Assembly: GCA_027493955.1 (NCBI GenBank)
Contig: JAOSJT010000001.1
Span: forward strand, 759,131-823,130
Direction: 5' to 3'
DNA from: Bacteroidia bacterium
Lineage (GTDB): Bacteria > Bacteroidota > Ignavibacteria > SZUA-365
DNA length: 64,000 nt
Below the pieces are notes generated by a model, which ran no database searches, was not told where the DNA came from, and saw only the letters and a list, made by a program, of their open reading frames with translations. Positions 1 through 64,000 of this stretch are shown here, in pieces. The position numbers and the translations under genes were made by a program. Numbering within the stretch: position 1 is the stretch's first letter; the number at the start of each line of letters is the position of its first letter.

Positions 1-1059
1 TTCAGACGCGCGGTGGATGCCTTCAATCCTGTGGGTGACGCATGGGTGCGGGCCGACAGCGGGATACTCCGCGGCGATACGGCGACGATAGTGTACGCGC
101 TGGCGGCTTTTTACTATACCGGGCATACGCCGCCGCAAGCGGTGCTGGGCTGGACGGGGCTGCATCCGCTGCGCGGCGGCGCGGGCGGTGTGTTCTGGGA
201 ACAGGGCGCAATGAATGGTCGCATTGCTCTGGCCATGGACGTCACGCCGAAGTGGTTCGGGCGTCACGCCTGGGCCGCGGGGCAAAGCGCGCAGGGCGTG
301 GGCGAAGCCGCGTTGTACCGCTCCACCGATCAGGGCGAAAGCTGGCAGGAACGCCGCATCACATACCCCATACCCGCGGCGTGTAGCGCTGTGGCGGCAT
401 GTCCGGGCAGTCCCGACACCGTAGCGGTGGTGTGCGCCGGCACCTTGTATCTGAGCCGCGATGCCGGTGTGACGCTGGATGAAGCATTCCGACTCTCCGC
501 TGCGCACGTCACGAGCGTCGTCTTCGATCCGCTGTATCCCACGCATCTGTACGCCGCCACGGATGGCATGCTCGAAGTCTATCGCTCCACCGATCTGGGC
601 GCTCGCTGGCACAAGCTCGCTCAGCCCTCGCCGCTGCCGTCCGCGCGTGTGACCTGCATGACCATGGCGATGATGGACACGGTACCGATGGGGCGTCCTC
701 CGCGGCGGGGCTTGTTCCTCGGCACGACGGGTGCGGGCGTGTGGCGCTACGATGTGGATATGATCGTGCAGCACGCGGGGCCGCCGGGTGAACGGCCCGC
801 GGAGCTGCGCTTACACATGCAGCCGAATCCCGCTACCACAAGCACGGAAATCCGCCTCAGCGGTGCGGCTGCGGGACCTGTCGTCGTCGCGCTGCGGGAT
901 ATGCTTGGTCGCACGTTGCTGCAACGAACGCTGCATGCCGACAGCGAAGGCCAAGCTCGCGGAATTTTGGACGTGGCAGCTCTGCCGTCCGGCGTGTATG
1001 TTTTGCATGCGCCAGGCGCACCGCATGGTCGCCCGCTGCTGCTCCGCGTGCTGCGCTGA
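1..1059 (+). CDS. T9SS-sorted Asp-box (BNR-like) secreted protein, 5' partial
   Basis: The reading frame is open to the left edge of the window, so the N-terminus is missing; a GTG at 13 is only the first in-frame start visible. Asp-box motifs (S-T-D-x-G-x-x-W) occur at YRSTDQGESW, LYLSRDAGVT and YRSTDLGARW, as in sialidase- or sortilin-like beta-propellers, although nothing shows sialidase catalysis. The last 80 or so residues start with MQPNPATTSTEIRL and contain DMLGR and LPSGVYVLH, the pattern of a type IX secretion C-terminal sorting domain. The product is therefore probably exported by the T9SS and attached to or released from the cell surface. Direct repeats follow immediately. Confidence 0.8.
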   Translation, partial: FRRAVDAFNPVGDAWVRADSGILRGDTATIVYALAAFYYTGHTPPQAVLGWTGLHPLRGGAGGVFWEQGAMNGRIALAMDVTPKWFGRHAWAAGQSAQGVGEAALYRSTDQGESWQERRITYPIPAACSAVAACPGSPDTVAVVCAGTLYLSRDAGVTLDEAFRLSAAHVTSVVFDPLYPTHLYAATDGMLEVYRSTDLGARWHKLAQPSPLPSARVTCMTMAMMDTVPMGRPPRRGLFLGTTGAGVWRYDVDMIVQHAGPPGERPAELRLHMQPNPATTSTEIRLSGAAAGPVVVALRDMLGRTLLQRTLHADSEGQARGILDVAALPSGVYVLHAPGAPHGRPLLLRVLR

Positions 1060-1089
1060 GAGAGAACAGCGCCCATCCAGGCACTCCGC

Positions 1090-2090
1090 GCCGCTGCGTT
1101 AGGGAATGAAACGCAGAGACGCCCCTTCGACTACGCTCAGGAGGGGCAGAGACGCAGAGGCTTTTTTTAAGGGGCTGGTATCGTGGCGTTCGTCTCGTTA
1201 CGAAAGGGGAGTGACGCGGAAGCGTTGGTAATGTGTCTGGGTTCATTCTGAAACGATCGAGATGGATAATACCGCCACCCACATCTTGAGCGAAGGTTCG
1301 GCGATTCCTCCCCCCATAATTTTTCCTCTGCGCCTCTGCACCTCTGCGCCGCTGCGTTAGGGAATGAAACGCAGAGACGCAGAGGGGCAGAGACGCAGAG
1401 ACTTTCTTTAAGGGGCTGGTATCGTGGCGCTCGTCTCGTTACGAAAGGGGAGTGACGCGGAAGCGTTGGTAATGTGTCTGGGTTCATTCTGAAACGATCG
1501 AGATGGATAATACCGCCACCCACATCTTGAGCGAAGGTTCGGCGATTCCTCCCCCTCTAATTTTCCTCCGCGCCTCTGCACCTCCGCGCCTCTGCGTTAG
1601 GGAATGAAACGCAGAGACGCCCCTTCGACTACGCTCAGGAGGGGCAGAGACGCAGAGGCTTTTTTTAAGGGGCTGGTATCGTGGCGTTCGTCTCGTTACG
1701 AAAGGGAAGTGACGCGGAAGCGTTGGTGATGTGTCTGGGTTCATTCTGAAACGATCGAGATGGATAATACCGCCACCCACATCTTGAGCGAAGGCTCGGC
1801 GATTCCTCCCCCCATAATTTTCCTCCGCGCCTCTGCACCTCTGCGCCTCTGCGTTAGGGAATGAAACGCAGAGACGCCCCTTCGACTACGCTCAGGAGGG
1901 GCAGAGACGCAGAGGCTTTTTTTAAGGGGCTGGTATCGTGGAGTGACGCGGAAGCGTTGGTGATGTGTCTGGGTTCATTCTGAAACGATCGAGATGGATA
2001 ATACCGCCACCCACATCTTGAGCGAAGGCTCGGCGATTCCTCCCCCCATAATTTTCCTCTGCGCCTCTGCACCTCTGCGCCTCTGCGTTA
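1090..2090. repeat. Four to five direct repeats of about 234-258 bp, non-coding
   Basis: The same block recurs with starts (GCGTTAGGGAATGAAACG) at 1096, 1354, 1594 and 1851, and a final truncated version begins near 2085. Successive spacings are 258, 240, 257 and 234 bp. Length differences come from two indels. About 18-22 bp containing TTCGACTACGCTCAGG are present in copies 1, 3 and 4 but absent in copy 2. A segment of about 22 bp (GTTCGTCTCGTTACG region) is missing in copy 4. Every unit carries the CTCTGCGCCTCTGCG-type micro-repeat. The open frames here, in both directions, translate the repeat and are not genes. Confidence 0.9.
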
Positions 2091-2232
2091 AATGTCCCTC
2101 TGCGCCGCTGCACCTTTGCGTCTCTGCGTTAAATGTCCCTCTGCGCCTCTGCGCCTCTGCGTTAAATCTCCCTCCGCGCCTCTGCACCTTTGCGCCTCTG
2201 CGTTAAATGTCCCTCTGCGCCGCTGCGTTAGC
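2085..2232. repeat. Micro-repeat tail of CTCTGCGCC units joined by GTTAAATGTCCC
   Basis: After the last large repeat the sequence collapses into about four short units of CTCTGCGCC/CTCTGCACC ending in TGCGTTAAATGTCCC or TGCGTTAAATCTCCC. This is the same motif that forms the junction of each large unit, so the tail looks like local slippage or decay of the larger array. It ends some 35 bp before the stop codon of the minus-strand SDR gene. Confidence 0.85.
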
Positions 2233-2265
2233 AGAATCCATCCCTCCCCGCATGTAGTACCCTCC

Positions 2266-3237
2266 TCACAGCCAGCCGTTTTCGATATACCAGTCGTAGG
2301 TTCCGATCATACCGGATCCGAGCGAATACCGGGGCTCGAAACCAAGTGTGCCTTGCGCCTTGGCTATCGAGCAACTCCACGCGCGCTGTACGGCTTCCCG
2401 CACTTTCTGCACATTGAAAAACACTTCACGGCGGGCGATGCGCCCCGCGCATTCACCGAGCAGTCCGGTAAGATATATCACCGCCACGGGCAGATGCAGC
2501 ACGAGAGGCCGGCGGTTCATGGCTACGGCGATGGAGTTACAAATCTCGTCGCTGCGATAATCCGTCTCGCTGCCGATGAAGAATGTTTCATTCACACCGT
2601 CGGGATGCGAAGCCGCGAGTTCGATGCCGCGCACAAGATCGCCGACATGCACCAGATTGAGCAACTGCGTGCCCGAACCAAGCAGCAACTCCACTCCGGA
2701 GCGGATCATCTTGAAATACCGGAAGAAATCGCGATCACGCGGACCGTATACGGCGCTGGGCCGGACAATGGTGACAGGCAGCTGCGACGCGGCGTTCATG
2801 ACCTCGATTTCCGCAAGCATTTTGCTGCGTCCGTAATGCGAGACGGGATGGTAGTCGGTGGACTCGGTAATGGCTTCACCTCCGCGGCGGGGTCCCACAG
2901 CGGTGAGACTGCTGACATACACGAAGCGGTTGATATGCGACCCATGCCGAATGCAGGCATCCAGCAAATCGCGTGTCATGAGGTGATTGGCCAGATAATA
3001 GTCGCTGTTTCTGCGCGCGCGGGTGAGTCCCGCGAGATGAAAGACGATATCCACATCGCGTAGCGCGTCCGCCAGGGCGTCGCAATCGCGGAGATCGGCG
3101 TACACCACATCGGCGCCGAGATGATCGCCGAACATTTTGTCTTTCGCGATGATGCGGAGCTTCCAGCCCTTGCGATGCAGGGATTCGGCGAGATGACTGC
3201 CGATGAAGCCGGTTCCTCCGGTGATGAGAGCGTTCAT
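2266..3237 (-). CDS. NAD-dependent epimerase/dehydratase (extended SDR)
   Basis: This is a 323-residue extended short-chain dehydrogenase/reductase. The N-terminal ITGGTGFIGSHL gives the Rossmann NAD(P)-binding loop, FVYVSSLTAVGP supplies the catalytic Ser region and HYGRSKMLAE the Tyr-x-x-x-Lys pair. Such proteins act on nucleotide sugars, sterol-like or other lipid alcohols, and the exact substrate cannot be read. The frame opens further upstream, but ATG 3237 is chosen because GGAGG lies just before it and the SDR fold starts there. It is the last of six same-strand genes. A second, different SDR lies three genes upstream in the same run, so two redox or epimerisation steps on a related compound are plausible. 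Confidence 0.85.
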   Translation of the reverse strand: MNALITGGTGFIGSHLAESLHRKGWKLRIIAKDKMFGDHLGADVVYADLRDCDALADALRDVDIVFHLAGLTRARRNSDYYLANHLMTRDLLDACIRHGSHINRFVYVSSLTAVGPRRGGEAITESTDYHPVSHYGRSKMLAEIEVMNAASQLPVTIVRPSAVYGPRDRDFFRYFKMIRSGVELLLGSGTQLLNLVHVGDLVRGIELAASHPDGVNETFFIGSETDYRSDEICNSIAVAMNRRPLVLHLPVAVIYLTGLLGECAGRIARREVFFNVQKVREAVQRAWSCSIAKAQGTLGFEPRYSLGSGMIGTYDWYIENGWL

Positions 3238-3289
3238 GACTTCCTCCGTAAAGTGCGCACAGTGACGAGACGTGCGCGGTGTAATGACT

Positions 3290-4198
3290 TCAGTTGCTTT
3301 CCGTGGCCATGCCCTCGATGCGCGGCCGCATGCGTGCCGCAGCCGTTGCGTGAGCGCGACCGCGGAGCGCGTACAGGACGACGAGGGCGAGTGCGATGCC
3401 GACAATGCTGTCCGATATGTAATGGAAACGTCCGTACACGGTCGCAAGGGGAATGCTGAGCAGAAACGGCGTCATGGCGGCGGCCCAGCGACGGTTCCAG
3501 CGCCAGAGCGTCGCGAACATGACCGTGCCCGCCGCGTTGTGCGGACTGGGGAAGCTGCCGCCGGGGAAATGCACGTTGGCCCGCACCCACTCGGCCATCC
3601 ACGTGAAGGGACCTCCGACGAGCGGTACGCTGTACTGCGCCGGATCATAAAAGAGTTGGCTGGCAATGGGGTACAGCACGAAGCCGACATCGCAACAAAG
3701 ATTCACCAGAAGCAGACAGAACAGATATTCGTACGCGGGCCGCTCTCCTCCGACCCGAAACACCACCCAGGCCGTGAGCGGCAACAGCGGTATGTAAATG
3801 ACATAGGATGCCATCAGCCATTCCGTCAGCAGCGGATGCACCCAGGATTGCAGCAGCAGGGAAGTCTCGATGCCGGTGAACACGCGTTCGAAACGGATGA
3901 GCGCGGCGTCCTGCCATTCCCGGAAAATGAGCAATTGCAGGCCCGCGACCGCATCGAAGAAGAAGGACGTCAGCCAGACGATACCCGCCATGCGCAGCAA
4001 AAGCGCCAAGGGATTGTTCAGCCGCCCGGACACGACGACGACGAACACGAGCGCCGCCGCCGCGATACCGCAGTGCAGCACGATGCGCGAGGGCTCCTGT
4101 ACCCGCTCCGGAAACAACAACGTCAGAGCGATGATCACACCGAGCGCGGAGAGCGCGACGGCGACGATGGAGTGATAATCGTTTTTCCGGGATGCCAT
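3290..4198 (-). CDS. PAP2-family membrane phosphatase/phosphotransferase
   Basis: A 302-residue, strongly hydrophobic protein with about six membrane segments. The PAP2 signature is visible as GGSFPSPHNAAG (the S-x-S-x-H motif) followed by YGRFHYISDSIVG, which resembles the final R-x-x-x-x-x-D part with its conserved Asp. Members dephosphorylate or transfer phospho-headgroups on lipids at the membrane, and some relatives are inositol phosphorylceramide synthases. A GTG at 4201 is also in frame, but ATG 4198 has better spacing to AGAGGTG. It sits 9 bp after the CPBP gene and 52 bp before the SDR gene, so co-transcription is likely. The substrate is unknown; a lipid or undecaprenyl-type phosphate fits the context. 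Confidence 0.8.
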   Translation of the reverse strand: MASRKNDYHSIVAVALSALGVIIALTLLFPERVQEPSRIVLHCGIAAAALVFVVVVSGRLNNPLALLLRMAGIVWLTSFFFDAVAGLQLLIFREWQDAALIRFERVFTGIETSLLLQSWVHPLLTEWLMASYVIYIPLLPLTAWVVFRVGGERPAYEYLFCLLLVNLCCDVGFVLYPIASQLFYDPAQYSVPLVGGPFTWMAEWVRANVHFPGGSFPSPHNAAGTVMFATLWRWNRRWAAAMTPFLLSIPLATVYGRFHYISDSIVGIALALVVLYALRGRAHATAAARMRPRIEGMATESN

Positions 4199-4207
4199 CA
4201 CACACCT

Positions 4208-4921
4208 CTACAGGGAAAGAATAATGGATGCATCGGTAACCACACCAATGCCCGCATGCAGCAACAGCGGCCAGAGTACGGACCGGGTTCTGAGCGCCAG
4301 CCAGCCGAAGAGAAGACCGCCGGCTATAGACATATACAGTTCGCCCGCGGGATAGTTGATATGCCACAGCGCCGAGGGTATGGTCTGTACACAGATGGCC
4401 ACCGCGTCACCGGAGATGCGTCGCAATCCGAACAAAAGGAAGCCCCTGAAAAGAAACTCCCATGCGGCGTAGAATAGCAGCAAGCGCCCGGCGCTATGCA
4501 CGAGAAAGCGAGACAGGGAGTCGCCCGCTGCTCTGTCCACCGGATACGTCGCCCGCATGTCCTCCATGGATGCCGCGGGAAGCAGAAAGAGCAGGGAAAT
4601 GACCGGCAGAAGCACAGCGATGGCGCGGAGCCCGAACTTCCAGTCGCCGATACACACCCCGTAATCCGCAAGCGCATCCTTCCAAAGGACGCGTATCACC
4701 AGCGCGGGCAGCAGCCCGAAGAGCAGAACGGTGGCTCCGTAATACGCCCACACCCGCGCCGTATCCGATGCGAGCAGACCCGTGGCGGGCAGTGCGTCCA
4801 CTCCGCAGGCCTGTCGGTGCAGCGTGGTAACTACGACGCCGATCAGCAGTGCGAGCGAAGCCATTTGCTCATCGCGGCGCATCCCGCGCCACTGCAGCGA
4901 GAGAAGCGAGGGGATGTTCAT
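4208..4921 (-). CDS. CPBP-family (CAAX-like) intramembrane protease
   Basis: A 237-residue polytopic membrane protein. AAWEFLFRGFLLFGL matches the first CPBP/Abi motif (usually EExxxR). ALWHINY gives a His, and LLLHAGIG near the C-terminus gives the last conserved His. The first motif has a single Glu before the Phe-Leu-Phe-Arg rather than a double Glu, so activity is likely but not certain. The start ATG overlaps the stop of the upstream SDR gene by four bases (ATGA), which indicates translational coupling. CPBP proteins cleave prenylated or hydrophobic peptides inside membranes, or have non-proteolytic roles; its partner here is unknown. Confidence 0.8.
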   Translation of the reverse strand: MNIPSLLSLQWRGMRRDEQMASLALLIGVVVTTLHRQACGVDALPATGLLASDTARVWAYYGATVLLFGLLPALVIRVLWKDALADYGVCIGDWKFGLRAIAVLLPVISLLFLLPAASMEDMRATYPVDRAAGDSLSRFLVHSAGRLLLFYAAWEFLFRGFLLFGLRRISGDAVAICVQTIPSALWHINYPAGELYMSIAGGLLFGWLALRTRSVLWPLLLHAGIGVVTDASIILSL

Positions 4922-5922
4922 GACGCCGCGCCTCCTTCCCGCCGGTCTGTGCGCAGCCACGCCAGAGTGCTCCGGAGTGCCGCACGCATGGGTGTGGGCT
5001 GATAGCCGAGTTCCTCCGCCGCGCGTCTGCTTGTACACAGCCAATTGTCGTAAAACACATCCACCCAGGCGGGAGTGATGACGGGTGTCATCCAGCCACG
5101 GCGACCCATTCGCTCCTGAAGCACAGCGGCGGCGGTGGCGACAGACTTTGGTACATGCACGAGCAGGCGTTGCTGGCCGGAGCATTCCGCCAGCAGGGCG
5201 AAGAATTCGTTGAACGTGAGATTGCAGCCGCCGATGATGTAATGCCGTCCTGTGGCGCCTCGTTCCATCGCACGTATCATCCCCTCCACCACATCTTCCA
5301 CGTACACGTAGTTGCCCGCCGCATGGCCCTCGCCGGGAAGCATGCGCCAGGTGCCGCGACGGTACTGATCTATGAGAATGGTGGTGGAATTGGCCTCGGT
5401 AAGTGGACCGGGACCAAACACACGTGTGGGGTGAATCACCACGGCATCCAGGCCTTGCGCAACCGCCTCATCCACGACGTCGAGCGCATCCACTTTCAGC
5501 TGCTCGTAGAGCGTGGCGGGCGGCGTCGCGCGTGGTGTCTGCTCCGATACGGCGTGTCCGTTGGACGGACCGTACACCATGACCGTTGAGGTATAGAGCA
5601 AGCGGCGTATGCTCGCTTTTCGTGCGGCGGTACACAGAGCCTGGAGAGCGGCACGATTCTCCGCGCGGAGTCGATCGGGCTGCGAAGACCAGTTGCCGGC
5701 GAAAGCGGCCAGATGGTACACGCGGTCGCAGCCGATGAGCGCCCTGGTGAGATCAGCCTCCGACGTCAGTTCACCGCGTACGATCTCGGCATGGCTGTGC
5801 CCGAAGGTGCTCATATCCGACGATGACCGGCAGAACAGACGCAGCTCGTCCCCTTGCTGGAGTAGTCTTCGCGTGAGGGATTGACCGATAAAGCCGCTGG
5901 CCCCGGTGACGAGCGTTTTCAT
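4918..5922 (-). CDS. NAD-dependent epimerase/dehydratase, HpnA-like
   Basis: A 334-residue extended SDR. Cofactor loop LVTGASGFIGQSL is at residues 4-16, then LLYTSTVMVYGPS and the active-site YEQLK (Tyr-x-x-x-Lys). The overall pattern resembles HpnA-type sugar epimerases linked to hopanoid glycosylation and dihydroflavonol reductase-like enzymes, but no hopanoid gene is present in the window, so the substrate is open. A strong AAGGAGGTG ribosome site precedes the ATG. The gene overlaps the DUF3108 gene upstream and the CPBP gene downstream by four bases each, placing it in the middle of a coupled operon. Confidence 0.85.
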   Translation of the reverse strand: MKTLVTGASGFIGQSLTRRLLQQGDELRLFCRSSSDMSTFGHSHAEIVRGELTSEADLTRALIGCDRVYHLAAFAGNWSSQPDRLRAENRAALQALCTAARKASIRRLLYTSTVMVYGPSNGHAVSEQTPRATPPATLYEQLKVDALDVVDEAVAQGLDAVVIHPTRVFGPGPLTEANSTTILIDQYRRGTWRMLPGEGHAAGNYVYVEDVVEGMIRAMERGATGRHYIIGGCNLTFNEFFALLAECSGQQRLLVHVPKSVATAAAVLQERMGRRGWMTPVITPAWVDVFYDNWLCTSRRAAEELGYQPTPMRAALRSTLAWLRTDRREGGAAS

Positions 5923-6785
5923 TGCGCACCTCCTTGCCTCGTCGTTTTGCTGTCACGCAGCTCGGCGCATTGCTGCGTTGACCATCCGGGACGCTGCACT
6001 TCTTCGAGTTCGAGCACGATGGAGCCGATGGCTATGCCCATTTCGGCGCGCAGAGGAAGCGCGGCACCGTCGGCGGTGCACCACACGTCGATGTTTCCTC
6101 CCAAACCGCCCGCCGCATTGTTGACCCAGTCCGACCGAATGACCGTTTTTGTGACCGGGAGGGATTTCGGAAAGGCGGGCACTTCCAGGTATTCGATGGC
6201 GGCGGAGGAATGCGCTCTGGACTCGACGATTTCGCCGTCAATAAGGACGGGGATGCTCGTTCTGCCGCCGGAACCCGCAAGTCCGCGCACCAGCATGAAC
6301 ATGCCGACCGCGTCGTATACGCGACGGTTTTCTTTCCGGGTCTTTTTACTGATCAGCTTTTCTCTGTCATGCAATTCCATGGTGAGAATGGCCGCGGAGG
6401 TGTCCAGTTGATAGCGGGTGAGTTCCGCGGGATCGTGCTCGGTTTTCATGGAAAAATCCAGACAATGCGGAAAAGCGGGCTGCAGCAAGGCCTGATTCCT
6501 GAGACGCACGTCGATGAATGGCAGGCCGGAGGCGGATTTGGCCATCATTCGTACCCGCATGAGCATACGAGATCCGGCTTGCTGGCTCTCCTGCCGAATG
6601 ACGATGCTCCCGAGCCGAATGAATTTCCAGCGCACGGCGTAACGCAGCACTTCTCCGTCGGAAAACGGACGCGGCGTGTACGAGGCCGGAACAGAGGAAT
6701 TCTGGCCCCTGCAAGGGGAGGGGAGCAAGGCCAGGAACAATCCGGTCAAAAGGACCAGAGCGGCGGATCGGATGATGCTACGCAT
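5919..6785 (-). CDS. DUF3108 family exported protein
   Basis: A 288-residue protein with an N-terminal signal peptide (LVLLTGLFLALLPSPCRG before QNSS), so it is periplasmic or outer-membrane associated. The body (DGEVLRYAVRWKFIRLGSI ... LPFIDVRLRNQ) matches the DUF3108 pattern of a beta-rich domain that begins with F-x-x-G-E-x-L-x-Y. No enzymatic residues are recognised and the family has no agreed function. It overlaps the small membrane protein gene upstream by eight bases and the SDR gene downstream by four, so it belongs to the same transcript. Confidence 0.8.
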   Translation of the reverse strand: MRSIIRSAALVLLTGLFLALLPSPCRGQNSSVPASYTPRPFSDGEVLRYAVRWKFIRLGSIVIRQESQQAGSRMLMRVRMMAKSASGLPFIDVRLRNQALLQPAFPHCLDFSMKTEHDPAELTRYQLDTSAAILTMELHDREKLISKKTRKENRRVYDAVGMFMLVRGLAGSGGRTSIPVLIDGEIVESRAHSSAAIEYLEVPAFPKSLPVTKTVIRSDWVNNAAGGLGGNIDVWCTADGAALPLRAEMGIAIGSIVLELEEVQRPGWSTQQCAELRDSKTTRQGGAQ

Positions 6786-6957
6786 GATCGAACCCGCCTT
6801 GCTGATCCTGTTCGTGGAGAAAACTTCTGCATGCGCCGGAGCCGAGTATCAGGCCGCACAGAGCCCGCAGCAGTATGGCGATGAAAAACACTGTGGCGAG
6901 TATCCACAGACCGTTCATCGCGAGAAGTCGGGTGAGTATCCATTGAAGCGTTTCCAT
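6778..6957 (-). CDS. Small single-span membrane protein, operon leader gene
   Basis: Only 59 residues starting METLQWILTRLL, with one strongly hydrophobic segment (GLWILATVFFIAILLRALCGLIL). ATG 6957 is preferred over a slightly longer frame because GGAGGTG lies directly upstream. The tail reads SFLHEQDQQGGF and is polar. No family is recognised. It is the first gene of the six-gene minus-strand run and overlaps the DUF3108 gene, which makes it a likely real translated product rather than a chance frame. Confidence 0.65.
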   Translation of the reverse strand: METLQWILTRLLAMNGLWILATVFFIAILLRALCGLILGSGACRSFLHEQDQQGGFDHA

Positions 6958-7340
6958 GACGCACCTCCGTTTCACAGGGTTGTTGCAGTGTTCATGAGAA
7001 AACTATCGCAACCCCCGCTCGCGCCTGTCACGAAGTTGTCAGAGTCCTGTCGAAGGTCGTCGGAGTTGTGTCATCATTCGCCAACGTCTCCATCGCGCCC
7101 CGCCACCGTCCGGGAAGCATCAATGCACATTTGTGTATCCGAAGATGATGGTGTATCTTTCTCGTATTGATATAAGGACACATATGTCTTAAGCATCGTC
7201 CAGGACAGGCGAGCGGCTCCTGCACAGGAGTCGCGTACCCTTCAGGCGTGCAATCCGGGCGATGCGGCATATTCATGAAGAGTCATCCGGGCACGCAACA
7301 AGCACCTTTCACATATCTGTACCTTCAGGAGGCTTTTCGT
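6958..7340. other. Divergent intergenic region, probable promoters
   Basis: This 383-bp gap separates the leftward lipid/SDR operon from the rightward FG-GAP gene. AT-rich sequence around 7150-7195 (TATCTTTCTCGTATTGATAT) is the likely promoter area for the rightward gene. A ten-pair hairpin with one G-T pair and a two-base loop lies at 7213-7234 (GCGGCTCCTG / CAGGAGTCGC), probably in its leader. No gene is supported. Confidence 0.5.
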
Positions 7341-9326
7341 ATGAAACAGTGGGACATCTCTTCCGTTCACACCGTCAACCGCATGCTTCTCCTGGCCTTT
7401 CTCATCGTCTGTTTCGAATCCGCGAGTGCCCAGCGCTTCCGCGAGGTGGACGATTATGGCTGGGCGAGGGGCGAGAATCACACAGCACCGTTTCTGGTGG
7501 ATATTGACGGCAACGGTCTGCTTGATCTGATTGTGGGCACGGAATACAGCGGATTGATGCGCTGGGAGCAGAGTGCGGGGAATCCGGACCAGTTCCGTCG
7601 AATACAGCGCGATTTTCTGATGCCGGCTGAGGGGTCGCGTGTCTGTCCGGTGTACCACGATCTGGACGGCGATGGCAAGCTCGATCTGCTGCTTGCCGAC
7701 CAGGCGGGCTGGGTGCATCACTACGTGCAAAAGGAGGCACACAGTACAGAATTCACCCTGTACAAGGAGAAAATGTCGGATATCAAGGTCTGGTCCGCAG
7801 GAAGAATCTGGCTGGGCGATCTGGATGGAAACGGGCTGCTGGATATCATCACGGGCAGTTCGCAACAATCCGTCTTTCGTTACGAACAGAAGTCAACACA
7901 GTCCTTTGAATTCGCCAAAATGCGCGATGTGCGTATTCCGATCAGTACCTACTACCTCGCACCGACGCTGCACGACATAGACGGCGACGGACTGCTCGAG
8001 ATGCTGCTCGGAAGTCACGATTTCAAGATCCGTCTGCTCCGGCAGCATGCGGCGGTGAAGGATTCCTTCCTGCTCGTGTCGGATACGTGGAACGGTATTA
8101 TTGACGTCGAGAACGCCACGCCTGTGCTCACCGATGCTGACGGCGATGGTTTACTGGACATGTTCTGTGGGAGCAAGGGCGGACTGATTCATCATTATGA
8201 GCAAGTAACCCCGAACGGCTTGGACGGCTGGGTGTTACGGAGCAATAACCTGCTGGGCACCTGGGATTTCGGCTTGCGAAGTCATTCCCTTGTGTACGAT
8301 CTGGACAAGGACGGCAGGCTGGACATTTTGCGCACCGATGTTCCCGATGAAAGTGATTCGAGAGACAGAGCGGTGCAGCATTTTCGGCAAACAGCCATCG
8401 GGGCGCTGACCGTAGAGCATGTGGGGGTTCTTCCGGGTATCGTTGCGGGGATTCACGACAAGCTCGCGGTGACCGACCTGGACGGAGACGGACAACTGGA
8501 TTTCTTTCTGATCCGCAATGGCAAGGGCATGGAGCATTACCGGCAACGCAGCGGCGCGCCATTCGCATTCGACCTGGTAACGTCGAATTTCCTGTCCGAT
8601 ATTCCATGGACCGACCCCTTCGTGCCCTCGGTCGTCGATCTCGATGGAAACGGGAAGCTGGATATGCTGCTGTTCTACTCGAATAATCGCGTTGCGCGCC
8701 TCGAACAGCAGACGCCGGGATCGTTATCTTTCGTCATGCTCGAGGAAAGCTGGATGAATTCGCAGGAGTTTTATCCCGACGCGCATATCCTGGATTACGA
8801 CAGGGATGGCTTGTACGACATGATACTGGGTGGACGCATGGGGAAGCTGGCGCATTACCGCCAAAGCGCCGCGAATGCGACGACGTTTGAGAAAGGGAAC
8901 CTCGACCTCTCCGCGATAAACGTCAAACTGCATTCACAGCCCTTTGTGGTGGATGTGAACGATGATGGACGACTCGATTTCGTGGTGGGCGACGGAGCCG
9001 GAGGGTTGTCGCTGTACACGAATGAAGGACCCGCTTCGGTACCGTCCCGCGAAGCTGTCTCCGGTGATTTCCGAATTGCGCGGCTTTCACCCAATCCAAG
9101 CTCGGGAGCTGCGGCGCTGGCAATCGAGTTGCGCAAACCGCTGCGTATCACTGTCGCTGTGTATGATGTGCTCGGCAGAGAAGTCGCGCGTCCGTTGGAC
9201 GGCGTGACGATGCGTGAAGGCCTTCAACATATCGGCCTCGAGTTACAGGGGTTGCCCGCCGGACAGTACTCCGTGCTGGCGGAAGCGGATGGGCAGAATA
9301 GCGCGGTGACACTGATCAAGCACTAG
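7341..9326 (+). CDS. FG-GAP/VCBS-repeat protein with T9SS sorting domain
   Basis: A 661-residue exported protein. The start at 7341 has CAGGAGG nine bases upstream and gives a signal peptide ending near FESASAQRF. The body holds about ten calcium-loop repeats of the FG-GAP/VCBS type, visible as DIDGNGLLDLIVG, DLDGDGKLDLLLA, DIDGDGLLEMLLG, DADGDGLLDMFCG and DVNDDGRLDFVVG, expected to form a beta-propeller. The last 85 or so residues (SPNPSSGAAALAIEL ... VLGREVA ... GLPAGQYSV) are a T9SS C-terminal sorting domain. It is probably a surface or released adhesin-like protein; the ligand is unknown. It is convergent with the ELWxxDGT protein gene. Confidence 0.88.
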   Translation: MKQWDISSVHTVNRMLLLAFLIVCFESASAQRFREVDDYGWARGENHTAPFLVDIDGNGLLDLIVGTEYSGLMRWEQSAGNPDQFRRIQRDFLMPAEGSRVCPVYHDLDGDGKLDLLLADQAGWVHHYVQKEAHSTEFTLYKEKMSDIKVWSAGRIWLGDLDGNGLLDIITGSSQQSVFRYEQKSTQSFEFAKMRDVRIPISTYYLAPTLHDIDGDGLLEMLLGSHDFKIRLLRQHAAVKDSFLLVSDTWNGIIDVENATPVLTDADGDGLLDMFCGSKGGLIHHYEQVTPNGLDGWVLRSNNLLGTWDFGLRSHSLVYDLDKDGRLDILRTDVPDESDSRDRAVQHFRQTAIGALTVEHVGVLPGIVAGIHDKLAVTDLDGDGQLDFFLIRNGKGMEHYRQRSGAPFAFDLVTSNFLSDIPWTDPFVPSVVDLDGNGKLDMLLFYSNNRVARLEQQTPGSLSFVMLEESWMNSQEFYPDAHILDYDRDGLYDMILGGRMGKLAHYRQSAANATTFEKGNLDLSAINVKLHSQPFVVDVNDDGRLDFVVGDGAGGLSLYTNEGPASVPSREAVSGDFRIARLSPNPSSGAAALAIELRKPLRITVAVYDVLGREVARPLDGVTMREGLQHIGLELQGLPAGQYSVLAEADGQNSAVTLIKH

Positions 9327-9487
9327 CGCGTATGCATTCGGATGCCCCTGGTCTGGTCGCGCGCTGCGAAGGATACGCATTCGCAAGCGCTTGCATACCG
9401 CTACGATATCAGAACAACGGGATTGCGCGCACCCGCTGTGCGCAGCTCCGGCAGACTGGTGAGCGCAACATTCGCTGACATAATAAT

Positions 9488-9518
9488 GGCGCGACCGGAA
9501 CATGACTCCGGTCGCGCC
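9488..9518. terminator. Shared terminator hairpin between convergent genes
   Basis: A perfect 12-bp stem, GGCGCGACCGGA (9488-9499) paired with TCCGGTCGCGCC (9507-9518), with a seven-base loop. It lies between the ends of the FG-GAP gene and the ELWxxDGT gene. A short T-rich stretch (GTTTCGTT) follows on the plus strand and ATTATTA reads out on the other, so it can serve both. Confidence 0.75.
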
Positions 9519-9589
9519 GTTTCGTTCAGCAGGCAGAGTGCCTTCAGGCGGAGCTGGAGAACTCGTGCCGGGCCTTTCGGCCTGCTCGT

Positions 9590-11995
9590 TCAGAGCCCGA
9601 CCACCATGACGCGGGTCTGGCGTGTTCCCTGCGCATCGAGGTGGTAGTAGTATGTACCCGCGGGAAGCAGCCGCGCATCGAACGCGACAGTATGCCGGCC
9701 TTCGGGCAGCCGGCTGTCGAGCATCGACCGCAGTTCCCGACCGAGAAGATCAAATACCCTTATCCGCACATCTGCCTCGGCCGAGAGTTCGAAGTCGATA
9801 TACGTAAGCGAGACGGCAGGATTCGGATAGTTCTGCTCCAGTACACAGTGAAAGGGCTGGGCAGGCGCTTCCTTCAGCGCTGCTTCGCACTTGCTTATCA
9901 CACCGAGACTGCTGTTGAAGGTTCGGCCGCTGACGGAGACGTCTGTGACTGTGAAGCACCAGGTGCCGGATGGATTTTTCACCGGCGCAGTCTCCAAAAT
10001 GACCTGACCGTTGCTGCCCGTATTGCCATTGAGCGTACCGGAGTTCGGGCCGCTGTAACTCACACCCACAGCCGCTCCCGCAACAGGGAGTTGTGTATCA
10101 TCGAGTACGAGAATGACGTCCCGGCCAGCCCATTTACCCCCTGGCTTGGAAACTCTGCTGACTGTCTGATTCCCGACGTAGGCATAGGCATTCGCGGAGG
10201 CGACAGTGACAGTCACCTTGACTGTGACGCTCGCGTTTCCATCATCCGTGACGGTAACCTTTGCGGTATATACGCCGGGTGAAGTGTACGTGTGGTTCGC
10301 GGTATGCATAGTCGCACCAGCGGCGATGCTGTTATCCCCAAAATCCCACTCATACAGCACGATACTGCCGTCGGCGTCGGAGGCCGTCGCGGTGAATGTC
10401 ACTAACTGAGGAGCGGTACCCTGGAGAGTCGAAGCAGAGAGCGTAACCAAAGGCGGAAGATTGTAGATGTAGTCCAGCGGTTGCGAAGGATCGAGCACCC
10501 ACGGCTCGATGCCATGAACTCCGTCATTCTGCCAGAAAAAAAGCTTTCCCAGCGCAAGTGTGGGCCAGGCGATAATTGTGGCGGGGCAGCCGGTGCATAC
10601 ATCCTTTACCATGCGCGTACCCTGTGCGCTTCCGTCGCTCTGCCACATTTCGAAGCCATGTGTCCCGTTATTAGCGACGAAGTAAAAAGTGAAGCTGTTT
10701 TCATGGTACACAACAGGGAAGAAGCCGTCAGGATAATTCGGATTGAAAGTTGATCCCGACCATCCCGGATCTGAGGTGTATCGAAGCGGCTCGCAGTCGC
10801 CGCCCGGATTAATGCGCATAACGCGCGCAAGCGCCGGTTGCGCGGCTGGATTGTACGACCAGAGTTGTCGCCCCTCGATACCGTCAGTTGCAGTGAAAAA
10901 CAGCGTCCCATTGACGGGCGTCAGCCACTGTGGTGTGGACGATGCAGAACCGGAACAAATGTCGGCGATCATCATGGTCCCTTGCGCTGTGCCGTCGCTG
11001 CGCCAGAGCTCGACACCGTTGCTGCCGTCATTCGCCGTGAAGTACACGTAACTCCCCATCGAGACGAGCCACGAGGGATTGGAGCCTGTGGAGCCGGGAT
11101 TGATGTCCTTCACTTGTAACGTGCTCAAAGCGGTGCCGTTGGTGATCCAGAGTTCGCTGCCGGTGCTAAGCCGTGTGTTCACAAATACCACGGACGAATT
11201 ATGGGCTTTGAAAAAGGCTCGACCATCGCCGGGAGATACGAATTCGCCCTCCTTCGTATTGCTTGTAAGGAGGATCGAACCATTGGCGGTGCCGTCGGAG
11301 CAGGCGAGATCGTTGAATTGCGTGCCCCAGGGGATTTTCGCTTTCGATACATGGAAGTAGAGTTTTCCGGCTGTGGAGGTGAGATACCCGATTCCGGAAC
11401 CATAGGGCGAGGTCGCGAAATCCTTTACCAAATACGTGCCACCGGGTGTTCCATCGCTGCGGAAGATCTCGTGGCAATAAATAGTGAAATGCTGATTTCC
11501 TGGTGGGTTGTACGTCTTTGTCCTGTTGGCGGCGTGGAAGTACGCAATGCCATTCAGCTCCACGAAATCTCCCGGATACGATGGTTCGCTGCCCGGGAAA
11601 ATGTCCTTCACCAACACAGTACCCGGCGCTGTACCATCGCTTTTCCAAAGTTCATGACCCGGAAGAGCGTCACTCTGGCCGGTGATGAGCAACTCACCGC
11701 CGAGCGCAATCATGTTCCAGACACCACCGTCCGGTCCCGGGTAGAGATCCGTGACACGGATGGTTTGCGTGCTGCCGTCTGTCTTGTACAACTCTGAACC
11801 GTAGATGTTGTTGTACATAGCGAAATAGAGTAAGCTGTTCAGCGGTGCGTTCTGTTTGCTGAAAAAGGAGAAGCTGCTGGAAGCTGTTCCCGGTGTCAGG
11901 TCCGAAAGAAGCTTCGGATTCGCCGTTTGCCCTCGAACAGTCGATCCCATCAGCAGAATTGTGAGTGTTGCAATCAATGTTGCCCAGCGTTTCAT
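9590..11995 (-). CDS. ELWxxDGT-repeat and PKD-domain protein with T9SS sorting domain
   Basis: An 801-residue exported protein starting MKRWATLIATLTILLMG with cleavage near VRGQ. Residues 35-480 or so carry seven or more ELWxxDGT repeats (ELYKTDGS, ELWKSDGT, EIFRSDGT, ELWITNGT, ELWRSDGT, EMWQSDGS), a fold seen in hypothetical surface proteins. A PKD domain follows (ATASDADGSIVLYEWDFGD ... VTVTDDGNASV), then an Ig-like segment. The sorting domain begins near EQNYPNPAVSLTYIDFEL and contains DLLGRELR and LLPAGTYYY. The frame extends 42 codons upstream without a signal peptide, so ATG 11995 is chosen. Its role is probably cell-surface display; no catalytic residues are seen. Confidence 0.88.
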   Translation of the reverse strand: MKRWATLIATLTILLMGSTVRGQTANPKLLSDLTPGTASSSFSFFSKQNAPLNSLLYFAMYNNIYGSELYKTDGSTQTIRVTDLYPGPDGGVWNMIALGGELLITGQSDALPGHELWKSDGTAPGTVLVKDIFPGSEPSYPGDFVELNGIAYFHAANRTKTYNPPGNQHFTIYCHEIFRSDGTPGGTYLVKDFATSPYGSGIGYLTSTAGKLYFHVSKAKIPWGTQFNDLACSDGTANGSILLTSNTKEGEFVSPGDGRAFFKAHNSSVVFVNTRLSTGSELWITNGTALSTLQVKDINPGSTGSNPSWLVSMGSYVYFTANDGSNGVELWRSDGTAQGTMMIADICSGSASSTPQWLTPVNGTLFFTATDGIEGRQLWSYNPAAQPALARVMRINPGGDCEPLRYTSDPGWSGSTFNPNYPDGFFPVVYHENSFTFYFVANNGTHGFEMWQSDGSAQGTRMVKDVCTGCPATIIAWPTLALGKLFFWQNDGVHGIEPWVLDPSQPLDYIYNLPPLVTLSASTLQGTAPQLVTFTATASDADGSIVLYEWDFGDNSIAAGATMHTANHTYTSPGVYTAKVTVTDDGNASVTVKVTVTVASANAYAYVGNQTVSRVSKPGGKWAGRDVILVLDDTQLPVAGAAVGVSYSGPNSGTLNGNTGSNGQVILETAPVKNPSGTWCFTVTDVSVSGRTFNSSLGVISKCEAALKEAPAQPFHCVLEQNYPNPAVSLTYIDFELSAEADVRIRVFDLLGRELRSMLDSRLPEGRHTVAFDARLLPAGTYYYHLDAQGTRQTRVMVVGL

Positions 11996-12332
11996 TCCGT
12001 CATCTCCGTGCTTCGTGTGCGTTTTCGTGGATTGAACATGTAGTGCAAGTGAATCGGATACCGGTTGAGCGATGCGATGGAGCGCGGGTTCTATGCCACT
12101 GCGCCATGCGGATAGAGACACGGATCAAAAATAGAATATAACGGTGATAATATCCATTGAAAATGCCGTACGACACAGGGGGATGAACTGTTGTGGGACC
12201 GGGTGTTTGAATGACATGCGCAATTTAGCGCTATCGTGTAACGCGAGGAAATGGGTATCACCACCCATTTTTCTAGGTGTTGACACGGACAATGCGTCTG
12301 TGCAGCTTCCGCGACAAACAGCCGAGAATGAC
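11996..12332. other. Intergenic region upstream of the ELWxxDGT gene
   Basis: No supported gene. AT-rich stretches around 12125-12160 (AAAATAGAATATAACGGTG) are the likely leftward promoter for the ELWxxDGT gene. The remainder lies downstream of the iorB terminator. Confidence 0.4.
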
Positions 12333-12365
12333 AAAAAAAAGGGGCGCGGTGCTTGCCGCGTCCCC
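12333..12365 (-). terminator. Rho-independent terminator of iorAB
   Basis: Read on the minus strand, GGGGACGCGG and CCGCGCCCC form a stem with one bulge around a short loop and are followed by seven to eight T residues (the A run at 12333-12340). It lies about 60 bp beyond the iorB stop codon. Confidence 0.85.
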
Positions 12366-12423
12366 GGGAGGATGGGAGAATGCTTGCGGCGGCTGTGTGT
12401 GAGCCGCCTGCAGAGGAAACGCG

Positions 12424-13023
12424 CTACACGCCGTGCGCCGCGAGATCCTTGGCGTCGGCGTAGGCGCGGCCGGCGCGCAGCGCGGCGATGTTCTGCTGCA
12501 CCACGGCATCGCCCTTGCGCTGGAAAATGGCGGTAATGGAATGCTCCAGCTCTTCGGTGCTCATGCCCACATGCCCTGAAGCCGCGCCCAGGATGACGAT
12601 ATTCATGGAACGCGCGGTTGCGACTTCGCGCGCGAGTTTATCCGCATCGATGAGCACGCTGCGGGGCATGGCCTCGATGGTGGCCCACACCTGCTCGTGA
12701 TCGGGGTAATTCGGGATGTTGACGAAGGGCTTGCGGTTCGCGATCAGCCAACCGTCGGGCGCGAGAAAGCTGGTGTAGCGCAGCGCTTCCATCGGTTCGA
12801 TGGAAATAATCAGATCCGCCTTGCCCTCGGGAATGAGATCGGAGTGTATGACCTTGTCGCTGATGCGCAGATGCGATTGTACGTCGCCTCCGCGCTGCGA
12901 CATGCCGTGCACTTCGGCCTGCTTGAGATACAGCCCGCGCTCCACCGCGGCGTGCCCGATAATGGTGGCAATGGTCAGAATACCCTGTCCGCCGACGCCG
13001 GCGAGAATGATATCGCTTTTCAT
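12424..13023 (-). CDS. iorB: Indolepyruvate:ferredoxin oxidoreductase, beta subunit
   Basis: A 199-residue gamma-type domain of the 2-oxoacid:acceptor oxidoreductase superfamily. It begins with IILAGVGGQGILTIATIIG, the glycine-rich signature of this subunit, and has EVHGMSQRGGDVQSH, typical of IorB. With IorA it would oxidatively decarboxylate aryl pyruvates (indolepyruvate, phenylpyruvate, p-hydroxyphenylpyruvate) to aryl-acetyl-CoA, passing electrons to ferredoxin. Its ATG overlaps the iorA stop by four bases. A strong terminator follows. Aromatic 2-oxoacid use is also represented in the window by hppD, although that gene is far away. Confidence 0.9.
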   Translation of the reverse strand: MKSDIILAGVGGQGILTIATIIGHAAVERGLYLKQAEVHGMSQRGGDVQSHLRISDKVIHSDLIPEGKADLIISIEPMEALRYTSFLAPDGWLIANRKPFVNIPNYPDHEQVWATIEAMPRSVLIDADKLAREVATARSMNIVILGAASGHVGMSTEELEHSITAIFQRKGDAVVQQNIAALRAGRAYADAKDLAAHGV

Positions 13024-14624
13024 TTCGCGGCCTCCTTTTCAAGCATTTTCGAGATTTTCAAGGTCTGAATGCACTCCCGGCGTTCGATGATGACGGAAAC
13101 ACCTTCGTAATACAACTCTTCCTTGATCACGCGCATGTTGTCATCGTGATTTTTTTTCAACGGCTCCACGACGCGTACATGGTCTTTGGGTACACCGAGA
13201 CCGATGCAAATGTCCTCGAGCTTCCCGCGCGCCGAAGAGGTCTGTCCGCCCGTCATCCCCGTAGTTTCATTATCCACAATCATGACGGTGATGGGTGAGT
13301 TCTCGATGATGGCATCGAGCAGACCGGTCATGCCGGAGTGCGTGAAGGTGGAATCACCGATCACCGCCACGGCAGGGAAGAGGCCCGCGTCCGCGGCACC
13401 CTTGGCCATGGTAATGGAGGCGCCCATATCCACGCAGGTATTGATGGCGTTGAAAGGCTCGAGTGCGCCGAGGGTGTAACAGCCGATGTCGCTGAACACG
13501 CGGCCGGGCTCCAGCTCTCGCAGTACTTCGTTCAGCGCGTTGTAACTGTCTATGTGCGGACAGCCGGGACAGAGCTCGGGCGGACGCGGCTTCACGATCT
13601 CGGCTTTGGGTTTGCCTGTCTCCACCGTGCGGCCGAGCGCGGTCGCAACGATGTTGGGATTGAGTTCCCCGGCGCGCGGCACCGTGCCGTCGAGTCGTCC
13701 GAGAATGGCGTAGGATTCATCCAGAAGTCCGCGGATCTGCTCTTCGAGGAAGGGAGCGCCGTCCTCGAGTATCAGCACCTTGTCGCAGGACTTGAGAATG
13801 GTGCGGATCATGTTCCGAGGCGCGGGATACTGGCCGATTTTGAGTACGGGATGCGGACAACCGTCCTGGAAATTTTCCATCAGATAATTGTGCGCGATAC
13901 CGCAGGCGATGATACCGAGCGTGCGGTCGGGGCCTTCCGTGTAGCTGTTGAATGGGGACTGCTCCGAATCCTCTTCGAAGCCCGCCTGTTTACCCAGCAG
14001 ACTTTGGTAATTGCGGCGGGCGATACTGGGCAGGAGCACGAACTGCCGTTTGTCCTGCGGCAGGGTGAGGGCGTTCGCGTCGCGGGGCTCCCGCAGTTCC
14101 ACCCCCGAGCGCGAATGCGCAAGCCGCGTGGTGATGCGCACGAGCACGGGCGTCCCGAATTTTTCAGAAAGATCGAAGCCGTAAGACATTGCATGATATG
14201 CTTCCTGCTGATCGGCGGGCTCTATCATCGGAATGAGGGCGAATTTGCCGTAGAATCGCGAGTCCTGCTCGTTCTGCGACGAGTGCATCGAGGGATCGTC
14301 CGCGGCGACGACGATGAGGCCTCCGTTTGCGCCCGTGATGCCCGCATTGATGAAACCGTCCGCGGCCACGTTGAGACCGACGTGCTTCATGCAGGCCATG
14401 GCGCGCTTGCCGGCGTAGGACATGCCGAGGGCGGCTTCCATGGCGGTTTTCTCATTGGCGCTCCAATCGCTGTGTACGCCGCGTTCGCGCGCGGCTTTCG
14501 ATCGCTGAATGTACTCGGTAATCTCTGTCGATGGGGTGCCCGGATAGGCGTACACACCGGAAAGCCCGGCATCGATCGCGCCCTGAGCGATGGCCTCATC
14601 CCCGAGCAAGAGCATACGTTTCAT
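13020..14624 (-). CDS. iorA: Indolepyruvate:ferredoxin oxidoreductase, alpha subunit (no ferredoxin domain)
   Basis: A 534-residue thiamine-diphosphate enzyme. The N-terminal pyrimidine-binding part has YAYPGTPSTEITEY, and the C-terminal half has the CPGCPH motif, the GDSTFTHSG Mg/ThDP loop and VDNETTGMTGGQ. Canonical archaeal IorA is about 100 residues longer and ends in two [4Fe-4S] ferredoxin motifs. Here the protein stops at MLEKEAAK soon after the ThDP domain, with no C-x-x-C-x-x-C-x-x-x-C motif, so electrons must leave by another route or the iron-sulfur partner is encoded elsewhere. The ATG at 14624 has AGAGGA upstream. It is the first gene of iorAB, divergent from the radical SAM gene. 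Confidence 0.9.
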   Translation of the reverse strand: MKRMLLLGDEAIAQGAIDAGLSGVYAYPGTPSTEITEYIQRSKAARERGVHSDWSANEKTAMEAALGMSYAGKRAMACMKHVGLNVAADGFINAGITGANGGLIVVAADDPSMHSSQNEQDSRFYGKFALIPMIEPADQQEAYHAMSYGFDLSEKFGTPVLVRITTRLAHSRSGVELREPRDANALTLPQDKRQFVLLPSIARRNYQSLLGKQAGFEEDSEQSPFNSYTEGPDRTLGIIACGIAHNYLMENFQDGCPHPVLKIGQYPAPRNMIRTILKSCDKVLILEDGAPFLEEQIRGLLDESYAILGRLDGTVPRAGELNPNIVATALGRTVETGKPKAEIVKPRPPELCPGCPHIDSYNALNEVLRELEPGRVFSDIGCYTLGALEPFNAINTCVDMGASITMAKGAADAGLFPAVAVIGDSTFTHSGMTGLLDAIIENSPITVMIVDNETTGMTGGQTSSARGKLEDICIGLGVPKDHVRVVEPLKKNHDDNMRVIKEELYYEGVSVIIERRECIQTLKISKMLEKEAAK

Positions 14625-14835
14625 AACTTGTCCTCTGTATTAAGAGTGTCGAAGGTGTTGCAATTCCACGTCCACCCCTGTGGGTGTCATGAAAGATAAT
14701 ACCGGTTGGTCTTTTATCCTAGAACGTTGGAGGAAAAACAACGGGAGCGACGACACGGAGCCGCGGCATGGCATTTCCCGTTTCGGGGCGTTGCCCGGCC
14801 TTTCATTTTTTCCACCCGCGCAGCAAATTACCCGC

Positions 14836-15921
14836 ATGAGCGAACAACCCGATGAGAAAATACCACCATCACGCAAGCTCACGCGTGGACGCGGGAGCGG
14901 GAGTAACCCGCGGAACCGCTTTGAAAGCATCCGTATCGAGCGGGACAGCGACTACGACGACAGCGAAGACGCCCCGATACGCACGCAATTCCTGCGTGAC
15001 GACAGCAAAAGTGTGATAGCCTACAATACGAGTCCCGATATCGGATTCGAGGCGAGCATCAATCCCTACCGCGGCTGCGAGCATGGCTGTACCTATTGCT
15101 ATGCCCGACCGTTTCACGAGTACCTGGGATTCTCCGCCGGTCTGGATTTCGAAACCCGCATTCTCGTGAAAGAGAAGGCACCGGAGCTGTTGCGCAGGGA
15201 ATTGGGCAGCGCGAGTTGGAAACCCCGGGTTCTGGAATTGAGCGGCGTGACGGATCCCTATCAACCAGTGGAGCGCGCGCTGCGCGTCACGCGCGGCTGC
15301 CTGGAGGTACTCGCGGAATGCCGTAACCCGGTGCAAATCATTACAAAAAACGATCTCATCTGTCGCGACAGCGATCTGCTCTCGGAACTCGCCCGCTACC
15401 AGGCGGCGGCGGCTGTCCTCTCCATCACCACGCTCGACACCCGGCTGGCGCGTGCGCTCGAACCACGCACTTCCACCCCGGAACGGCGTCTGGAAGCGAT
15501 TTCAAGACTGAGTGAGGCCGGAATTCCGACGGGCGTGAGCATCTCTCCGGTGATTCCCGCGCTGACGGATGAGGAAATGCCCCGCATTCTCGCGGAAGCG
15601 GCGCGCCATGGAGCGAGCTTCGCGTTTTTCATTCCGCTGCGCCTGCCCCATGCCGTCGCATCCCTTTTCACAGACTGGCTCGAGGTGCACCTGCCGGACA
15701 GGAAGGAAAAAATCCTGAACCGGATTAAATCCATGCGCGGGGGTGCATTGAATGATGCGCGTTTCGGCTCGCGCATGCGCGGACAGGGCATACACGCGGA
15801 GCAGTTCCGGGCACTGTTTCACGCGGTGTGCAGGAAGGAAGGGCTTGACGGACCATTTCCGCAGCTTTCGACCGGGCATTTTCGCAGACCGGCCGCCGCC
15901 GGTCAACTTCGCCTGTTCTGA
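14836..15921 (+). CDS. PA0069/Rv2578c-like radical SAM protein
   Basis: A 361-residue radical SAM protein. The cluster motif GCEHGCTYCYAR (C-x-x-x-C-x-x-C) lies near residue 75, preceded by INPYRGC, the arrangement of the SPL-like PA0069/Rv2578c family. LELSGVTDPYQPVE and SISPVIPALTD are also typical. Enzymes of this family bind S-adenosylmethionine and a [4Fe-4S] cluster; the reaction is not established, and DNA repair relatives (spore photoproduct lyase) are only distant. The frame is open from 14680, but MSEQPDEK at 14836 is preferred as the start of the conserved protein; no clear ribosome site supports either choice. Confidence 0.75.
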   Translation: MSEQPDEKIPPSRKLTRGRGSGSNPRNRFESIRIERDSDYDDSEDAPIRTQFLRDDSKSVIAYNTSPDIGFEASINPYRGCEHGCTYCYARPFHEYLGFSAGLDFETRILVKEKAPELLRRELGSASWKPRVLELSGVTDPYQPVERALRVTRGCLEVLAECRNPVQIITKNDLICRDSDLLSELARYQAAAAVLSITTLDTRLARALEPRTSTPERRLEAISRLSEAGIPTGVSISPVIPALTDEEMPRILAEAARHGASFAFFIPLRLPHAVASLFTDWLEVHLPDRKEKILNRIKSMRGGALNDARFGSRMRGQGIHAEQFRALFHAVCRKEGLDGPFPQLSTGHFRRPAAAGQLRLF

Positions 15922-15958
15922 ATGCTTTCAAGCACGGCCGACGAAAAAATAATGCAAT

Positions 15959-15987
15959 CCTCGCAGAACCCTAACACGATCCTAACA
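15959..15987 (+). promoter_or_regulatory. Pho-box-like direct repeats upstream of phoB
   Basis: CCTAACA occurs at 15970-15976 and again at 15981-15987, separated by CGAT, giving an exact 11-bp period. A third imperfect copy, CCTCGCA at 15959-15965, matches five of seven bases in the same phase. Tandem 7-mers with 4-bp gaps are the layout of PhoB/PhoP sites in other bacteria. The site lies 50 bp upstream of the phoB start, consistent with autoregulation of the phosphate regulon. Confidence 0.6.
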
Positions 15988-16037
15988 ATATTAGCCGGAT
16001 ATTTGAATAGTTCTGTATCACGATTGCGGCATCACAC

Positions 16038-16730
16038 ATGTCGAAAGCAGGAATACTGGTTGTGGAAGATGAAGAGGAAATCCTCGAACTCATCACCTAC
16101 AATCTCAGTCGCGAAGGGTACGACGTTCGGGCCGTCAGCGCCGGCGAGGAAGCCCTGAAGCTCATTCAGAACAAAGCGCCGGATCTGATGCTGCTCGATC
16201 TCATGCTGCCGGGCGTGGATGGTCTCGAGGTTTGCAAGGCCGTAAAAGGAAATCCGGCGACGAAAGACATTTCCATCATCATGCTCACGGCGCGCAGCGA
16301 AGAGGCGGATATCGTGACCGGACTGGAACTGGGCGCGGACGACTACATCACGAAACCCTTCAGCCGCAGGGTGCTGCTCGCACGCGTAAAAGCGGTGCTG
16401 CGTCGCCGCTCAGAACCCGAAACTCCCGAATCGGGAGGCATTCTGCGCATTCACAACATTCTCATCAATCCCGGACGTCACGAGGTCCTGATAGACGATC
16501 AGGAAGTGCAGCTCACGCTCACGGAGTTCCGCGTCCTGCATTTCCTCGCGAGCCGTCCCGGATGGGTGTTTACCCGCTCGCAGATAGTGGAAGCGGTGCG
16601 GGGCGACGGCTATCCCGTGACGGACCGCTCGGTGGATGTGCAAATCGTCGGATTGCGCAAAAAATTGGAGGATGCCGGAAAATATATTGAAACCGTACGT
16701 GGTGTCGGGTATCGGTTTATGGAGCCATAA
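16038..16730 (+). CDS. phoB: PhoB-type response regulator
   Basis: A 230-residue OmpR/PhoB-class regulator. The receiver domain (residues 1-120) has the acidic pair ED at 10-11, phospho-acceptor Asp54 in LLDLMLPG and a Lys in ITKPFS. The winged-helix DNA-binding domain (residues 130-228) ends ETVRGVGYRF, the typical PhoB terminus. It directly precedes the sensor kinase gene with no gap, then phoU and two phosphate transporter genes, which identifies the system as the phosphate-starvation pair. Direct repeats upstream suggest it controls its own operon. Confidence 0.93.
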   Translation: MSKAGILVVEDEEEILELITYNLSREGYDVRAVSAGEEALKLIQNKAPDLMLLDLMLPGVDGLEVCKAVKGNPATKDISIIMLTARSEEADIVTGLELGADDYITKPFSRRVLLARVKAVLRRRSEPETPESGGILRIHNILINPGRHEVLIDDQEVQLTLTEFRVLHFLASRPGWVFTRSQIVEAVRGDGYPVTDRSVDVQIVGLRKKLEDAGKYIETVRGVGYRFMEP

Positions 16731-18566
16731 ATGCCGAAAAAGAGGCTGTTCTGGCAGCTGTATGCATCGAATTTTCTCATAGTCTTTCTCGCTCTTTTTG
16801 CTTTCACATTTTTGACCACCAGCTCCGTCAACAGCATTCTGCTCAGGCAGGTGTCGGCGGATCTCAAGGCAAGAGCAATGCTGCTGGAAGACGTCGTGCG
16901 CGAGCATATCGCGGATTCCACCTATAACGCATTGGAAGAAAAATGCGCGCGGCTGGGGAAGAACAGCGGCACGCGCATCACCGTCATTCTGGCCGATGGC
17001 TTGGTCATCGCGGACTCCGACAGGCCCGCCCGCACCATGGAGAACCACGCCGCACGGCCCGAAGTGCAGGACGCGCTGCACGGTCGCCACGGCTCGTCGA
17101 CGCGTTTCAGCGAAACCGTGCAGCAGAACGCCATGTATTCCGCCGTACCGATCCGTCGCGGGGATACGGTGTTTGCGGTGCTCCGTGCCGCCGTACCGGT
17201 GCACACGGTGGAGGGTACCATCAGGAATATTCAATGGAATATTGTCATCGGCGGTATCGTCATCACGCTGCTCGCCGGTGTCGTGAGTCTCTTCATTTCG
17301 AGAAATATTACCCGTCCCATCGCTGAATTGAAGCAAGGGGCGCGCCGCTTCGCGGAAGGGGATCTCGATTATCGCCTGACCGTGCCCGAGGCGCATGAGC
17401 TGCGCGATTTTGCCGAGGTCATGAACACCATGGCCGAGCAGCTGCAGGACCGCATCAGCATTATCGTGCGGCAAAACAGCGAGCAGGACGCGGTGTTTTC
17501 CAGCATGATCGAGGGGGTGCTCGCCTTCGATACCGAGGAACGGCTGATCAACATCAACACCTCCGCCGCGCGCATGCTCAGCATACAACCCGAGCGGGCG
17601 CTGGGGAAATCCATTATCGAAATCATCCGCAATGTCGGCCTCCAGCGCTTCGTGGGCGAAACGCTCGCCAGCGGCAAGCCCATCGAGGGCTACATCACCA
17701 TACTCGAGGAACAACAGGAGCGCTTCCTCCAGTCGCACGGCAGTCTGCTGCGTGACCAGGCGGGCCGCGTGCTCGGTGCGCTCGTCGTGTTGAATGACGT
17801 GACGGAACTCCGCAAGCTGGAGACGGTGCGGCGCGATTTCGTGGCCAACGTGTCGCATGAATTGAAAACGCCGATTACCAGCATCAAGGGCTTCGTGGAA
17901 ACGCTGCTCGACGGCGCCTTACAAGATAAAGAAGATACCCTCCGTTTTCTGGGCATTATTTCCCGGCAGGCTGATCGGCTCAATTCCATTATCGAGGATT
18001 TGCTCAGTCTCTCGCGCATCGAGCAGGGCGCGGAGAAGGAACAGATCGAATTCGCGCAAACCGCCATCGGGGACGTCCTTGCCTCCGCGGTCCAATCCTG
18101 TCAGATGGATGCGGACGCGAAACGCATGACGCTGCTTCTCGACTGCCCGCCGCTGTTGCGCGCCGAAGTGAACTCCGCGTTGCTGGAACAGGCGCTGGTC
18201 AATCTCGTCAACAATGCGATGAAATACAGCGAAGACGGCAAGCGCGTGTGGGTGCAGGCGGCCGTGCAGGACGACGAGCATCTCACCATCACTGTGCGCG
18301 ACGAGGGCTTCGGCATCGAAGCCGAGCATCTGCCGCGGCTCTTTGAGCGGTTTTACCGTATCGACAAAGCCCGCAGTCGCACCATGGGCGGAACCGGCCT
18401 TGGCCTCGCTATTGTCAAGCACATCGTGCAGGCGCATCATGGACAGATCGAAGTCAGCAGTTCACCGGGCGCCGGGAGCACCTTTGTCCTGCGTCTGCCG
18501 CTGATACAGCGTCGCTCCGAAATGCCGCTGTCGGGCACTGGTGGCTCCGAAGGAGGAATGAAATGA
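16731..18566 (+). CDS. phoR: PhoR-type sensor histidine kinase
   Basis: A 611-residue membrane kinase. Transmembrane segments are at about residues 9-30 and 170-190 and enclose a periplasmic sensor region of about 140 residues. A HAMP linker (RNITRPIAELKQGARRFAEG), a PAS-like domain (about 250-360), the phospho-acceptor His376 in VSHELKTP, then N box NLVNNAMKY and the ATP-binding G boxes DEGFGI and GGTGLGLAIVKH follow. E. coli PhoR has only a short periplasmic part, so direct ligand sensing is more likely here. It starts right at the phoB stop codon and overlaps phoU by four bases. Confidence 0.92.
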   Translation: MPKKRLFWQLYASNFLIVFLALFAFTFLTTSSVNSILLRQVSADLKARAMLLEDVVREHIADSTYNALEEKCARLGKNSGTRITVILADGLVIADSDRPARTMENHAARPEVQDALHGRHGSSTRFSETVQQNAMYSAVPIRRGDTVFAVLRAAVPVHTVEGTIRNIQWNIVIGGIVITLLAGVVSLFISRNITRPIAELKQGARRFAEGDLDYRLTVPEAHELRDFAEVMNTMAEQLQDRISIIVRQNSEQDAVFSSMIEGVLAFDTEERLININTSAARMLSIQPERALGKSIIEIIRNVGLQRFVGETLASGKPIEGYITILEEQQERFLQSHGSLLRDQAGRVLGALVVLNDVTELRKLETVRRDFVANVSHELKTPITSIKGFVETLLDGALQDKEDTLRFLGIISRQADRLNSIIEDLLSLSRIEQGAEKEQIEFAQTAIGDVLASAVQSCQMDADAKRMTLLLDCPPLLRAEVNSALLEQALVNLVNNAMKYSEDGKRVWVQAAVQDDEHLTITVRDEGFGIEAEHLPRLFERFYRIDKARSRTMGGTGLGLAIVKHIVQAHHGQIEVSSSPGAGSTFVLRLPLIQRRSEMPLSGTGGSEGGMK

Positions 18567-19243
18567 ACGCCGACGCACCCGCCTACGATATGAAGCAACT
18601 GCGCATGAAGCTTTTACGGCTGAGCGCTCTCGCCGAGGAGAATACCCGTCGTGCGGTGCTCGCCCTGCGTGGCCGGGACCGCGCGACAGCAGATGTGGTC
18701 ATTGCGAACGAGGCGGAAATCAACGCTCTCGAAATAGAAATCGAACAGGACTGCGTACGACTGCTTTCCAATGGCATCAACGAACGTCGCGACGTGCAGA
18801 ACATCGTCAGCGTTCTGCGCATCAACACCGATCTCGAGCGCATCGGAGATCTCGCGGCCAATGTTGCGCGGCACGTGGCTGACGTAAGTCAATGCGAGCA
18901 GGCTTTGTTGCCCGCACAATTGCTGCGAATGGCGGACTGTGCCCTCGCGATGCTGCATCAGGCCCTCGATGCCTTCGTGGATCTGGATGCCGTGTCCGCA
19001 CGCGAAGTCTGCGGCCTGGATGACGAAGTGGACGAGCTCAACCGCGTGGTTCATTCGTTGGTGCGGGACCGTATCGTGGCATCTCCGCAACTCACAGACA
19101 ATCTGCTCAGCGTGCTCGGCGCGGCCCGGCAGCTCGAACGCATAGCCGACTGCGCAACCAATATCGCCGAAGACGTCCTGTATCTGGTCTCCGGCTCCGT
19201 ATTCCGTCACAGCAAAACCGACTCTCACGCAACGGATGCGTGA
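18563..19243 (+). CDS. phoU: PhoU phosphate-signalling protein
   Basis: A 226-residue, all-helical protein made of two PhoU three-helix repeats. The metal-binding-type motif E/D-x-x-x-D shows as INTDLERIGDLAANVA in the first repeat and ARQLERIADCATNIAED in the second. PhoU couples phosphate transport to PhoR, keeping the kinase off when phosphate is sufficient. It overlaps phoR by four bases, and the following PiT gene starts at or just after its end. There is no pst ABC transporter nearby, so in this organism PhoU probably works with the PiT carriers. Confidence 0.92.
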   Translation: MNADAPAYDMKQLRMKLLRLSALAEENTRRAVLALRGRDRATADVVIANEAEINALEIEIEQDCVRLLSNGINERRDVQNIVSVLRINTDLERIGDLAANVARHVADVSQCEQALLPAQLLRMADCALAMLHQALDAFVDLDAVSAREVCGLDDEVDELNRVVHSLVRDRIVASPQLTDNLLSVLGAARQLERIADCATNIAEDVLYLVSGSVFRHSKTDSHATDA

Positions 19244-19268
19244 AATACACCACTTTTTCACACACACA

Positions 19269-21509
19269 ATGGAAATCTACTACGTCATTCTCGCAGTTCT
19301 GCTCCTCGCCGCAATCGCCGATCTCGTGGTTGGTGTAGCCAACGACGCGGTGAATTTTTTGAATTCGGCTATCGGATCCAAGGTCGCACCGCGTGTGCTG
19401 ATCATGCTGGTGGCTTCGGCGGGAATTATTGTTGGCGTCACCTTCTCCAGCGGCATGATGGAGATTGCGCGAAAGGGCATCTTCAATCCCGAAATGCTGA
19501 CCTTTCCGGAAGTCATGATCATCTTCGCGGCCACCATGCTGACGGATGTATTGTTGCTGGATTTGTTCAACACCTTCGGTCTTCCAACCTCAACGACGGT
19601 CTCGCTGGTGTTCGAGCTTCTGGGCGCGGCCTTTTCGATTTCTCTCGTAAAGGTGTTGCAGGATGGCGGTGGTGTGAGCGAGGCGCTCGCGTTTATCAAC
19701 ACGGCGAGTGTGCTGAAAATATTGTTCAGTATCGTGCTCTCCGTCGTCGTCGCTTTTATTGCGGGCGCGCTGATTCAGTATCTCTCCCGTATGCTGTTCA
19801 CTTTCGACATCAATTCACGCATCAAGCGGTATGGTTCCATCTGGGGAGGGGCCGCTCTGGCGGGGATTACGTATTTTCTGCTGGTCAAGGGCGCGAAGGG
19901 AGCATCTTTTCTCGATGCGTCTCAGGCGACCTGGTTAAAGGATCACGCATTGATGCTCGCCGGGCTTTCCCTCGTGTTCTGGACGCTCGTCATGCAGTTC
20001 GTTTCACTGTTCACCCGCGTCAATGTGTTCAAGCCCGTCGTTCTGGCGGGGACCTTCGCATTGGCCATGGCGTTCGCGGCGAACGATCTGGTGAACTTCA
20101 TCGGTGCGCCGCTCGCCGGTCTTGCGGCTTTCGAGGAAGTGCAATACCTGTCGGATCCGCTGAACACCCTCATGGGATCTCTCGCCGAACCGGTGCGTGC
20201 CAACACGATGATGCTTCTGATTGCGGGACTCATCATGGCGGCGACACTGTGGATGAGCAAAAAGGCGCGTACCGTCACAGCCACTGAAGTGAATCTCGGA
20301 CGGCAGGGGGAGGGTGCGGAGCGGTTTGAAGCGAATCCCATCGCGCGTTCCATCGTGCGCATGGTGCTTTCGGTGTTCCGCTTTTTCGGATATGTAACAC
20401 CCGCATCCTGGAAGCGGGCCATCGAGCGCCGCTTCGATACCTCGAAGTATCAGCCGGTGCCGGACGAGAACGGCGAGTATCCCTCCTTCGATTATCTTCG
20501 CGCCTCGGTCAATCTCATCGTTTCGGCATTGCTGATCTCCTTCGGGACGACGCTCAAGTTGCCGCTTTCCACCACCTATGTGACCTTCATGGTCGCCATG
20601 GCCACAGCGTTGCCGGACCGCGCCTGGGGGAGGGATTCGGCTGTCTACAGGGTGTCCGGTGTGCTCACCGTCGTCGGCGGGTGGTTTTTCACCGCGCTGA
20701 TAGCCGCGAGTTCGGCGGCGCTCATTGCCGTCATCATTTTTTACACGCAGCTTCCCGGACTCATCGCCATCATGCTGATTGCGTTGCTGCTTTTAGGCAA
20801 CAGCATTCGCGTGCATCGCCGGAGAGAGCGGGAGCACGAAGAGGAAAACCGCTATCTCATATCTCCGTCCACTATGGCGGAAGCGTCGAAGCGCATTCGT
20901 ACCGAAGTGTCGGATATCATCGCGGGCGTGGCCGAGACGGTAAGGAAATCCAACGACGGTCTCGCTTCGGAGAATCGCCTGCTCATGAAGGAGGCGCGTG
21001 ATCAGGCCCGCACCTTGGCAAAACGCGGGAAGGGCATGGCGCATTCCGTGATGAACACCGCGCATCTCGAAGAGAGCGAGGATGCCGTAGATGACAAATC
21101 CTATGCGGAAGTCATCGGCTCGATTTCTCTGCTGCTTCGCGGATTGCGAAACATGACAGGGCAGTGTTATACCCACGTCAATAATAACCACCGTGCCCTC
21201 ACGGAGGAGCAAATTCTTGACCTGAAAGAAATCGAAGCCGGACTGCTGCATTTTCTTGAACGGCTGTCCGCAGAGATAAAAGACGCGCAACCCGAACTTT
21301 CGTCCGACACGGAGTCTGAGGCGGAGGGTATTGTGAGCATGATCAGAAAGGCCGACAAACGCCAGTTGAAGCGCTCGAAGAAGGAAAAGCAGACGACGCG
21401 TAGCAGCCTGCTCATGCTCGAAATATTGACCGAATATGAAGAAATCGTGTATCATACCATGGCTCTCCGGAGACGGAGCGCGCAGCTTGCCGATACACCC
21501 GGGCTGTAA
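19269..21509 (+). CDS. PiT-family inorganic phosphate transporter, copy 1, with C-terminal cytoplasmic domain
   Basis: A 746-residue phosphate carrier. The N-terminal PiT signature is GVANDAVNFLNSAIGSKVA, and a second conserved repeat appears as FAANDLVNFIGAPLAG. About ten to twelve membrane segments run to residue 520. From about 525 the protein is soluble and helical (RIRTEVSDIIAGVAETVRKS onward), resembling a PhoU-like regulatory tail. An in-frame ATG at 19236 overlaps phoU, but MEIYYVI at 19269 matches the start of copy 2. The gene closes the phoBRU run, and a close paralogue follows at once. Transport is expected to be ion-coupled at the inner membrane. Confidence 0.9.
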   Translation: MEIYYVILAVLLLAAIADLVVGVANDAVNFLNSAIGSKVAPRVLIMLVASAGIIVGVTFSSGMMEIARKGIFNPEMLTFPEVMIIFAATMLTDVLLLDLFNTFGLPTSTTVSLVFELLGAAFSISLVKVLQDGGGVSEALAFINTASVLKILFSIVLSVVVAFIAGALIQYLSRMLFTFDINSRIKRYGSIWGGAALAGITYFLLVKGAKGASFLDASQATWLKDHALMLAGLSLVFWTLVMQFVSLFTRVNVFKPVVLAGTFALAMAFAANDLVNFIGAPLAGLAAFEEVQYLSDPLNTLMGSLAEPVRANTMMLLIAGLIMAATLWMSKKARTVTATEVNLGRQGEGAERFEANPIARSIVRMVLSVFRFFGYVTPASWKRAIERRFDTSKYQPVPDENGEYPSFDYLRASVNLIVSALLISFGTTLKLPLSTTYVTFMVAMATALPDRAWGRDSAVYRVSGVLTVVGGWFFTALIAASSAALIAVIIFYTQLPGLIAIMLIALLLLGNSIRVHRRREREHEEENRYLISPSTMAEASKRIRTEVSDIIAGVAETVRKSNDGLASENRLLMKEARDQARTLAKRGKGMAHSVMNTAHLEESEDAVDDKSYAEVIGSISLLLRGLRNMTGQCYTHVNNNHRALTEEQILDLKEIEAGLLHFLERLSAEIKDAQPELSSDTESEAEGIVSMIRKADKRQLKRSKKEKQTTRSSLLMLEILTEYEEIVYHTMALRRRSAQLADTPGL

Positions 21510-21590
21510 TCCGGACCCGCACCGCCCCCTCAATGGCGATCGTGTTTGCCGGAACACCGATGACAACTTTATTCACAACATGATACAGTG

Positions 21591-23837
21591 ATGGAAATCT
21601 TTTACTTCATTCTCATCATCCTCGCGATCGCCGCCGTGACCGATCTCATGGTCGGCGTCGCGAATGACGCAGTGAATTTCCTCAACTCCGCCGTCGGTGC
21701 CAAGGTGGCTCCGCGCACTGTCATTCTCATCGTCGCCACCGCAGGCATTCTCGTGGGTGTGACGTTTTCCAGCGGTCTCATGGAGATTGCCAGGAAGGGG
21801 ATATTCAATCCCGGCATGCTGACCTTCCCCGAGGTCATGTTCATTTTTGCGGCAACGATGCTGACGGATGTGCTCCTCCTGGACTTTTTCAACACCTTCG
21901 GTTTGCCGACTTCCACCACGGTGTCGCTGGTGTTCGAATTGCTCGGTGCCGCTTTCGCCATCTCCCTGATCAAAGTGTTGGAGACGGGAGGCGGTGTCGC
22001 CGAGGCGCTGGCATTCATCAATACGGCCAGTGTGTTGAAAATCATCTTCGGTATCATATTGTCCGTTGTCGCCGCCTTCCTTGTCGGCTCACTGGCGCAA
22101 TATCTTTCGCGTATGCTCTTCACCTTCGATCTCAACTCGCGAGTGAAGCGATATGGCGCGCTGTGGGGAGGCTTCGCGCTGGCGATCCTTACCTACTTCC
22201 TCCTCGTGAAAGGCGCGAAAGGGGCGTCGTTCCTCGAGCCCGATCAGGCCGACTGGTTAAAAAGCAGCGCGCTGTGGCTTGCCGCGCTGTCCATGCTGTT
22301 CTGGGCGTTGATCATGCAATTGCTCACATGGTTCACGAAAGTCAACATTTTCAAAATCGTCACGCTTGCCGGGACTTTTGCCCTTGCGATGGCCTTTGCG
22401 GCGAACGATCTCGTGAATTTCATCGGCGCGCCGCTCGCTGGCCTTGCTGCATTCGAATTCGCCGATGGCAGCCCCAATCCGCTGACCATGACGATGGAGG
22501 CGCTGTCGGACCCCGTTCGGGCCAACACGTATCTGCTGCTTCTCGCCGGTATCATCATGGCGATCACTCTGTGGGTGAACAAGAAGGCGCGTACCGTCAC
22601 AGCGACGTCGGTCAATCTTGGAAGACAAAGCGAAGGCTCAGAGCGCTTCGAATCGAACGCGGCCGCCCGTTCCATAGTCCGTCTCTTCCTGTCGGTGATC
22701 CGCTTTTTCTCGTTGATCACGCCGCCGGCAATGAAAAAATGGGTGGAGGGACGTTTCGATACCAGCAAATTCAAACCCGTACCCGATGAAAACGGAGAGG
22801 TACCGGCGTTCGATATGTTGCGCGCTTCCGTGAGTCTCATCGTTGCCGCGCTGCTGGTTTCCATTGGTACGACACTCAAACTGCCGCTCTCCACCACCTA
22901 TGTCACCTTTATGGTGGCGATGGCGACCGCGCTCCCCGACCGCGCGTGGGGAAGGGACTCCGCCGTGTATCGCGTGTCCGGCGTGCTCACCGTTGTGGGC
23001 GGGTGGTTTTTCACGGCCATCATAGCGGCAAGCGCAGCAGGTATTGTCGCAACGATTATCTACTTCACCGAGCTGCCCGGTCTCATCGGGCTGACTGTCC
23101 TCGCTGTCTTTCTTCTCATTCGGAGCGTCAGGATACACAAAACCCGTGAAGCGGAAGCCGCCGAGGAAGCGCGTACGCTCGTCACCGCCGACACTGTGGA
23201 GGAAGCCGTCACGACGTTGTACAACGATCTCAGCACGCTGATCACAGCCACCGGCGAGATTCTGCACGGCACGAACGATGGCCTTGTCACCGAAAACCGC
23301 ATGGAACTCCGCGAGATGCGCGAAAAAGCCAAGCAACTCCATAAGCGCTCAAAAAACATGGCCACCGTCATTCTGCAGACCTCAAAATTGGAGGAGAAGG
23401 ACGACGCGGTGGAGGATCGCACCTACGCGGAAATCATGAGTTCTATGACGCTGCTGCTGCGCAGTTTGCGCGATATGACCACGCACTGTTACTCCCATGT
23501 CAGCAACAATCATCAGCCGATGACGGAGGAGCAGATCAACGATATTCACGATATCGAACGTGAGTTACTCGAACAGCTCGACATCGTGGCATCCAGTCTC
23601 TCGGCGGCCGATTTCTCCCGCGTCGAGCAGGTCAACATCGAAACGCAGGACGTACGCGACCGCATCCGTAAAGCGGACAAGCGTCAGCTCAAGCGTTCGA
23701 AAAAGGATAAGCAGACTACCAGAACCAGTTTACTTTTCCTGGAAATGCTCACCGAATACGAGGAAATCATTTACCATACCAGGACGATTTACGAATTATG
23801 CCTGTCCTGTCAGGTTGACCCGCCCGCACAGGGATAA
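21591..23837 (+). CDS. PiT-family inorganic phosphate transporter, copy 2
   Basis: A 748-residue paralogue of the preceding gene, collinear over its length. Membrane regions are almost interchangeable (FNTFGLPTSTTVSLVFELLG is identical), while the C-terminal soluble domain differs more, though both keep DKRQLKRSKK and a matching final helix with ILTEYEEI or MLTEYEEI. The ATG at 21591 is chosen over GTG 21588 because it matches copy 1. The 81-bp gap to copy 1 shows no terminator, and a strong hairpin lies just after this gene. A recent tandem duplication with divergence in the regulatory tail fits the picture. Confidence 0.9.
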   Translation: MEIFYFILIILAIAAVTDLMVGVANDAVNFLNSAVGAKVAPRTVILIVATAGILVGVTFSSGLMEIARKGIFNPGMLTFPEVMFIFAATMLTDVLLLDFFNTFGLPTSTTVSLVFELLGAAFAISLIKVLETGGGVAEALAFINTASVLKIIFGIILSVVAAFLVGSLAQYLSRMLFTFDLNSRVKRYGALWGGFALAILTYFLLVKGAKGASFLEPDQADWLKSSALWLAALSMLFWALIMQLLTWFTKVNIFKIVTLAGTFALAMAFAANDLVNFIGAPLAGLAAFEFADGSPNPLTMTMEALSDPVRANTYLLLLAGIIMAITLWVNKKARTVTATSVNLGRQSEGSERFESNAAARSIVRLFLSVIRFFSLITPPAMKKWVEGRFDTSKFKPVPDENGEVPAFDMLRASVSLIVAALLVSIGTTLKLPLSTTYVTFMVAMATALPDRAWGRDSAVYRVSGVLTVVGGWFFTAIIAASAAGIVATIIYFTELPGLIGLTVLAVFLLIRSVRIHKTREAEAAEEARTLVTADTVEEAVTTLYNDLSTLITATGEILHGTNDGLVTENRMELREMREKAKQLHKRSKNMATVILQTSKLEEKDDAVEDRTYAEIMSSMTLLLRSLRDMTTHCYSHVSNNHQPMTEEQINDIHDIERELLEQLDIVASSLSAADFSRVEQVNIETQDVRDRIRKADKRQLKRSKKDKQTTRTSLLFLEMLTEYEEIIYHTRTIYELCLSCQVDPPAQG

Positions 23838-23860
23838 GCCGGATAACAGCAATAGGAAAA

Positions 23861-23893
23861 GCAAAGCGCCCCGCAATACACGGGGCGCTTTGC
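23861..23893 (+). terminator. Terminator of the phosphate operon, left copy of a duplicated hairpin
   Basis: A perfect 13-bp stem, GCAAAGCGCCCCG (23861-23873) with CGGGGCGCTTTGC (23881-23893), around the loop CAATACA. The same stem and loop recur at 24883-24911, on the other side of the 37-bp repeat array. Confidence 0.85.
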
Positions 23894-23950
23894 ATCAGAG
23901 AGCGAAGGCGGTCTGTCGCTGACTCCGCCATCCTTTACAGTAGAGCGAAA

Positions 23951-24875
23951 GCGGGAGCTTCATGGAACGCCCACTTTTGCGCCGAATGTGGGAGCTTCAT
24001 GGACCGCCCACTTTTGCAACGAATGTGGGAGCTTCATGGACCGCCCACTTGTGCGCCGAATGTGGGAGCTTCATGGAACGCCCACTTTTGCAGCGAATGT
24101 GGGAGCTTCATGGACCGCCCACTTCTACACCGAATGTGGGAGCTTCATGGAACGCCCACTTTTGCAGCGAATGTGGGAGCTTCATGGAACGCCCACTTTT
24201 GCAGCGGATGTGGGAGCTTCATGAACCGCCCACTTGTGCAGCGAATATGGGAGCTTCATGGAACGCCCACTTTTGCAGCGGATGTGGGAGCTTCATGGAA
24301 CGCCCACTTGTGCAGCGGATGTGGGAGCTTCATGGACCGCCTACTTTTGCACCGAATGTGGGAGCTTCATGGAACGCCCACTTGTGCAGCGAATGTGGGG
24401 ACTTCATGGACCGCCCACTTCTGCATCGAATGTGGGAGTTTCATGGACCGCCCACTTCTACACCGAATGTGGGAGTTTCATGGACCGCCCACTTTTGCGC
24501 CGAATGTGGGAGCTTCATGGACCGTCCACTTGTGCGCCGAATGTGGGAGCTTCATGGAACGCCCACTTTTGCGCCGAATGTGGGAGCTTCATGGACCGTC
24601 CACTTTTGCGCCGAATGTGGGAGCTTCATGGAACGCCCACTTGTGCAGCGAATGTGGGGACTTCATGGACCGCCCACTTCTGCATCGAATGTGGGAGTTT
24701 CATGGACCGCCCACTTCTCCACCGAATGTGGGAGTTTCATGGACCGCCCACTTCTGCATCGAATGTGGGAGTTTCATGGGACGCCTACTTGTGCAGCGAA
24801 TGTGGGGACTTCATGGACCGCCCACTTCTGCATCGAATGTGGGAGTTTCATGGGACGCCTACTTGTGCATCGGAC
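23951..24875. repeat. 25-copy tandem array of a 37-bp palindromic repeat
   Basis: Twenty-five units in exact 37-bp register (starts 23951, 23988, 24025 ... 24839). Each has a 24-bp conserved core beginning GTGGGAGCTTCATGG and ending CGCCCAC, then a 13-bp semi-variable part such as TTTTGCGCCGAAT, TTGTGCAGCGAAT or TTCTGCATCGAAT. The core ends pair (GTGGG with CCCAC) and can fold as a hairpin around the ATG. Variants recur in blocks; for instance units 12-13 equal units 19-20. Because 37 is not a multiple of 3, all three forward frames stay open, giving misleading long ORFs. The spacers repeat among themselves, so this is not a CRISPR array. Confidence 0.95.
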
Positions 24876-24882
24876 GCATACA

Positions 24883-24911
24883 AAAGCGCCCCGCAATACA
24901 CGGGGCGCTTT
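24883..24911 (-). terminator. Terminator of the porin gene, right copy of the duplicated hairpin
   Basis: AAAGCGCCCCG (24883-24893) pairs with CGGGGCGCTTT (24901-24911) around CAATACA, the same stem and loop as at 23861-23893. Read on the minus strand it follows the porin stop codon by about 30 bp and leads into CTTTTGT. Confidence 0.8.
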
Positions 24912-24940
24912 GCTTTTGTATAGCAATGGCAAAGTGTCGA

Positions 24941-26056
24941 TCAGAACCCGTACTCTACGGAAAGCTTCAGTATCTCCGTCAGTCCGTCTCCGTTTTTGTC
25001 GAGCACTTTTTCAAAATCGACAAGCAGCTTGGACTTCTTGTGAATATGCCAGGTCGCTCCCACTATGATCGTATTCTCCTCCCATTCGCTCGGGGAGTCC
25101 GGCAAAGCGAAATGATCGTAGCGACCGAACACGCTCAACGGTGTTTCGGGAATGCGGATATCGGTGAATGCCGACCAGCCGCTGTTTTTTTCAGCGATGC
25201 CGTCCGCATTGACGGTCTTTCCTTTGTAATCCCCTGTACCAGTGAAGTAGGTGAGCGCGACAACCAGTCGTTGATGCTCGAAGCTGAGATGGCCGACATT
25301 TTTCTTCCAATCCACGCTGCGCTCCACATTGCCTTTTCCGTACGCGCCGGCGTAGGTAAGTTGCATGCCCGGAATGATATCCGGCAACGGCCGCACGCTG
25401 ATGCGTCCCTCGATGGACTTATTGAGGTTATGTTCGATGGCGTGATAGCCGCCACCGTTGAACAGCCCCAGCGCCACGCTGCCATAGCGGCCGGGATAAG
25501 ACGAAGAGACGGTTTTCTGGTACTCTTCGGGCATCTCGCCGCCAAGGAGCGCACCCAGCTGGGCGCCGAAATCGGCGGAGTTGAGTACATCACCGCGCTC
25601 GAGAAACATCGGACCCTGCACACGGTAGAGATTGATCTTTTGCTCGAATTCCAGCCAGGGGCGGCCAATGAGACCGAACTCGAGGTAAGGCGCCTGGAGG
25701 AAGGACAGGTCCGGAAGAGACGCTGTGACATAGCAATATTTCAGCCGCAACTCGAGATCGCCTTCGCCGTCGCCATCCCGGTCCACCGCTATGTCTGGTG
25801 TGACGCGACCGTTGAGCCAGGGGAGCACCTCCGCCCGAATGTTGATATACGCCCTGTTGATGAAGAAATTACTGTAGGGGACGCCGCTGACCCTGCCATC
25901 TTCATAGGAAATGAAGAATTGACCGCCGACCTGAACGGGGCTTTTGGCGGTGACGGTTTTCGGGACGTTGTTGGGGGTATCTGCAGTGGTTTGCGCCGCC
26001 ACGTGCCCGCAGAGGGCACATATGAGCATCGCGCCGGCAAGTGCCAAGCGTTTCAT
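24941..26056 (-). CDS. Phosphate-selective porin O/P-like outer membrane protein
   Basis: A 371-residue outer membrane beta-barrel. It has a signal peptide (MKRLALAGAMLICALCGHVAA), alternating amphipathic strands and a C-terminal aromatic residue (EYGF), the usual barrel insertion signal. The strand pattern and motifs such as FFINRAYINIRAEVLP and LEFGLIGRPW fit the OprO/OprP-like family of anion porins. It lies next to, and convergent with, the phoBRU-PiT operon, which supports a role in phosphate uptake across the outer membrane. AGGAGA precedes the ATG. No Pho-box repeat was found in its short upstream region, so co-regulation is only a guess. Confidence 0.75.
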   Translation of the reverse strand: MKRLALAGAMLICALCGHVAAQTTADTPNNVPKTVTAKSPVQVGGQFFISYEDGRVSGVPYSNFFINRAYINIRAEVLPWLNGRVTPDIAVDRDGDGEGDLELRLKYCYVTASLPDLSFLQAPYLEFGLIGRPWLEFEQKINLYRVQGPMFLERGDVLNSADFGAQLGALLGGEMPEEYQKTVSSSYPGRYGSVALGLFNGGGYHAIEHNLNKSIEGRISVRPLPDIIPGMQLTYAGAYGKGNVERSVDWKKNVGHLSFEHQRLVVALTYFTGTGDYKGKTVNADGIAEKNSGWSAFTDIRIPETPLSVFGRYDHFALPDSPSEWEENTIIVGATWHIHKKSKLLVDFEKVLDKNGDGLTEILKLSVEYGF

Positions 26057-26191
26057 CGGGTTCTCCTGTGTGAATCAGATGGATGGCCGGAAAGAGCATG
26101 AACCGGCTCAATACTCCAAAATGGAGAAGCGCGTTTGATTTTCCAACATCCGTTTCATTCCTCGACGGAGCGGAGTATCTTGCATCCGTAT

Positions 26192-27094
26192 ATGGCAATA
26201 TCACGACAACAACGCGCGCTCCTCTATGCACTGGGTTCGGTATTGTGCTGGTCCACCGTCGCCACGGCATTCAAGCTTGCGCTGCGCGATGTCGGCGTGC
26301 CGGCGCTGGTGCTCTATTCCACGCTGACGTCGGCGTTGGTGCTGAGCGCGATTGTGGCGGCGAGCAAGCGACGAAACGCCCTGCGCGACCTGACGGCGAA
26401 GGACGTGTTGCTCTCCTCAATCATGGGCTTGCTCAATCCTTTCGCCTATTATCTCGTGCTGTTCCGTGCGTATGATTTGCTTCCCGCGCAGGAAGCGCAG
26501 CCGCTCAATTACACCTGGCCCATCGTACTCTCGCTCATGGCGGCGCTCCTGTTGGGGCAAAAGGTACGCGGGAAAGACGCGGTTGCGATGCTGGTCAGCT
26601 TCTGCGGCGTCATCGTCATCTCCACCCGCGGTGATGTGGGCGGTCTGCATTTCACCAACCCGGAAGGAGTCGCTCTCGCCGTTGGGAGCTCTGTCATTTG
26701 GGCATCGTATTGGATACTGAATATGCGCAGCACCATCGATCCCGTGCTGCGCCTCGCATTGAATTTCTGCGCGGGCACAGTGTACATCGCGGTCTTCGTT
26801 CTCCTGGTCGGCGCGGATCTGTCCGCTTCACCGTCAGGAGCGCTTGCCGCAGTATATATTGGGCTGTTCGAGATGGGGCTGACCTTCGTACTATGGATGA
26901 GCGCGCTCCGTCATGCGCGAAGCGCGGCCACCGTGAGCAATCTCGTGTATCTGTCCCCGTTCCTCTCGCTGTTGATCATCGCGACAGTGTTGGGCGAAAA
27001 CATTTATCCTTCGACGCTCATCGGTCTGGTGCTGATAGTTGGCGGGATTCTCTGGCAGCAATTCGGTGAGCGGTCCGGAAGCGGAGCTGTGTAG
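26192..27094 (+). CDS. EamA/DMT-family transporter
   Basis: A 300-residue inner membrane protein with about ten hydrophobic segments arranged as two EamA repeats. The N-terminal repeat reads LLYALGSVLCWSTVATAFKL, and AQPLNYTWPIVLSLMAALLL is typical of the loop and helix 4. Family members export metabolites or amino acids, and the substrate cannot be inferred. The frame opens at 26135, but MAISRQQRALLY at 26192 is the natural start; no good ribosome site is visible for either. It is divergent from the porin gene, sharing about 135 bp of promoter region. Confidence 0.8.
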   Translation: MAISRQQRALLYALGSVLCWSTVATAFKLALRDVGVPALVLYSTLTSALVLSAIVAASKRRNALRDLTAKDVLLSSIMGLLNPFAYYLVLFRAYDLLPAQEAQPLNYTWPIVLSLMAALLLGQKVRGKDAVAMLVSFCGVIVISTRGDVGGLHFTNPEGVALAVGSSVIWASYWILNMRSTIDPVLRLALNFCAGTVYIAVFVLLVGADLSASPSGALAAVYIGLFEMGLTFVLWMSALRHARSAATVSNLVYLSPFLSLLIIATVLGENIYPSTLIGLVLIVGGILWQQFGERSGSGAV

Positions 27095-27318
27095 CGTGCA
27101 GCCGTGTAGTCACGATAGCGCGCCGGGGAGACGCACCCCGGAAGGGGTTGCCCGGCTTAGTGTACCGTGCCTCGTTCTCCCGGGGATCGCATGCGTGTTG
27201 ATCTGTGGCGCGAAACAGAGCATGTCCGGGGGCCTCCGACCCGCTACGATTGAAATACGTGCTTAACTTTTATCTCCTTCGTCCGTAATCTTACCGTACA
27301 CTCAACAGCGGGAAACAG

Positions 27319-28755
27319 ATGAACACAAGCGATACCGAACTCGTGCTGCGCGATCTCCGGAAGCAGCTTCCCCGTCTCAAGGGGCGAATTACGGCAGCGG
27401 ATGCCAGTGCGGCGACGGGGCATTCCTACGATGCCGTCCGCGATGCGCTAGACGAACTGATGAACATCTTTGTCTGCCGACTGCAGGTCACCGAATCCGG
27501 TGAAATCCTCTACGATTTCGGAGGCAGCTTGCGCCGGCGCGGCAGCAAGACCCTGCGGGAACGTTTGGGTGATGCAGGTCGCTTTCTCTGGAAAGCCTTC
27601 ACCATCGGCTTCAAACTGTGGATAACCGTCATGCTCGTGGTGTACTTCACCGCCTTCGTCGTCATCCTCATTGCAATGCTGCTGGGAGGGAAGGATACGA
27701 AGAGGGGAATCAAGCTCGGATGGATAGCCGATCTGTTCGCGGACATGTTCCGAATCAGAGGCGCGCGAATGGCTGTGGGATACGCTGTAGACAGCGATGG
27801 CTTACGGCACAGAGAACTCCGGCAGATCAGGCGGCGTCAACCCGACGTCACCGAGGAAAACAAACGTTTGGTTCAATCCGTGTACGATTTCGTTTTCGGT
27901 CCGCCGCGTCCGGACTTCGATCCCTTCGCGAATGAGAAGGAAGTCGCGGCCTGGTTGCGTCGCGAGAAGGGGATTCTGACAATGACCGAGCTGGTGGCGC
28001 TCGCCGGCTGGACCTACGACGAGGCCTCGGAGCGCATGGCGGAGTATCTCACGCGCTTCAAGGGCGATGCGGATATTACGGAAGACGGCGTACTGATCGG
28101 GAGATTCGATCGTTTATTACTGTCAGGCGACCGCGCAGCGGGAGGAGGGAAGGTCGAGTTGTTCTGGGATGAATATGAAGCGCCGTATGTCATGACGGGG
28201 AATTCGACAGGCCGTAACGCCTTCATTGCTTTCATGAACGGCTTCAATCTGCTGTTTTCGCTGGCGATGTTTTCTTCGCCCGGGGGTATGGCAATAGTGA
28301 TGGAAAATGCGGGAATTCCGCTCGCGCCGGATTTCATCCATGTTGTGTTCGGTATCGTGCCGCTGCTCTTCTCCGTGATCTTCTTCGCCGTGCCACTACT
28401 TCGTTTCCCATCTGTCTGGCGTGCGGAGCGCCGGCGACACTTGCGTAATCTCCGCCGGCGCATTCTGCGCATCGTTTTCGAAGAGCAGGGACGTCCGTTT
28501 ACGGCCGCGCAGCTGCATGCGCGCATCGCGGCAGCGGGAGGGAAGGTTCCCAATCTGAAAGAACTGGAGGCCGCGCTCGCCGCTCTGCTGCCATATTTTG
28601 ACGGGCGGACCACCTTGGAAGACGACGGAACCGTGCTTTACGTCTTCGATCGTGTCGGGCATGAAGTGCAGGTGGCTCGCAGGGAACGGACCGTCCGTCA
28701 AACCCCAGGCCTCGGGAAGGTGCTCTTCGATACGGGCGAGTCCACGACGCTATGA
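27319..28755 (+). CDS. Membrane protein with three winged-helix-like repeats, function unknown
   Basis: A 478-residue protein I cannot assign. Three internally similar segments are visible: residues 8-70 (GRITAADASAATGHSYDAV ... GEILYDFG), about 210-270 (GILTMTELVALAGWTYDEA ... DGVLIGRF) and about 375-450 (RPFTAAQLHARIAAAGGKV ... DGTVLYVF). Each has the helix-helix-helix-wing outline of a small winged-helix domain. Between them lie hydrophobic segments at about 95-125 and 300-355, so the repeats would face the cytosol from a membrane anchor. ATG 27319 follows an AT-rich stretch and GGGAAACAG. It stands alone, and the next 277 bp hold only a low-complexity GAAGAGTAAACGGTGAAGG stretch. Confidence 0.7.
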   Translation: MNTSDTELVLRDLRKQLPRLKGRITAADASAATGHSYDAVRDALDELMNIFVCRLQVTESGEILYDFGGSLRRRGSKTLRERLGDAGRFLWKAFTIGFKLWITVMLVVYFTAFVVILIAMLLGGKDTKRGIKLGWIADLFADMFRIRGARMAVGYAVDSDGLRHRELRQIRRRQPDVTEENKRLVQSVYDFVFGPPRPDFDPFANEKEVAAWLRREKGILTMTELVALAGWTYDEASERMAEYLTRFKGDADITEDGVLIGRFDRLLLSGDRAAGGGKVELFWDEYEAPYVMTGNSTGRNAFIAFMNGFNLLFSLAMFSSPGGMAIVMENAGIPLAPDFIHVVFGIVPLLFSVIFFAVPLLRFPSVWRAERRRHLRNLRRRILRIVFEEQGRPFTAAQLHARIAAAGGKVPNLKELEAALAALLPYFDGRTTLEDDGTVLYVFDRVGHEVQVARRERTVRQTPGLGKVLFDTGESTTL

Positions 28756-29032
28756 GCTGCCACAGTGAGCGCAGAAAGGGAACTTGCTCCGATGGGCGGC
28801 GCAATCCTGTGAAGAGTAAACGGTGAAGGGTAAGGAGTAAAGAGTAGAGAGCCCGAAGCGCGATAGCTCCTCTAACACCGAGCTTCAGCCCGGAGTCCGA
28901 TCTGATTGCATGACCGTGAGCCCGTCGGTCATGGCCCGCAGAAGGCTGAGAGCTCTTGCATCCTTCGCAGCCATTCCGTACAATCAAGCTGCTCGTCACG
29001 GAAAGCATCACATACATATTCGCAGGAATGCT

Positions 29033-29446
29033 ATGGCAAAGATCAAGACCCATGCCACGGACGTCAGCGTCATGGAGTTCATAGAGAAAAAGACGCAGGG
29101 GGTGAAGCGCGATGATACGCTCGCCCTTCTGGATTTGTGCAGCGAAATAAGCGGTTTTCCGCCGGTGATGTGGGGCCCCTCCATTATCGGCTTCGGTCAA
29201 TATCACTACCGCTACGCAAGCGGACACGAGGGCGACATGCCTGTCGTCGCGTTTTCGCCGCGGAAGGAAGCCCTCGTCGTGTATCTCTCCGAACACGAGG
29301 GACGCGACGAGTTGCTCGCACGGCTGGGGAAGTACAAAATCGGAAAAGCGTGTCTGTACATCAAAAAGCTCGCCGACGTGGATGTCGCCGTGCTACGTCA
29401 GCTCATTGTCGTCTCGATGGAATATGTCAGATCTCTGTATCCCTGA
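29033..29446 (+). CDS. DUF1801 (YdhG-like) protein
   Basis: A 137-residue soluble protein that matches the DUF1801 family. Diagnostic segments are PPVMWGPSIIGFGQYHYRY, ASGHEGDMPVVAFSPRK and LGKYKIGKACLYIKKLADV. The fold is CyaY/YdhG-like and the biological role is not established. The frame extends upstream, but ATG 29033 has GCAGGA before it and begins the conserved region (MAKIKTHATDVSVMEFIEK). It is a monocistronic gene with no clear partner. Confidence 0.85.
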   Translation: MAKIKTHATDVSVMEFIEKKTQGVKRDDTLALLDLCSEISGFPPVMWGPSIIGFGQYHYRYASGHEGDMPVVAFSPRKEALVVYLSEHEGRDELLARLGKYKIGKACLYIKKLADVDVAVLRQLIVVSMEYVRSLYP

Positions 29447-29590
29447 ACTCCCGCTGTTTCCGTCGTCACAAAATACGCAGCTCGGGTGATTTCCTGCCCT
29501 TACCCTGCGAGCGGAAAGCGACAATGAGAGTGCGTTTTCCGTGAACTACGAGCATCCCCGCTGATAATCCGCTGCGGCAGGGCATAGAAA

Positions 29591-29672
29591 TTCATGGAAC
29601 GCCCATTTATCCACCGCATGTGGGCGATTCATGGAACGCCCATTTTTGTAAGCAGAATGTGGGAGGTTCACA
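29591..29672. repeat. Two degenerate dispersed copies of the 37-bp palindromic repeat
   Basis: TTCATGGAACGCCCAT (29591-29606), TTATCCACCGCAT and then GTGGGCGATTCATGG with ACGCCCAT (29620-29643) reproduce the 24-bp core and 13-bp spacer of the array at 23951-24875. A third partial core, GTGGGAGGTTCA, starts at 29659. The second copy has a better stem, TGGGCG with CGCCCA, than the array units. Confidence 0.85.
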
Positions 29673-30106
29673 GATTACTCCTAATTTGTTGAAGCAACAA
29701 CGTACGCTTAAATCGTTGGGAATGTCGCTCAGTGAACCAGGGCCCGGTCAGATCCTGCTTGGTAGCACTGCCGGAATAACCTGTCGTCCTTGATACGGCG
29801 ATCAGGAGAGGAGCAGAAGATGCGCTCAGCGGAGACATTTCCATCAGGCCAGGAATACCGCGATTGCGAAGCCGGCTTTGCGACGTAGCCCAAGTAGTTG
29901 CGTGAATCCATCGGTCGGATACGACAAATCTGCTCTTCTTTCACCCGTGCTCCGGAATGAAACATTCCCGAATACGGATTACGTACATCATATTTATAAC
30001 AGTACTTTAATTAATGTTGATAAGTCATAGTAATATAATGTACTAGAGTCTTTGGCACGGTTCATGAATGTAATTGATCGAGTCTGTTTTGAACATAGGT
30101 CGGTCA
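29673..30106. other. AT-rich intergenic region upstream of a T9SS protein gene
   Basis: No convincing gene. A 78-codon leftward frame at 29729-29965 lacks a ribosome site and family features. The stretch 29970-30050 is markedly more AT-rich than the rest of the window (TTATAACAGTACTTTAATTA) and is the likely promoter of the gene at 30107. Confidence 0.4.
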
Positions 30107-31345
30107 ATGAAAAATCTCCGCTACACCACTCTCGCAATTCTCTTCACTCTGCTCACAATAATCTTCAATGCTCAGTCGCAGATTGTGTTAAGCAGCTTCG
30201 ACTTCAACAGCATCCCGTTGACGACGGCCACAGCCGGTCCGAATGCCACATCGGTGAACAACAATGCCGAGACCGATGGCCGCGGCGTGTGCTTTCAGAC
30301 GAGCGGCGCAAACGTCGGTGTGGATCTTGTGCTCCCGACAGCCTCAATCCTCTCGAATCTGTCGAGCCTCGACCTCGTCATGGAATTCGCGAGAAATGAG
30401 GGTACGGCCTATCTTTTTGAAGGTGGCTCGAATAACTTGCGTTTGGAGGGAGGGGTTTTGTACTTCACATACGCTGCGCGCCGCAATGCCAATAATAACA
30501 ACAATCCCGTGATTGTGACGCTGCAGTATGGCGGACTGCCTGTCAGTTCTTCCGGTCAGTTTTCCACAATTCGCGCCGCCTATGACGCAGTGACCGGTGT
30601 CGGAGCACTGTTCGTCAATAACTCTCTGGTCGCCTCCAATCAGGGTACCGCGAACCGTCCCCTTGTTTGGACCGGCGCGGATAATTTCACCATCGGACGT
30701 ATGATGGACGGAAGCGGGAACGGCTTCGTGATGCTCGGATCTTTTGCGCTGCACAGTGGACTCATCAGCGCTCTCCCGGTGGAACTCGTATCCTTCTCTG
30801 CGCTCAAGCGCGCCAATACGGTGGAATTACGCTGGAATACCGCTACCGAGCTCAACAACTACGGCTTCGAGGTGGAACGCTCGTTCGACAAGAAGCACTG
30901 GGAGGTCCTGGACTTCGTACCGGGGCATGGCACCGTGAACAGCCCGCGCAGCTACACCTGGAGTGACGCCTCCGCACTGCGCAGCAACAGAAACGACGTC
31001 CATTACCGTCTCCGCCAGATCGACCGCGACGGCAGCTTCGAATACTCCTCCGTCGTGTCGGTGAGTCTTCATGGGGAAACGGGCTTCGCCATTCAACCCG
31101 CGTTTCCGAATCCTTTCAATCCGTCAACCACGTTTACGCTGCGCCTGCAGACAGAGGAGAGCGTGCATGTGTGCGTAGCCGACGCGAGCGGCCGCATTGT
31201 CGCAACCCTGGTGAACGGCGAAATCCTCTCCGCCGGCACGCACAACATCAGCTTCCATGCGGACGACCTCCCCAGCGGCCTGTACTTCGCAATGGTGCGG
31301 ACCGCTACACAGAGCGGCAGCATCAAGCTGATGCTTCAGAAATAA
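30107..31345 (+). CDS. LamG-like surface protein with T9SS sorting domain (PNPFNPS type)
   Basis: A 412-residue exported protein with a signal peptide (MKNLRYTTLAILFTLLTIIFN, cleavage near AQSQ). Residues 30-220 form a beta-rich region compatible with a LamG/concanavalin-like fold (AYDAVTGVGALFVNNSLVAS, DNFTIGRMMDGSGNGF). It is followed by the LPVELVSFSALKRANTVEL segment that commonly precedes sorting domains in Ignavibacteria-like genomes. The C-terminus has FPNPFNPSTTFTLRL, DASGRIVATL and LPSGLYFAM. The function is probably display on the cell surface. A perfect hairpin terminator follows, so it is a single-gene transcript. Confidence 0.85.
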   Translation: MKNLRYTTLAILFTLLTIIFNAQSQIVLSSFDFNSIPLTTATAGPNATSVNNNAETDGRGVCFQTSGANVGVDLVLPTASILSNLSSLDLVMEFARNEGTAYLFEGGSNNLRLEGGVLYFTYAARRNANNNNNPVIVTLQYGGLPVSSSGQFSTIRAAYDAVTGVGALFVNNSLVASNQGTANRPLVWTGADNFTIGRMMDGSGNGFVMLGSFALHSGLISALPVELVSFSALKRANTVELRWNTATELNNYGFEVERSFDKKHWEVLDFVPGHGTVNSPRSYTWSDASALRSNRNDVHYRLRQIDRDGSFEYSSVVSVSLHGETGFAIQPAFPNPFNPSTTFTLRLQTEESVHVCVADASGRIVATLVNGEILSAGTHNISFHADDLPSGLYFAMVRTATQSGSIKLMLQK

Positions 31346-31390
31346 CCGATCGCCTTCGGTGCCCGCAGGCACTGTTCGATCAGACTCAGG

Positions 31391-31418
31391 AAACAGCGGT
31401 GGACTTCCACCGCTGTTT
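31391..31418 (+). terminator. Terminator hairpin
   Basis: AAACAGCGGTGG (31391-31402) pairs perfectly with CCACCGCTGTTT (31407-31418) around ACTT and is followed by CTGTT. It lies 46 bp after the T9SS protein stop codon. Confidence 0.8.
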
Positions 31419-31576
31419 CTGTTACAGGATGACCGATGCCAGGTTCTCACCGAAGCTGTTAGACCGATCGGAGAACGCAGGGCAGCCCCGCGTCCGGTCT
31501 GAGGAATTGCATGGAAAGCGGATGAAGCATTAGCTACATTAAATGAATATTCGCAACAGGTTATGGGAGTTACCTC

Positions 31577-32272
31577 ATGCGCTCACGAATCATTCTCGAC
31601 ATCGAAACCTCCGGCGTTCCCTTTGATTCTCTGGATGCCGAACAGCAGCAGTACCTGCTGAAATTCACTATCTCCGAAGAAGACCGCGAAGAGGAGAAAC
31701 GCAAGGTGAACCTCTACCCCTACACGGCTTCCGTTGTCGCCATCGGCATGCTAAATGTGGACTCGGAGGCCGCGCGCGTGTACTATCTGCCCGGTGAGGC
31801 GGATGAAGAGGCTTGGACCTCGCCTGATGGGCGGACGGAGTTTATACCACTCGACGAACGCTCCATGCTCGAGTTCTTCTGGCGGGACGTCCGGCCGTAT
31901 GAGCAAATCATCACGTTCAACGGACGCATGTTCGATGCGCCGTTCCTGCACGTGCGTTCCGCCATGCTTGGCGTGCCGGCATCGCGCTCGCTCATGCCGC
32001 CGCGATACAATTCCACCAGCCACTTCGACCTCATGGAACAGCTCACGTTTTTCCATGCCACACGACGCTTCAGCCTGGATTTTCTCTGCACCGCGTTCGG
32101 GATAGACAGTCCCAAGCGCCATGGTGTGACCGGACATGACATCAACGCATTTGTAGCTGCGGGACGATTTCGCGACATTGCGGTATACAACGAGCGTGAT
32201 CTGCGCGCGACGCGGGAGCTCTACCTGCGATGGATGCATTCCTGGCCTGGAGGGGACCGCGTTGCGGGTTGA
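31577..32272 (+). CDS. DnaQ/RNase H-like 3'-5' exonuclease (PolB-like proofreading fold)
   Basis: A 231-residue nuclease of the ribonuclease H-like superfamily. ExoI shows as LDIETSG with the Asp and Glu, ExoII as TFNGRMFDAPFL, and ExoIII as YNERDLRATRELY with Tyr and Asp, so all four acidic metal ligands are present. The layout resembles the predicted 3'-5' exonuclease family related to PolB proofreading domains and YprB. It would degrade single-stranded nucleic acid with two metal ions. GGGAG lies just before the ATG. It is 33 bp upstream of a macro-domain gene on the same strand, so the two may be co-expressed. Confidence 0.8.
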   Translation: MRSRIILDIETSGVPFDSLDAEQQQYLLKFTISEEDREEEKRKVNLYPYTASVVAIGMLNVDSEAARVYYLPGEADEEAWTSPDGRTEFIPLDERSMLEFFWRDVRPYEQIITFNGRMFDAPFLHVRSAMLGVPASRSLMPPRYNSTSHFDLMEQLTFFHATRRFSLDFLCTAFGIDSPKRHGVTGHDINAFVAAGRFRDIAVYNERDLRATRELYLRWMHSWPGGDRVAG

Positions 32273-32305
32273 ATCGCGCCGACCCGCAACAATGCTGGAA
32301 GAGCC

Positions 32306-32881
32306 ATGATCAATCCACTCCGCCCGAATCTTCCTCCGGGCGTACTGTATCTGCGTGAGTACGGACCGGTGACCTTCGAAATCGTGCATGGCGACATCAC
32401 CGACGAAGTGACGGACGCCATCGTCAATGCCGCCAATGAACACCTGCAGCACGGAGGAGGCGTCGCCGCCGCCATCGTCGAAAAGGGAGGCGACATTATT
32501 CAAATCGAAAGCAACCGGCTTGCACCCGTCCCGGTGGGCGAAGCGGTGGTGACCGGACCCGGACAGCTTCCTGTCCGCTTTATCATTCACACGGTGGGGC
32601 CGCAATGGCGGGGCGGCGGGTTCGGTGAAGAAGAACAACTCGCCGAAGCCGTGCTCAGCGCCCTCAAACGCGCTACGGAACTCGGCCTGGAAAGTCTGTC
32701 GTTGCCCGCGGTGAGTTGCGGAATTTTTTCCTATCCACCTGCCCACGCCGCTGGCGTCATAATTCGGACAATTCGTATCTTTTGTAAGGAACAGGAAACA
32801 TCGCTGCGGCACATCCGCTGTACGATACTGGAACGCGACACGGCCGAGCTCTTCGGTCGCGTCCTTCAGCACGAAGTGTAA
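32306..32881 (+). CDS. Macro-domain protein (ADP-ribose-binding/hydrolase)
   Basis: A 191-residue protein built from a single macro domain. GDITDEVTDAIVNAANEHL and HGGGVAAAIVEKGG hold the catalytic-type Asn-Ala-Ala-Asn and glycine loop. FIIHTVGP and LPAVSCGIFSYP complete the ADP-ribose pocket. MacroD-type enzymes remove ADP-ribose from proteins or deacetylate O-acetyl-ADP-ribose, and the motif set here is intact. It follows the exonuclease gene closely and precedes hppD by 35 bp. Confidence 0.85.
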   Translation: MINPLRPNLPPGVLYLREYGPVTFEIVHGDITDEVTDAIVNAANEHLQHGGGVAAAIVEKGGDIIQIESNRLAPVPVGEAVVTGPGQLPVRFIIHTVGPQWRGGGFGEEEQLAEAVLSALKRATELGLESLSLPAVSCGIFSYPPAHAAGVIIRTIRIFCKEQETSLRHIRCTILERDTAELFGRVLQHEV

Positions 32882-32916
32882 TCACGTACTAATTTTTTCG
32901 ATAGACTGGAGCAACA

Positions 32917-34029
32917 ATGCAGGTAGACACCAAAGAACTCCATGCGGATCTGCTGCCTCTCCGCGCCGTGCAACACGTGGAGATTTACTGCGGCAACGCG
33001 AAGCAATCCGCGTACTATTACCGCCAGGCCTTCGGGTTTTCGCTCGTCGGCTATCTCGGGCCCGAAACCGGTGTGCGCGATCGCGTTTCCTACGCCCTGC
33101 AGCAGGGCAAGGTGCGTTTCATCCTCACGACACCGATTCTGGAAGACGGTATCATCCCGTTTCTGGGCAAACACGGCGACAGCGTCCGTGACATCGCCCT
33201 CGAAACGAGTGACGCGGAATTCTGCTTCAACACGACAGTAGCCCGGGGGGCAACACCTGTAATGGAGCCGCAGATCATCGAGGATGCTCATGGTAAGGTG
33301 AAGATCGCCACTGTTGCCACCTACGGCGACACCGTGCACACCTTCGTGGAAAATCTCGGCTACGACGGTCCGTTTCTTCCCGGTTTCAACGCTATGCCGC
33401 ACGATCCGATGGCCCGGCCCGTCGGACTCAAGCACATCGACCATATCGTGGGCAATGTGGATTGGAATCAGATGGAAACCTGGGTGAAATTCTACACGGA
33501 TGTGTTCGGCTTCTCCCGTTTCGTGTCCTTCGACGACAAAGACATCTCCACCGAGTACTCGGCGCTGCGGTCCACCGTGGTCTCCAATCAGAACAAGTGG
33601 ATCAAGTTTCCCATCAACGAACCGGCCGAAGGCCTCAAAAAAAGTCAGATCGAAGAATACATCGTCTTCCACAACGGCGCCGGCGTGCAGCATATCGCCA
33701 TCGAAACCGACGACATCATCGCCACCATCGCGCAGATGCGGGCGCAGGGCGTGGAATTCCTCGACATCCCCATGTCGTATTACGACGATCTCATCGAGCG
33801 TGTGGGTCCCATCGACGAGGATTTGAGCAAGCTCAAAGATCTGAATATTCTCGTGGACCGCGACGACAAGGGGTATATGCTCCAGATCTTCACCAAGCCA
33901 GTGGAAGACCGACCCACCTTGTTTATCGAAATCATTCAGCGCAAAGGGGGCGAGAGCTTCGGCAAGGGGAATTTCAAAGCGCTGTTCGTGTCCATCGAGC
34001 GCGAGCAGGAGCGCCGCGGCAATCTCTGA
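32917..34029 (+). CDS. hppD: 4-hydroxyphenylpyruvate dioxygenase
   Basis: A 370-residue enzyme of normal length with two vicinal-oxygen-chelate domains. The Fe(II) ligands sit in KHIDHIVGNV (His), AGVQHIAIET (His) and TLFIEIIQRKGG (Glu). GKGNFKALFVSIEREQ at the C-terminus is the closing helix characteristic of HppD. It converts 4-hydroxyphenylpyruvate to homogentisate using O2, a step in tyrosine catabolism, so the organism lives at least partly under oxygen. No homogentisate dioxygenase is in the window. The strong terminator right after the stop makes it the end of its transcript. Confidence 0.95.
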   Translation: MQVDTKELHADLLPLRAVQHVEIYCGNAKQSAYYYRQAFGFSLVGYLGPETGVRDRVSYALQQGKVRFILTTPILEDGIIPFLGKHGDSVRDIALETSDAEFCFNTTVARGATPVMEPQIIEDAHGKVKIATVATYGDTVHTFVENLGYDGPFLPGFNAMPHDPMARPVGLKHIDHIVGNVDWNQMETWVKFYTDVFGFSRFVSFDDKDISTEYSALRSTVVSNQNKWIKFPINEPAEGLKKSQIEEYIVFHNGAGVQHIAIETDDIIATIAQMRAQGVEFLDIPMSYYDDLIERVGPIDEDLSKLKDLNILVDRDDKGYMLQIFTKPVEDRPTLFIEIIQRKGGESFGKGNFKALFVSIEREQERRGNL

Positions 34030-34045
34030 CAATTTCCATCTCCGC

Positions 34046-34085
34046 AAAACGGTCGCATCCTTCGCGGAGGCGACCGTTTTTTTTT
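34046..34085 (+). terminator. Strong Rho-independent terminator of hppD
   Basis: AAAACGGTCGC (34046-34056) pairs with GCGACCGTTTT (34070-34080) and is followed by more T residues to 34085. It lies 17 bp past the hppD stop codon. Confidence 0.92.
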
Positions 34086-34251
34086 AGTTCATAAGGAGTT
34101 GCGCTGTCACACGTTGCTGACGGAAGAAATGTGCAAAAATGCGCCGTATGCGGCGGACGCATGCTTCGGGGCAGCAGAAACAACCTTGCACGGATGACGC
34201 ACCTTTGCTGCATCCGCTGATCCGTAATTCCGAATTCCGTACATTGCACAT

Positions 34252-34752
34252 GTGGAGTTCAAGAAGACCTATATCGACGGCTACAACGTCCTCCGGAAGA
34301 TTTCCCGTCTCGAACGGCTGATGCATTCCAATGGGGATGCGGCGCGTCGCGGATTCATCGATTTCGTGCGTAAACGTTCGCGCAATCTTGGTCATGTCGT
34401 CGTGGTATTCGACGGACACGGCGAATCCATAGGAGGCGGACCGAAAATCAGCACCGTCTATTCGCTGACCCGCACCGCCGATTCCTGGATACGGCAGAGT
34501 CTCGAGCGTGATCGGCATCCCCGTATGGTACTCGTCGTTTCCTCCGATAATGAAATTCGTGCGCATGCGCTGGCCTGCGAAGCCGAAGTCATGTCCGCAA
34601 AGGAATTCATAGACGAGGGAACACCCGTTGACCGGGAGGAAAATCTCGAGCAGTATCTGAAGAACCGCAGCCTGTCGGAAGCGGAAATCGCGACCTGGCT
34701 GCATGCCTTCGGTGAGGCCTCCGCCAAGCACCGTGGCGGTGGCGCGAGGTAA
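34252..34752 (+). CDS. YacP-like NYN-domain ribonuclease
   Basis: A 166-residue protein of the YacP/Rae1-like NYN family. YIDGYNVLRKI at the N-terminus gives the first conserved Asp and Asn. VVVFDGHGES carries the second Asp, and LVVSSDNEIRAHALACEAEV the third (Asp in the S-D-N motif). These form the PIN-like metal site used for RNA cleavage; B. subtilis Rae1 cuts mRNA on ribosomes, but the target here is unknown. The start codon is GTG at 34252, with no ATG in frame nearby. It precedes the mla operon by 60 bp on the same strand. Confidence 0.8.
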   Translation: MEFKKTYIDGYNVLRKISRLERLMHSNGDAARRGFIDFVRKRSRNLGHVVVVFDGHGESIGGGPKISTVYSLTRTADSWIRQSLERDRHPRMVLVVSSDNEIRAHALACEAEVMSAKEFIDEGTPVDREENLEQYLKNRSLSEAEIATWLHAFGEASAKHRGGGAR

Positions 34753-34812
34753 CATTGGAAATTGCGGCGGTATTTTCTAGCTTAAAGGATACCCAAAATA
34801 CAGGGTAGCACT

Positions 34813-35628
34813 ATGGCCGAGCCACAGCAAGCACCACGAGAAACATATCTGCAATTCACGATGATGCGCTTGCGCCGCTCGATGGAAGAGGTGTATCAGA
34901 TCACCATCTTCGGCCTCCGCTTTTTCAAGTATGTGTTCACACCGCCCTACGAATGGGCGCAGGTGCGCAAGCATCTCGACGACCTCGGGGCAAAATCCAT
35001 TCCGTTGCTCACCGTCGTGGGCCTCATCATGGGACTGATTCTCGCACTGCAGTCGCGTCCCACACTGGACCGCTTCGGGGCGGGGGCTTTTCTGCCGGCC
35101 ATGCTCGCCCTTACCATCGTCCGGGAGATGGGACCGGTGATCACGGCCCTTATCGTGGCAGGACGCGTCAGCTCCGGTATCGGCGCGGAAGTCGGTTCGA
35201 TGAAAGTCACGGAACAGATAGACGCGCTGGAAGTCAGCGCGGTGGATCCGTTCAACTACCTCGTGGTGACGCGTGTGCTGGCCTGCATCATCATGCTGCC
35301 GCTGCTGACGGCCTACGTGGACTTTCTCGCCATTTCGGGCGGGTATCTCGCGGAGTGGATCGCAAGCAATTCGAGTATGCAATTGTATTTCACCGAAGTC
35401 ATTCAATCCCTGAAATTCTACGATCTCCTGCCGGGGGTGGGCAAGACGCTGGCCTTCGGGTACATCATCGGCGTGATCGGGGCGTATCAGGGCTTCAATA
35501 CCAGCCGCGGCACCGAGGGAGTCGGGCGAGCCGCCACCTCCGCCGTGGTGCTCGCGTCACTGAACATCATCTTCCTTGATCTCGTCATTATTCAGCTCAC
35601 CTTCCTCTTTTTCGGCACCGGCACCTGA
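34813..35628 (+). CDS. mlaE: MlaE-type lipid ABC transporter permease
   Basis: A 271-residue permease of the MlaE/YrbE (DUF140) family with five or so membrane segments. LGAKSIPLLTVVGLIMGLIL and VREMGPVITALIVAGRVSS hold the conserved Glu-Met-Gly-Pro region, and GAEVGSMKVTEQIDALEVS is the hallmark cytoplasmic loop. With MlaF and MlaD it would move phospholipids between the inner and outer membranes to maintain outer-membrane asymmetry. The stop codon overlaps the mlaF start (TGATG). It is the first gene of mlaEFD, and the run continues into a sugar kinase. Confidence 0.9.
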   Translation: MAEPQQAPRETYLQFTMMRLRRSMEEVYQITIFGLRFFKYVFTPPYEWAQVRKHLDDLGAKSIPLLTVVGLIMGLILALQSRPTLDRFGAGAFLPAMLALTIVREMGPVITALIVAGRVSSGIGAEVGSMKVTEQIDALEVSAVDPFNYLVVTRVLACIIMLPLLTAYVDFLAISGGYLAEWIASNSSMQLYFTEVIQSLKFYDLLPGVGKTLAFGYIIGVIGAYQGFNTSRGTEGVGRAATSAVVLASLNIIFLDLVIIQLTFLFFGTGT

Positions 35629-36371
35629 TGACGCAGAACGGCATACTGATAGACGTACGCGACGTCTGGAAAAGTTTCGGCGACCTGGAGGTCCTGAAAG
35701 GTGTGTCCATGCAGGTGCACAAGGGATCCAGCGATGTCATTCTCGGACGCAGCGGCATCGGCAAGAGTGTACTGCTCAAGAGCATCGTGGGTCTCCTGAC
35801 GCCGGAGAGCGGCAGTATCGAGGTGATGGGGGAGAGAGTCATCGGCATGAAAACCACGGCGCTCAACCGCATCCGCCGGAATATCGGCTACGTGTTTCAA
35901 TATGCGGCCCTGTATGATTCGCTGACCGTGCGTGAAAATCTGGAGTTTCCGCTCCGAAAACATACAACGCTTGGCGAAGATGAGATTCAGCAGCGCGTAG
36001 TGGAACAGCTGGAACTGGTGGGACTCGAGCAGGCGATAGATAAAATGCCGTCCGAACTCAGCGGCGGTATGAAGAAACGTATCGGTCTCGCCCGCGCCAT
36101 CATCACCCGTCCCGATATTGTGCTCTACGACGAGCCCACCGCCGGTCTGGATCCCATCACCGCGCGCGAAATCAGCGAGCTGATCATCAGTCTGGAAGAG
36201 CAGTTCGGCATCACGTCCATCACCGTGACGCATGACCTGGAATGTGCACAGACCATCGCGAACCGGATCTATATACTCGACGACGGCGTCTTTCAGCGCA
36301 GCGGCAGCTTCGACGAGCTGAAGGCCTCCACCGATCCAATCACACGAGCATTCTTCAAGGTTGTTCTATGA
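35628..36371 (+). CDS. mlaF: MlaF-type lipid ABC transporter ATPase
   Basis: A 247-residue ABC ATPase. Walker A is GRSGIGKSVLL, the Q loop lies in VFQYAALYDSLTV, the signature is ELSGGMKKR, Walker B is IVLYDEPTAGLDP and the H-loop His is in TVTHDLECA. The SGGM variant of the signature is typical of MlaF. It pairs with MlaE directly upstream and overlaps mlaD by four bases, so the three are translated as a coupled set. Confidence 0.92.
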   Translation: MTQNGILIDVRDVWKSFGDLEVLKGVSMQVHKGSSDVILGRSGIGKSVLLKSIVGLLTPESGSIEVMGERVIGMKTTALNRIRRNIGYVFQYAALYDSLTVRENLEFPLRKHTTLGEDEIQQRVVEQLELVGLEQAIDKMPSELSGGMKKRIGLARAIITRPDIVLYDEPTAGLDPITAREISELIISLEEQFGITSITVTHDLECAQTIANRIYILDDGVFQRSGSFDELKASTDPITRAFFKVVL

Positions 36372-37432
36372 TGAAGCGAACACTGTCCCGGGCCCGCGTC
36401 GGCTTTCTGATTTTCGTCGGAGTGCTGACCTTTACGGTGGCGATTTTCTTCGTGGGCGAGAAGAGCCAGATCTTCAGCTCGGTGTTTTACGTGCAGGTGA
36501 ATTTTCCCAATGCCGAAGGCGTCAAACCCGGTGCCTATGTCGTGCTCAGCGGCTACAACGTAGGCACGGTTTCTACGCTCAAGCTCACCCCGGGAGCGGA
36601 TTCCGTCCGACTGATTCTGCGTATAGACAGCGACGTATGGAAATTCATCAAAAGTGATTCCAAAGCGGAGATCAAGCAGGAAGGGCTTGTCGGAAATAAA
36701 TTCATCAATATTGGCATCGGCAGCACGAACGCCGCACGGGTCGAGAATTACGGCTTTGTGCAGGGGGTGCCGCCCTTCGCGCTTGCCGGCCTCGCGGATA
36801 ATTTCACCGCGATGATGGACACCGCCAAACAGGTATCCGTGGAACTCAACACCCTTCTGGGCAATCTCAACCGCGGGAAGGGTACGGCTGGCCGGCTCCT
36901 GCACGACGACGCGCTGTACCTTGAACTCGTGGCCCTGACCGAAGAAACCAAGGAGGGAATCCGCAAAACCAACACGCAGTTGGATCAGCTCTCGAAGCTT
37001 CTCGCGAACTCCATGAAAGTCGTGGACCGCGTAGCCCTGAGCGCCGATACCGCCATGGCCAATACCAGCAAGCTGACCGCCGAAGCGGCCTCGCTCATGG
37101 AAGACATCAACGCGGGTAAAGGAACTATCGGCGCGCTGCTCAAGGACAGGGAACTCTATGATTCGCTTGTGACCCTGCTGAGCGCGCTGACCGACGTGAC
37201 CTACGATGCCGGCAACGCGGCGGATCAGACGGCGAAAGGCATTCGCGCCATGCGGGAGCATTGGCTGCTGGGCAGGGTGTTTGGCGGAGAGGATATGGAG
37301 AGCGAAGAACCGATGCAGTCCGCCTACGTGAAAAAAATGCGGGAACTGCAGACCCGTCTGCGCGAACTCGAGAAGCGCGAAGAGCGGCTCCGCGCGATAG
37401 AGACGGAAAAGGGACAGAAGTCGGGCCGATGA
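36368..37432 (+). CDS. mlaD: MlaD/MCE-domain lipid transport protein
   Basis: A 354-residue protein with one N-terminal membrane anchor (VGFLIFVGVLTFTVAIFFV) and one MCE domain at about residues 40-120 (FYVQVNFPNAEGVKPGAYV, LVGNKFINIGIG). The remaining 220 residues are helical, with two similar pieces, NLNRGKGTAGRLLHDDALY and DINAGKGTIGALLKDRELY, and a charged coiled tail. E. coli MlaD is only about 180 residues; the longer helical tail is usual in Bacteroidota-like versions. It overlaps the PfkB kinase gene by four bases. Confidence 0.88.
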   Translation: MMKRTLSRARVGFLIFVGVLTFTVAIFFVGEKSQIFSSVFYVQVNFPNAEGVKPGAYVVLSGYNVGTVSTLKLTPGADSVRLILRIDSDVWKFIKSDSKAEIKQEGLVGNKFINIGIGSTNAARVENYGFVQGVPPFALAGLADNFTAMMDTAKQVSVELNTLLGNLNRGKGTAGRLLHDDALYLELVALTEETKEGIRKTNTQLDQLSKLLANSMKVVDRVALSADTAMANTSKLTAEAASLMEDINAGKGTIGALLKDRELYDSLVTLLSALTDVTYDAGNAADQTAKGIRAMREHWLLGRVFGGEDMESEEPMQSAYVKKMRELQTRLRELEKREERLRAIETEKGQKSGR

Positions 37433-38334
37433 ACATCGTCATTCTCGGGCATCTGGTCCTGGATGAGATCCACACCTTCGATGGCGGCATTATCGAAAGC
37501 GCGGGGGGCATCACCTTTCCGCTGTCGGCTTTCGCCGCGGCGTCCGCACCGGAGGATGTGCTGCTTCCCGTGTTTCCGTACGGGAGCGATGCCGGCGACG
37601 TGCTGCGCGGACTCTTGCGCGACTTCCCGAATATAGACGCTTCGCATTGCACCGCTGTCGCGGAAGCAAATACGCGGGTGCGCTTGTTCCACGATGCCCA
37701 CGCCGGCTACAACACGCAGCTCGTTTCCAGTCTCGGCTCCATCTCGCGCGACAGTCTCCAACGCGTGCTCCCGCAGGCACAGCTCGTGTATCTCAACATG
37801 ATGACGGGACAGGACATACTCCCATCGGAGGCGGCGCTTCTCCGTGATCCGGGCCGTCTCGTGTATCTGGATTTGCACATGATCGCCTACCGCGTTCGTC
37901 CGGATGGTCATCGCGAACCCGCCGCGCCGTCCGATTGGGCGCAGTGGGCACGCGCAACGGATGTGCTGCAGTGCAACGAGCGGGAATTCGCGGCCTTCCT
38001 CCCGGATGACGCAGACGACGCATCGCGTGTGCGCCGACTCTTCGATGCCGCCGATCTCCGCTGTGTCGTGATTACACGGGGCGAAAAGGGTGCGGACATT
38101 TTTCTCCCCTCCGGAGAGCGCGCGCATGTACCCGCGGAGCCGGTCACGCGTCTTGTGGACACCACCGGATGCGGCGATACTTTCGGCAGCGTGTTCGCAT
38201 TGGGCCTGGCCCGGAACGAAAACGTCGAGCTTGCCGCCCGCCGGGCGGCACGGGCCGCGTCCTTCGTGGCCTCGGTACCGGGGTCGCACGGTATCGGCGG
38301 ATTACGTGCGGTACTTGCGGAGGCGCTACCATGA
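37429..38334 (+). CDS. PfkB-family carbohydrate kinase
   Basis: A 301-residue ribokinase-fold kinase. ILGHLVLDEIHTFDG opens the domain, and VDTTGCGDTFGSVFALGLA is the C-terminal PfkB signature with the catalytic Asp; Cys replaces the usual Ala in G-A-G-D. The substrate (sugar, nucleoside or other) is unknown. The start at 37429 is set by the ATGA overlap with mlaD, and the end overlaps the RfbD-like gene by four bases. Its coupling to lipid-transport genes is unusual and may only reflect read-through. Confidence 0.8.
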   Translation: MNIVILGHLVLDEIHTFDGGIIESAGGITFPLSAFAAASAPEDVLLPVFPYGSDAGDVLRGLLRDFPNIDASHCTAVAEANTRVRLFHDAHAGYNTQLVSSLGSISRDSLQRVLPQAQLVYLNMMTGQDILPSEAALLRDPGRLVYLDLHMIAYRVRPDGHREPAAPSDWAQWARATDVLQCNEREFAAFLPDDADDASRVRRLFDAADLRCVVITRGEKGADIFLPSGERAHVPAEPVTRLVDTTGCGDTFGSVFALGLARNENVELAARRAARAASFVASVPGSHGIGGLRAVLAEALP

Positions 38335-39272
38335 AAGTGCTTATCACTGGTGCGCACGGCTTGCTCGGGCAGAAGCTGGCGCTCGTACTTGGGGCGGAAA
38401 CGCGCTGGGAACTGCTGCTGACGGATCTTGCGCCCCGCACGTTTTTCATCAACGAGCGCTTCGACTATCAGCAGCTCGACATCACCATCCGCACAGATGT
38501 GAAAAGTCTCATCGCCGCCTACAAGCCTGACGTGATCATCAATACCGCGGCCATGACCGATGTGGACGGTTGCGAGACGGACAAAGTCGCGGCATGGAGT
38601 CTCAACACGGACGCATTGAAGCACCTCATCATCGGTGCCCGGCGCATCGAGGGCTGCCGTATCGTTCAGCTCTCCACCGATTACGTGTTCGATGGCCGCA
38701 GCGGCCCCTACGACGAGCAGTCGCGTCCCGCACCCCTGAGCTATTACGGCAAATCCAAGCTTGCCGCGGAAAACGCGCTGCGCAGCAGCGGGGTGGATGG
38801 ACTCATCGTCCGTACGCAGGTGCTGTACGGCACCGGATATGAGGTCAGGAAAAATTTCGTCTCCTGGGTGTTGTCCCAGTTGGAAAAAAACACTCCGTTC
38901 AAGGTCGTGGACGATCAGACAGGCAATCCAACGCTTGCGGACGACCTGGCCTGGGGCATTCTCAAGCTGATCGAGCGCGGTTGCAGCGGCGTGTATCATG
39001 TGAGTGGCCCGGAGGCCATAACCCGTTTTTCATTTGCCCGAAAAATTGCCGACATTTTCGGGTTCCAACCGGGACTCATCACCCGGACCACCTCGGCGGA
39101 AATCGGCCAGGCCGCAAACCGTCCCATGGACAGCACCTTCATCACGCTGAAATTCGAAGCTGCCACCGGCACACGACTCGGCGATACCGCGCAGGGCCTC
39201 GAGCGCCTGCGCTATCAGATCAGGGATGGAGCGGAGCACACCGGTCTGTTATCCGATCCGCGATTCAAATAA
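38331..39272 (+). CDS. RfbD-like dTDP-4-dehydrorhamnose reductase family protein
   Basis: A 313-residue SDR of the RmlD/RfbD type. VLITGAHGLLGQKLALVLG is the cofactor loop, DVIINTAAMTDVDGCE is the family-typical segment, QLSTDYVFDGRSGPYDE holds the Ser-Thr-Asp-Tyr-Val-Phe-Asp motif and SYYGKSKLAAE the Tyr/Lys pair. The reductase makes dTDP-L-rhamnose in bacteria that have rmlABC, but those genes are absent here, so another nucleotide sugar or a MAT2B-like role is possible. GCGGAGG precedes the ATG inside the kinase gene. serS follows after 23 bp. Confidence 0.8.
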   Translation: MKVLITGAHGLLGQKLALVLGAETRWELLLTDLAPRTFFINERFDYQQLDITIRTDVKSLIAAYKPDVIINTAAMTDVDGCETDKVAAWSLNTDALKHLIIGARRIEGCRIVQLSTDYVFDGRSGPYDEQSRPAPLSYYGKSKLAAENALRSSGVDGLIVRTQVLYGTGYEVRKNFVSWVLSQLEKNTPFKVVDDQTGNPTLADDLAWGILKLIERGCSGVYHVSGPEAITRFSFARKIADIFGFQPGLITRTTSAEIGQAANRPMDSTFITLKFEAATGTRLGDTAQGLERLRYQIRDGAEHTGLLSDPRFK

Positions 39273-39295
39273 TTTTCACTCATCGACAATGCTCT

Positions 39296-41447
<2,152 letters not shown>

Positions 41448-41451
<4 letters not shown>

Positions 41452-43195
41452 AAGCGCTCTGGCGACTCATGCCGTATTTCCGCAAGTATCAGTCCACCAT
41501 GCTGTGGGGCATTTTTCACATTTTCATCAGCACCGTGTTCGCGGTCGTGGCGCCGGTGTTGATACGGAAGGCCATTGACGGTGTGCAAAGCAATCTGAGC
41601 ACCACCGCGCTCATCGAATACGCGGCGCTCATCGTGCTCGTCTCCATCATCAGCGGCGTTTTCTCTACCTCACGCGGCAGACCATCATCGTCGTCTCGCG
41701 ACACATCGAGTACGATCTGCGCAATGATTTTCTCGCGCATCTGCAGAAACTGTCGCTGAACTATTTCAGCACCACGACCACGGGCGACATCATGGCCTAT
41801 GCCACCAACGACATTTCCGCGGTGCGCATGTTCGTGGGCCCGGCGGTGATGTACACGGCGAACACAGTCTTCAGTTTCATCATCATCGTGGGTGTGATGC
41901 TCGCCATCCATCCGTTGCTCACCCTGTACGCGCTGCTGCCTCTGCCGTTGCTCTCGTGGGCGGTGAATCGTCTCGGCAATCTCATTCACAAACGCTACGA
42001 GGAAATTCAGCAGCATTATGGTGTGCTCACGAGCAGGGCAAACGAGAATATTTCCGGCATTCGCGTCGTCAAGGCGTATTTACGCGAGCAGTATGAGATC
42101 GGTGTGTTCCGCCGTCTGAGCGAAGAGTACCGCGACAGGAATATGCGCATGGTGCGCATACAGTCGCTGTTCATGCCCATGCTGGGTTTGCTCGTGGGGG
42201 TGTCGGTCATTCTCATCATCTGGCTCGGGGGACGCGCCGTCATAGCGCAGGAGATGACGCTGGGCGCGCTGATGCAGTTCATCATTTATCTCGGCATGCT
42301 CATCTGGCCCATGGCGGCCATCGGGTGGGTGGTGAATCTGGTGCAGCGCGCCTCCGCCTCGATGAAGCGCCTCGATCAGGTGCTGCTGCGCGAGCCGGAT
42401 ATCGCGGACGGTCCCGAAACCGACCACGCAATAGCGCGGTTGCACGGGAATATCCGTTTCGAACATGTCAGCTTCCGCTATGGCGAAAACCTTCCGGAGG
42501 TTCTGCGCAACATCGATCTCGAACTCAAAGCGGGAGAAACGCTCGGCATCATCGGTATGACCGGTTCAGGCAAAAGCTCGCTGGTGCAGCTTATCCCGCG
42601 GCTGTTCGACGTCTCGACAGGTACCGTTTTCATTGACGGGCATGATGTGCGACGTATCCCGTTGGAGGTGCTGCGGCGTCACATTTCCTTTGTCACGCAG
42701 GAAACCTTCCTCTTCTCGGATACCCTGCGCAACAACATCGGCTACGGTGTGGACGGCGCGGACGAAGCCGACGTACTCGAAGCCGCGTCGCTGGCGCAAT
42801 TGGATAAGGATGTCCGGGATTTTCCCAAAGGGTACGAAACAATGCTCGGTGAACGCGGCATCACCTTGTCCGGTGGCCAGAAGCAGCGGGTGAGTCTCGC
42901 GCGCGCGTTGCTGCGCAATCCCACCATACTGATTCTCGACGACGCGCTCTCGGCGGTGGACACGCATACGGAAGAAGACATTCTCCGTCGCCTGCGCACG
43001 GTACTCGCCGGACGTACGAGCATACTCATCAGTCATCGCATATCCACCGTGCAGTTGGCGGACCGCATCATCGTGCTTCGCGATGGTGAAATTACGGAGG
43101 AGGGGACGCATGAACAGCTCGTCGCGCTCGAAGGTCTGTACGCCGATCTGTATCAGAAGCAGCTTCTCGCGGCCGAACTGGAGGAAATGGAATGA
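41448..43195 (+). pseudogene. ABC exporter (permease-ATPase fusion) with one apparent frameshift
   Basis: A type I ABC half-transporter of about 580 residues. The first 70 codons (MKALWRLMPYFRKYQSTML ... SIISGVF) are in one frame. At about 41660, in GCGTTTTCTC, the frame is lost and the protein continues one base out as LYLTRQTIIVVSRHIEYDL and then the rest of the six-helix domain and ATPase. The ATPase has GMTGSGKSSLV (Walker A), LSGGQKQRVSLARALL (signature) and ILDDALSAVDTHTEE (Walker B). A missing T in the T run would restore the gene. It probably exports a lipid or drug. It overlaps its neighbours on both sides by four bases. Confidence 0.85.
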
Positions 43196-44196
43196 GCGAT
43201 CCCGCCTTGCCCATGACGGATACCGCCGGCATGCTCGCTGTACTGCGCGGTGAGGGACCGGTCATCATCACGACGCACACAACGCCGGATGCCGATGCGC
43301 TCGGGAGTCAGCTCGGACTGTTGCGCTTCCTGCGCGCGCAAGGCCGTGAGGTCCGCGCCATCAATGCCGACGCCGTACCCGAAGCCCTGCGCTTTCTCGA
43401 CGGTGGCAATGATCTGGAGCGATGGGACGCCGCAGTGCACGAACACGTCGTCCTCGATGCAGCGCTGATCGTCTGCGTGGATCTCAACGAGCGCGGACGT
43501 TGCGGGGCGCTCGCTTCCGCACTGGAGCGGAGCGGGGCCACGATTGCCGTCATTGATCATCACCTCGATCCTAAACCCTTCGCGCATCACTATCTCAGCG
43601 TCATCGAAGCCTCGTCCACAGCGGAAATCGTGCTCGATCTCATCACCGCTGCCGGCATGCCGCTGGATTTCGCACTCGCGCAGCCGCTGTACGCGGGGAT
43701 AGTGACGGACACGGGATCGTTCCGATTCGAGCGCACCACCCCCGCGCTGCATCGCAAAGCCGCCCTGCTGCTCGAGGCGGGTGTCGATCCGCAGGACACG
43801 CACCGGCGCATCTACGATGACTATCCCGTGGGACGCACGATGCTGCTCGGACGCGTTCTGGCGGATATGCGCCAGGTGTGCGACGGGCGTGTAACGATTC
43901 TTCGAGTTACCCGACAGATGTTCGAGGATACCGGCACGTCACTCGAGGATGTGGAGAACATCGTCAATTACGGACTGGGGATACGTGGCGTGGAGGCCAC
44001 CGCCTTGCTGACGGAAGTGGAAGACACTGTGAAAATCAGCTTCCGTTCACGCGGCGCCATAGCGGTCAACACCATCGCGCAGCAGTTCAACGGGGGAGGG
44101 CATCGTCTCGCCGCGGGCGGCCGTGTGTATGGTCAGCCCCTCGAAAGCGTCACACAGCGCGTGGTCAAGGCCCTGTGCAAGGCTGTGGGAGCGTAG
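43192..44196 (+). CDS. nrnA: DHH-family nanoRNase/pAp phosphatase
   Basis: A 334-residue DHH/DHHA1 phosphoesterase. Motif I is HTTPDADALGSQLGL, motif II CVDLNERGR, motif III the namesake IDHHLDP and motif IV IVTDTGSFRF. The DHHA1 domain ends with FNGGGHRLAAGG, the substrate-binding motif. NrnA-type enzymes degrade short oligoribonucleotides and remove the 3' phosphate from pAp. The first motif has Ala where Gly is common (PDGDALGS), which should be tolerated. It overlaps the ABC exporter stop by four bases and ends the HAD-ABC-nrnA run. Confidence 0.88.
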   Translation: MSDPALPMTDTAGMLAVLRGEGPVIITTHTTPDADALGSQLGLLRFLRAQGREVRAINADAVPEALRFLDGGNDLERWDAAVHEHVVLDAALIVCVDLNERGRCGALASALERSGATIAVIDHHLDPKPFAHHYLSVIEASSTAEIVLDLITAAGMPLDFALAQPLYAGIVTDTGSFRFERTTPALHRKAALLLEAGVDPQDTHRRIYDDYPVGRTMLLGRVLADMRQVCDGRVTILRVTRQMFEDTGTSLEDVENIVNYGLGIRGVEATALLTEVEDTVKISFRSRGAIAVNTIAQQFNGGGHRLAAGGRVYGQPLESVTQRVVKALCKAVGA

Positions 44197-44259
44197 GGTA
44201 CCCATCCTGGACATGCCTTGACCGTTGAGTGCTGAGCATCTTCGCGACAGTGTCGCCAG

Positions 44260-44296
44260 AAAAAAAAACGAGCAGCGACTATTCTTCGCTGCTCGT
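44260..44296 (-). terminator. Terminator of the Spy-like gene
   Basis: On the minus strand an 11-bp perfect stem, ACGAGCAGCGA with TCGCTGCTCGT (44268-44278 and 44286-44296), is followed by eight or nine T residues. It lies 50 bp after the minus-strand stop codon and may also end nrnA transcription. Confidence 0.9.
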
Positions 44297-44346
44297 CCGC
44301 GCGGGTAGCAAGCCCTACTTTCCGCTATCCGCTCATCGTTTTCCTC

Positions 44347-44817
44347 TTAGTCGTCGTCCTCGTCGTCGTCTCTGTCGCCGTGGCGGCCGGGGCGATGGCC
44401 GTCGCGACCCCGCATGCCGCGCATGCCCTCGTCGCGCGATTCGAGCCAGGTCTTCCGCTGCTCGGGTGTGAGGATGTTCATCAGACTCTGACGCATGTCG
44501 AAGAGCAGCATTTTCTGCTGAAGCTGTACGTCGGCGATTTCCTTGTTCAGTGCTTCGTAGCGCTTGCGGTCGGGCTGTTCGGCGTCCATGAGTTCCTTGA
44601 GGTCGAGACGTTTCTTCTGCACAGCCGCTCGCAGATCAATGCCTTTTTTCCGGTGCTCGCGCATGGCGTCTTTCAGCGCGCTTTTCTGCTCGGCGCTCAG
44701 ATCAAGCTTCTCGAGACGGCGAAGTCCTTCCTCCCTGAAACCGCGGCCGGGCTGCGCTGAGGCGCCGAAACTCAGGAGCAGCATCATTGCGATAAGGGGA
44801 AAAATTTGTCGGGTCAT
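44347..44817 (-). CDS. Spy/CpxP-like periplasmic protein
   Basis: A 156-residue exported protein with a signal peptide (MTRQIFPLIAMMLLLSFGAS, cleavage before QPG). The mature part is helical and charged: LEKLDLSAEQKSALKDAM near the N-terminus and MNILTPEQRKTWLESRDE near residue 120 are two LTxxQ-type motifs of the Spy/CpxP/heavy-metal sensor family. The tail is a run of Arg/Gly/His/Asp ending DDDEDDD, which may bind metal ions. The role is probably envelope stress chaperoning. It is transcribed away from the gene at 44865. Confidence 0.82.
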   Translation of the reverse strand: MTRQIFPLIAMMLLLSFGASAQPGRGFREEGLRRLEKLDLSAEQKSALKDAMREHRKKGIDLRAAVQKKRLDLKELMDAEQPDRKRYEALNKEIADVQLQQKMLLFDMRQSLMNILTPEQRKTWLESRDEGMRGMRGRDGHRPGRHGDRDDDEDDD

Positions 44818-44864
44818 TGCGGTATTCCTTGTTTGATGAAGGTTTCCATGCTAGTTTCGGGGGT

Positions 44865-45407
44865 ATGACACGTCTGCAGAATTGCGGGTTTAACCCGCGA
44901 GGCAGAAAGGGAATCCATCGAATCACAAGGCTACCGGTGCGGAACGCGGACACGACGGAGCAATCCGACAACTCATCATCACGCAGCTCACTGCGCTCCA
45001 TTCTTTTGCTCGGCGCGGCGCTGCTGTGCCTCGCGGCGGGGCTTTGGTCCTACGTGTATCTGCTCACACCAGTCCGCTATGAATTGTCCCTGCAACCGGA
45101 ATCATTACCGGCCATCCCCGGTGCGTCCGTGGAACTTCGCGCGGAAGGAATAAACCGCATCGGCTCCGCCGTCCCCTGGTCGGCGCAACCGCTGCGCTGC
45201 TCCCTCCTCGAAGGCGAAGGGCTCGTGGAACTCCTCTACAACGCTGACAGCAGCATGGTGACGGTCACCTCCCTCGGACACGAGGGTCTGGTGCAACTGC
45301 GCATCACTGTTGCGAATTGGCCGTTTCCGCTGCTCGCGAGTTTGCGCATCCTGGCTCCGCTGGCCCTCTTCCACTTTCCATCACATCATCCCGTACACAC
45401 AGCATGA
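44865..45407 (+). CDS. Membrane-anchored hypothetical protein
   Basis: About 180 residues from ATG 44865 (a longer frame starts at 44817). A single hydrophobic segment (SILLLGAALLCLAAGLWSYVYL) anchors a C-terminal beta-rich domain (LPAIPGASVELRAEGINRIG ... VTVTSLGHEGLVQLRITVA) that looks Ig-like. No family is recognised. Its stop overlaps the asparaginase start by four bases (ATGA), supporting it as a real gene and co-translated with ansA. The start is uncertain; GGGGGT precedes the chosen ATG. Confidence 0.6.
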   Translation: MTRLQNCGFNPRGRKGIHRITRLPVRNADTTEQSDNSSSRSSLRSILLLGAALLCLAAGLWSYVYLLTPVRYELSLQPESLPAIPGASVELRAEGINRIGSAVPWSAQPLRCSLLEGEGLVELLYNADSSMVTVTSLGHEGLVQLRITVANWPFPLLASLRILAPLALFHFPSHHPVHTA

Positions 45408-46381
45408 GCACCATTTCCATTATCTTCACCGGCGGCACCATTTCCATGACCATAGACCCCGCGAGCGGGGGAGCGGTGCCGTCGCTGAGCGGCGAGCAGA
45501 TTCTCGGAAAAATGGCGGATGTCCGCGCCCTCGCCGACATGCGCTGCATCGAGTATGGCAAATATCCCGGACCGCATGTGACACCTTCCATGATGCTCGA
45601 TATCGCCCGCATCGCGCAGGCTGAAGCGGATCGCGACGATGTCGCCGGCGTGATCATTACCCACGGCACGGATACGCTTGAGGAAACCGCCTATCTGCTG
45701 GATCTCGTGCTCGACACCGCCAAGCCCGTCATACTCGTGGGCTCGATGAACCATTCCGAAGATCCGGATTGGGACGGTCCCGTTAACGTGCGCGACGCCG
45801 TGCTCACCATCGTCTCCGGACAGTTCAAGGGCCTCGGCGTCATGACTTGCCTGAGCGGCGACATCAACGCGGCCAGCGAGGTGACGAAAACCCATACGCT
45901 GCAGCGCGATACCTTCATGAGCTTCGATTTCGGACCTCTCGGGAGAATATTCGAAGGCAAGGCGGTGTTCCTCCGCAAGCCCTTCATTCATGATCATATC
46001 GGCACGGACGCCGTTGTGGAGCCGGTGCATATTCTGAAATGCTACGCGGGAATGGACATCACGCCGTTCCGCACGGTGATACAGCATCAAGTGCGGGGAC
46101 TGGTTGTGGAGGCCATGGGCACCGGCAACGTGCCGCCCAAAGCCTATGACGGGATACTGGAAGTCCTGGATGCAGACATTCCCGTGGTGCTGGTATCGCG
46201 CTGTCCGCGGGGCAACACCGACGATGTGTACGGATACTACGGCGCGGGACGCAATCTGCACGCGGCTGGCGTGATTTTCGCCCGCTATCTCAACGGACAA
46301 AAAGCGCGCATCAAACTCATGCTCTCACTTTCAATGACGCGTGACAGAAAGCGATTGGCGGGGATGTTCGAGGGATCATAA
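45404..46381 (+). CDS. ansA: L-asparaginase
   Basis: A 325-residue enzyme of the bacterial type I/II asparaginase family. The first catalytic Thr is in IIFTGGTISM and the second in THGTDTLEETAYLLD, and EAMGTGNVPPKAYDG is also conserved. It hydrolyses asparagine to aspartate and ammonia. There is no signal peptide, so it is probably cytoplasmic. The start is fixed by the ATGA overlap with the preceding membrane protein gene. It faces the DUF4835 gene. Confidence 0.88.
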   Translation: MSTISIIFTGGTISMTIDPASGGAVPSLSGEQILGKMADVRALADMRCIEYGKYPGPHVTPSMMLDIARIAQAEADRDDVAGVIITHGTDTLEETAYLLDLVLDTAKPVILVGSMNHSEDPDWDGPVNVRDAVLTIVSGQFKGLGVMTCLSGDINAASEVTKTHTLQRDTFMSFDFGPLGRIFEGKAVFLRKPFIHDHIGTDAVVEPVHILKCYAGMDITPFRTVIQHQVRGLVVEAMGTGNVPPKAYDGILEVLDADIPVVLVSRCPRGNTDDVYGYYGAGRNLHAAGVIFARYLNGQKARIKLMLSLSMTRDRKRLAGMFEGS

Positions 46382-46410
46382 AAAAATCGCCGCTTCTTTG
46401 CGAAGCGGCG
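46381..46410 (-). terminator. Terminator of the PorD-like gene
   Basis: On the minus strand CGCCGCTTC (46388-46396 on plus) and GAAGCGGCG (46102-type partner at 46402-46410) form a nine-base-pair stem with a five-base loop, followed by T residues (the A run after 46380). It lies 60 bp beyond the minus-strand stop codon. Confidence 0.85.
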
Positions 46411-46469
46411 TGCGGGCCGGAGGGGCCGGCACCGCGAATGGGGAAGTCCAAACTCAGGGAGCCATCATG

Positions 46470-47384
46470 TCAGAACATGCACTGACGATACACCTCCGAC
46501 CGTGCGGGATCGGCGGTGACCATCGCACTCATCACTTTACCACGCTCGGCATAGCCGTCGAGCAAACGACAGAACTCGCTGCTCTTGGCGTCGAGCCACA
46601 TCGTCAGCAGCAGCGAACGACCGCTCGTGCGCGTCAGCACCGTGGCGATGCTCTCCAACGCCTTGCCGATGGATTGCTGCGCGACGTCTTTTTCGGTTTC
46701 GATGAAGTCCAGTCCTTCGTAGTAATACCAGTACAGAGCGGTTCTGAAACTTTCGTATTGGGCGTTGAGAAACTCGGAAATGAAATTCAGCCGGCTGTAC
46801 TGGTTGGGATTCCCGCGCCACTCCTGAGCCCGCGTACCCGCCTGGCTGCGCTGTGCGACGGTCAGCGCCTTCTGATAATAGTCGGATCCCTGCAACGGCT
46901 CGTAGCTGTCGAAATCCATCCCGAGAATCAGGTAGATGTAAAAATCAATGAAACTCGCGATTTCGTTGTACTGAAAATCATCGTGAATGATGGGCTGTCC
47001 CTTGATGTAGCTGAAGGCCCATTTTTGATCGAGAATACGGACAATGAGCGATGTGCCCGCGGTGGGGCGGCCGTCCTTCCAGGTGCGGCGCTGCGCGTCG
47101 ATCACAACCTGCGCGGTGAATTCTCCTCCGTCCGTGCCGGAGTTGAAGTTGATGCTCATGCGCACGGGAATCCTGTCGCCGTAGAATTCGACTTCCGTCC
47201 AGCGGTAATCGTTGACATAGTCCAGCAATTTCTGCTGAAATTCGGAGAGATAGTCCTTCTGCGAGGGTGTCAGGACGTCCATGGTGATTTCCACCGAGAG
47301 GTCGATTTCCTGGGCTCGGGCAGGAAGTGTGCAGAGGAGCAGGGCGGCAAGCGCAGGGAGGAGCAGTCGCATGAAAAATTCCAT
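46470..47384 (-). CDS. DUF4835 protein, PorD-like T9SS accessory protein
   Basis: About 304 residues with a signal peptide (MRLLLPALAALLLCTLPARA before QEIDLSV). The mature sequence, SVEITMDVLTPSQKDYLSEF, FYGDRIPVRMSINFNSGTDG and FSYIKGQPIIHDDFQYNEI, matches the DUF4835 family, associated with the type IX secretion system as PorD. It is probably periplasmic. Starts at 47384 (MEFFMRLL) and 47372 (MRLL) are both plausible. Several T9SS cargo genes in the window agree with a working secretion system. It is divergent from a PorV/PorQ-like gene 41 bp away. Confidence 0.75.
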   Translation of the reverse strand: MEFFMRLLLPALAALLLCTLPARAQEIDLSVEITMDVLTPSQKDYLSEFQQKLLDYVNDYRWTEVEFYGDRIPVRMSINFNSGTDGGEFTAQVVIDAQRRTWKDGRPTAGTSLIVRILDQKWAFSYIKGQPIIHDDFQYNEIASFIDFYIYLILGMDFDSYEPLQGSDYYQKALTVAQRSQAGTRAQEWRGNPNQYSRLNFISEFLNAQYESFRTALYWYYYEGLDFIETEKDVAQQSIGKALESIATVLTRTSGRSLLLTMWLDAKSSEFCRLLDGYAERGKVMSAMVTADPARSEVYRQCMF

Positions 47385-47425
47385 TTCGTTTCGTCTCTTC
47401 ATCATAACAAAATAGAGAAAACGAC

Positions 47426-48248
47426 ATGGTACGGCAAGGCAGTCGCCAGTCTCCTTTTGTGTCTGCTCTGCTGTGCCCCTCACGCCTTCGGCGGCGGCGA
47501 GTCGCGCGAAACGGGCGCGCGCACGTTTGCTATGGGCGGCGCCGGAGTTGCGCTGACGGGGGATCTCTGGTCCGCGATGAGAAATCCCGCGCTGCTCTCC
47601 CGTTCAGCACTGTCTGCTTCGGCAGTATGGCAACCGGGTCGCTACGAACTCAGTGCATTGTCGTCGGCCGGCGTCGCGGGCGCGACACGGTTCGGATCCT
47701 TCGGAATCGGTGCCGCGGTGACGCATTTCGGAGGGGAGCTGTACCGTGAACTGCTCCCGTCCGTCGGCTTCGGCATGCGTGTCGCCGAACATATCAGCGT
47801 GGGTGCGCAGACGAGTCTGCTCTGCATTTCCATCGCGCGCTACGGCGGCACCGCACTGCCCCTGCTGGATCTCGGCGCTACCGTGGATATCGCGCCCACG
47901 CTGCTCGTCGCCGTCGCCGCCGGAAATGTTACTCACAGCGCGCTCACGGGAAACATCACGGATCGTTTGCCGGTCACCGTGCGCATGGGCGCGTGCTGGC
48001 AGCCGGATGATGCACTGCTCCTGCAACTCGAGCTCGACAAGGACATGCGCTGGCCCGTGACCACACGCATGGGTGGAGAGTACCGGCCGCTGCCGTTCGT
48101 GGCGATCCGTGCCGGCGCGACAACGGAACCATGGACAGTCTCCGGGGGCTTCGGGCTGCGCCATGGGGGCATCGTCTTCGACTATGCCTATGCCTGGCAC
48201 CCGGATCTGGGCGGCACGCATGCGCTCGGCATTGGGATTCAGCCGTAA
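47426..48248 (+). CDS. PorV/PorQ-like outer membrane barrel protein, start region disturbed
   Basis: About 270 residues. The conserved part GARTFAMGGAGVALTGDLWS and MRNPALLSR is the usual opening of PorV/PorQ-type barrels of the T9SS, and repeated beta strands run to the end (ALGIGIQP). The signal-peptide-like stretch VASLLLCLLCCAPHAFGGG is in frame with the barrel, but no ATG or GTG lies before it in that frame. The ATG at 47426 with GAGAAA upstream is one base out, so a single extra base near 47430-47445 is suspected. A TTG at 47455 would leave a very short signal. It is divergent from the PorD-like gene. Confidence 0.65.
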
Positions 48249-48315
48249 AGCTGGTATTTTGAGAGTCATCGAAACGCCCGCAGGGGCCGCATGCATATCA
48301 CAAGCGAGTGACGCC

Positions 48316-49098
48316 ATGACTTATTCAACACTTCTGTACGAGGTGAGCGACGGTATCGCCGTCATCACACTCAACCGTCCCGACAAGCTGAACGCTCTGA
48401 ATCACGAAACCCTGCAGGAGCTGAAAAGCGCCGTCGGCATGGCCAATCACGACGCGGCGGTGGACGTCATCATTCTCACCGGGTCCGGAGAGAAGGCCTT
48501 TGTCGCGGGGGCGGACATCGCGGAGCTGACGCAGCAGGACGCGGTTTCCGGTCAGCGTTTCGCGCTTTTCGGTCAGGGCGTGTTCAACGACATCGAGCAA
48601 AGCGCGAAACCGGTGATCGCAGCCGTCAACGGCTTTGCACTCGGCGGCGGATGCGAGCTCGCGCTGGCCTGCCATATCCGTATCGCTTCCGAGAACGCGA
48701 AATTCGGTCAGCCGGAGGTCAATCTCGGCGTCATTCCCGGCTATGGCGGCACGCAGCGGCTCGCCCGCATCGTCGGCTGGGGGAAGGCGACGGAACTCAT
48801 ACTCACCGGTGAAATGGTGGACGCAGCCGAAGCGCTGCGCATCGGTTTGGCGAACCGCGTGGTCGCCCGCGGAGAAGCATTGAGCGCCGCCCGCGCCATG
48901 GCCGCCGTCATACACAGCAAGGGTCAACCCGCCGTGCGACTTGCGCTGCAAGCGTTGCGCTGCGTTCCGCAAATGGGGCTGCGCGAGGGACTCGCAACCG
49001 AGGCGGCCTTGTTCGGACTGGCCTGCGGTACGGATGATTTCCGGGAGGGGACCAGCGCGTTTCTGGAGAAACGACCCGCGAGTTTTACCGGGAAATGA
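48316..49098 (+). CDS. Enoyl-CoA hydratase/crotonase-family protein
   Basis: A 260-residue crotonase. The oxyanion-hole segments are GEKAFVAGADIAEL and NGFALGGGCELAL. Both catalytic acids are present, Glu in GGGCELA and Glu in FGQPEVNLGVIPGYGGTQRL, which is the full hydratase pattern. It would hydrate trans-2-enoyl-CoA to 3-hydroxyacyl-CoA in beta-oxidation or related routes. The frame opens far upstream, but ATG 48316 begins the fold. It overlaps the next gene by four bases. Confidence 0.88.
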   Translation: MTYSTLLYEVSDGIAVITLNRPDKLNALNHETLQELKSAVGMANHDAAVDVIILTGSGEKAFVAGADIAELTQQDAVSGQRFALFGQGVFNDIEQSAKPVIAAVNGFALGGGCELALACHIRIASENAKFGQPEVNLGVIPGYGGTQRLARIVGWGKATELILTGEMVDAAEALRIGLANRVVARGEALSAARAMAAVIHSKGQPAVRLALQALRCVPQMGLREGLATEAALFGLACGTDDFREGTSAFLEKRPASFTGK

Positions 49099-50198
49099 AC
49101 TTCGACTCTTTCGACGAGGACGCGCACGGGAACCGTCCTTCTTTCGTGCAGCAACAGGGACCCGACAGGGGCGTACGCATCCGCATGTGGATAGCGGGCG
49201 TGCTTGTCGTATTCATTGTTCTCCTCTTCGTGGCGGAACGCTTCGTGACACTCGTGCAGCCGAACCTCGAGCGCATGCAGGAGAAGCGCGACGTCGCGTC
49301 CATCGAAAGCTTGCAGGAAGACGTCGAACGCATTCTGAATGATTTCGGCATACAGCCGGAGTGGATACGGCGACGCGTCGTGGAGGTCGGGGATCTGGGC
49401 CAGGTGCGTGATCTGTGGCTCATCAAAGTTCCGACCGATCTGCCGTTCGCTTCGCTGAATCTCGATCTGAAGACCATGGCTGAGCAATATCAGGGCAAGG
49501 CCTTCGCGGTGGAGAACGCGAAAGAGGCGCAGATCGCCCTGCATATTGTTTTCCGCAAAACGATACGCTACTCGTTAATCTTTCACCCCACAAGCGAAGT
49601 GCGGCGGCAGACCGGGAATATCTCCCTGCTGGTTGACGGACTGGAATCCGCGTCGGACGGAGATATCGAACATTTATTGCAGAGTCGCGAACCCATCGCT
49701 GCGATCCTGGAGCCGTCGAAAGACGCGGTGCCCCTGCACACACGTCTCCGCGCAGCCGGCCGCGACATCGTGCTGCACCTGCACTTCAAACCCGCGGCGG
49801 ATGTGGGCTCTCGCTTCGAATTGTCCGAGGACTTGCGGACGGAGGAAATTCAAAGCCATCTGCGATACATCGTGCGGAATTTTCCGGGCTGCCGTGCGTA
49901 TTACGTCACTTCCGAACGCGCGCCGGGGCTGTACATGCGCACGGTGGAAGAGGAAATGAAAGCGCAGGGGATACGCAAACTCGAAAGCGCCGTGCTGACG
50001 TATATTGACCGCTCTTCACAGACGAATGTGATGAGTACCCGCATGAATGACATCGCGGCGCTGGCGGTGAAAGACGGAACCGCCGTCGGTGTCGTGGAAC
50101 TGCGTCCCGAGGTGCTGGGCTTCCTCGAAACGGAAATCGGCCGGCTGCGCAAAAAAGGCTTTGCCTTCGTGCGGCTCTCCGGCTCCGCCCTGCAATAG
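49095..50198 (+). CDS. Divergent polysaccharide deacetylase-like (YibQ-type) membrane protein, active site degenerate
   Basis: A 367-residue protein with one membrane anchor at about residues 30-52. The C-terminal 190 residues look like the YibQ divergent polysaccharide deacetylase fold: LLVDGLESASDGDIEHLL corresponds to the family's opening D-D strand, IVLHLHFKPAADVG to its H-x-P-M-E-P motif, and GVVELRPEVLGFLETEI to the closing G-H-P segment. Key residues differ (DG for DD, HLHFKP for HLPMEP, VELRP for GIGHP), so catalysis is doubtful and a binding or structural role is likelier. The match is by eye. It overlaps the crotonase stop by four bases. Confidence 0.55.
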   Translation: MNFDSFDEDAHGNRPSFVQQQGPDRGVRIRMWIAGVLVVFIVLLFVAERFVTLVQPNLERMQEKRDVASIESLQEDVERILNDFGIQPEWIRRRVVEVGDLGQVRDLWLIKVPTDLPFASLNLDLKTMAEQYQGKAFAVENAKEAQIALHIVFRKTIRYSLIFHPTSEVRRQTGNISLLVDGLESASDGDIEHLLQSREPIAAILEPSKDAVPLHTRLRAAGRDIVLHLHFKPAADVGSRFELSEDLRTEEIQSHLRYIVRNFPGCRAYYVTSERAPGLYMRTVEEEMKAQGIRKLESAVLTYIDRSSQTNVMSTRMNDIAALAVKDGTAVGVVELRPEVLGFLETEIGRLRKKGFAFVRLSGSALQ

Positions 50199-50304
50199 CC
50201 CCACGCGCAGAGAGGGCAATTCGCCGTGCGTACCCCGGAAAGGTGATTGCGCGGCGAAGGTTTTGCGTGTACATTATTTGATTCCTCAACCTGTCGGAGT
50301 TTTC

Positions 50305-51084
50305 GTGCGTTTTCATCTGCTTGTCCCGGCGTTTCTTGCCTGCACATTTCTGCTCCCCGGTCCCTGCATTGCGCAACCCACCTCAACGGAGGAAGCCGGT
50401 GAGGATTTCGCTTCCGTGTATGAGCGTCACCTGGCCGCGTCCATGGACAAGGATTTTGCATCTCCGCTCGTATCGGAACCGGGAGGGGAGAGGAAATCCG
50501 GAACACTCGCCGTGTTGTACTCGGTGGTGCTGCCCGGGATGGGGGAACTGTATGCCGATTGTTTCGACCGCGGCAAATACCCGCTCATGACCGAGGCGGC
50601 GCTTTGGCTGGGACTTCTCGGAGTCAACGCCTACGGGGATTGGGTGCAAACCGATGCCCGCAGCTATGCGCGGCAGCACGCGGGCTTCGATCCGGACGGG
50701 AAAAATGACGAGTTCTACGTGCGCATCGAGAATTACCAGGATCTCTACGATTACAACAATCAGCGCCTGATCGAGCGGCGTCTGGACGAGCTCTACCCGG
50801 ACGAGGCGCAGTGGTACTGGGGATGGGACAGCGACGAGAACAGAAAGTACTACAAGGATCGCCGCATCCTGTCGGACCAGATGCACAACGCGGTGTCCTT
50901 CTTCGTCCTGGGCATGGTGGCAAACCGCATCTGGAGCGCCATACAGAGCGCCATGTTCGTACGCCGCCACAACGCGGCCCTCGAGCAGTCAAGCTGGCTT
51001 CCCGATCTGCGTCCGCAGCTCATCGCGAGAGCCGGCCGCACGGACGAGCTGCGCTTCAATTTTTCGCTGAAACTCTCGCGATAG
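50305..51084 (+). CDS. Exported membrane protein, DUF5683-like region, function unknown
   Basis: About 259 residues starting at GTG 50305 with CGGAG seven bases upstream. It has a signal peptide (LLVPAFLACTFLLPGPCIA before QPTS). LAVLYSVVLPGMGELYAD, with its P-G-x-G/E-x-x-Y, resembles the DUF5683 motif found in Bacteroidota envelope proteins. A second hydrophobic stretch follows (LLGVNAYGDW), then a helical polar region with many Tyr and Asp (DELYPDEAQWYWGWDSDE) and a third one (NAVSFFVLGMVANRIWSAI). No enzyme motif was found. It stands between the YibQ-like gene and korD. Confidence 0.6.
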   Translation: MRFHLLVPAFLACTFLLPGPCIAQPTSTEEAGEDFASVYERHLAASMDKDFASPLVSEPGGERKSGTLAVLYSVVLPGMGELYADCFDRGKYPLMTEAALWLGLLGVNAYGDWVQTDARSYARQHAGFDPDGKNDEFYVRIENYQDLYDYNNQRLIERRLDELYPDEAQWYWGWDSDENRKYYKDRRILSDQMHNAVSFFVLGMVANRIWSAIQSAMFVRRHNAALEQSSWLPDLRPQLIARAGRTDELRFNFSLKLSR

Positions 51085-51188
51085 GCCCTATGGTGCCTGC
51101 CGCAACCGGCTGTCCCGATCGCCTTTCATCAAAAGGAAATCGTAACCCGTCACACCCCGTTGCTTGTTTTGCAGCGGGATTTCGTGTA

Positions 51189-51315
51189 CCTTTGTCTTAA
51201 ATCCTCCCGCGCGGGGAGGATGTGTACAAAGGAAACCGTCGCACGTGCATCGCGCTGATTTTTCGAATACCTGCTTAGACAACACGGAACCGGTGTACCG
51301 CTACGGCGCACCGGT
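51189..51315 (+). promoter_or_regulatory. Two hairpins in the korDABC leader region
   Basis: Hairpin 1 spans 51189-51232. An outer stem CCTTTGT/ACAAAGG and an inner stem ATCCTCCC/GGGAGGAT (51201-51208, 51214-51221) are separated by a short internal loop. Hairpin 2 spans 51289-51315, ACCGGTG/CACCGGT with an inner CCG/CGG. Neither is followed by a T run, so they look more like leader or operator structures than terminators. korD starts at 51365. Confidence 0.45.
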
Positions 51316-51364
51316 CTGTTGTATAGAAACCGTCGTCACTGAACACTGAATATGGAGTGATCCT

Positions 51365-51676
51365 ATGGCCAAAATCCGTGGTGATATCAAAATTGACATA
51401 GAGAAGTGCAAAGGTTGCGAACTCTGTGTCGTTGCCTGTCCGCAGGAGGCGCTGACACTCGCCAAGGATATCAACAAGCAGGGCTATCATTATGCCGTGC
51501 TTATCGAGGATGTCTGTACCGGGTGCACCAATTGCTCTATGGTCTGCCCGGACGCGATCATCACCGTGTACCGCGAAGACAAAAAATCCGGCTCGAAAGT
51601 CCCCGTAGCGGAGATCCGCAACGTCACCGGCGATATCCGTATCCAGGTGGGCGTTGAGGAAGCCGCACAGAACTGA
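51365..51676 (+). CDS. korD: 2-oxoacid:ferredoxin oxidoreductase, ferredoxin-like delta subunit
   Basis: A 103-residue protein with two [4Fe-4S] motifs: CKGCELCVVACPQEA at residues 17-30 or so and CTGCTNCSMVCPDAI further on. It passes electrons from the KorAB catalytic core to free ferredoxin. GGAGTGATCCT lies before the ATG. It is the first gene of korDABC; the D-A-B-C order with separate small subunits is common for 2-oxoglutarate:ferredoxin oxidoreductases. Confidence 0.9.
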   Translation: MAKIRGDIKIDIEKCKGCELCVVACPQEALTLAKDINKQGYHYAVLIEDVCTGCTNCSMVCPDAIITVYREDKKSGSKVPVAEIRNVTGDIRIQVGVEEAAQN

Positions 51677-51741
51677 ACCGGCGCTTCCCGTGACATTAAT
51701 TCGAACAATCCGCGCATAGCCTGACAAGGAGTTTACCAATT

Positions 51742-52809
51742 ATGGGTGAATTACGACTGATGAAGGGAAACGAAGCGCTCGCAGAAGCGGCGATTCGTGC
51801 CGGAATGGATGCCTATTTCGGCTACCCCATCACACCGCAGTCCGAAGTTCTCGAATACCTTACCCGCGAAGCGTATAATCGCACGCAATGCACTATTCTT
51901 CAGGCGGAAAGTGAAATCGCCTCCATCAACATGGTGTACGGCGCGGCCGGTGCCGGCCAGCGCGTCATGACCACCTCATCCAGCCCCGGCATCAGTCTCA
52001 TGCAGGAAGGCATTTCCTACATTGCCGGTGCCGAACTGCCCTGCCTTCTTGCCAATGTCAATCGCGGCGGCCCCGGTTTGGGGACCATTCAACCGTCGCA
52101 GGGTGATTATTTCCAGTCGGTCAAGGGTGGGGGACATGGCGACTACCGTCTCATCGTTCTCGCTCCCGCCACCGTTCAGGAAATGGCGGATTTCGTGCTG
52201 GATGGCTGGTTGCTCGCGGAGAAATACCGCAATCCCGTTCTCATCCTCACGGACGGGGCGCTGGGACAGATGATGGAAAAAGTGGAATTACGCGATCAGG
52301 AGCCACGCGGTAATCGTCCCGTACCCTCCTGGGCGACCGTCGGCAAGGATGCCGGTCGCGAGCGCAACATCATCACTTCGCTGTTCATTCAGCCGGAACA
52401 GATGGAACAGGTGAACTTGCGTCTGCAAGCCAAATACCGCGAGATCGAAAAGAATGAGATTCGCGTCCAGGAAATTGAAACCGCCGACGCCGATTTCGTT
52501 CTGGTTGCATACGGACTTTCAGCCCGCATCAGCCGCAAGGTCGCCGAAATCCTCCGCGCCGAAGGCATAAAGGTCGGACTCATCCGGCCCATCACACTCT
52601 GGCCGTATCCCTATCAAACCATCGCCGACGCTGCCGCACACGCGAAGGGCTTTTTCGTGCTCGAACTCAACGCCGGACAAATGGTCGAAGACGTGCGCCT
52701 CGCCGTCAATGGTCGTTGCCCTGTCGAGCAGTACGGCCGTATGGGCGGGATCATTCCCTCGCCCGAGGAAGTGGCGGAGGTCGCCAGGAAGATGTACTCG
52801 AAACTCTAG
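51742..52809 (+). CDS. korA: 2-oxoglutarate:ferredoxin oxidoreductase, alpha subunit
   Basis: A 355-residue subunit. GNEALAEAAIRAGMDAYFGYPITPQSE at the N-terminus is the pyrimidine-binding domain with the Y-P-I-T-P motif, and MVYGAAGAGQRVMTTSSSPG is also conserved. The length and lack of a fused gamma domain point to the KorA/VorB type rather than pyruvate oxidoreductase. With KorB it decarboxylates 2-oxoglutarate (or branched 2-oxoacids) to the CoA thioester and reduces ferredoxin; in FCB bacteria this can replace 2-oxoglutarate dehydrogenase in the TCA cycle. AAGGAG precedes the ATG. Confidence 0.88.
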   Translation: MGELRLMKGNEALAEAAIRAGMDAYFGYPITPQSEVLEYLTREAYNRTQCTILQAESEIASINMVYGAAGAGQRVMTTSSSPGISLMQEGISYIAGAELPCLLANVNRGGPGLGTIQPSQGDYFQSVKGGGHGDYRLIVLAPATVQEMADFVLDGWLLAEKYRNPVLILTDGALGQMMEKVELRDQEPRGNRPVPSWATVGKDAGRERNIITSLFIQPEQMEQVNLRLQAKYREIEKNEIRVQEIETADADFVLVAYGLSARISRKVAEILRAEGIKVGLIRPITLWPYPYQTIADAAAHAKGFFVLELNAGQMVEDVRLAVNGRCPVEQYGRMGGIIPSPEEVAEVARKMYSKL

Positions 52810-52823
52810 GAGACGACACAGAT

Positions 52824-53621
52824 ATGGAACACACCCAGGAAATTGAACACAACTACGAAGGGCTGGATGTCGTCTGTGAACGTCCCTCCACCCTCGTTGA
52901 CGCGCGCATGCACTACTGCCCCGGCTGCGGCCACGGCGTGGCGCATCGCATCATCATGGAAGCGGTACAGGAACTTGGCATTCAAAGCAACACCGTCGGA
53001 GTCGCTCCCGTCGGTTGCTCCGTTTTCGCCTATCACTACATGAACATCGACATGCAGGAAGCAGCGCACGGACGCGCTACGGCCGTGGCCACCGGCATCA
53101 AGCGCTGCCTGCCCGACAAATACGTCTTTACCTATCAGGGTGACGGCGATCTCGCAGCCATCGGTACGGGCGAGACACTGCATACCGTCAACCGCGGCGA
53201 AAATATTCTCATCGTCTTCATCAACAACGCCATTTACGGCATGACCGGCGGCCAGATGGCTCCGACCACACTGATCGGCCAGAAGACTTCGACATCGCCG
53301 TACGGTCGCGAAACGCAGTTCAACGGCAATCCGCTGAAAATCACCGAACTGCTTGCCATGTTGCCCGGTGCGTTCTACGTTACGCGCCAGGCGGTGAATA
53401 CGCCGGTGAATGTGCGCAAGGCAAAAAAAGCCATCATGAATGGCTTCAAATGGCAGGCCTTGAAAAAAGGTACCTGCTTCGTCGAAATCGTGTCCAACTG
53501 CCCGACAAACTGGGGTATGAAGCCCGTCGAGTCCAACAAATGGCTCGAGGAACACATGCTCCCGTTCTTCCCGCTGGGCGATCTGAAAGTACCGTCAAAG
53601 GAGGATCTCGAGAATGGTTGA
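52824..53621 (+). CDS. korB: 2-oxoglutarate:ferredoxin oxidoreductase, beta subunit
   Basis: A 265-residue ThDP subunit. CPGCGHGVAHRI near residue 32 provides two cysteines toward a [4Fe-4S] cluster, a third Cys is in APVGCSVF, and the ThDP/Mg site is TYQGDGDLAAIG with FINNAIYGMTGGQ. ATG 52824 follows TAGGAGA. It overlaps korC by eight bases, so translation is coupled. The single CoA-type core without a fused ferredoxin fits KorB. Confidence 0.9.
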   Translation: MEHTQEIEHNYEGLDVVCERPSTLVDARMHYCPGCGHGVAHRIIMEAVQELGIQSNTVGVAPVGCSVFAYHYMNIDMQEAAHGRATAVATGIKRCLPDKYVFTYQGDGDLAAIGTGETLHTVNRGENILIVFINNAIYGMTGGQMAPTTLIGQKTSTSPYGRETQFNGNPLKITELLAMLPGAFYVTRQAVNTPVNVRKAKKAIMNGFKWQALKKGTCFVEIVSNCPTNWGMKPVESNKWLEEHMLPFFPLGDLKVPSKEDLENG

Positions 53622-54168
53622 GGAAGTGATTTTCGCAGGCTTCGGCGGCCAGGGTGTACTGTCCATGGGACAGGTGCTCTCCTACGCCGGCATGATCGAG
53701 AACCGTGAAGTGTGCTGGATGCCGTCCTACGGACCTGAAATGCGCGGCGGTACGGCAAACTGCATCGTTACCATCAGCTCCAATGAAATCAGCAGCCCCA
53801 TTATCGGGCGCTTCGACACCGTCGTTGCCTTGAATCAGCCGTCGCTGGACAAATTCCAGGATGCCGTCAAACCCGGCGGCACGCTGATCTACGACAGCAC
53901 CAACATCATCGATCCTCCCACGCGCACGGATGTGGATATCGTTCCCATTCCGGCGAGCGAGGAAGCGGTGAAGTTGAAAAACACCAAAATCATGAACATG
54001 ATCGTGCTGGGGGCCTTCATCGAGAAACGGAAAACCGTACAGATTGCCACCGTTCTCGAAGCATTGAAAAAAGTGCTGCCCGAGAGGCACCATCATCTCA
54101 TTCCACTGAACGAGACCGCCCTCTTGCGTGGCGCCGAACTCGCCCAGTCTTCTGTACCGGTCGCGTAA
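53614..54168 (+). CDS. korC: 2-oxoglutarate:ferredoxin oxidoreductase, gamma subunit
   Basis: A 184-residue gamma subunit with the family's opening VIFAGFGGQGVLSMGQVLSY and WMPSYGPEMRGGTANC, which helps bind CoA and closes the active site. NTKIMNMIVLGAFIEKRK is also typical. It is the same fold as IorB, 19-residue signature included, but the sequences are clearly distinct. It ends korDABC and is followed by a hairpin with a T run. Confidence 0.9.
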   Translation: MVEEVIFAGFGGQGVLSMGQVLSYAGMIENREVCWMPSYGPEMRGGTANCIVTISSNEISSPIIGRFDTVVALNQPSLDKFQDAVKPGGTLIYDSTNIIDPPTRTDVDIVPIPASEEAVKLKNTKIMNMIVLGAFIEKRKTVQIATVLEALKKVLPERHHHLIPLNETALLRGAELAQSSVPVA

Positions 54169-54190
54169 AGCGAGCAGTAGTTCTGTGAAG

Positions 54191-54219
54191 AAGGCGGAGG
54201 AACAATCTCCGCCTTTTTC
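54191..54219 (+). terminator. Terminator of korDABC
   Basis: AAGGCGGA (54191-54198) pairs with TCCGCCTT (54208-54215), followed by TTT. It lies 22 bp after the korC stop. Confidence 0.88.
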
Positions 54220-54333
54220 CGTTCAAAAAGGCTGTGCTGCCCGAAAAGGGATGCGATTTCGCATTGTTCCCGGTCATTTTCTTCCGTAAGATGGTGGTGT
54301 GTAACATTTGGCTGTGTAATGTGTTGTTCTGAT

Positions 54334-55083
54334 ATGATGCGACGTTCTACCGCCACGACCACTCTCTTCTTCCTCCTGACGCTCACCATCGCGGCACAGC
54401 CCGCGCGTTTCGCTACGCTGTCGCACGACTTCGGTGAAATGGGACAGAATGAGGCTCGCAGCTTCGTGTTCCTTGTCACCAACACCGGGGCGGACGTCCT
54501 GCGTCTCACGCCCCCGCGCGCCAGTTGCGGCTGCACCGCGGTGCTGCTGAGCCAGTCGGAATTGCAGCCGGGGGATTCCGCCCGCATCGAAGTGGAATTT
54601 CGCAGTGGCCCCGCCATGCTCGGGCCCGTGAATAAATCCGTCCAGGTGGGGCATCTCGTCAACGGCAAGGAGCGCGAGCTCGCCACTTTGCGTATTCAGG
54701 CGGACGTGGTCGGCATTGTGCGCTACGATCCCGGTATGATCGAGTTTCGTAGCGTCCTGGGGAAGGAATTCCGCAGCACAGTCCGGCTCATTTCCCGAAG
54801 TGAGCAGCCAATTCGTATAACGGAAATCACCCCGGCGCTGATGATGTATGCGGACAGCTCCGACGGCAATACCTATCATGTGGACCATGTGGTGGCGATG
54901 CCTTTCGAGGATGTGCGTGTCAAGCCCTCTGCGGAAGAAATCCCTCCCGGCGGGGAAGTGGAACTCGAGTGTGTCTTTACACTCAGGAACAAGGGACAGC
55001 TCAACGGCGCCATTCGCGTCGCTCTGGACCGTTCGGAAATTCGCATCCCGGTAGTGGGCGTCATCCTCCGGTCAGGCCCGTAG
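54334..55083 (+). CDS. DUF1573 exported protein, copy 1
   Basis: About 249 residues. A signal peptide (TTTLFFLLTLTIAAQ) precedes a DUF1573 Ig-like domain. FATLSHDFGEMGQNEARSF and the cysteine motif RASCGCTAVLLS (conserved C-G-C-T) mark the family, common in Bacteroidota. A second beta domain completes the protein (PPGGEVELECVFTLRNKG). The function is unknown; related domains bind or scaffold at the cell surface. ATGs at 54319, 54334 and 54337 are possible, and 54334 gives the best signal peptide. The next gene encodes a paralogue. Confidence 0.8.
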   Translation: MMRRSTATTTLFFLLTLTIAAQPARFATLSHDFGEMGQNEARSFVFLVTNTGADVLRLTPPRASCGCTAVLLSQSELQPGDSARIEVEFRSGPAMLGPVNKSVQVGHLVNGKERELATLRIQADVVGIVRYDPGMIEFRSVLGKEFRSTVRLISRSEQPIRITEITPALMMYADSSDGNTYHVDHVVAMPFEDVRVKPSAEEIPPGGEVELECVFTLRNKGQLNGAIRVALDRSEIRIPVVGVILRSGP

Positions 55084-55176
55084 CTCCCGCGGAGGAGAAG
55101 GAAAGGCCCCATTGTCAGAAAAAACCGGAATCGTTATATTTACATATTGATCACAATTTGAACTGGAGATTGTTCA

Positions 55177-55983
55177 ATGAGAACCGCCTCAACCCTGATA
55201 GCAGCAGCCCTGCTCATCTTCGGACTCTCCGCCACCGCGCACGCGCAGGCGACGGACAACTCGTGCTTCGCACTCGAAGGCACTTCGGATTACTATTTTG
55301 GTGAAATAGATCAAAACGCCACCGTCGAACATACCTTCGTTTTCAAGAACAATTGCGACCGTGTCATCGAAATCGGTTCCGCCCGCGCAAGCTGTGGCTG
55401 TACCGCGGCCGTCATTTCGGAGAATTCCATCGCTCCGGGCAAGGAAGCCAAGATTCAGGTCAAGTTCACCCCGCCGAAAGGCACACGCGGCCGTACCACC
55501 AAAACAGTGAGTGTGTACCTCAAAGACGAGCAGCAGCCGCATACCGTCATCCGCTTCTCCGCGACCGTACAAACCGACATTGACGTACAGCCGCAGTACA
55601 TACAGCTCATGGGCGGCGAAGTCGGCAAGGAAATCAGCGGCGTGACGACTGTCAAGAATGTCTCGCAAAAAGAGTTGAACATTGCCGACGTCAGCGTGAG
55701 CATGACCACCTATGCCGACACGTCCGGCACGGGCAATGTTGTGGGCCTGCCCCTTACCAACGCGCGCGTCTCACCGGAGCGCTTCACGCTCAAGGCCGGC
55801 GAGAGCAGAGACGTGACGGTGTTTGTCACTCCGCAGTACAAAGGTCAGATCAGCGGTGCCGTGCGCCTCAAAGCCGGCGATAACGAGGGCATGATTCAGG
55901 TGTTCGGCGTCATTCGCGATGCCACACCGAACCTGCAGCGCAGCGACGCCGGACAAATGTTGAATTCGGCACCCGGACGGTAA
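55177..55983 (+). CDS. DUF1573 exported protein, copy 2
   Basis: A 268-residue paralogue of the preceding gene. The signal peptide ends LSATAHAQ, FGEIDQNATVEHTFVFKN is the start of the domain, and ARASCGCTAAVISENSIAPG carries the C-G-C-T motif. The second half repeats the same beta pattern (GVTTVKNVSQKELNIADVS). The ATG at 55177 lies after GGAGATTG. Two copies in a row suggest an old tandem duplication, or two subunits of one surface complex. Confidence 0.85.
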   Translation: MRTASTLIAAALLIFGLSATAHAQATDNSCFALEGTSDYYFGEIDQNATVEHTFVFKNNCDRVIEIGSARASCGCTAAVISENSIAPGKEAKIQVKFTPPKGTRGRTTKTVSVYLKDEQQPHTVIRFSATVQTDIDVQPQYIQLMGGEVGKEISGVTTVKNVSQKELNIADVSVSMTTYADTSGTGNVVGLPLTNARVSPERFTLKAGESRDVTVFVTPQYKGQISGAVRLKAGDNEGMIQVFGVIRDATPNLQRSDAGQMLNSAPGR

Positions 55984-56001
55984 CGACACCAAGGAGAAAG
56001 G

Positions 56002-56274
56002 ATGAAGCGAATTATCCCCGAATACACCGCGCTGATTGATATCATTCAGGACGCTCTGGACAAGGAAAAAGATGCGCAGGCCTTTTATCTGGAGGCCGCC
56101 GACATGGCACAGGCCGCCGAGGTGCGCGATTTTCTCCTCGAAATGGCGGAGATGGAACGAAGTCACACCGAGTTGCTCTCCCGCAAACTGGAAGCGCTGA
56201 AATCCAATCAGGTCGTGATGGACGGCATACTTTCCAGCTTCGAAGACGATCCGCGTCCGGACGAAGCGGAGTAA
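56002..56274 (+). CDS. Half-size ferritin-like (rubrerythrin-type) protein
   Basis: A 90-residue all-helical protein. ALDKEKDAQAFYLEAADMA gives the first helix with Glu ligands, and LEMAEMERSHTELLSRKLE the second with an E-x-x-H motif. Full rubrerythrin or ferritin domains need four helices and twice this length, so two chains would have to combine to make the diiron site, as in encapsulated ferritins and other half-ferritins. No encapsulin gene is visible nearby. AAGGAGAAAGG precedes the ATG, and a terminator follows at once. Confidence 0.75.
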   Translation: MKRIIPEYTALIDIIQDALDKEKDAQAFYLEAADMAQAAEVRDFLLEMAEMERSHTELLSRKLEALKSNQVVMDGILSSFEDDPRPDEAE

Positions 56275-56296
56275 CGAGGTCATTCCGTACTACGCA

Positions 56297-56328
56297 CAGC
56301 GGCTCCCGAGTGGAGCCGCTGTTGTTTT
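56297..56328 (+). terminator. Terminator after the ferritin-like gene
   Basis: CAGCGGCTCC (56297-56306) pairs perfectly with GGAGCCGCTG (56312-56321), followed by TTGTTTT. It closes the DUF1573-ferritin-like transcript. Confidence 0.9.
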
Positions 56329-56893
56329 ATGCGCGTGCGTGCGGATGCCGCCGGCCAGCTCGCGGTTTCCCGGGATGGAGATGACGCACGGTTCCGGGGC
56401 TGCGTCGCGGCGCAATGCGGTGATTCGAGGCGTCGTTCATCCTTGCCCGCTCCGGGCTGTACGCGCACGCTGTGGGGTGTCGCTTGTGTTTCAGGCGACT
56501 TTCGTATATTTATATCGTGGAAAGACATGCGACTTTCCACAGCCTCCGCAGTCCACACGAAATGCCCCCACGGGGAAGAACGGATCTCACAAATACATGC
56601 GCAGACACACGACGATTGTACCTCCTCACCGCCGCGTTGACGCTCCTGTTTCCTCCATTCCCTCGTCGTTCTGTACAGTGCGTCCGATGAATGTATCGGC
56701 GACGTCAACACCGCACGCTGACGAACACGTTCAGTGCTCCACCCGCGTGTATCGGAGCCGTCCGTTGAAGAGCGCAGCGGCGCAATCCATTCGTCCGCTC
56801 GACCGCTTTCCGGCCGGGTCAAGGGCTGCTGCCGAACGTAACCGTACGCTCATGGATATGACTACTCATTTCTTCACAATACGATGACACACT
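56329..56893 (+). promoter_or_regulatory. Long leader/intergenic region upstream of the aminomutase operon
   Basis: The 565-bp gap shows no convincing gene. An AT-rich stretch (TTTCGTATATTTATATCG, 56501-56516) is a likely promoter element. Immediately after it an 8-bp inverted repeat, GTGGAAAG (56517-56524) with CTTTCCAC (56533-56540), has an eight-base loop and could be an operator. The remaining 350 bp would be an unusually long leader. Confidence 0.4.
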
Positions 56894-58471
56894 ATGATCG
56901 AAAGCCCAGCCATCCGCGCCCGTGATGTCGACGACATGCTTACGCGGTATCATTTCTCAAGCGAAACCCGCCGTATTATCGAGGAGGAACATCTGCTTCC
57001 ACCGGCGCTGTTGCATCGCCTGCATTTGAATTTCGCGGAGCAGTCGCGCTTCTTTCGTACCGATGCCTACTACTTTTCAGGGAAGACCTATTACAACGGA
57101 CTCGCCGGTTTCCGGGAGATTATCGGCGTGCTCACAGCGAATGGCATTGAAATCGGCGATATCACAGAGCGCGAATTCTTCATCGAAGTGTACCGTTTTC
57201 TCGCCACCAAGCACGTGCTGAACTCCATCGACTGGAGTAATTACGAGGAAGACACGATGTATCAGCTGGTCTTTCCCCAGCCCGGAATGATTCCCCGTGA
57301 CGAAGTACAAAAGTACATCAACGCTGCCACGGATGAAGAGCGCCGCATGGTCGTCGAGGAGTACACCCGGAAGACGAATCCGCACGACGGCAAGCAGATG
57401 CTCAACAAGCCATGGTTCCTCAATGACGATGGCCAGTTGGAAATCCTGCAGGGCTGCCAGCATAAATATCCGCCCATCGCGCTGATCTTCGATCAATTCA
57501 CCCAGAATTGCTTCGCCTTCTGCACCTATTGCTTCCGGCATGCGCAGGTGCGCGGGGATGAGGACATGTTCGTGCAGGACGACGTTGAACAATTGCTCAT
57601 GTATCTCCGTCAGCACAAGGAGATTACCGACATTCTGATCACGGGAGGTGATGGCGGTTTTATTCACTATGATCGCCTTGCCGAGTACGTGCTACCGTTG
57701 CTGTCGGATCCGACCTTGGCGCATATACGCACGCTGCGCTTCGGTTCACGCGCGTTGACCTTCCATCCGGAACTGCTTCTGACCGACGAATTCGAGAACA
57801 TCCTCTCGTTGCTGCAGCAATGTGTGGATAGTGGCGTGCAGGTCATCTGGGTGGCGCATCTGTCTACGCCGCGCGACATACTCAATCCCGGGACCATTGC
57901 GGCGATACGTCGCCTGAAGGCGCACGGAGTCGCGATCAGGAGTCAGAGCCCCATCATGAAGCACATCAGTCTGTTCACGCATCCGGACGGGACGGTGGAC
58001 ATCGACCGTTCAGCGCAAAACTGGATAGACCTCGGCAATCTGCTCGGCATGCTCGGTGTGGGATTCCACTCCATGTACTGCGCGCGACCCACCGGCGAGC
58101 ACCATTACTTCACCGCGCCGCTTGCCGACATTCACAAGATTTTCAGCAAGGTGTACAAATCTCTGTCGTCGGTCAACCGTCCGTCGCGCTACATCACCAT
58201 GACCTCGTCGGCGGGCAAAATATCCCTCCTCGGCACCGCGGAGGTGAACGGAGAGACGGTCTTCGCCCTGAAATTCAACGAAGGGCGCAATATGGACTGG
58301 ATGGACCGGGTGTATCTCGCGCGTTACGACGAACAGGAGAACACCATAGAGAAGCTCTTGCCGTATCAGGGCGAGAAGCATTTCTACGAGGACGAATGTG
58401 AGGAGATTGAGCGTCGTCTCGAGGCAGCACTGCGACACGAAATGGCCAGGGCCGGCAACAATGATCAATAA
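56894..58471 (+). CDS. KamA-like radical SAM, PLP-dependent amino acid 2,3-aminomutase
   Basis: A 525-residue protein, about 100 longer than classical lysine 2,3-aminomutase. The radical SAM cluster motif is CFAFCTYCFRHAQ (C-x-x-x-C-x-x-C) near residue 210, and the Arg two residues after the last Cys corresponds to the substrate-carboxylate Arg of KamA. The PLP Lys is in MTSSAGKISLL. By manual alignment the two Asp residues that hold the lysine side-chain amine are not conserved (MYCARPTGEHH and ITMTSSAGK instead of C-D and V-D-A-P), so the substrate is probably not lysine. It starts the operon, and its end overlaps the CoA-transferase alpha gene by 11 bases. Confidence 0.8.
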   Translation: MIESPAIRARDVDDMLTRYHFSSETRRIIEEEHLLPPALLHRLHLNFAEQSRFFRTDAYYFSGKTYYNGLAGFREIIGVLTANGIEIGDITEREFFIEVYRFLATKHVLNSIDWSNYEEDTMYQLVFPQPGMIPRDEVQKYINAATDEERRMVVEEYTRKTNPHDGKQMLNKPWFLNDDGQLEILQGCQHKYPPIALIFDQFTQNCFAFCTYCFRHAQVRGDEDMFVQDDVEQLLMYLRQHKEITDILITGGDGGFIHYDRLAEYVLPLLSDPTLAHIRTLRFGSRALTFHPELLLTDEFENILSLLQQCVDSGVQVIWVAHLSTPRDILNPGTIAAIRRLKAHGVAIRSQSPIMKHISLFTHPDGTVDIDRSAQNWIDLGNLLGMLGVGFHSMYCARPTGEHHYFTAPLADIHKIFSKVYKSLSSVNRPSRYITMTSSAGKISLLGTAEVNGETVFALKFNEGRNMDWMDRVYLARYDEQENTIEKLLPYQGEKHFYEDECEEIERRLEAALRHEMARAGNNDQ

Positions 58472-59171
58472 AATTGTATCCTCGGCCGCGGCCGCTGTAG
58501 CCGACGTCTTCGATGGAGCTACGGTGCTCATCAGCGGTTTCGGTGAAGCGGGCAGTCCCATCGAACTGATTCACGCGCTGGTGGATCGGGGAGCCCGGGA
58601 ACTGACCATCGTCAGCAACAATACCGGCAGTGGTCATGTCGGTCTCGCCTCTCTGATCGAACAGGGCTGCGTTCGGAAAATGATCTGTTCCTTTCCCAAG
58701 ACGGCGAACTCCGTGGTCTTCCCCGCATTGTATGAGCGCGGCGACATCGAGCTCGAACTCGTTCCGCAGGGCACCATGGCTGAGCGCATCCGTTGCGGCG
58801 GTGCGGGGATACCCGCGTTCTATACGCCGACCTCTGTGAACACACCTCTGGCCGAGGGAAAGGAACATCGCGATTTTGATGGTGTACCGCACGTGCTTGA
58901 ACATGCCATTCGCGCGGATTTTGCTTTGGTGAAATGCAGACGTGCCGATCGGTACGGAAATCTCGTGTATAACAAGACAGCACGGAATTTCGGCCCGGTG
59001 ATGTGTACCGCCGCCCGGGTGACGGTCGTGCAGGCCGGCGAGGTCGTTGATGTCGGAGTGATCGATCCGGAATGTGTCGTGACACCCGGAATTTTCGTGC
59101 AGCGCGTGGTGCATGTCGCCCATCCGCAGGATGAATCCACACTCGTCGCCGAAGGCAGGAGGTACCCATGA
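58461..59171 (+). CDS. 3-oxoacid CoA-transferase, alpha subunit (PcaI-like)
   Basis: A 236-residue class I CoA-transferase alpha subunit. FDGATVLISGFGEAGSPIEL opens the domain, LTIVSNNTGSGHVGLASL and LELVPQGTMAERIRCGGAG are the CoA-binding and G-x-G-G-A-G-like segments, and NLVYNKTARNFGPVM is the family-typical later motif. Sequence and length fit PcaI/AtoD, with PcaI (3-oxoadipate) the nearest by eye. It needs the beta subunit directly downstream, with which it overlaps by four bases. Confidence 0.88.
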   Translation: MINKIVSSAAAAVADVFDGATVLISGFGEAGSPIELIHALVDRGARELTIVSNNTGSGHVGLASLIEQGCVRKMICSFPKTANSVVFPALYERGDIELELVPQGTMAERIRCGGAGIPAFYTPTSVNTPLAEGKEHRDFDGVPHVLEHAIRADFALVKCRRADRYGNLVYNKTARNFGPVMCTAARVTVVQAGEVVDVGVIDPECVVTPGIFVQRVVHVAHPQDESTLVAEGRRYP

Positions 59172-59836
59172 ACGACAAACACGTTGGCTGGGACATGCGC
59201 GACGTCGCCCGCAATGTTGCCCATGATATTCCCGACGGCTCCTATGTCAATCTCGGCATAGGTATTCCGGAGCTTGTGGCGGGTTTTGTACCCGAAGGAC
59301 GCGAACTCCTGTACCACACCGAGAACGGTCTGCTGGGAATGGGCCCCGCAGCGGAAACGGGGAAGGAAGACCCCGAGCTTATCAACGCGGGCAAGAAATG
59401 CATCACCGCTCTGCCCGGCGCGTGTTACTTCCACCATGCCGACAGCTTCATGATGATACGCGGCGGGCACATCGATTACTGCGTGCTCGGCGCGTACCAG
59501 GTGTCCCAGGAAGGCGATCTGGCCAATTGGTCCACAGGGGAGCCCGGCACTGTACCCGCTGTGGGAGGCGCCATGGATCTTGTCGCCGGCGTGCGCAACA
59601 TTTTTGTCATCACCCAGCACTGCACCAAGTCCGGTGAATCCAAAATCGTGCGTAGGTGCAGTTATCCGCTGACAGGCAAGGGTGTGGTGACACGCATCTA
59701 TACCAATTACGCCACTCTGGATGTGCGCGAACGACGACTGTTCGTGCGCGAACTCGCACCCGGCGTGGATATGGATTTCCTCCGCGGCGTGACGGCGGCG
59801 GAGCTGCATGAAGCAACCGCGTCAGCACGCGCGTAG
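59168..59836 (+). CDS. 3-oxoacid CoA-transferase, beta subunit (PcaJ-like)
   Basis: A 222-residue class I CoA-transferase beta subunit. It contains VNLGIGIPELVAGFVPEG, the catalytic Glu in YHTENGLLGMGP (E-N-G), and GDLANWSTGEPGTVPAVGG. It resembles PcaJ most closely, the 3-oxoadipate:succinyl-CoA transferase beta subunit. The reaction moves CoA from succinyl-CoA or acetyl-CoA onto a 3-oxoacid. It is followed after 14 bp by an aminotransferase gene. Confidence 0.88.
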   Translation: MNDKHVGWDMRDVARNVAHDIPDGSYVNLGIGIPELVAGFVPEGRELLYHTENGLLGMGPAAETGKEDPELINAGKKCITALPGACYFHHADSFMMIRGGHIDYCVLGAYQVSQEGDLANWSTGEPGTVPAVGGAMDLVAGVRNIFVITQHCTKSGESKIVRRCSYPLTGKGVVTRIYTNYATLDVRERRLFVRELAPGVDMDFLRGVTAAELHEATASARA

Positions 59837-59850
59837 ATCTGAGAGACACC

Positions 59851-61200
59851 ATGACAACGAACAACAGTGAAGCCATCTACACCAAGGCCTGCGAAGTGCT
59901 TCCGGGTGGTGTAAGCCGAAACACCGTGTACCGCCGTCCCCATCCGCATTACGTGGAACACGCGGCCGGTTGCCTGATCACCGATATCGAGGGAGTGACG
60001 CGCCTCGATTTCGCAAACAACATGGCGGCGCTGATCCACGGCCACGCGCATCCGGCGATTGTGGAAGCGGTGACCGCACAACTGCAGCGCGGAAGTGCCT
60101 ATACGATGGCTTCGGGTATAGAGGTCGATTTTGCGGAATTATTGCGGGATCGAACTCCGGGATTCGAAATGCTGCGCTTCGTGAATTCCGGCACCGAAGC
60201 CGTCATGGCAATGATCAAGGCCGCCCGCGCTTTTACGGGACGTCCAAAAATCGCGAAAGCGGAAGGGGCGTATCATGGCACCTACGATTTCGCCGAAGTC
60301 AGTCAGGTGGCCAATCCCGGAAATTGGGGCGATATCAGCAATCCGAACAGCGTACCGTTGGCCTTCGGCACCCCGCAGGGCGTACTCGATGATGTGGTGA
60401 TTTTTCCGTACAACGATGTCGAGCGGACCCTGGCCATACTCGACCGCCACGCCGGGGAACTCGCCTGCGTACTCATCGACCCCGTGCCGCATCGCGTGGG
60501 TCTGGTCCCCGGCACCGCTGATTTTGTCGAAGCGCTCCATGCCTGGACCCGTCGCAACGACGCGCTGCTGTGCTTCGATGAGGTGGTAACCTTCCGTGTT
60601 GCCTACGGCGGCGCACAGGAGAGGTACAGTGTCCGTCCCGATTTGACCGCACTCGGTAAAATTATCGGCGGCGGCTTCCCTGTTGGCGCACTTGCCGGAC
60701 GTGCGGATGTCATGCAGGTGCTCGATCCGCGCCAGGCGAAGTTGCCCTTCCCGCATTCCGGTACGTTCTCCGCCAATCCGATCACCATGACCGCCGGCTA
60801 CACCGCTATGACGCTCTTCGATCACGCCGCGGTACAGCGTCTCAACGCCCTGACCGCACAGGCCATCGGGCGCATCGAGGAAGCGATTCGATTGGCGAAC
60901 GTCCCGGTTTCCATTACCGGCGCAGGTTCCATGTTCCGAATGCACCTTTCCGAGGTAGCGCCGGCCACCTATCGCGAAGCGTGGCAACCGAAAGAGACGC
61001 AAAAAGTGATCGAAGAACTCCTGGAATTCATGTACACCGAGGAGCACATCCTCATGATCAACACCTTTGCCTGTATGTTTTCCACCGTGATGGGAACGGC
61101 AGAGGTGGACCGCCTCGCTGAAAGCCTCCTCCGCACGTTTCGTGCGCTGAAACCGAACATCGATGCCGTCGCCCGACGGGCAGGAGAATCGCATTCATGA
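59851..61200 (+). CDS. Class III aminotransferase, GSA/beta-amino-acid type
   Basis: A 449-residue PLP enzyme. FVNSGTEAVMAMIKAARAF is the phosphate-binding region, LLCFDEVVTFRVAYGGAQ holds the PLP-ring Asp and TALGKIIGGGFPVGALAG the PLP Lys. The opening LPGGVSRNTVYRRPHPHYV resembles glutamate-1-semialdehyde aminomutase and the beta-phenylalanine aminotransferases of the same subgroup, which act on beta-amino acids. Next to a 2,3-aminomutase, a beta-amino acid substrate is the obvious guess. The stop overlaps the thiolase start by four bases. Confidence 0.85.
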   Translation: MTTNNSEAIYTKACEVLPGGVSRNTVYRRPHPHYVEHAAGCLITDIEGVTRLDFANNMAALIHGHAHPAIVEAVTAQLQRGSAYTMASGIEVDFAELLRDRTPGFEMLRFVNSGTEAVMAMIKAARAFTGRPKIAKAEGAYHGTYDFAEVSQVANPGNWGDISNPNSVPLAFGTPQGVLDDVVIFPYNDVERTLAILDRHAGELACVLIDPVPHRVGLVPGTADFVEALHAWTRRNDALLCFDEVVTFRVAYGGAQERYSVRPDLTALGKIIGGGFPVGALAGRADVMQVLDPRQAKLPFPHSGTFSANPITMTAGYTAMTLFDHAAVQRLNALTAQAIGRIEEAIRLANVPVSITGAGSMFRMHLSEVAPATYREAWQPKETQKVIEELLEFMYTEEHILMINTFACMFSTVMGTAEVDRLAESLLRTFRALKPNIDAVARRAGESHS

Positions 61201-62399
61201 AAGACGTCTATATCTGCGATGCCATTCGCACGCCCATCGGACGCCACGGCGGCGCACTCGCAACCGTTCGGCCGGACGATCTCGCCGCTGCGGTACTCCG
61301 CGGTATCCTCGACCGCAATCCTTCCTTACCGCACGACCGCATCAGTGACGTCATTCTCGGCTGTGCCAATCAGGCAGGGGAGGACAACCGCAATGTGGCC
61401 CGCATGGCGGTGTTGCTGGCCGGCTTGCCTGACAGCGTACCCGGCATGACCGTGAACCGCCTCTGCGGTTCAGGAATGGATGCGGTGGGGCGTGCCGCGC
61501 AGGCCATTCGTGCGGGTGAGGCGGATGTGGTGCTGGCGGGAGGCGTCGAGAGCATGAGCCGCGCGCCGTTCGTTATCGGGAAGGCAGCGGAGGCCTTCTC
61601 CCGTAACGTGCAGATGTACGACACCCACCCGGGATGGCGCTTCGTCAATCCATCCCTCGAGACGCTGTATGGTACGGATTCCATGATGCAAACCGCACAG
61701 AATCTGGCGACCGACTTCGACATCTCGCGCGAAGATCAGGATGCTTTCGCGTTTCGCAGCCAGGAAAAAGCGGCAGCGGCGCAAACTGATGGCCGCCTCG
61801 CGGATGAAATCATTCCGATCACCATCCCTCAATCCAGAGGCAACGCCCTCTGCGTCGATCGCGACGAGCACCCGCGTGCGACGTCCATGGAAAAACTCGC
61901 CACGCTCAGATCGCTGAGCGGACCAGCGGGAAGTATCACCGCAGGTAATTCTTCGGGCATTAATGATGGCGCCGCGGCTCTGTTGCTCGCATCGGAAGAC
62001 GCGGTCAGGAGCTACGGACTTACCCCACGAGTAGTCGTACGGGGAATGGCCGTCGCTGGAGTCCCTCCGCGCATCATGGGTATCGGACCCGTACCGGCGA
62101 CGAAGTCGCTTCTCGCCAGGCTCGGCATGGCACTCGGGCAGATGGATGTGATCGAGCTCAACGAAGCCTTCGCCGCGCAGGCCCTGGCCTGTCTGCGCGT
62201 ACTTGATATACCCGACGACGATGCACGTGTCAATCCCCGAGGCGGCGCTATAGCGTTCGGTCATCCGTTGGGCATGAGCGGTGCGCGGCTGATCGTCACA
62301 GCCACGTCGCAATTGGTGCATACCGGTGGCAGAAATGCCCTGTGCACCATGTGCATTGGCGTTGGGCAGGGGATTGCCATGGTGATCGAACGGGTGTAG
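61197..62399 (+). CDS. Acetyl-CoA acyltransferase, PcaF-like 3-oxoadipyl-CoA thiolase
   Basis: A 400-residue type I thiolase. The nucleophile Cys is in MTVNRLCGSGMDAVG, and the second Cys lies in CTMCIGVGQGIAM with the catalytic His in NPRGGAIAFGHPLGMSGAR; GCANQAGEDNRNVARMA is strongly PcaF-like. PcaF splits 3-oxoadipyl-CoA to succinyl-CoA and acetyl-CoA. It completes the operon with the CoA-transferase and aminotransferase. There is no obvious terminator after it. Confidence 0.88.
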   Translation: MKDVYICDAIRTPIGRHGGALATVRPDDLAAAVLRGILDRNPSLPHDRISDVILGCANQAGEDNRNVARMAVLLAGLPDSVPGMTVNRLCGSGMDAVGRAAQAIRAGEADVVLAGGVESMSRAPFVIGKAAEAFSRNVQMYDTHPGWRFVNPSLETLYGTDSMMQTAQNLATDFDISREDQDAFAFRSQEKAAAAQTDGRLADEIIPITIPQSRGNALCVDRDEHPRATSMEKLATLRSLSGPAGSITAGNSSGINDGAAALLLASEDAVRSYGLTPRVVVRGMAVAGVPPRIMGIGPVPATKSLLARLGMALGQMDVIELNEAFAAQALACLRVLDIPDDDARVNPRGGAIAFGHPLGMSGARLIVTATSQLVHTGGRNALCTMCIGVGQGIAMVIERV

Positions 62400-62865
62400 T
62401 ACCGCCGGCTCCGTCGCGTTCAGAGAGAGCGTGTCGGGCGCTCAGAACACGATGTCCTGATCGGCTAATTTTCTTTCCGACCCGCCGCGGTTCGTCGTGA
62501 TGTCATGTGGGCGCACGATCGGAGGGGATGGGAGACTCGTTTCCCCGATACCCGAAGATTGTTCCGATGGGACTTACCCTTCATCCCCGCGCCCAGGGCA
62601 ATGCTAACTGTCGGACTCGGTGCGGACCGTACGGTCCCCAGCGCAGAGTCGTTGTGTCTCTGTCAGGAGTGTCGCACGTGAACCGAGGTCAAAGTCTGAC
62701 CACGGACAGACGAAAACTCTACGACCGCGGCATCTCCGTCCGCACCTGCGGAAGGCAGCGGCCCTGCGCACAGAGGTGGTTTCCGACGTGCTGCATTGTG
62801 GATTCACCCCCGATTTCGGTATCTTACTGAATTACTCACGGAACTTCTCCGTAACTTTTTCGCGC
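62400..62865. other. Intergenic region between the aminomutase operon and psd
   Basis: No supported gene in 466 bp. A perfect 14-bp palindrome, GGACCGTACGGTCC, lies at 62624-62637 and could be a binding site for a dimeric regulator. No terminator with a T run follows the thiolase gene. The promoter for psd is probably near 62815-62860. Confidence 0.4.
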
Positions 62866-63516
62866 ATGATTACGAAATACGGTCTCGACGTTGCCATTCC
62901 ACTGATCGTCATCAGTCTCGCACTGATCGGAGGGGCGTTTTTGATTTCCCTCACCCCTCTGCGGGTGTTGATGCTCATTGTAGGCATCGGAACACTGGCC
63001 TTTACGCTCAATTTCTTCCGTGACCCCGACCGCACAACCCCGGACGTCGAAGGCGGCGTGATTTCCCCGGCGGACGGCAAAGTCGTGAGTATCGCTGTCG
63101 TTGATGCTCCGGAGTATCTCGAAGGACGCGCGATGCAGGTGTGCATTTTCATGTCGCCGCTCAATGTGCATGTCAATCGCTTTCCGGTGGACGGGATCGT
63201 GGAGTACGTCCGGCATTACGAAGGAAAATTCATGGCTGCGTGGGAGGATAAATCGAGCGATCTCAACGAGCGCACTCTGATTGGGGTGAATACCGGCACG
63301 TATCGCCTGCTCTTCAAACAGATTGCGGGGTTCGTGGCACGGAGAATCGTCTGTCCGCTCTCGCCCGGCGATACCGCGCGGGTTGGGGAGCGTTTCGGTA
63401 TGATAAAATTTGGAAGCAGGGTGGACGTCCTGATGCCCGAAGATGCGGAAGTACAGGTACGGTTGAATCAGCATGTGACGGCCGGAGAAACCGTCATCGC
63501 TGTTGTCAGGCGCTGA
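62866..63516 (+). CDS. psd: Phosphatidylserine decarboxylase
   Basis: A 216-residue short form of phosphatidylserine decarboxylase. Two N-terminal membrane segments (DVAIPLIVISLALIGGAFLI and LIVGIGTLAFTL) precede FFRDPDRTTPD and GVISPADGKVVSI. FMSPLNVHVNRFPVDGIV is conserved, and GMIKFGSRVDVLMPE contains the G-S cleavage site that makes the pyruvoyl cofactor. It makes phosphatidylethanolamine at the inner membrane. ATG 62866 lacks a clear ribosome site, and the frame extends upstream without homology. pssA follows after 16 bp, the usual pairing. Confidence 0.92.
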   Translation: MITKYGLDVAIPLIVISLALIGGAFLISLTPLRVLMLIVGIGTLAFTLNFFRDPDRTTPDVEGGVISPADGKVVSIAVVDAPEYLEGRAMQVCIFMSPLNVHVNRFPVDGIVEYVRHYEGKFMAAWEDKSSDLNERTLIGVNTGTYRLLFKQIAGFVARRIVCPLSPGDTARVGERFGMIKFGSRVDVLMPEDAEVQVRLNQHVTAGETVIAVVRR

Positions 63517-63532
63517 ACACGAGGCATACCGC

Positions 63533-64000
63533 GTGAAAATCCGTCTCAGCAGATCCATTGTTCCGAATCTCTTCACGGTGCTGAATATTTTTTTCGGCTT
63601 CATGTGCATGATTCATGCCTTGCAGGGCAAATATGTGCTGGCGGCCTGGTATGTCATCCTTTCGGCGATATGCGATTCACTCGACGGCTTTATGGCCCGT
63701 CTGACGCATTCGGCAAGTGAGTTCGGTGTGGAACTCGACTCGCTGGCCGACGTGGTGAGTTTCGGTGTCGCGCCCTCGTTTCTGTTGTACTCTCTCGTGC
63801 TTCACGACTACGGAGCGTTCGGCGCCCTCGTTGCGGCGCTTCCGCTGATACTGGGCGCCTTGCGGCTCGCACGCTTCAATGTGCAACTGGTGGGATTTTC
63901 GAAAGAGTACTTTACGGGAATGCCCATACCACTCTCCGCGTTGACCCTGATCTCCTATGTTCTCTTTTTTCATCCTCAGGAGGTCGTTGCCAGCGAGCAA
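63533..64000 (+). CDS. pssA: CDP-diacylglycerol--serine O-phosphatidyltransferase, 3' partial
   Basis: The first 156 residues from GTG 63533; the gene runs off the right edge. The CDP-alcohol phosphotransferase motif D-x-x-D-G-x-x-A-R...G-x-x-x-D-x-x-x-D is complete: CDSLDGFMARLTHSASEFG followed by VELDSLAD. Several membrane segments flank it (LTVLNIFFGFMCMIHAL, LVLHDYGAFGALVAALPLIL). The order psd-pssA is the standard phosphatidylethanolamine synthesis operon. GAGGCATACC precedes the start. Confidence 0.92.
   Translation, partial: MKIRLSRSIVPNLFTVLNIFFGFMCMIHALQGKYVLAAWYVILSAICDSLDGFMARLTHSASEFGVELDSLADVVSFGVAPSFLLYSLVLHDYGAFGALVAALPLILGALRLARFNVQLVGFSKEYFTGMPIPLSALTLISYVLFFHPQEVVASEQ

Follow-up and report, generated by a model that had tools for sequence, protein, structure and literature searches.

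A divergent KamA-type radical SAM protein without the lysine-binding aspartates and a proposed bacterial lysine route via 3-aminoadipate

The aminomutase gene and its operon

The stretch of DNA that we analysed, 64,000 nucleotides in all and called the window here, carries on its forward strand an uninterrupted open reading frame at positions 56894-58471. It starts with ATG and encodes 525 residues. We describe the product as a KamA-type radical SAM/PLP protein on the evidence of the reading frame, an AF2 model and the fold match to lysine 2,3-aminomutase (2A5H), and propose that it is an L-alpha-aminoadipate 2,3-aminomutase. Existing family models recognized the protein only weakly. It scored 82.9 bits with TIGR00238 (KamA family, cutoff 199.2), 58.1 bits with TIGR03820 (lys_2_3_AblA, cutoff 525.4), 52.5 bits with TIGR04368 (Glu_2_3_NH3_mut, cutoff 650) and 50.8 bits with the EpmB model (cutoff 369.3), so that membership was met for none of these families; the PF04055 score, 23.9 bits, was also under its cutoff of 29.5. 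The C206/C210/C213 motif, with fold matches to 2A5H and to further radical SAM enzymes, nevertheless places the protein in the radical SAM superfamily, and the PLP lysine and carboxylate-binding arginine of a KamA-type 2,3-aminomutase were found as K442 and R215. The Asp residues at 293 and 330 expected of a lysine 2,3-aminomutase (TIGR03820) were not (Arg398 and Thr/Ser435).

Among PDB sequences, only 2A5H matched clearly. It was also the best fold match (E = 2.8e-14, probability 1.00) of the AF2 model, which had a pLDDT of 89 and a pTM of 0.91. The global TM-score against 2A5H was modest (0.52/0.65), in line with the presence of additional regions in the protein. A first-pass annotation of this DNA had put the protein about 100 residues above KamA in length, a good estimate: the chain is 109 residues longer (525 versus 416 for 2A5H). 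The additional residues make up an N-terminal extension, an insert ahead of the radical SAM core and a different C-terminus, which lacks the C-terminal Cys cluster of KamA. In a tree, the protein fell in a well-supported clade separate from EpmB and the AblA-like proteins. This tree did not include any authentic glutamate 2,3-aminomutase, and a search of the class to which Desulfuromusa belongs found none over the TIGR04368 cutoff. On sequence grounds, the 525-residue product is a divergent, remote KamA-type radical SAM relative.

The gene is followed by four others on the same strand. Subunit A of a 3-oxoacid CoA-transferase (58461-59171; TIGR02429, 331.9 bits, cutoff 128.5), proposed to act on 3-oxoadipate, has a start that overlaps the aminomutase stop. 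Subunit B (59168-59836; TIGR02428, 284 bits, cutoff 243.55) overlaps subunit A by an ATGA. Next come a HemL-like class III aminotransferase (59851-61200; PF00202), the proposed 3-aminoadipate transaminase, and a 3-oxoadipyl-CoA thiolase (61197-62399; TIGR02430 pcaF, 646.6 bits, cutoff 597). Stop and start codons overlap at three of the four junctions. The transaminase scored under the HemL cutoffs; its best PDB match was 6k8h, and the beta-transaminases 2yku and 4ao9 were also matched. The best PDB match of the thiolase was the beta-ketoadipyl-CoA thiolase 6pca. In lysine fermentation, transamination of 3-aminobutyryl-CoA has been proven for a HemL-like enzyme (PMC3149608).

A terminator-like hairpin (56296-56322, forward strand), an 11-bp stem followed by a T-rich tail that we recognized by consensus match only, lies between the operon and the genes upstream. 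These encode a 2-oxoacid:ferredoxin oxidoreductase (ferredoxin-like, alpha, beta and gamma; 51365-54168), two adjoining DUF1573 proteins (54319-55983) and, after this pair, a 90-residue rubrerythrin-like protein (56002-56274).

Residues at the substrate-binding positions

We collected 80 orthologs from species-representative genomes, which with the window protein gave 81 sequences. The orthologs were 57-74% identical and came from several phyla. The cluster motif C206-x3-C210-x2-C213 and R215, two residues past the last cysteine and equivalent to the substrate carboxylate-binding R134 of KamA, are encoded at 57509-57538; Lys442, the equivalent of the PLP lysine Lys337, is encoded at 58217-58219. 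These five residues were invariant or nearly so (72-81 sequences per count), with Lys442 invariant, which bears out the first-pass reading that the cluster cysteines, the carboxylate-binding Arg and the PLP Lys are kept.

The two positions that contact the lysine side chain in KamA differ. Arg398 (codon 58085-58087) stands at the position of Asp293 and was Arg in 81/81 sequences; its neighbour Ala397 was Ala in 80/81. Thr435 (codon 58196-58198) stands at the position of Asp330, Thr in 72 sequences and Ser in 9. Nowhere in the ortholog group was either position acidic. The placement of Thr435 was the same in every alignment that we made, and the first-pass annotation had likewise placed a Thr, seven residues ahead of the PLP Lys, in the second Asp position. 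For the first position it had named Ala-Arg; the loss of the Asp stands, but the register was refined, as it is Arg398 and not Ala397 that occupies the site. A shallow hhalign comparison of the orthologs with eight close KamA sequences did put Ala397 at Asp293, at the price of two compensating gaps. A deep hhalign comparison, in which a related paralog clade was added to the ortholog set and the whole was aligned to twelve diverse KamA-family sequences, was ungapped over the motif and much stronger (E = 8.9e-39); it placed Arg398 at Asp293 and Thr435 at Asp330. A MAFFT alignment with 33 diverse sequences was also ungapped over the motif and agreed on Arg398. We therefore set the Ala397 register aside, because the deeper profiles align without gaps. 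EpmB and the AblA-like proteins, members of the same superfamily, keep Asp in the Asp293 column and carry Glu (EpmB) or Asp (AblA-like) at Asp330.

As judged from these alignments, a basic and a hydroxyl residue stand where KamA has the acid pair that binds the ammonium group. This pattern is not due to chance, since it is kept across orthologs of several phyla that are only 57-74% identical, and a conserved Arg in place of Asp293 reverses the charge in a way that suits a carboxylate side chain.

Other KamA-type proteins also vary at these positions. A second clade, about 37% identical, is represented in the window genome (L082, G000:C1:2631860-2633041, reverse strand) as well as in roughly 27 more of the genomes sampled from the phylum (L085-L112). 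All ten members that were aligned carried Arg in place of Asp293 and Ser in place of Asp330, and its substrate is perhaps also acidic. The clade has no conserved neighbours; the proximity of one paralog to an aminoadipate-semialdehyde dehydrogenase gene in G216 was not repeated in the other genomes examined and was discarded. A further KamA-like protein (L213, G003:C1:141156-142214), with Gln at the Asp293 position and Asp at 330, is possibly another substrate variant.

Lysine genes and the operon in other genomes

The order aminomutase, CoA-transferase A, CoA-transferase B, HemL-like transaminase, 3-oxoadipyl-CoA thiolase was complete in 57 of the 60 loci with enough flank to be counted. The records that show this order were titled Bacteroidota, Ignavibacteriae, Cloacimonadota, Desulfuromusa, Krumholzibacteriia, Sumerlaeaceae and Alphaproteobacteria. 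Departures from the order were seen in L075 (Rhodobacteraceae), with aminomutase and transaminase only, and in L079, where the CoA-transferase is followed by the thiolase with no transaminase between.

Genes that convert lysine to aminoadipate adjoin the operon in several lineages. In Cloacimonadota (L046 and L038), saccharopine dehydrogenase and lysine-ketoglutarate reductase (LKR) genes lie upstream on the same strand, and in L046 they directly abut the operon; the LKR best matched human alpha-aminoadipic semialdehyde synthase in the PDB (E = 1e-77) and the saccharopine dehydrogenase carries both Pfam domains. In Prolixibacteraceae (for instance L007), a protein scoring 800.4 bits with NF050084, the model for L-piperideine-6-carboxylate/aminoadipate-semialdehyde dehydrogenase (cutoff 730), is encoded downstream of the thiolase, as is saccharopine dehydrogenase. 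In Desulfuromusa (L067), the genes ahead of the operon encode an NF050084 dehydrogenase (801.6 bits), an amino-acid ABC transporter and a LysR regulator. Other operon-bearing genomes hold LKR, saccharopine dehydrogenase and/or the NF050084 dehydrogenase in separate clusters. The three different arrangements suggest that the operon is tied to lysine-to-aminoadipate genes.

Regulator and transporter genes also occur around the operon. An XRE-cupin regulator gene is found in L035 (7374-7925) and 12 other loci, about 0.6 kb ahead of the aminomutase start and on the same strand in most of the 13, and is possibly responsive to lysine or aminoadipate. LysR-type regulators lie upstream in alphaproteobacterial and Desulfuromusa loci (L074, L079, L067, L075), and both Cloacimonadota loci have an amino-acid permease/SLC12-like transporter gene after the thiolase (L046 13556-15766; L038 10718-12943). 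A transaminase-like gene after the Desulfuromusa operon was considered as a lysine 6-transaminase and rejected; it scored as the ornithine/acetylornithine type, under the cutoffs.

We compared gene content between operon-bearing genomes and Bacteroidota-group genomes without the operon. LKR was present in 38/50 of the former versus 65/245 of the latter (Fisher 1e-10). When LKR was present, glutaryl-CoA dehydrogenase was absent from 25/38 genomes with the operon but from only 1/65 without it (Fisher 2e-13), the pattern expected if the glutaryl-CoA branch is replaced. Because the Fisher tests take no account of common descent and many of the genomes with the operon are incomplete MAGs, these P values are descriptive. 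Three isolates, Maribellus sp. YY47, Draconibacterium sediminis and Ancylomarina salipaludis, have LKR, the dehydrogenase and the operon without glutaryl-CoA dehydrogenase. The NF050084 dehydrogenase by itself was only weakly enriched (32/50 versus 127/247), and we dropped its genome-wide presence as strong evidence because it is too common in the phylum. It was absent from 18 of the 50 operon-bearing genomes, both Cloacimonadota included, where oxidation of the aldehyde would need another enzyme.

The window genome encodes LKR and saccharopine dehydrogenase as convergent genes side by side near C1:1.40 Mb (L204), and an NF050084 dehydrogenase (807 bits) at C1:1490236-1491663. None of these lysine genes adjoins the aminomutase operon. 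As this genome also encodes glutaryl-CoA dehydrogenase, the proposed route may be redundant there.

Candidate substrates and a proposed lysine route

The first-pass annotation had inferred, from the loss of both lysine contacts, a substrate with a negative side chain. The loss is confirmed and the inference is supported: Arg398 at Asp293, the operon context and the phylogenetic profile all support an acidic substrate. The last two suggest, independently of the residues, that the acidic amino acid is L-alpha-aminoadipate, an inference without an assay or a liganded structure behind it.

Glutamate is likewise acidic, and the residue pattern alone cannot tell it from aminoadipate. In the known glutamate 2,3-aminomutase, Lys and Asn take the place of the two Asp residues, a comparable charge swap that resembles the Arg398/Thr435 pair. 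The operon might then turn beta-glutamate by transamination into 3-oxoglutarate, whose activation and cleavage would yield malonyl-CoA and acetyl-CoA, or beta-glutamate might serve as an osmolyte. We consider this unlikely: the protein reached only 52.5 bits of the 650 set by Glu_2_3_NH3_mut, the thiolase is of the 3-oxoadipyl-CoA type, and it would go unexplained why genes for LKR, saccharopine dehydrogenase and aminoadipate-semialdehyde dehydrogenase are linked to the operon. The enzymes would share an acidic substrate, inferred for the window protein, but it is this group that is linked to lysine-to-aminoadipate genes.

The enzyme could also act on another amino acid, a neutral one for example, with the thiolase and CoA-transferase taking the matching 3-oxoacid and the lysine genes being secondary neighbours. 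The CoA-transferase and transaminase families are indeed broad, and their lack of substrate specificity counts against the aminoadipate reading itself; moreover, 6 of the 50 operon-bearing genomes have neither LKR nor the NF050084 dehydrogenase. Such a substrate nonetheless seems improbable, because the operon is joined in three different ways to genes for making aminoadipate, and a lysine route agrees with the distribution of LKR and glutaryl-CoA dehydrogenase across genomes. That the enzyme is still a lysine 2,3-aminomutase, its beta-lysine passing via 3-oxo-6-aminohexanoate, after activation, to 4-aminobutyryl-CoA and acetyl-CoA, would accord with the lysine-degradation context and with the nearest solved structure, but is very hard to sustain when both lysine-binding Asp are gone, Arg398 at Asp293 would repel the ammonium group, the lys_2_3_AblA score is 58.1 bits against 525.4, and LKR and the dehydrogenase would compete for lysine and not feed the aminomutase.

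We thus regard it as likely that the protein is a radical SAM/PLP L-alpha-aminoadipate 2,3-aminomutase acting in a lysine route, with substrate and turnover inferred in the absence of a biochemical test. In the proposed route, LKR, saccharopine dehydrogenase and L-piperideine-6-carboxylate dehydrogenase would convert lysine via saccharopine to alpha-aminoadipate. Arg398 and Thr435 may grip its side-chain carboxylate while a 5'-deoxyadenosyl radical and PLP shift the amino group from C2 to C3. The HemL-like transaminase would convert the resulting 3-aminoadipate to 3-oxoadipate, the CoA-transferase, possibly with succinyl-CoA as CoA donor, would form 3-oxoadipyl-CoA, and the PcaF-like thiolase would cleave it to succinyl-CoA and acetyl-CoA. 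Alternatively, CoA activation may come first and transamination after. The chemistry of each step can be read from the enzyme families. What the aminomutase acts on is an inference, and so is the order in which transamination and CoA transfer occur.

Parts of this scheme have precedents. The radical SAM/PLP fold, the CxxxCxxC motif, the equivalents of R134 and K337 and the expected 2,3-amino shift are those of KamA/AblA, whereas Asp293 and Asp330 are exchanged for Arg398 and Thr/Ser435, the score is far under the family cutoff and the operon is different. The Kat variant of lysine fermentation (PMC3149608) also combines a KamA-type enzyme with a HemL-like beta-transaminase, a CoA-transferase and a thiolase, but it uses lysine 2,3- and 5,6-aminomutases, Kdd and Kce, and the Kat substrate is 3-aminobutyryl-CoA. 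With the saccharopine/glutaryl-CoA pathway, the proposed route would share LKR, saccharopine dehydrogenase and aminoadipate-semialdehyde dehydrogenase; its 2-oxoadipate, glutaryl-CoA and crotonyl-CoA steps would be swapped for 3-aminoadipate and 3-oxoadipyl-CoA, bypassing glutaryl-CoA dehydrogenase. We found no paper on a 3-aminoadipate route or an aminoadipate aminomutase in the open-licence literature.

The operon probably encodes an apparently undescribed, widespread bacterial lysine route via 3-aminoadipate and 3-oxoadipyl-CoA. The route would begin with a new radical SAM activity and take the place of the glutaryl-CoA branch where glutaryl-CoA dehydrogenase is absent. If true, it would extend the KamA-type radical aminomutases by a new substrate and by an active site of reversed charge, and would give many Bacteroidota, Ignavibacteriota, Cloacimonadota and others a full lysine route without glutaryl-CoA dehydrogenase. 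It would also correct the labels KamA-family protein, HemL and generic thiolase that a set of genes now carries, and 3-aminoadipate and 3-oxoadipyl-CoA are of interest for bio-based adipate.
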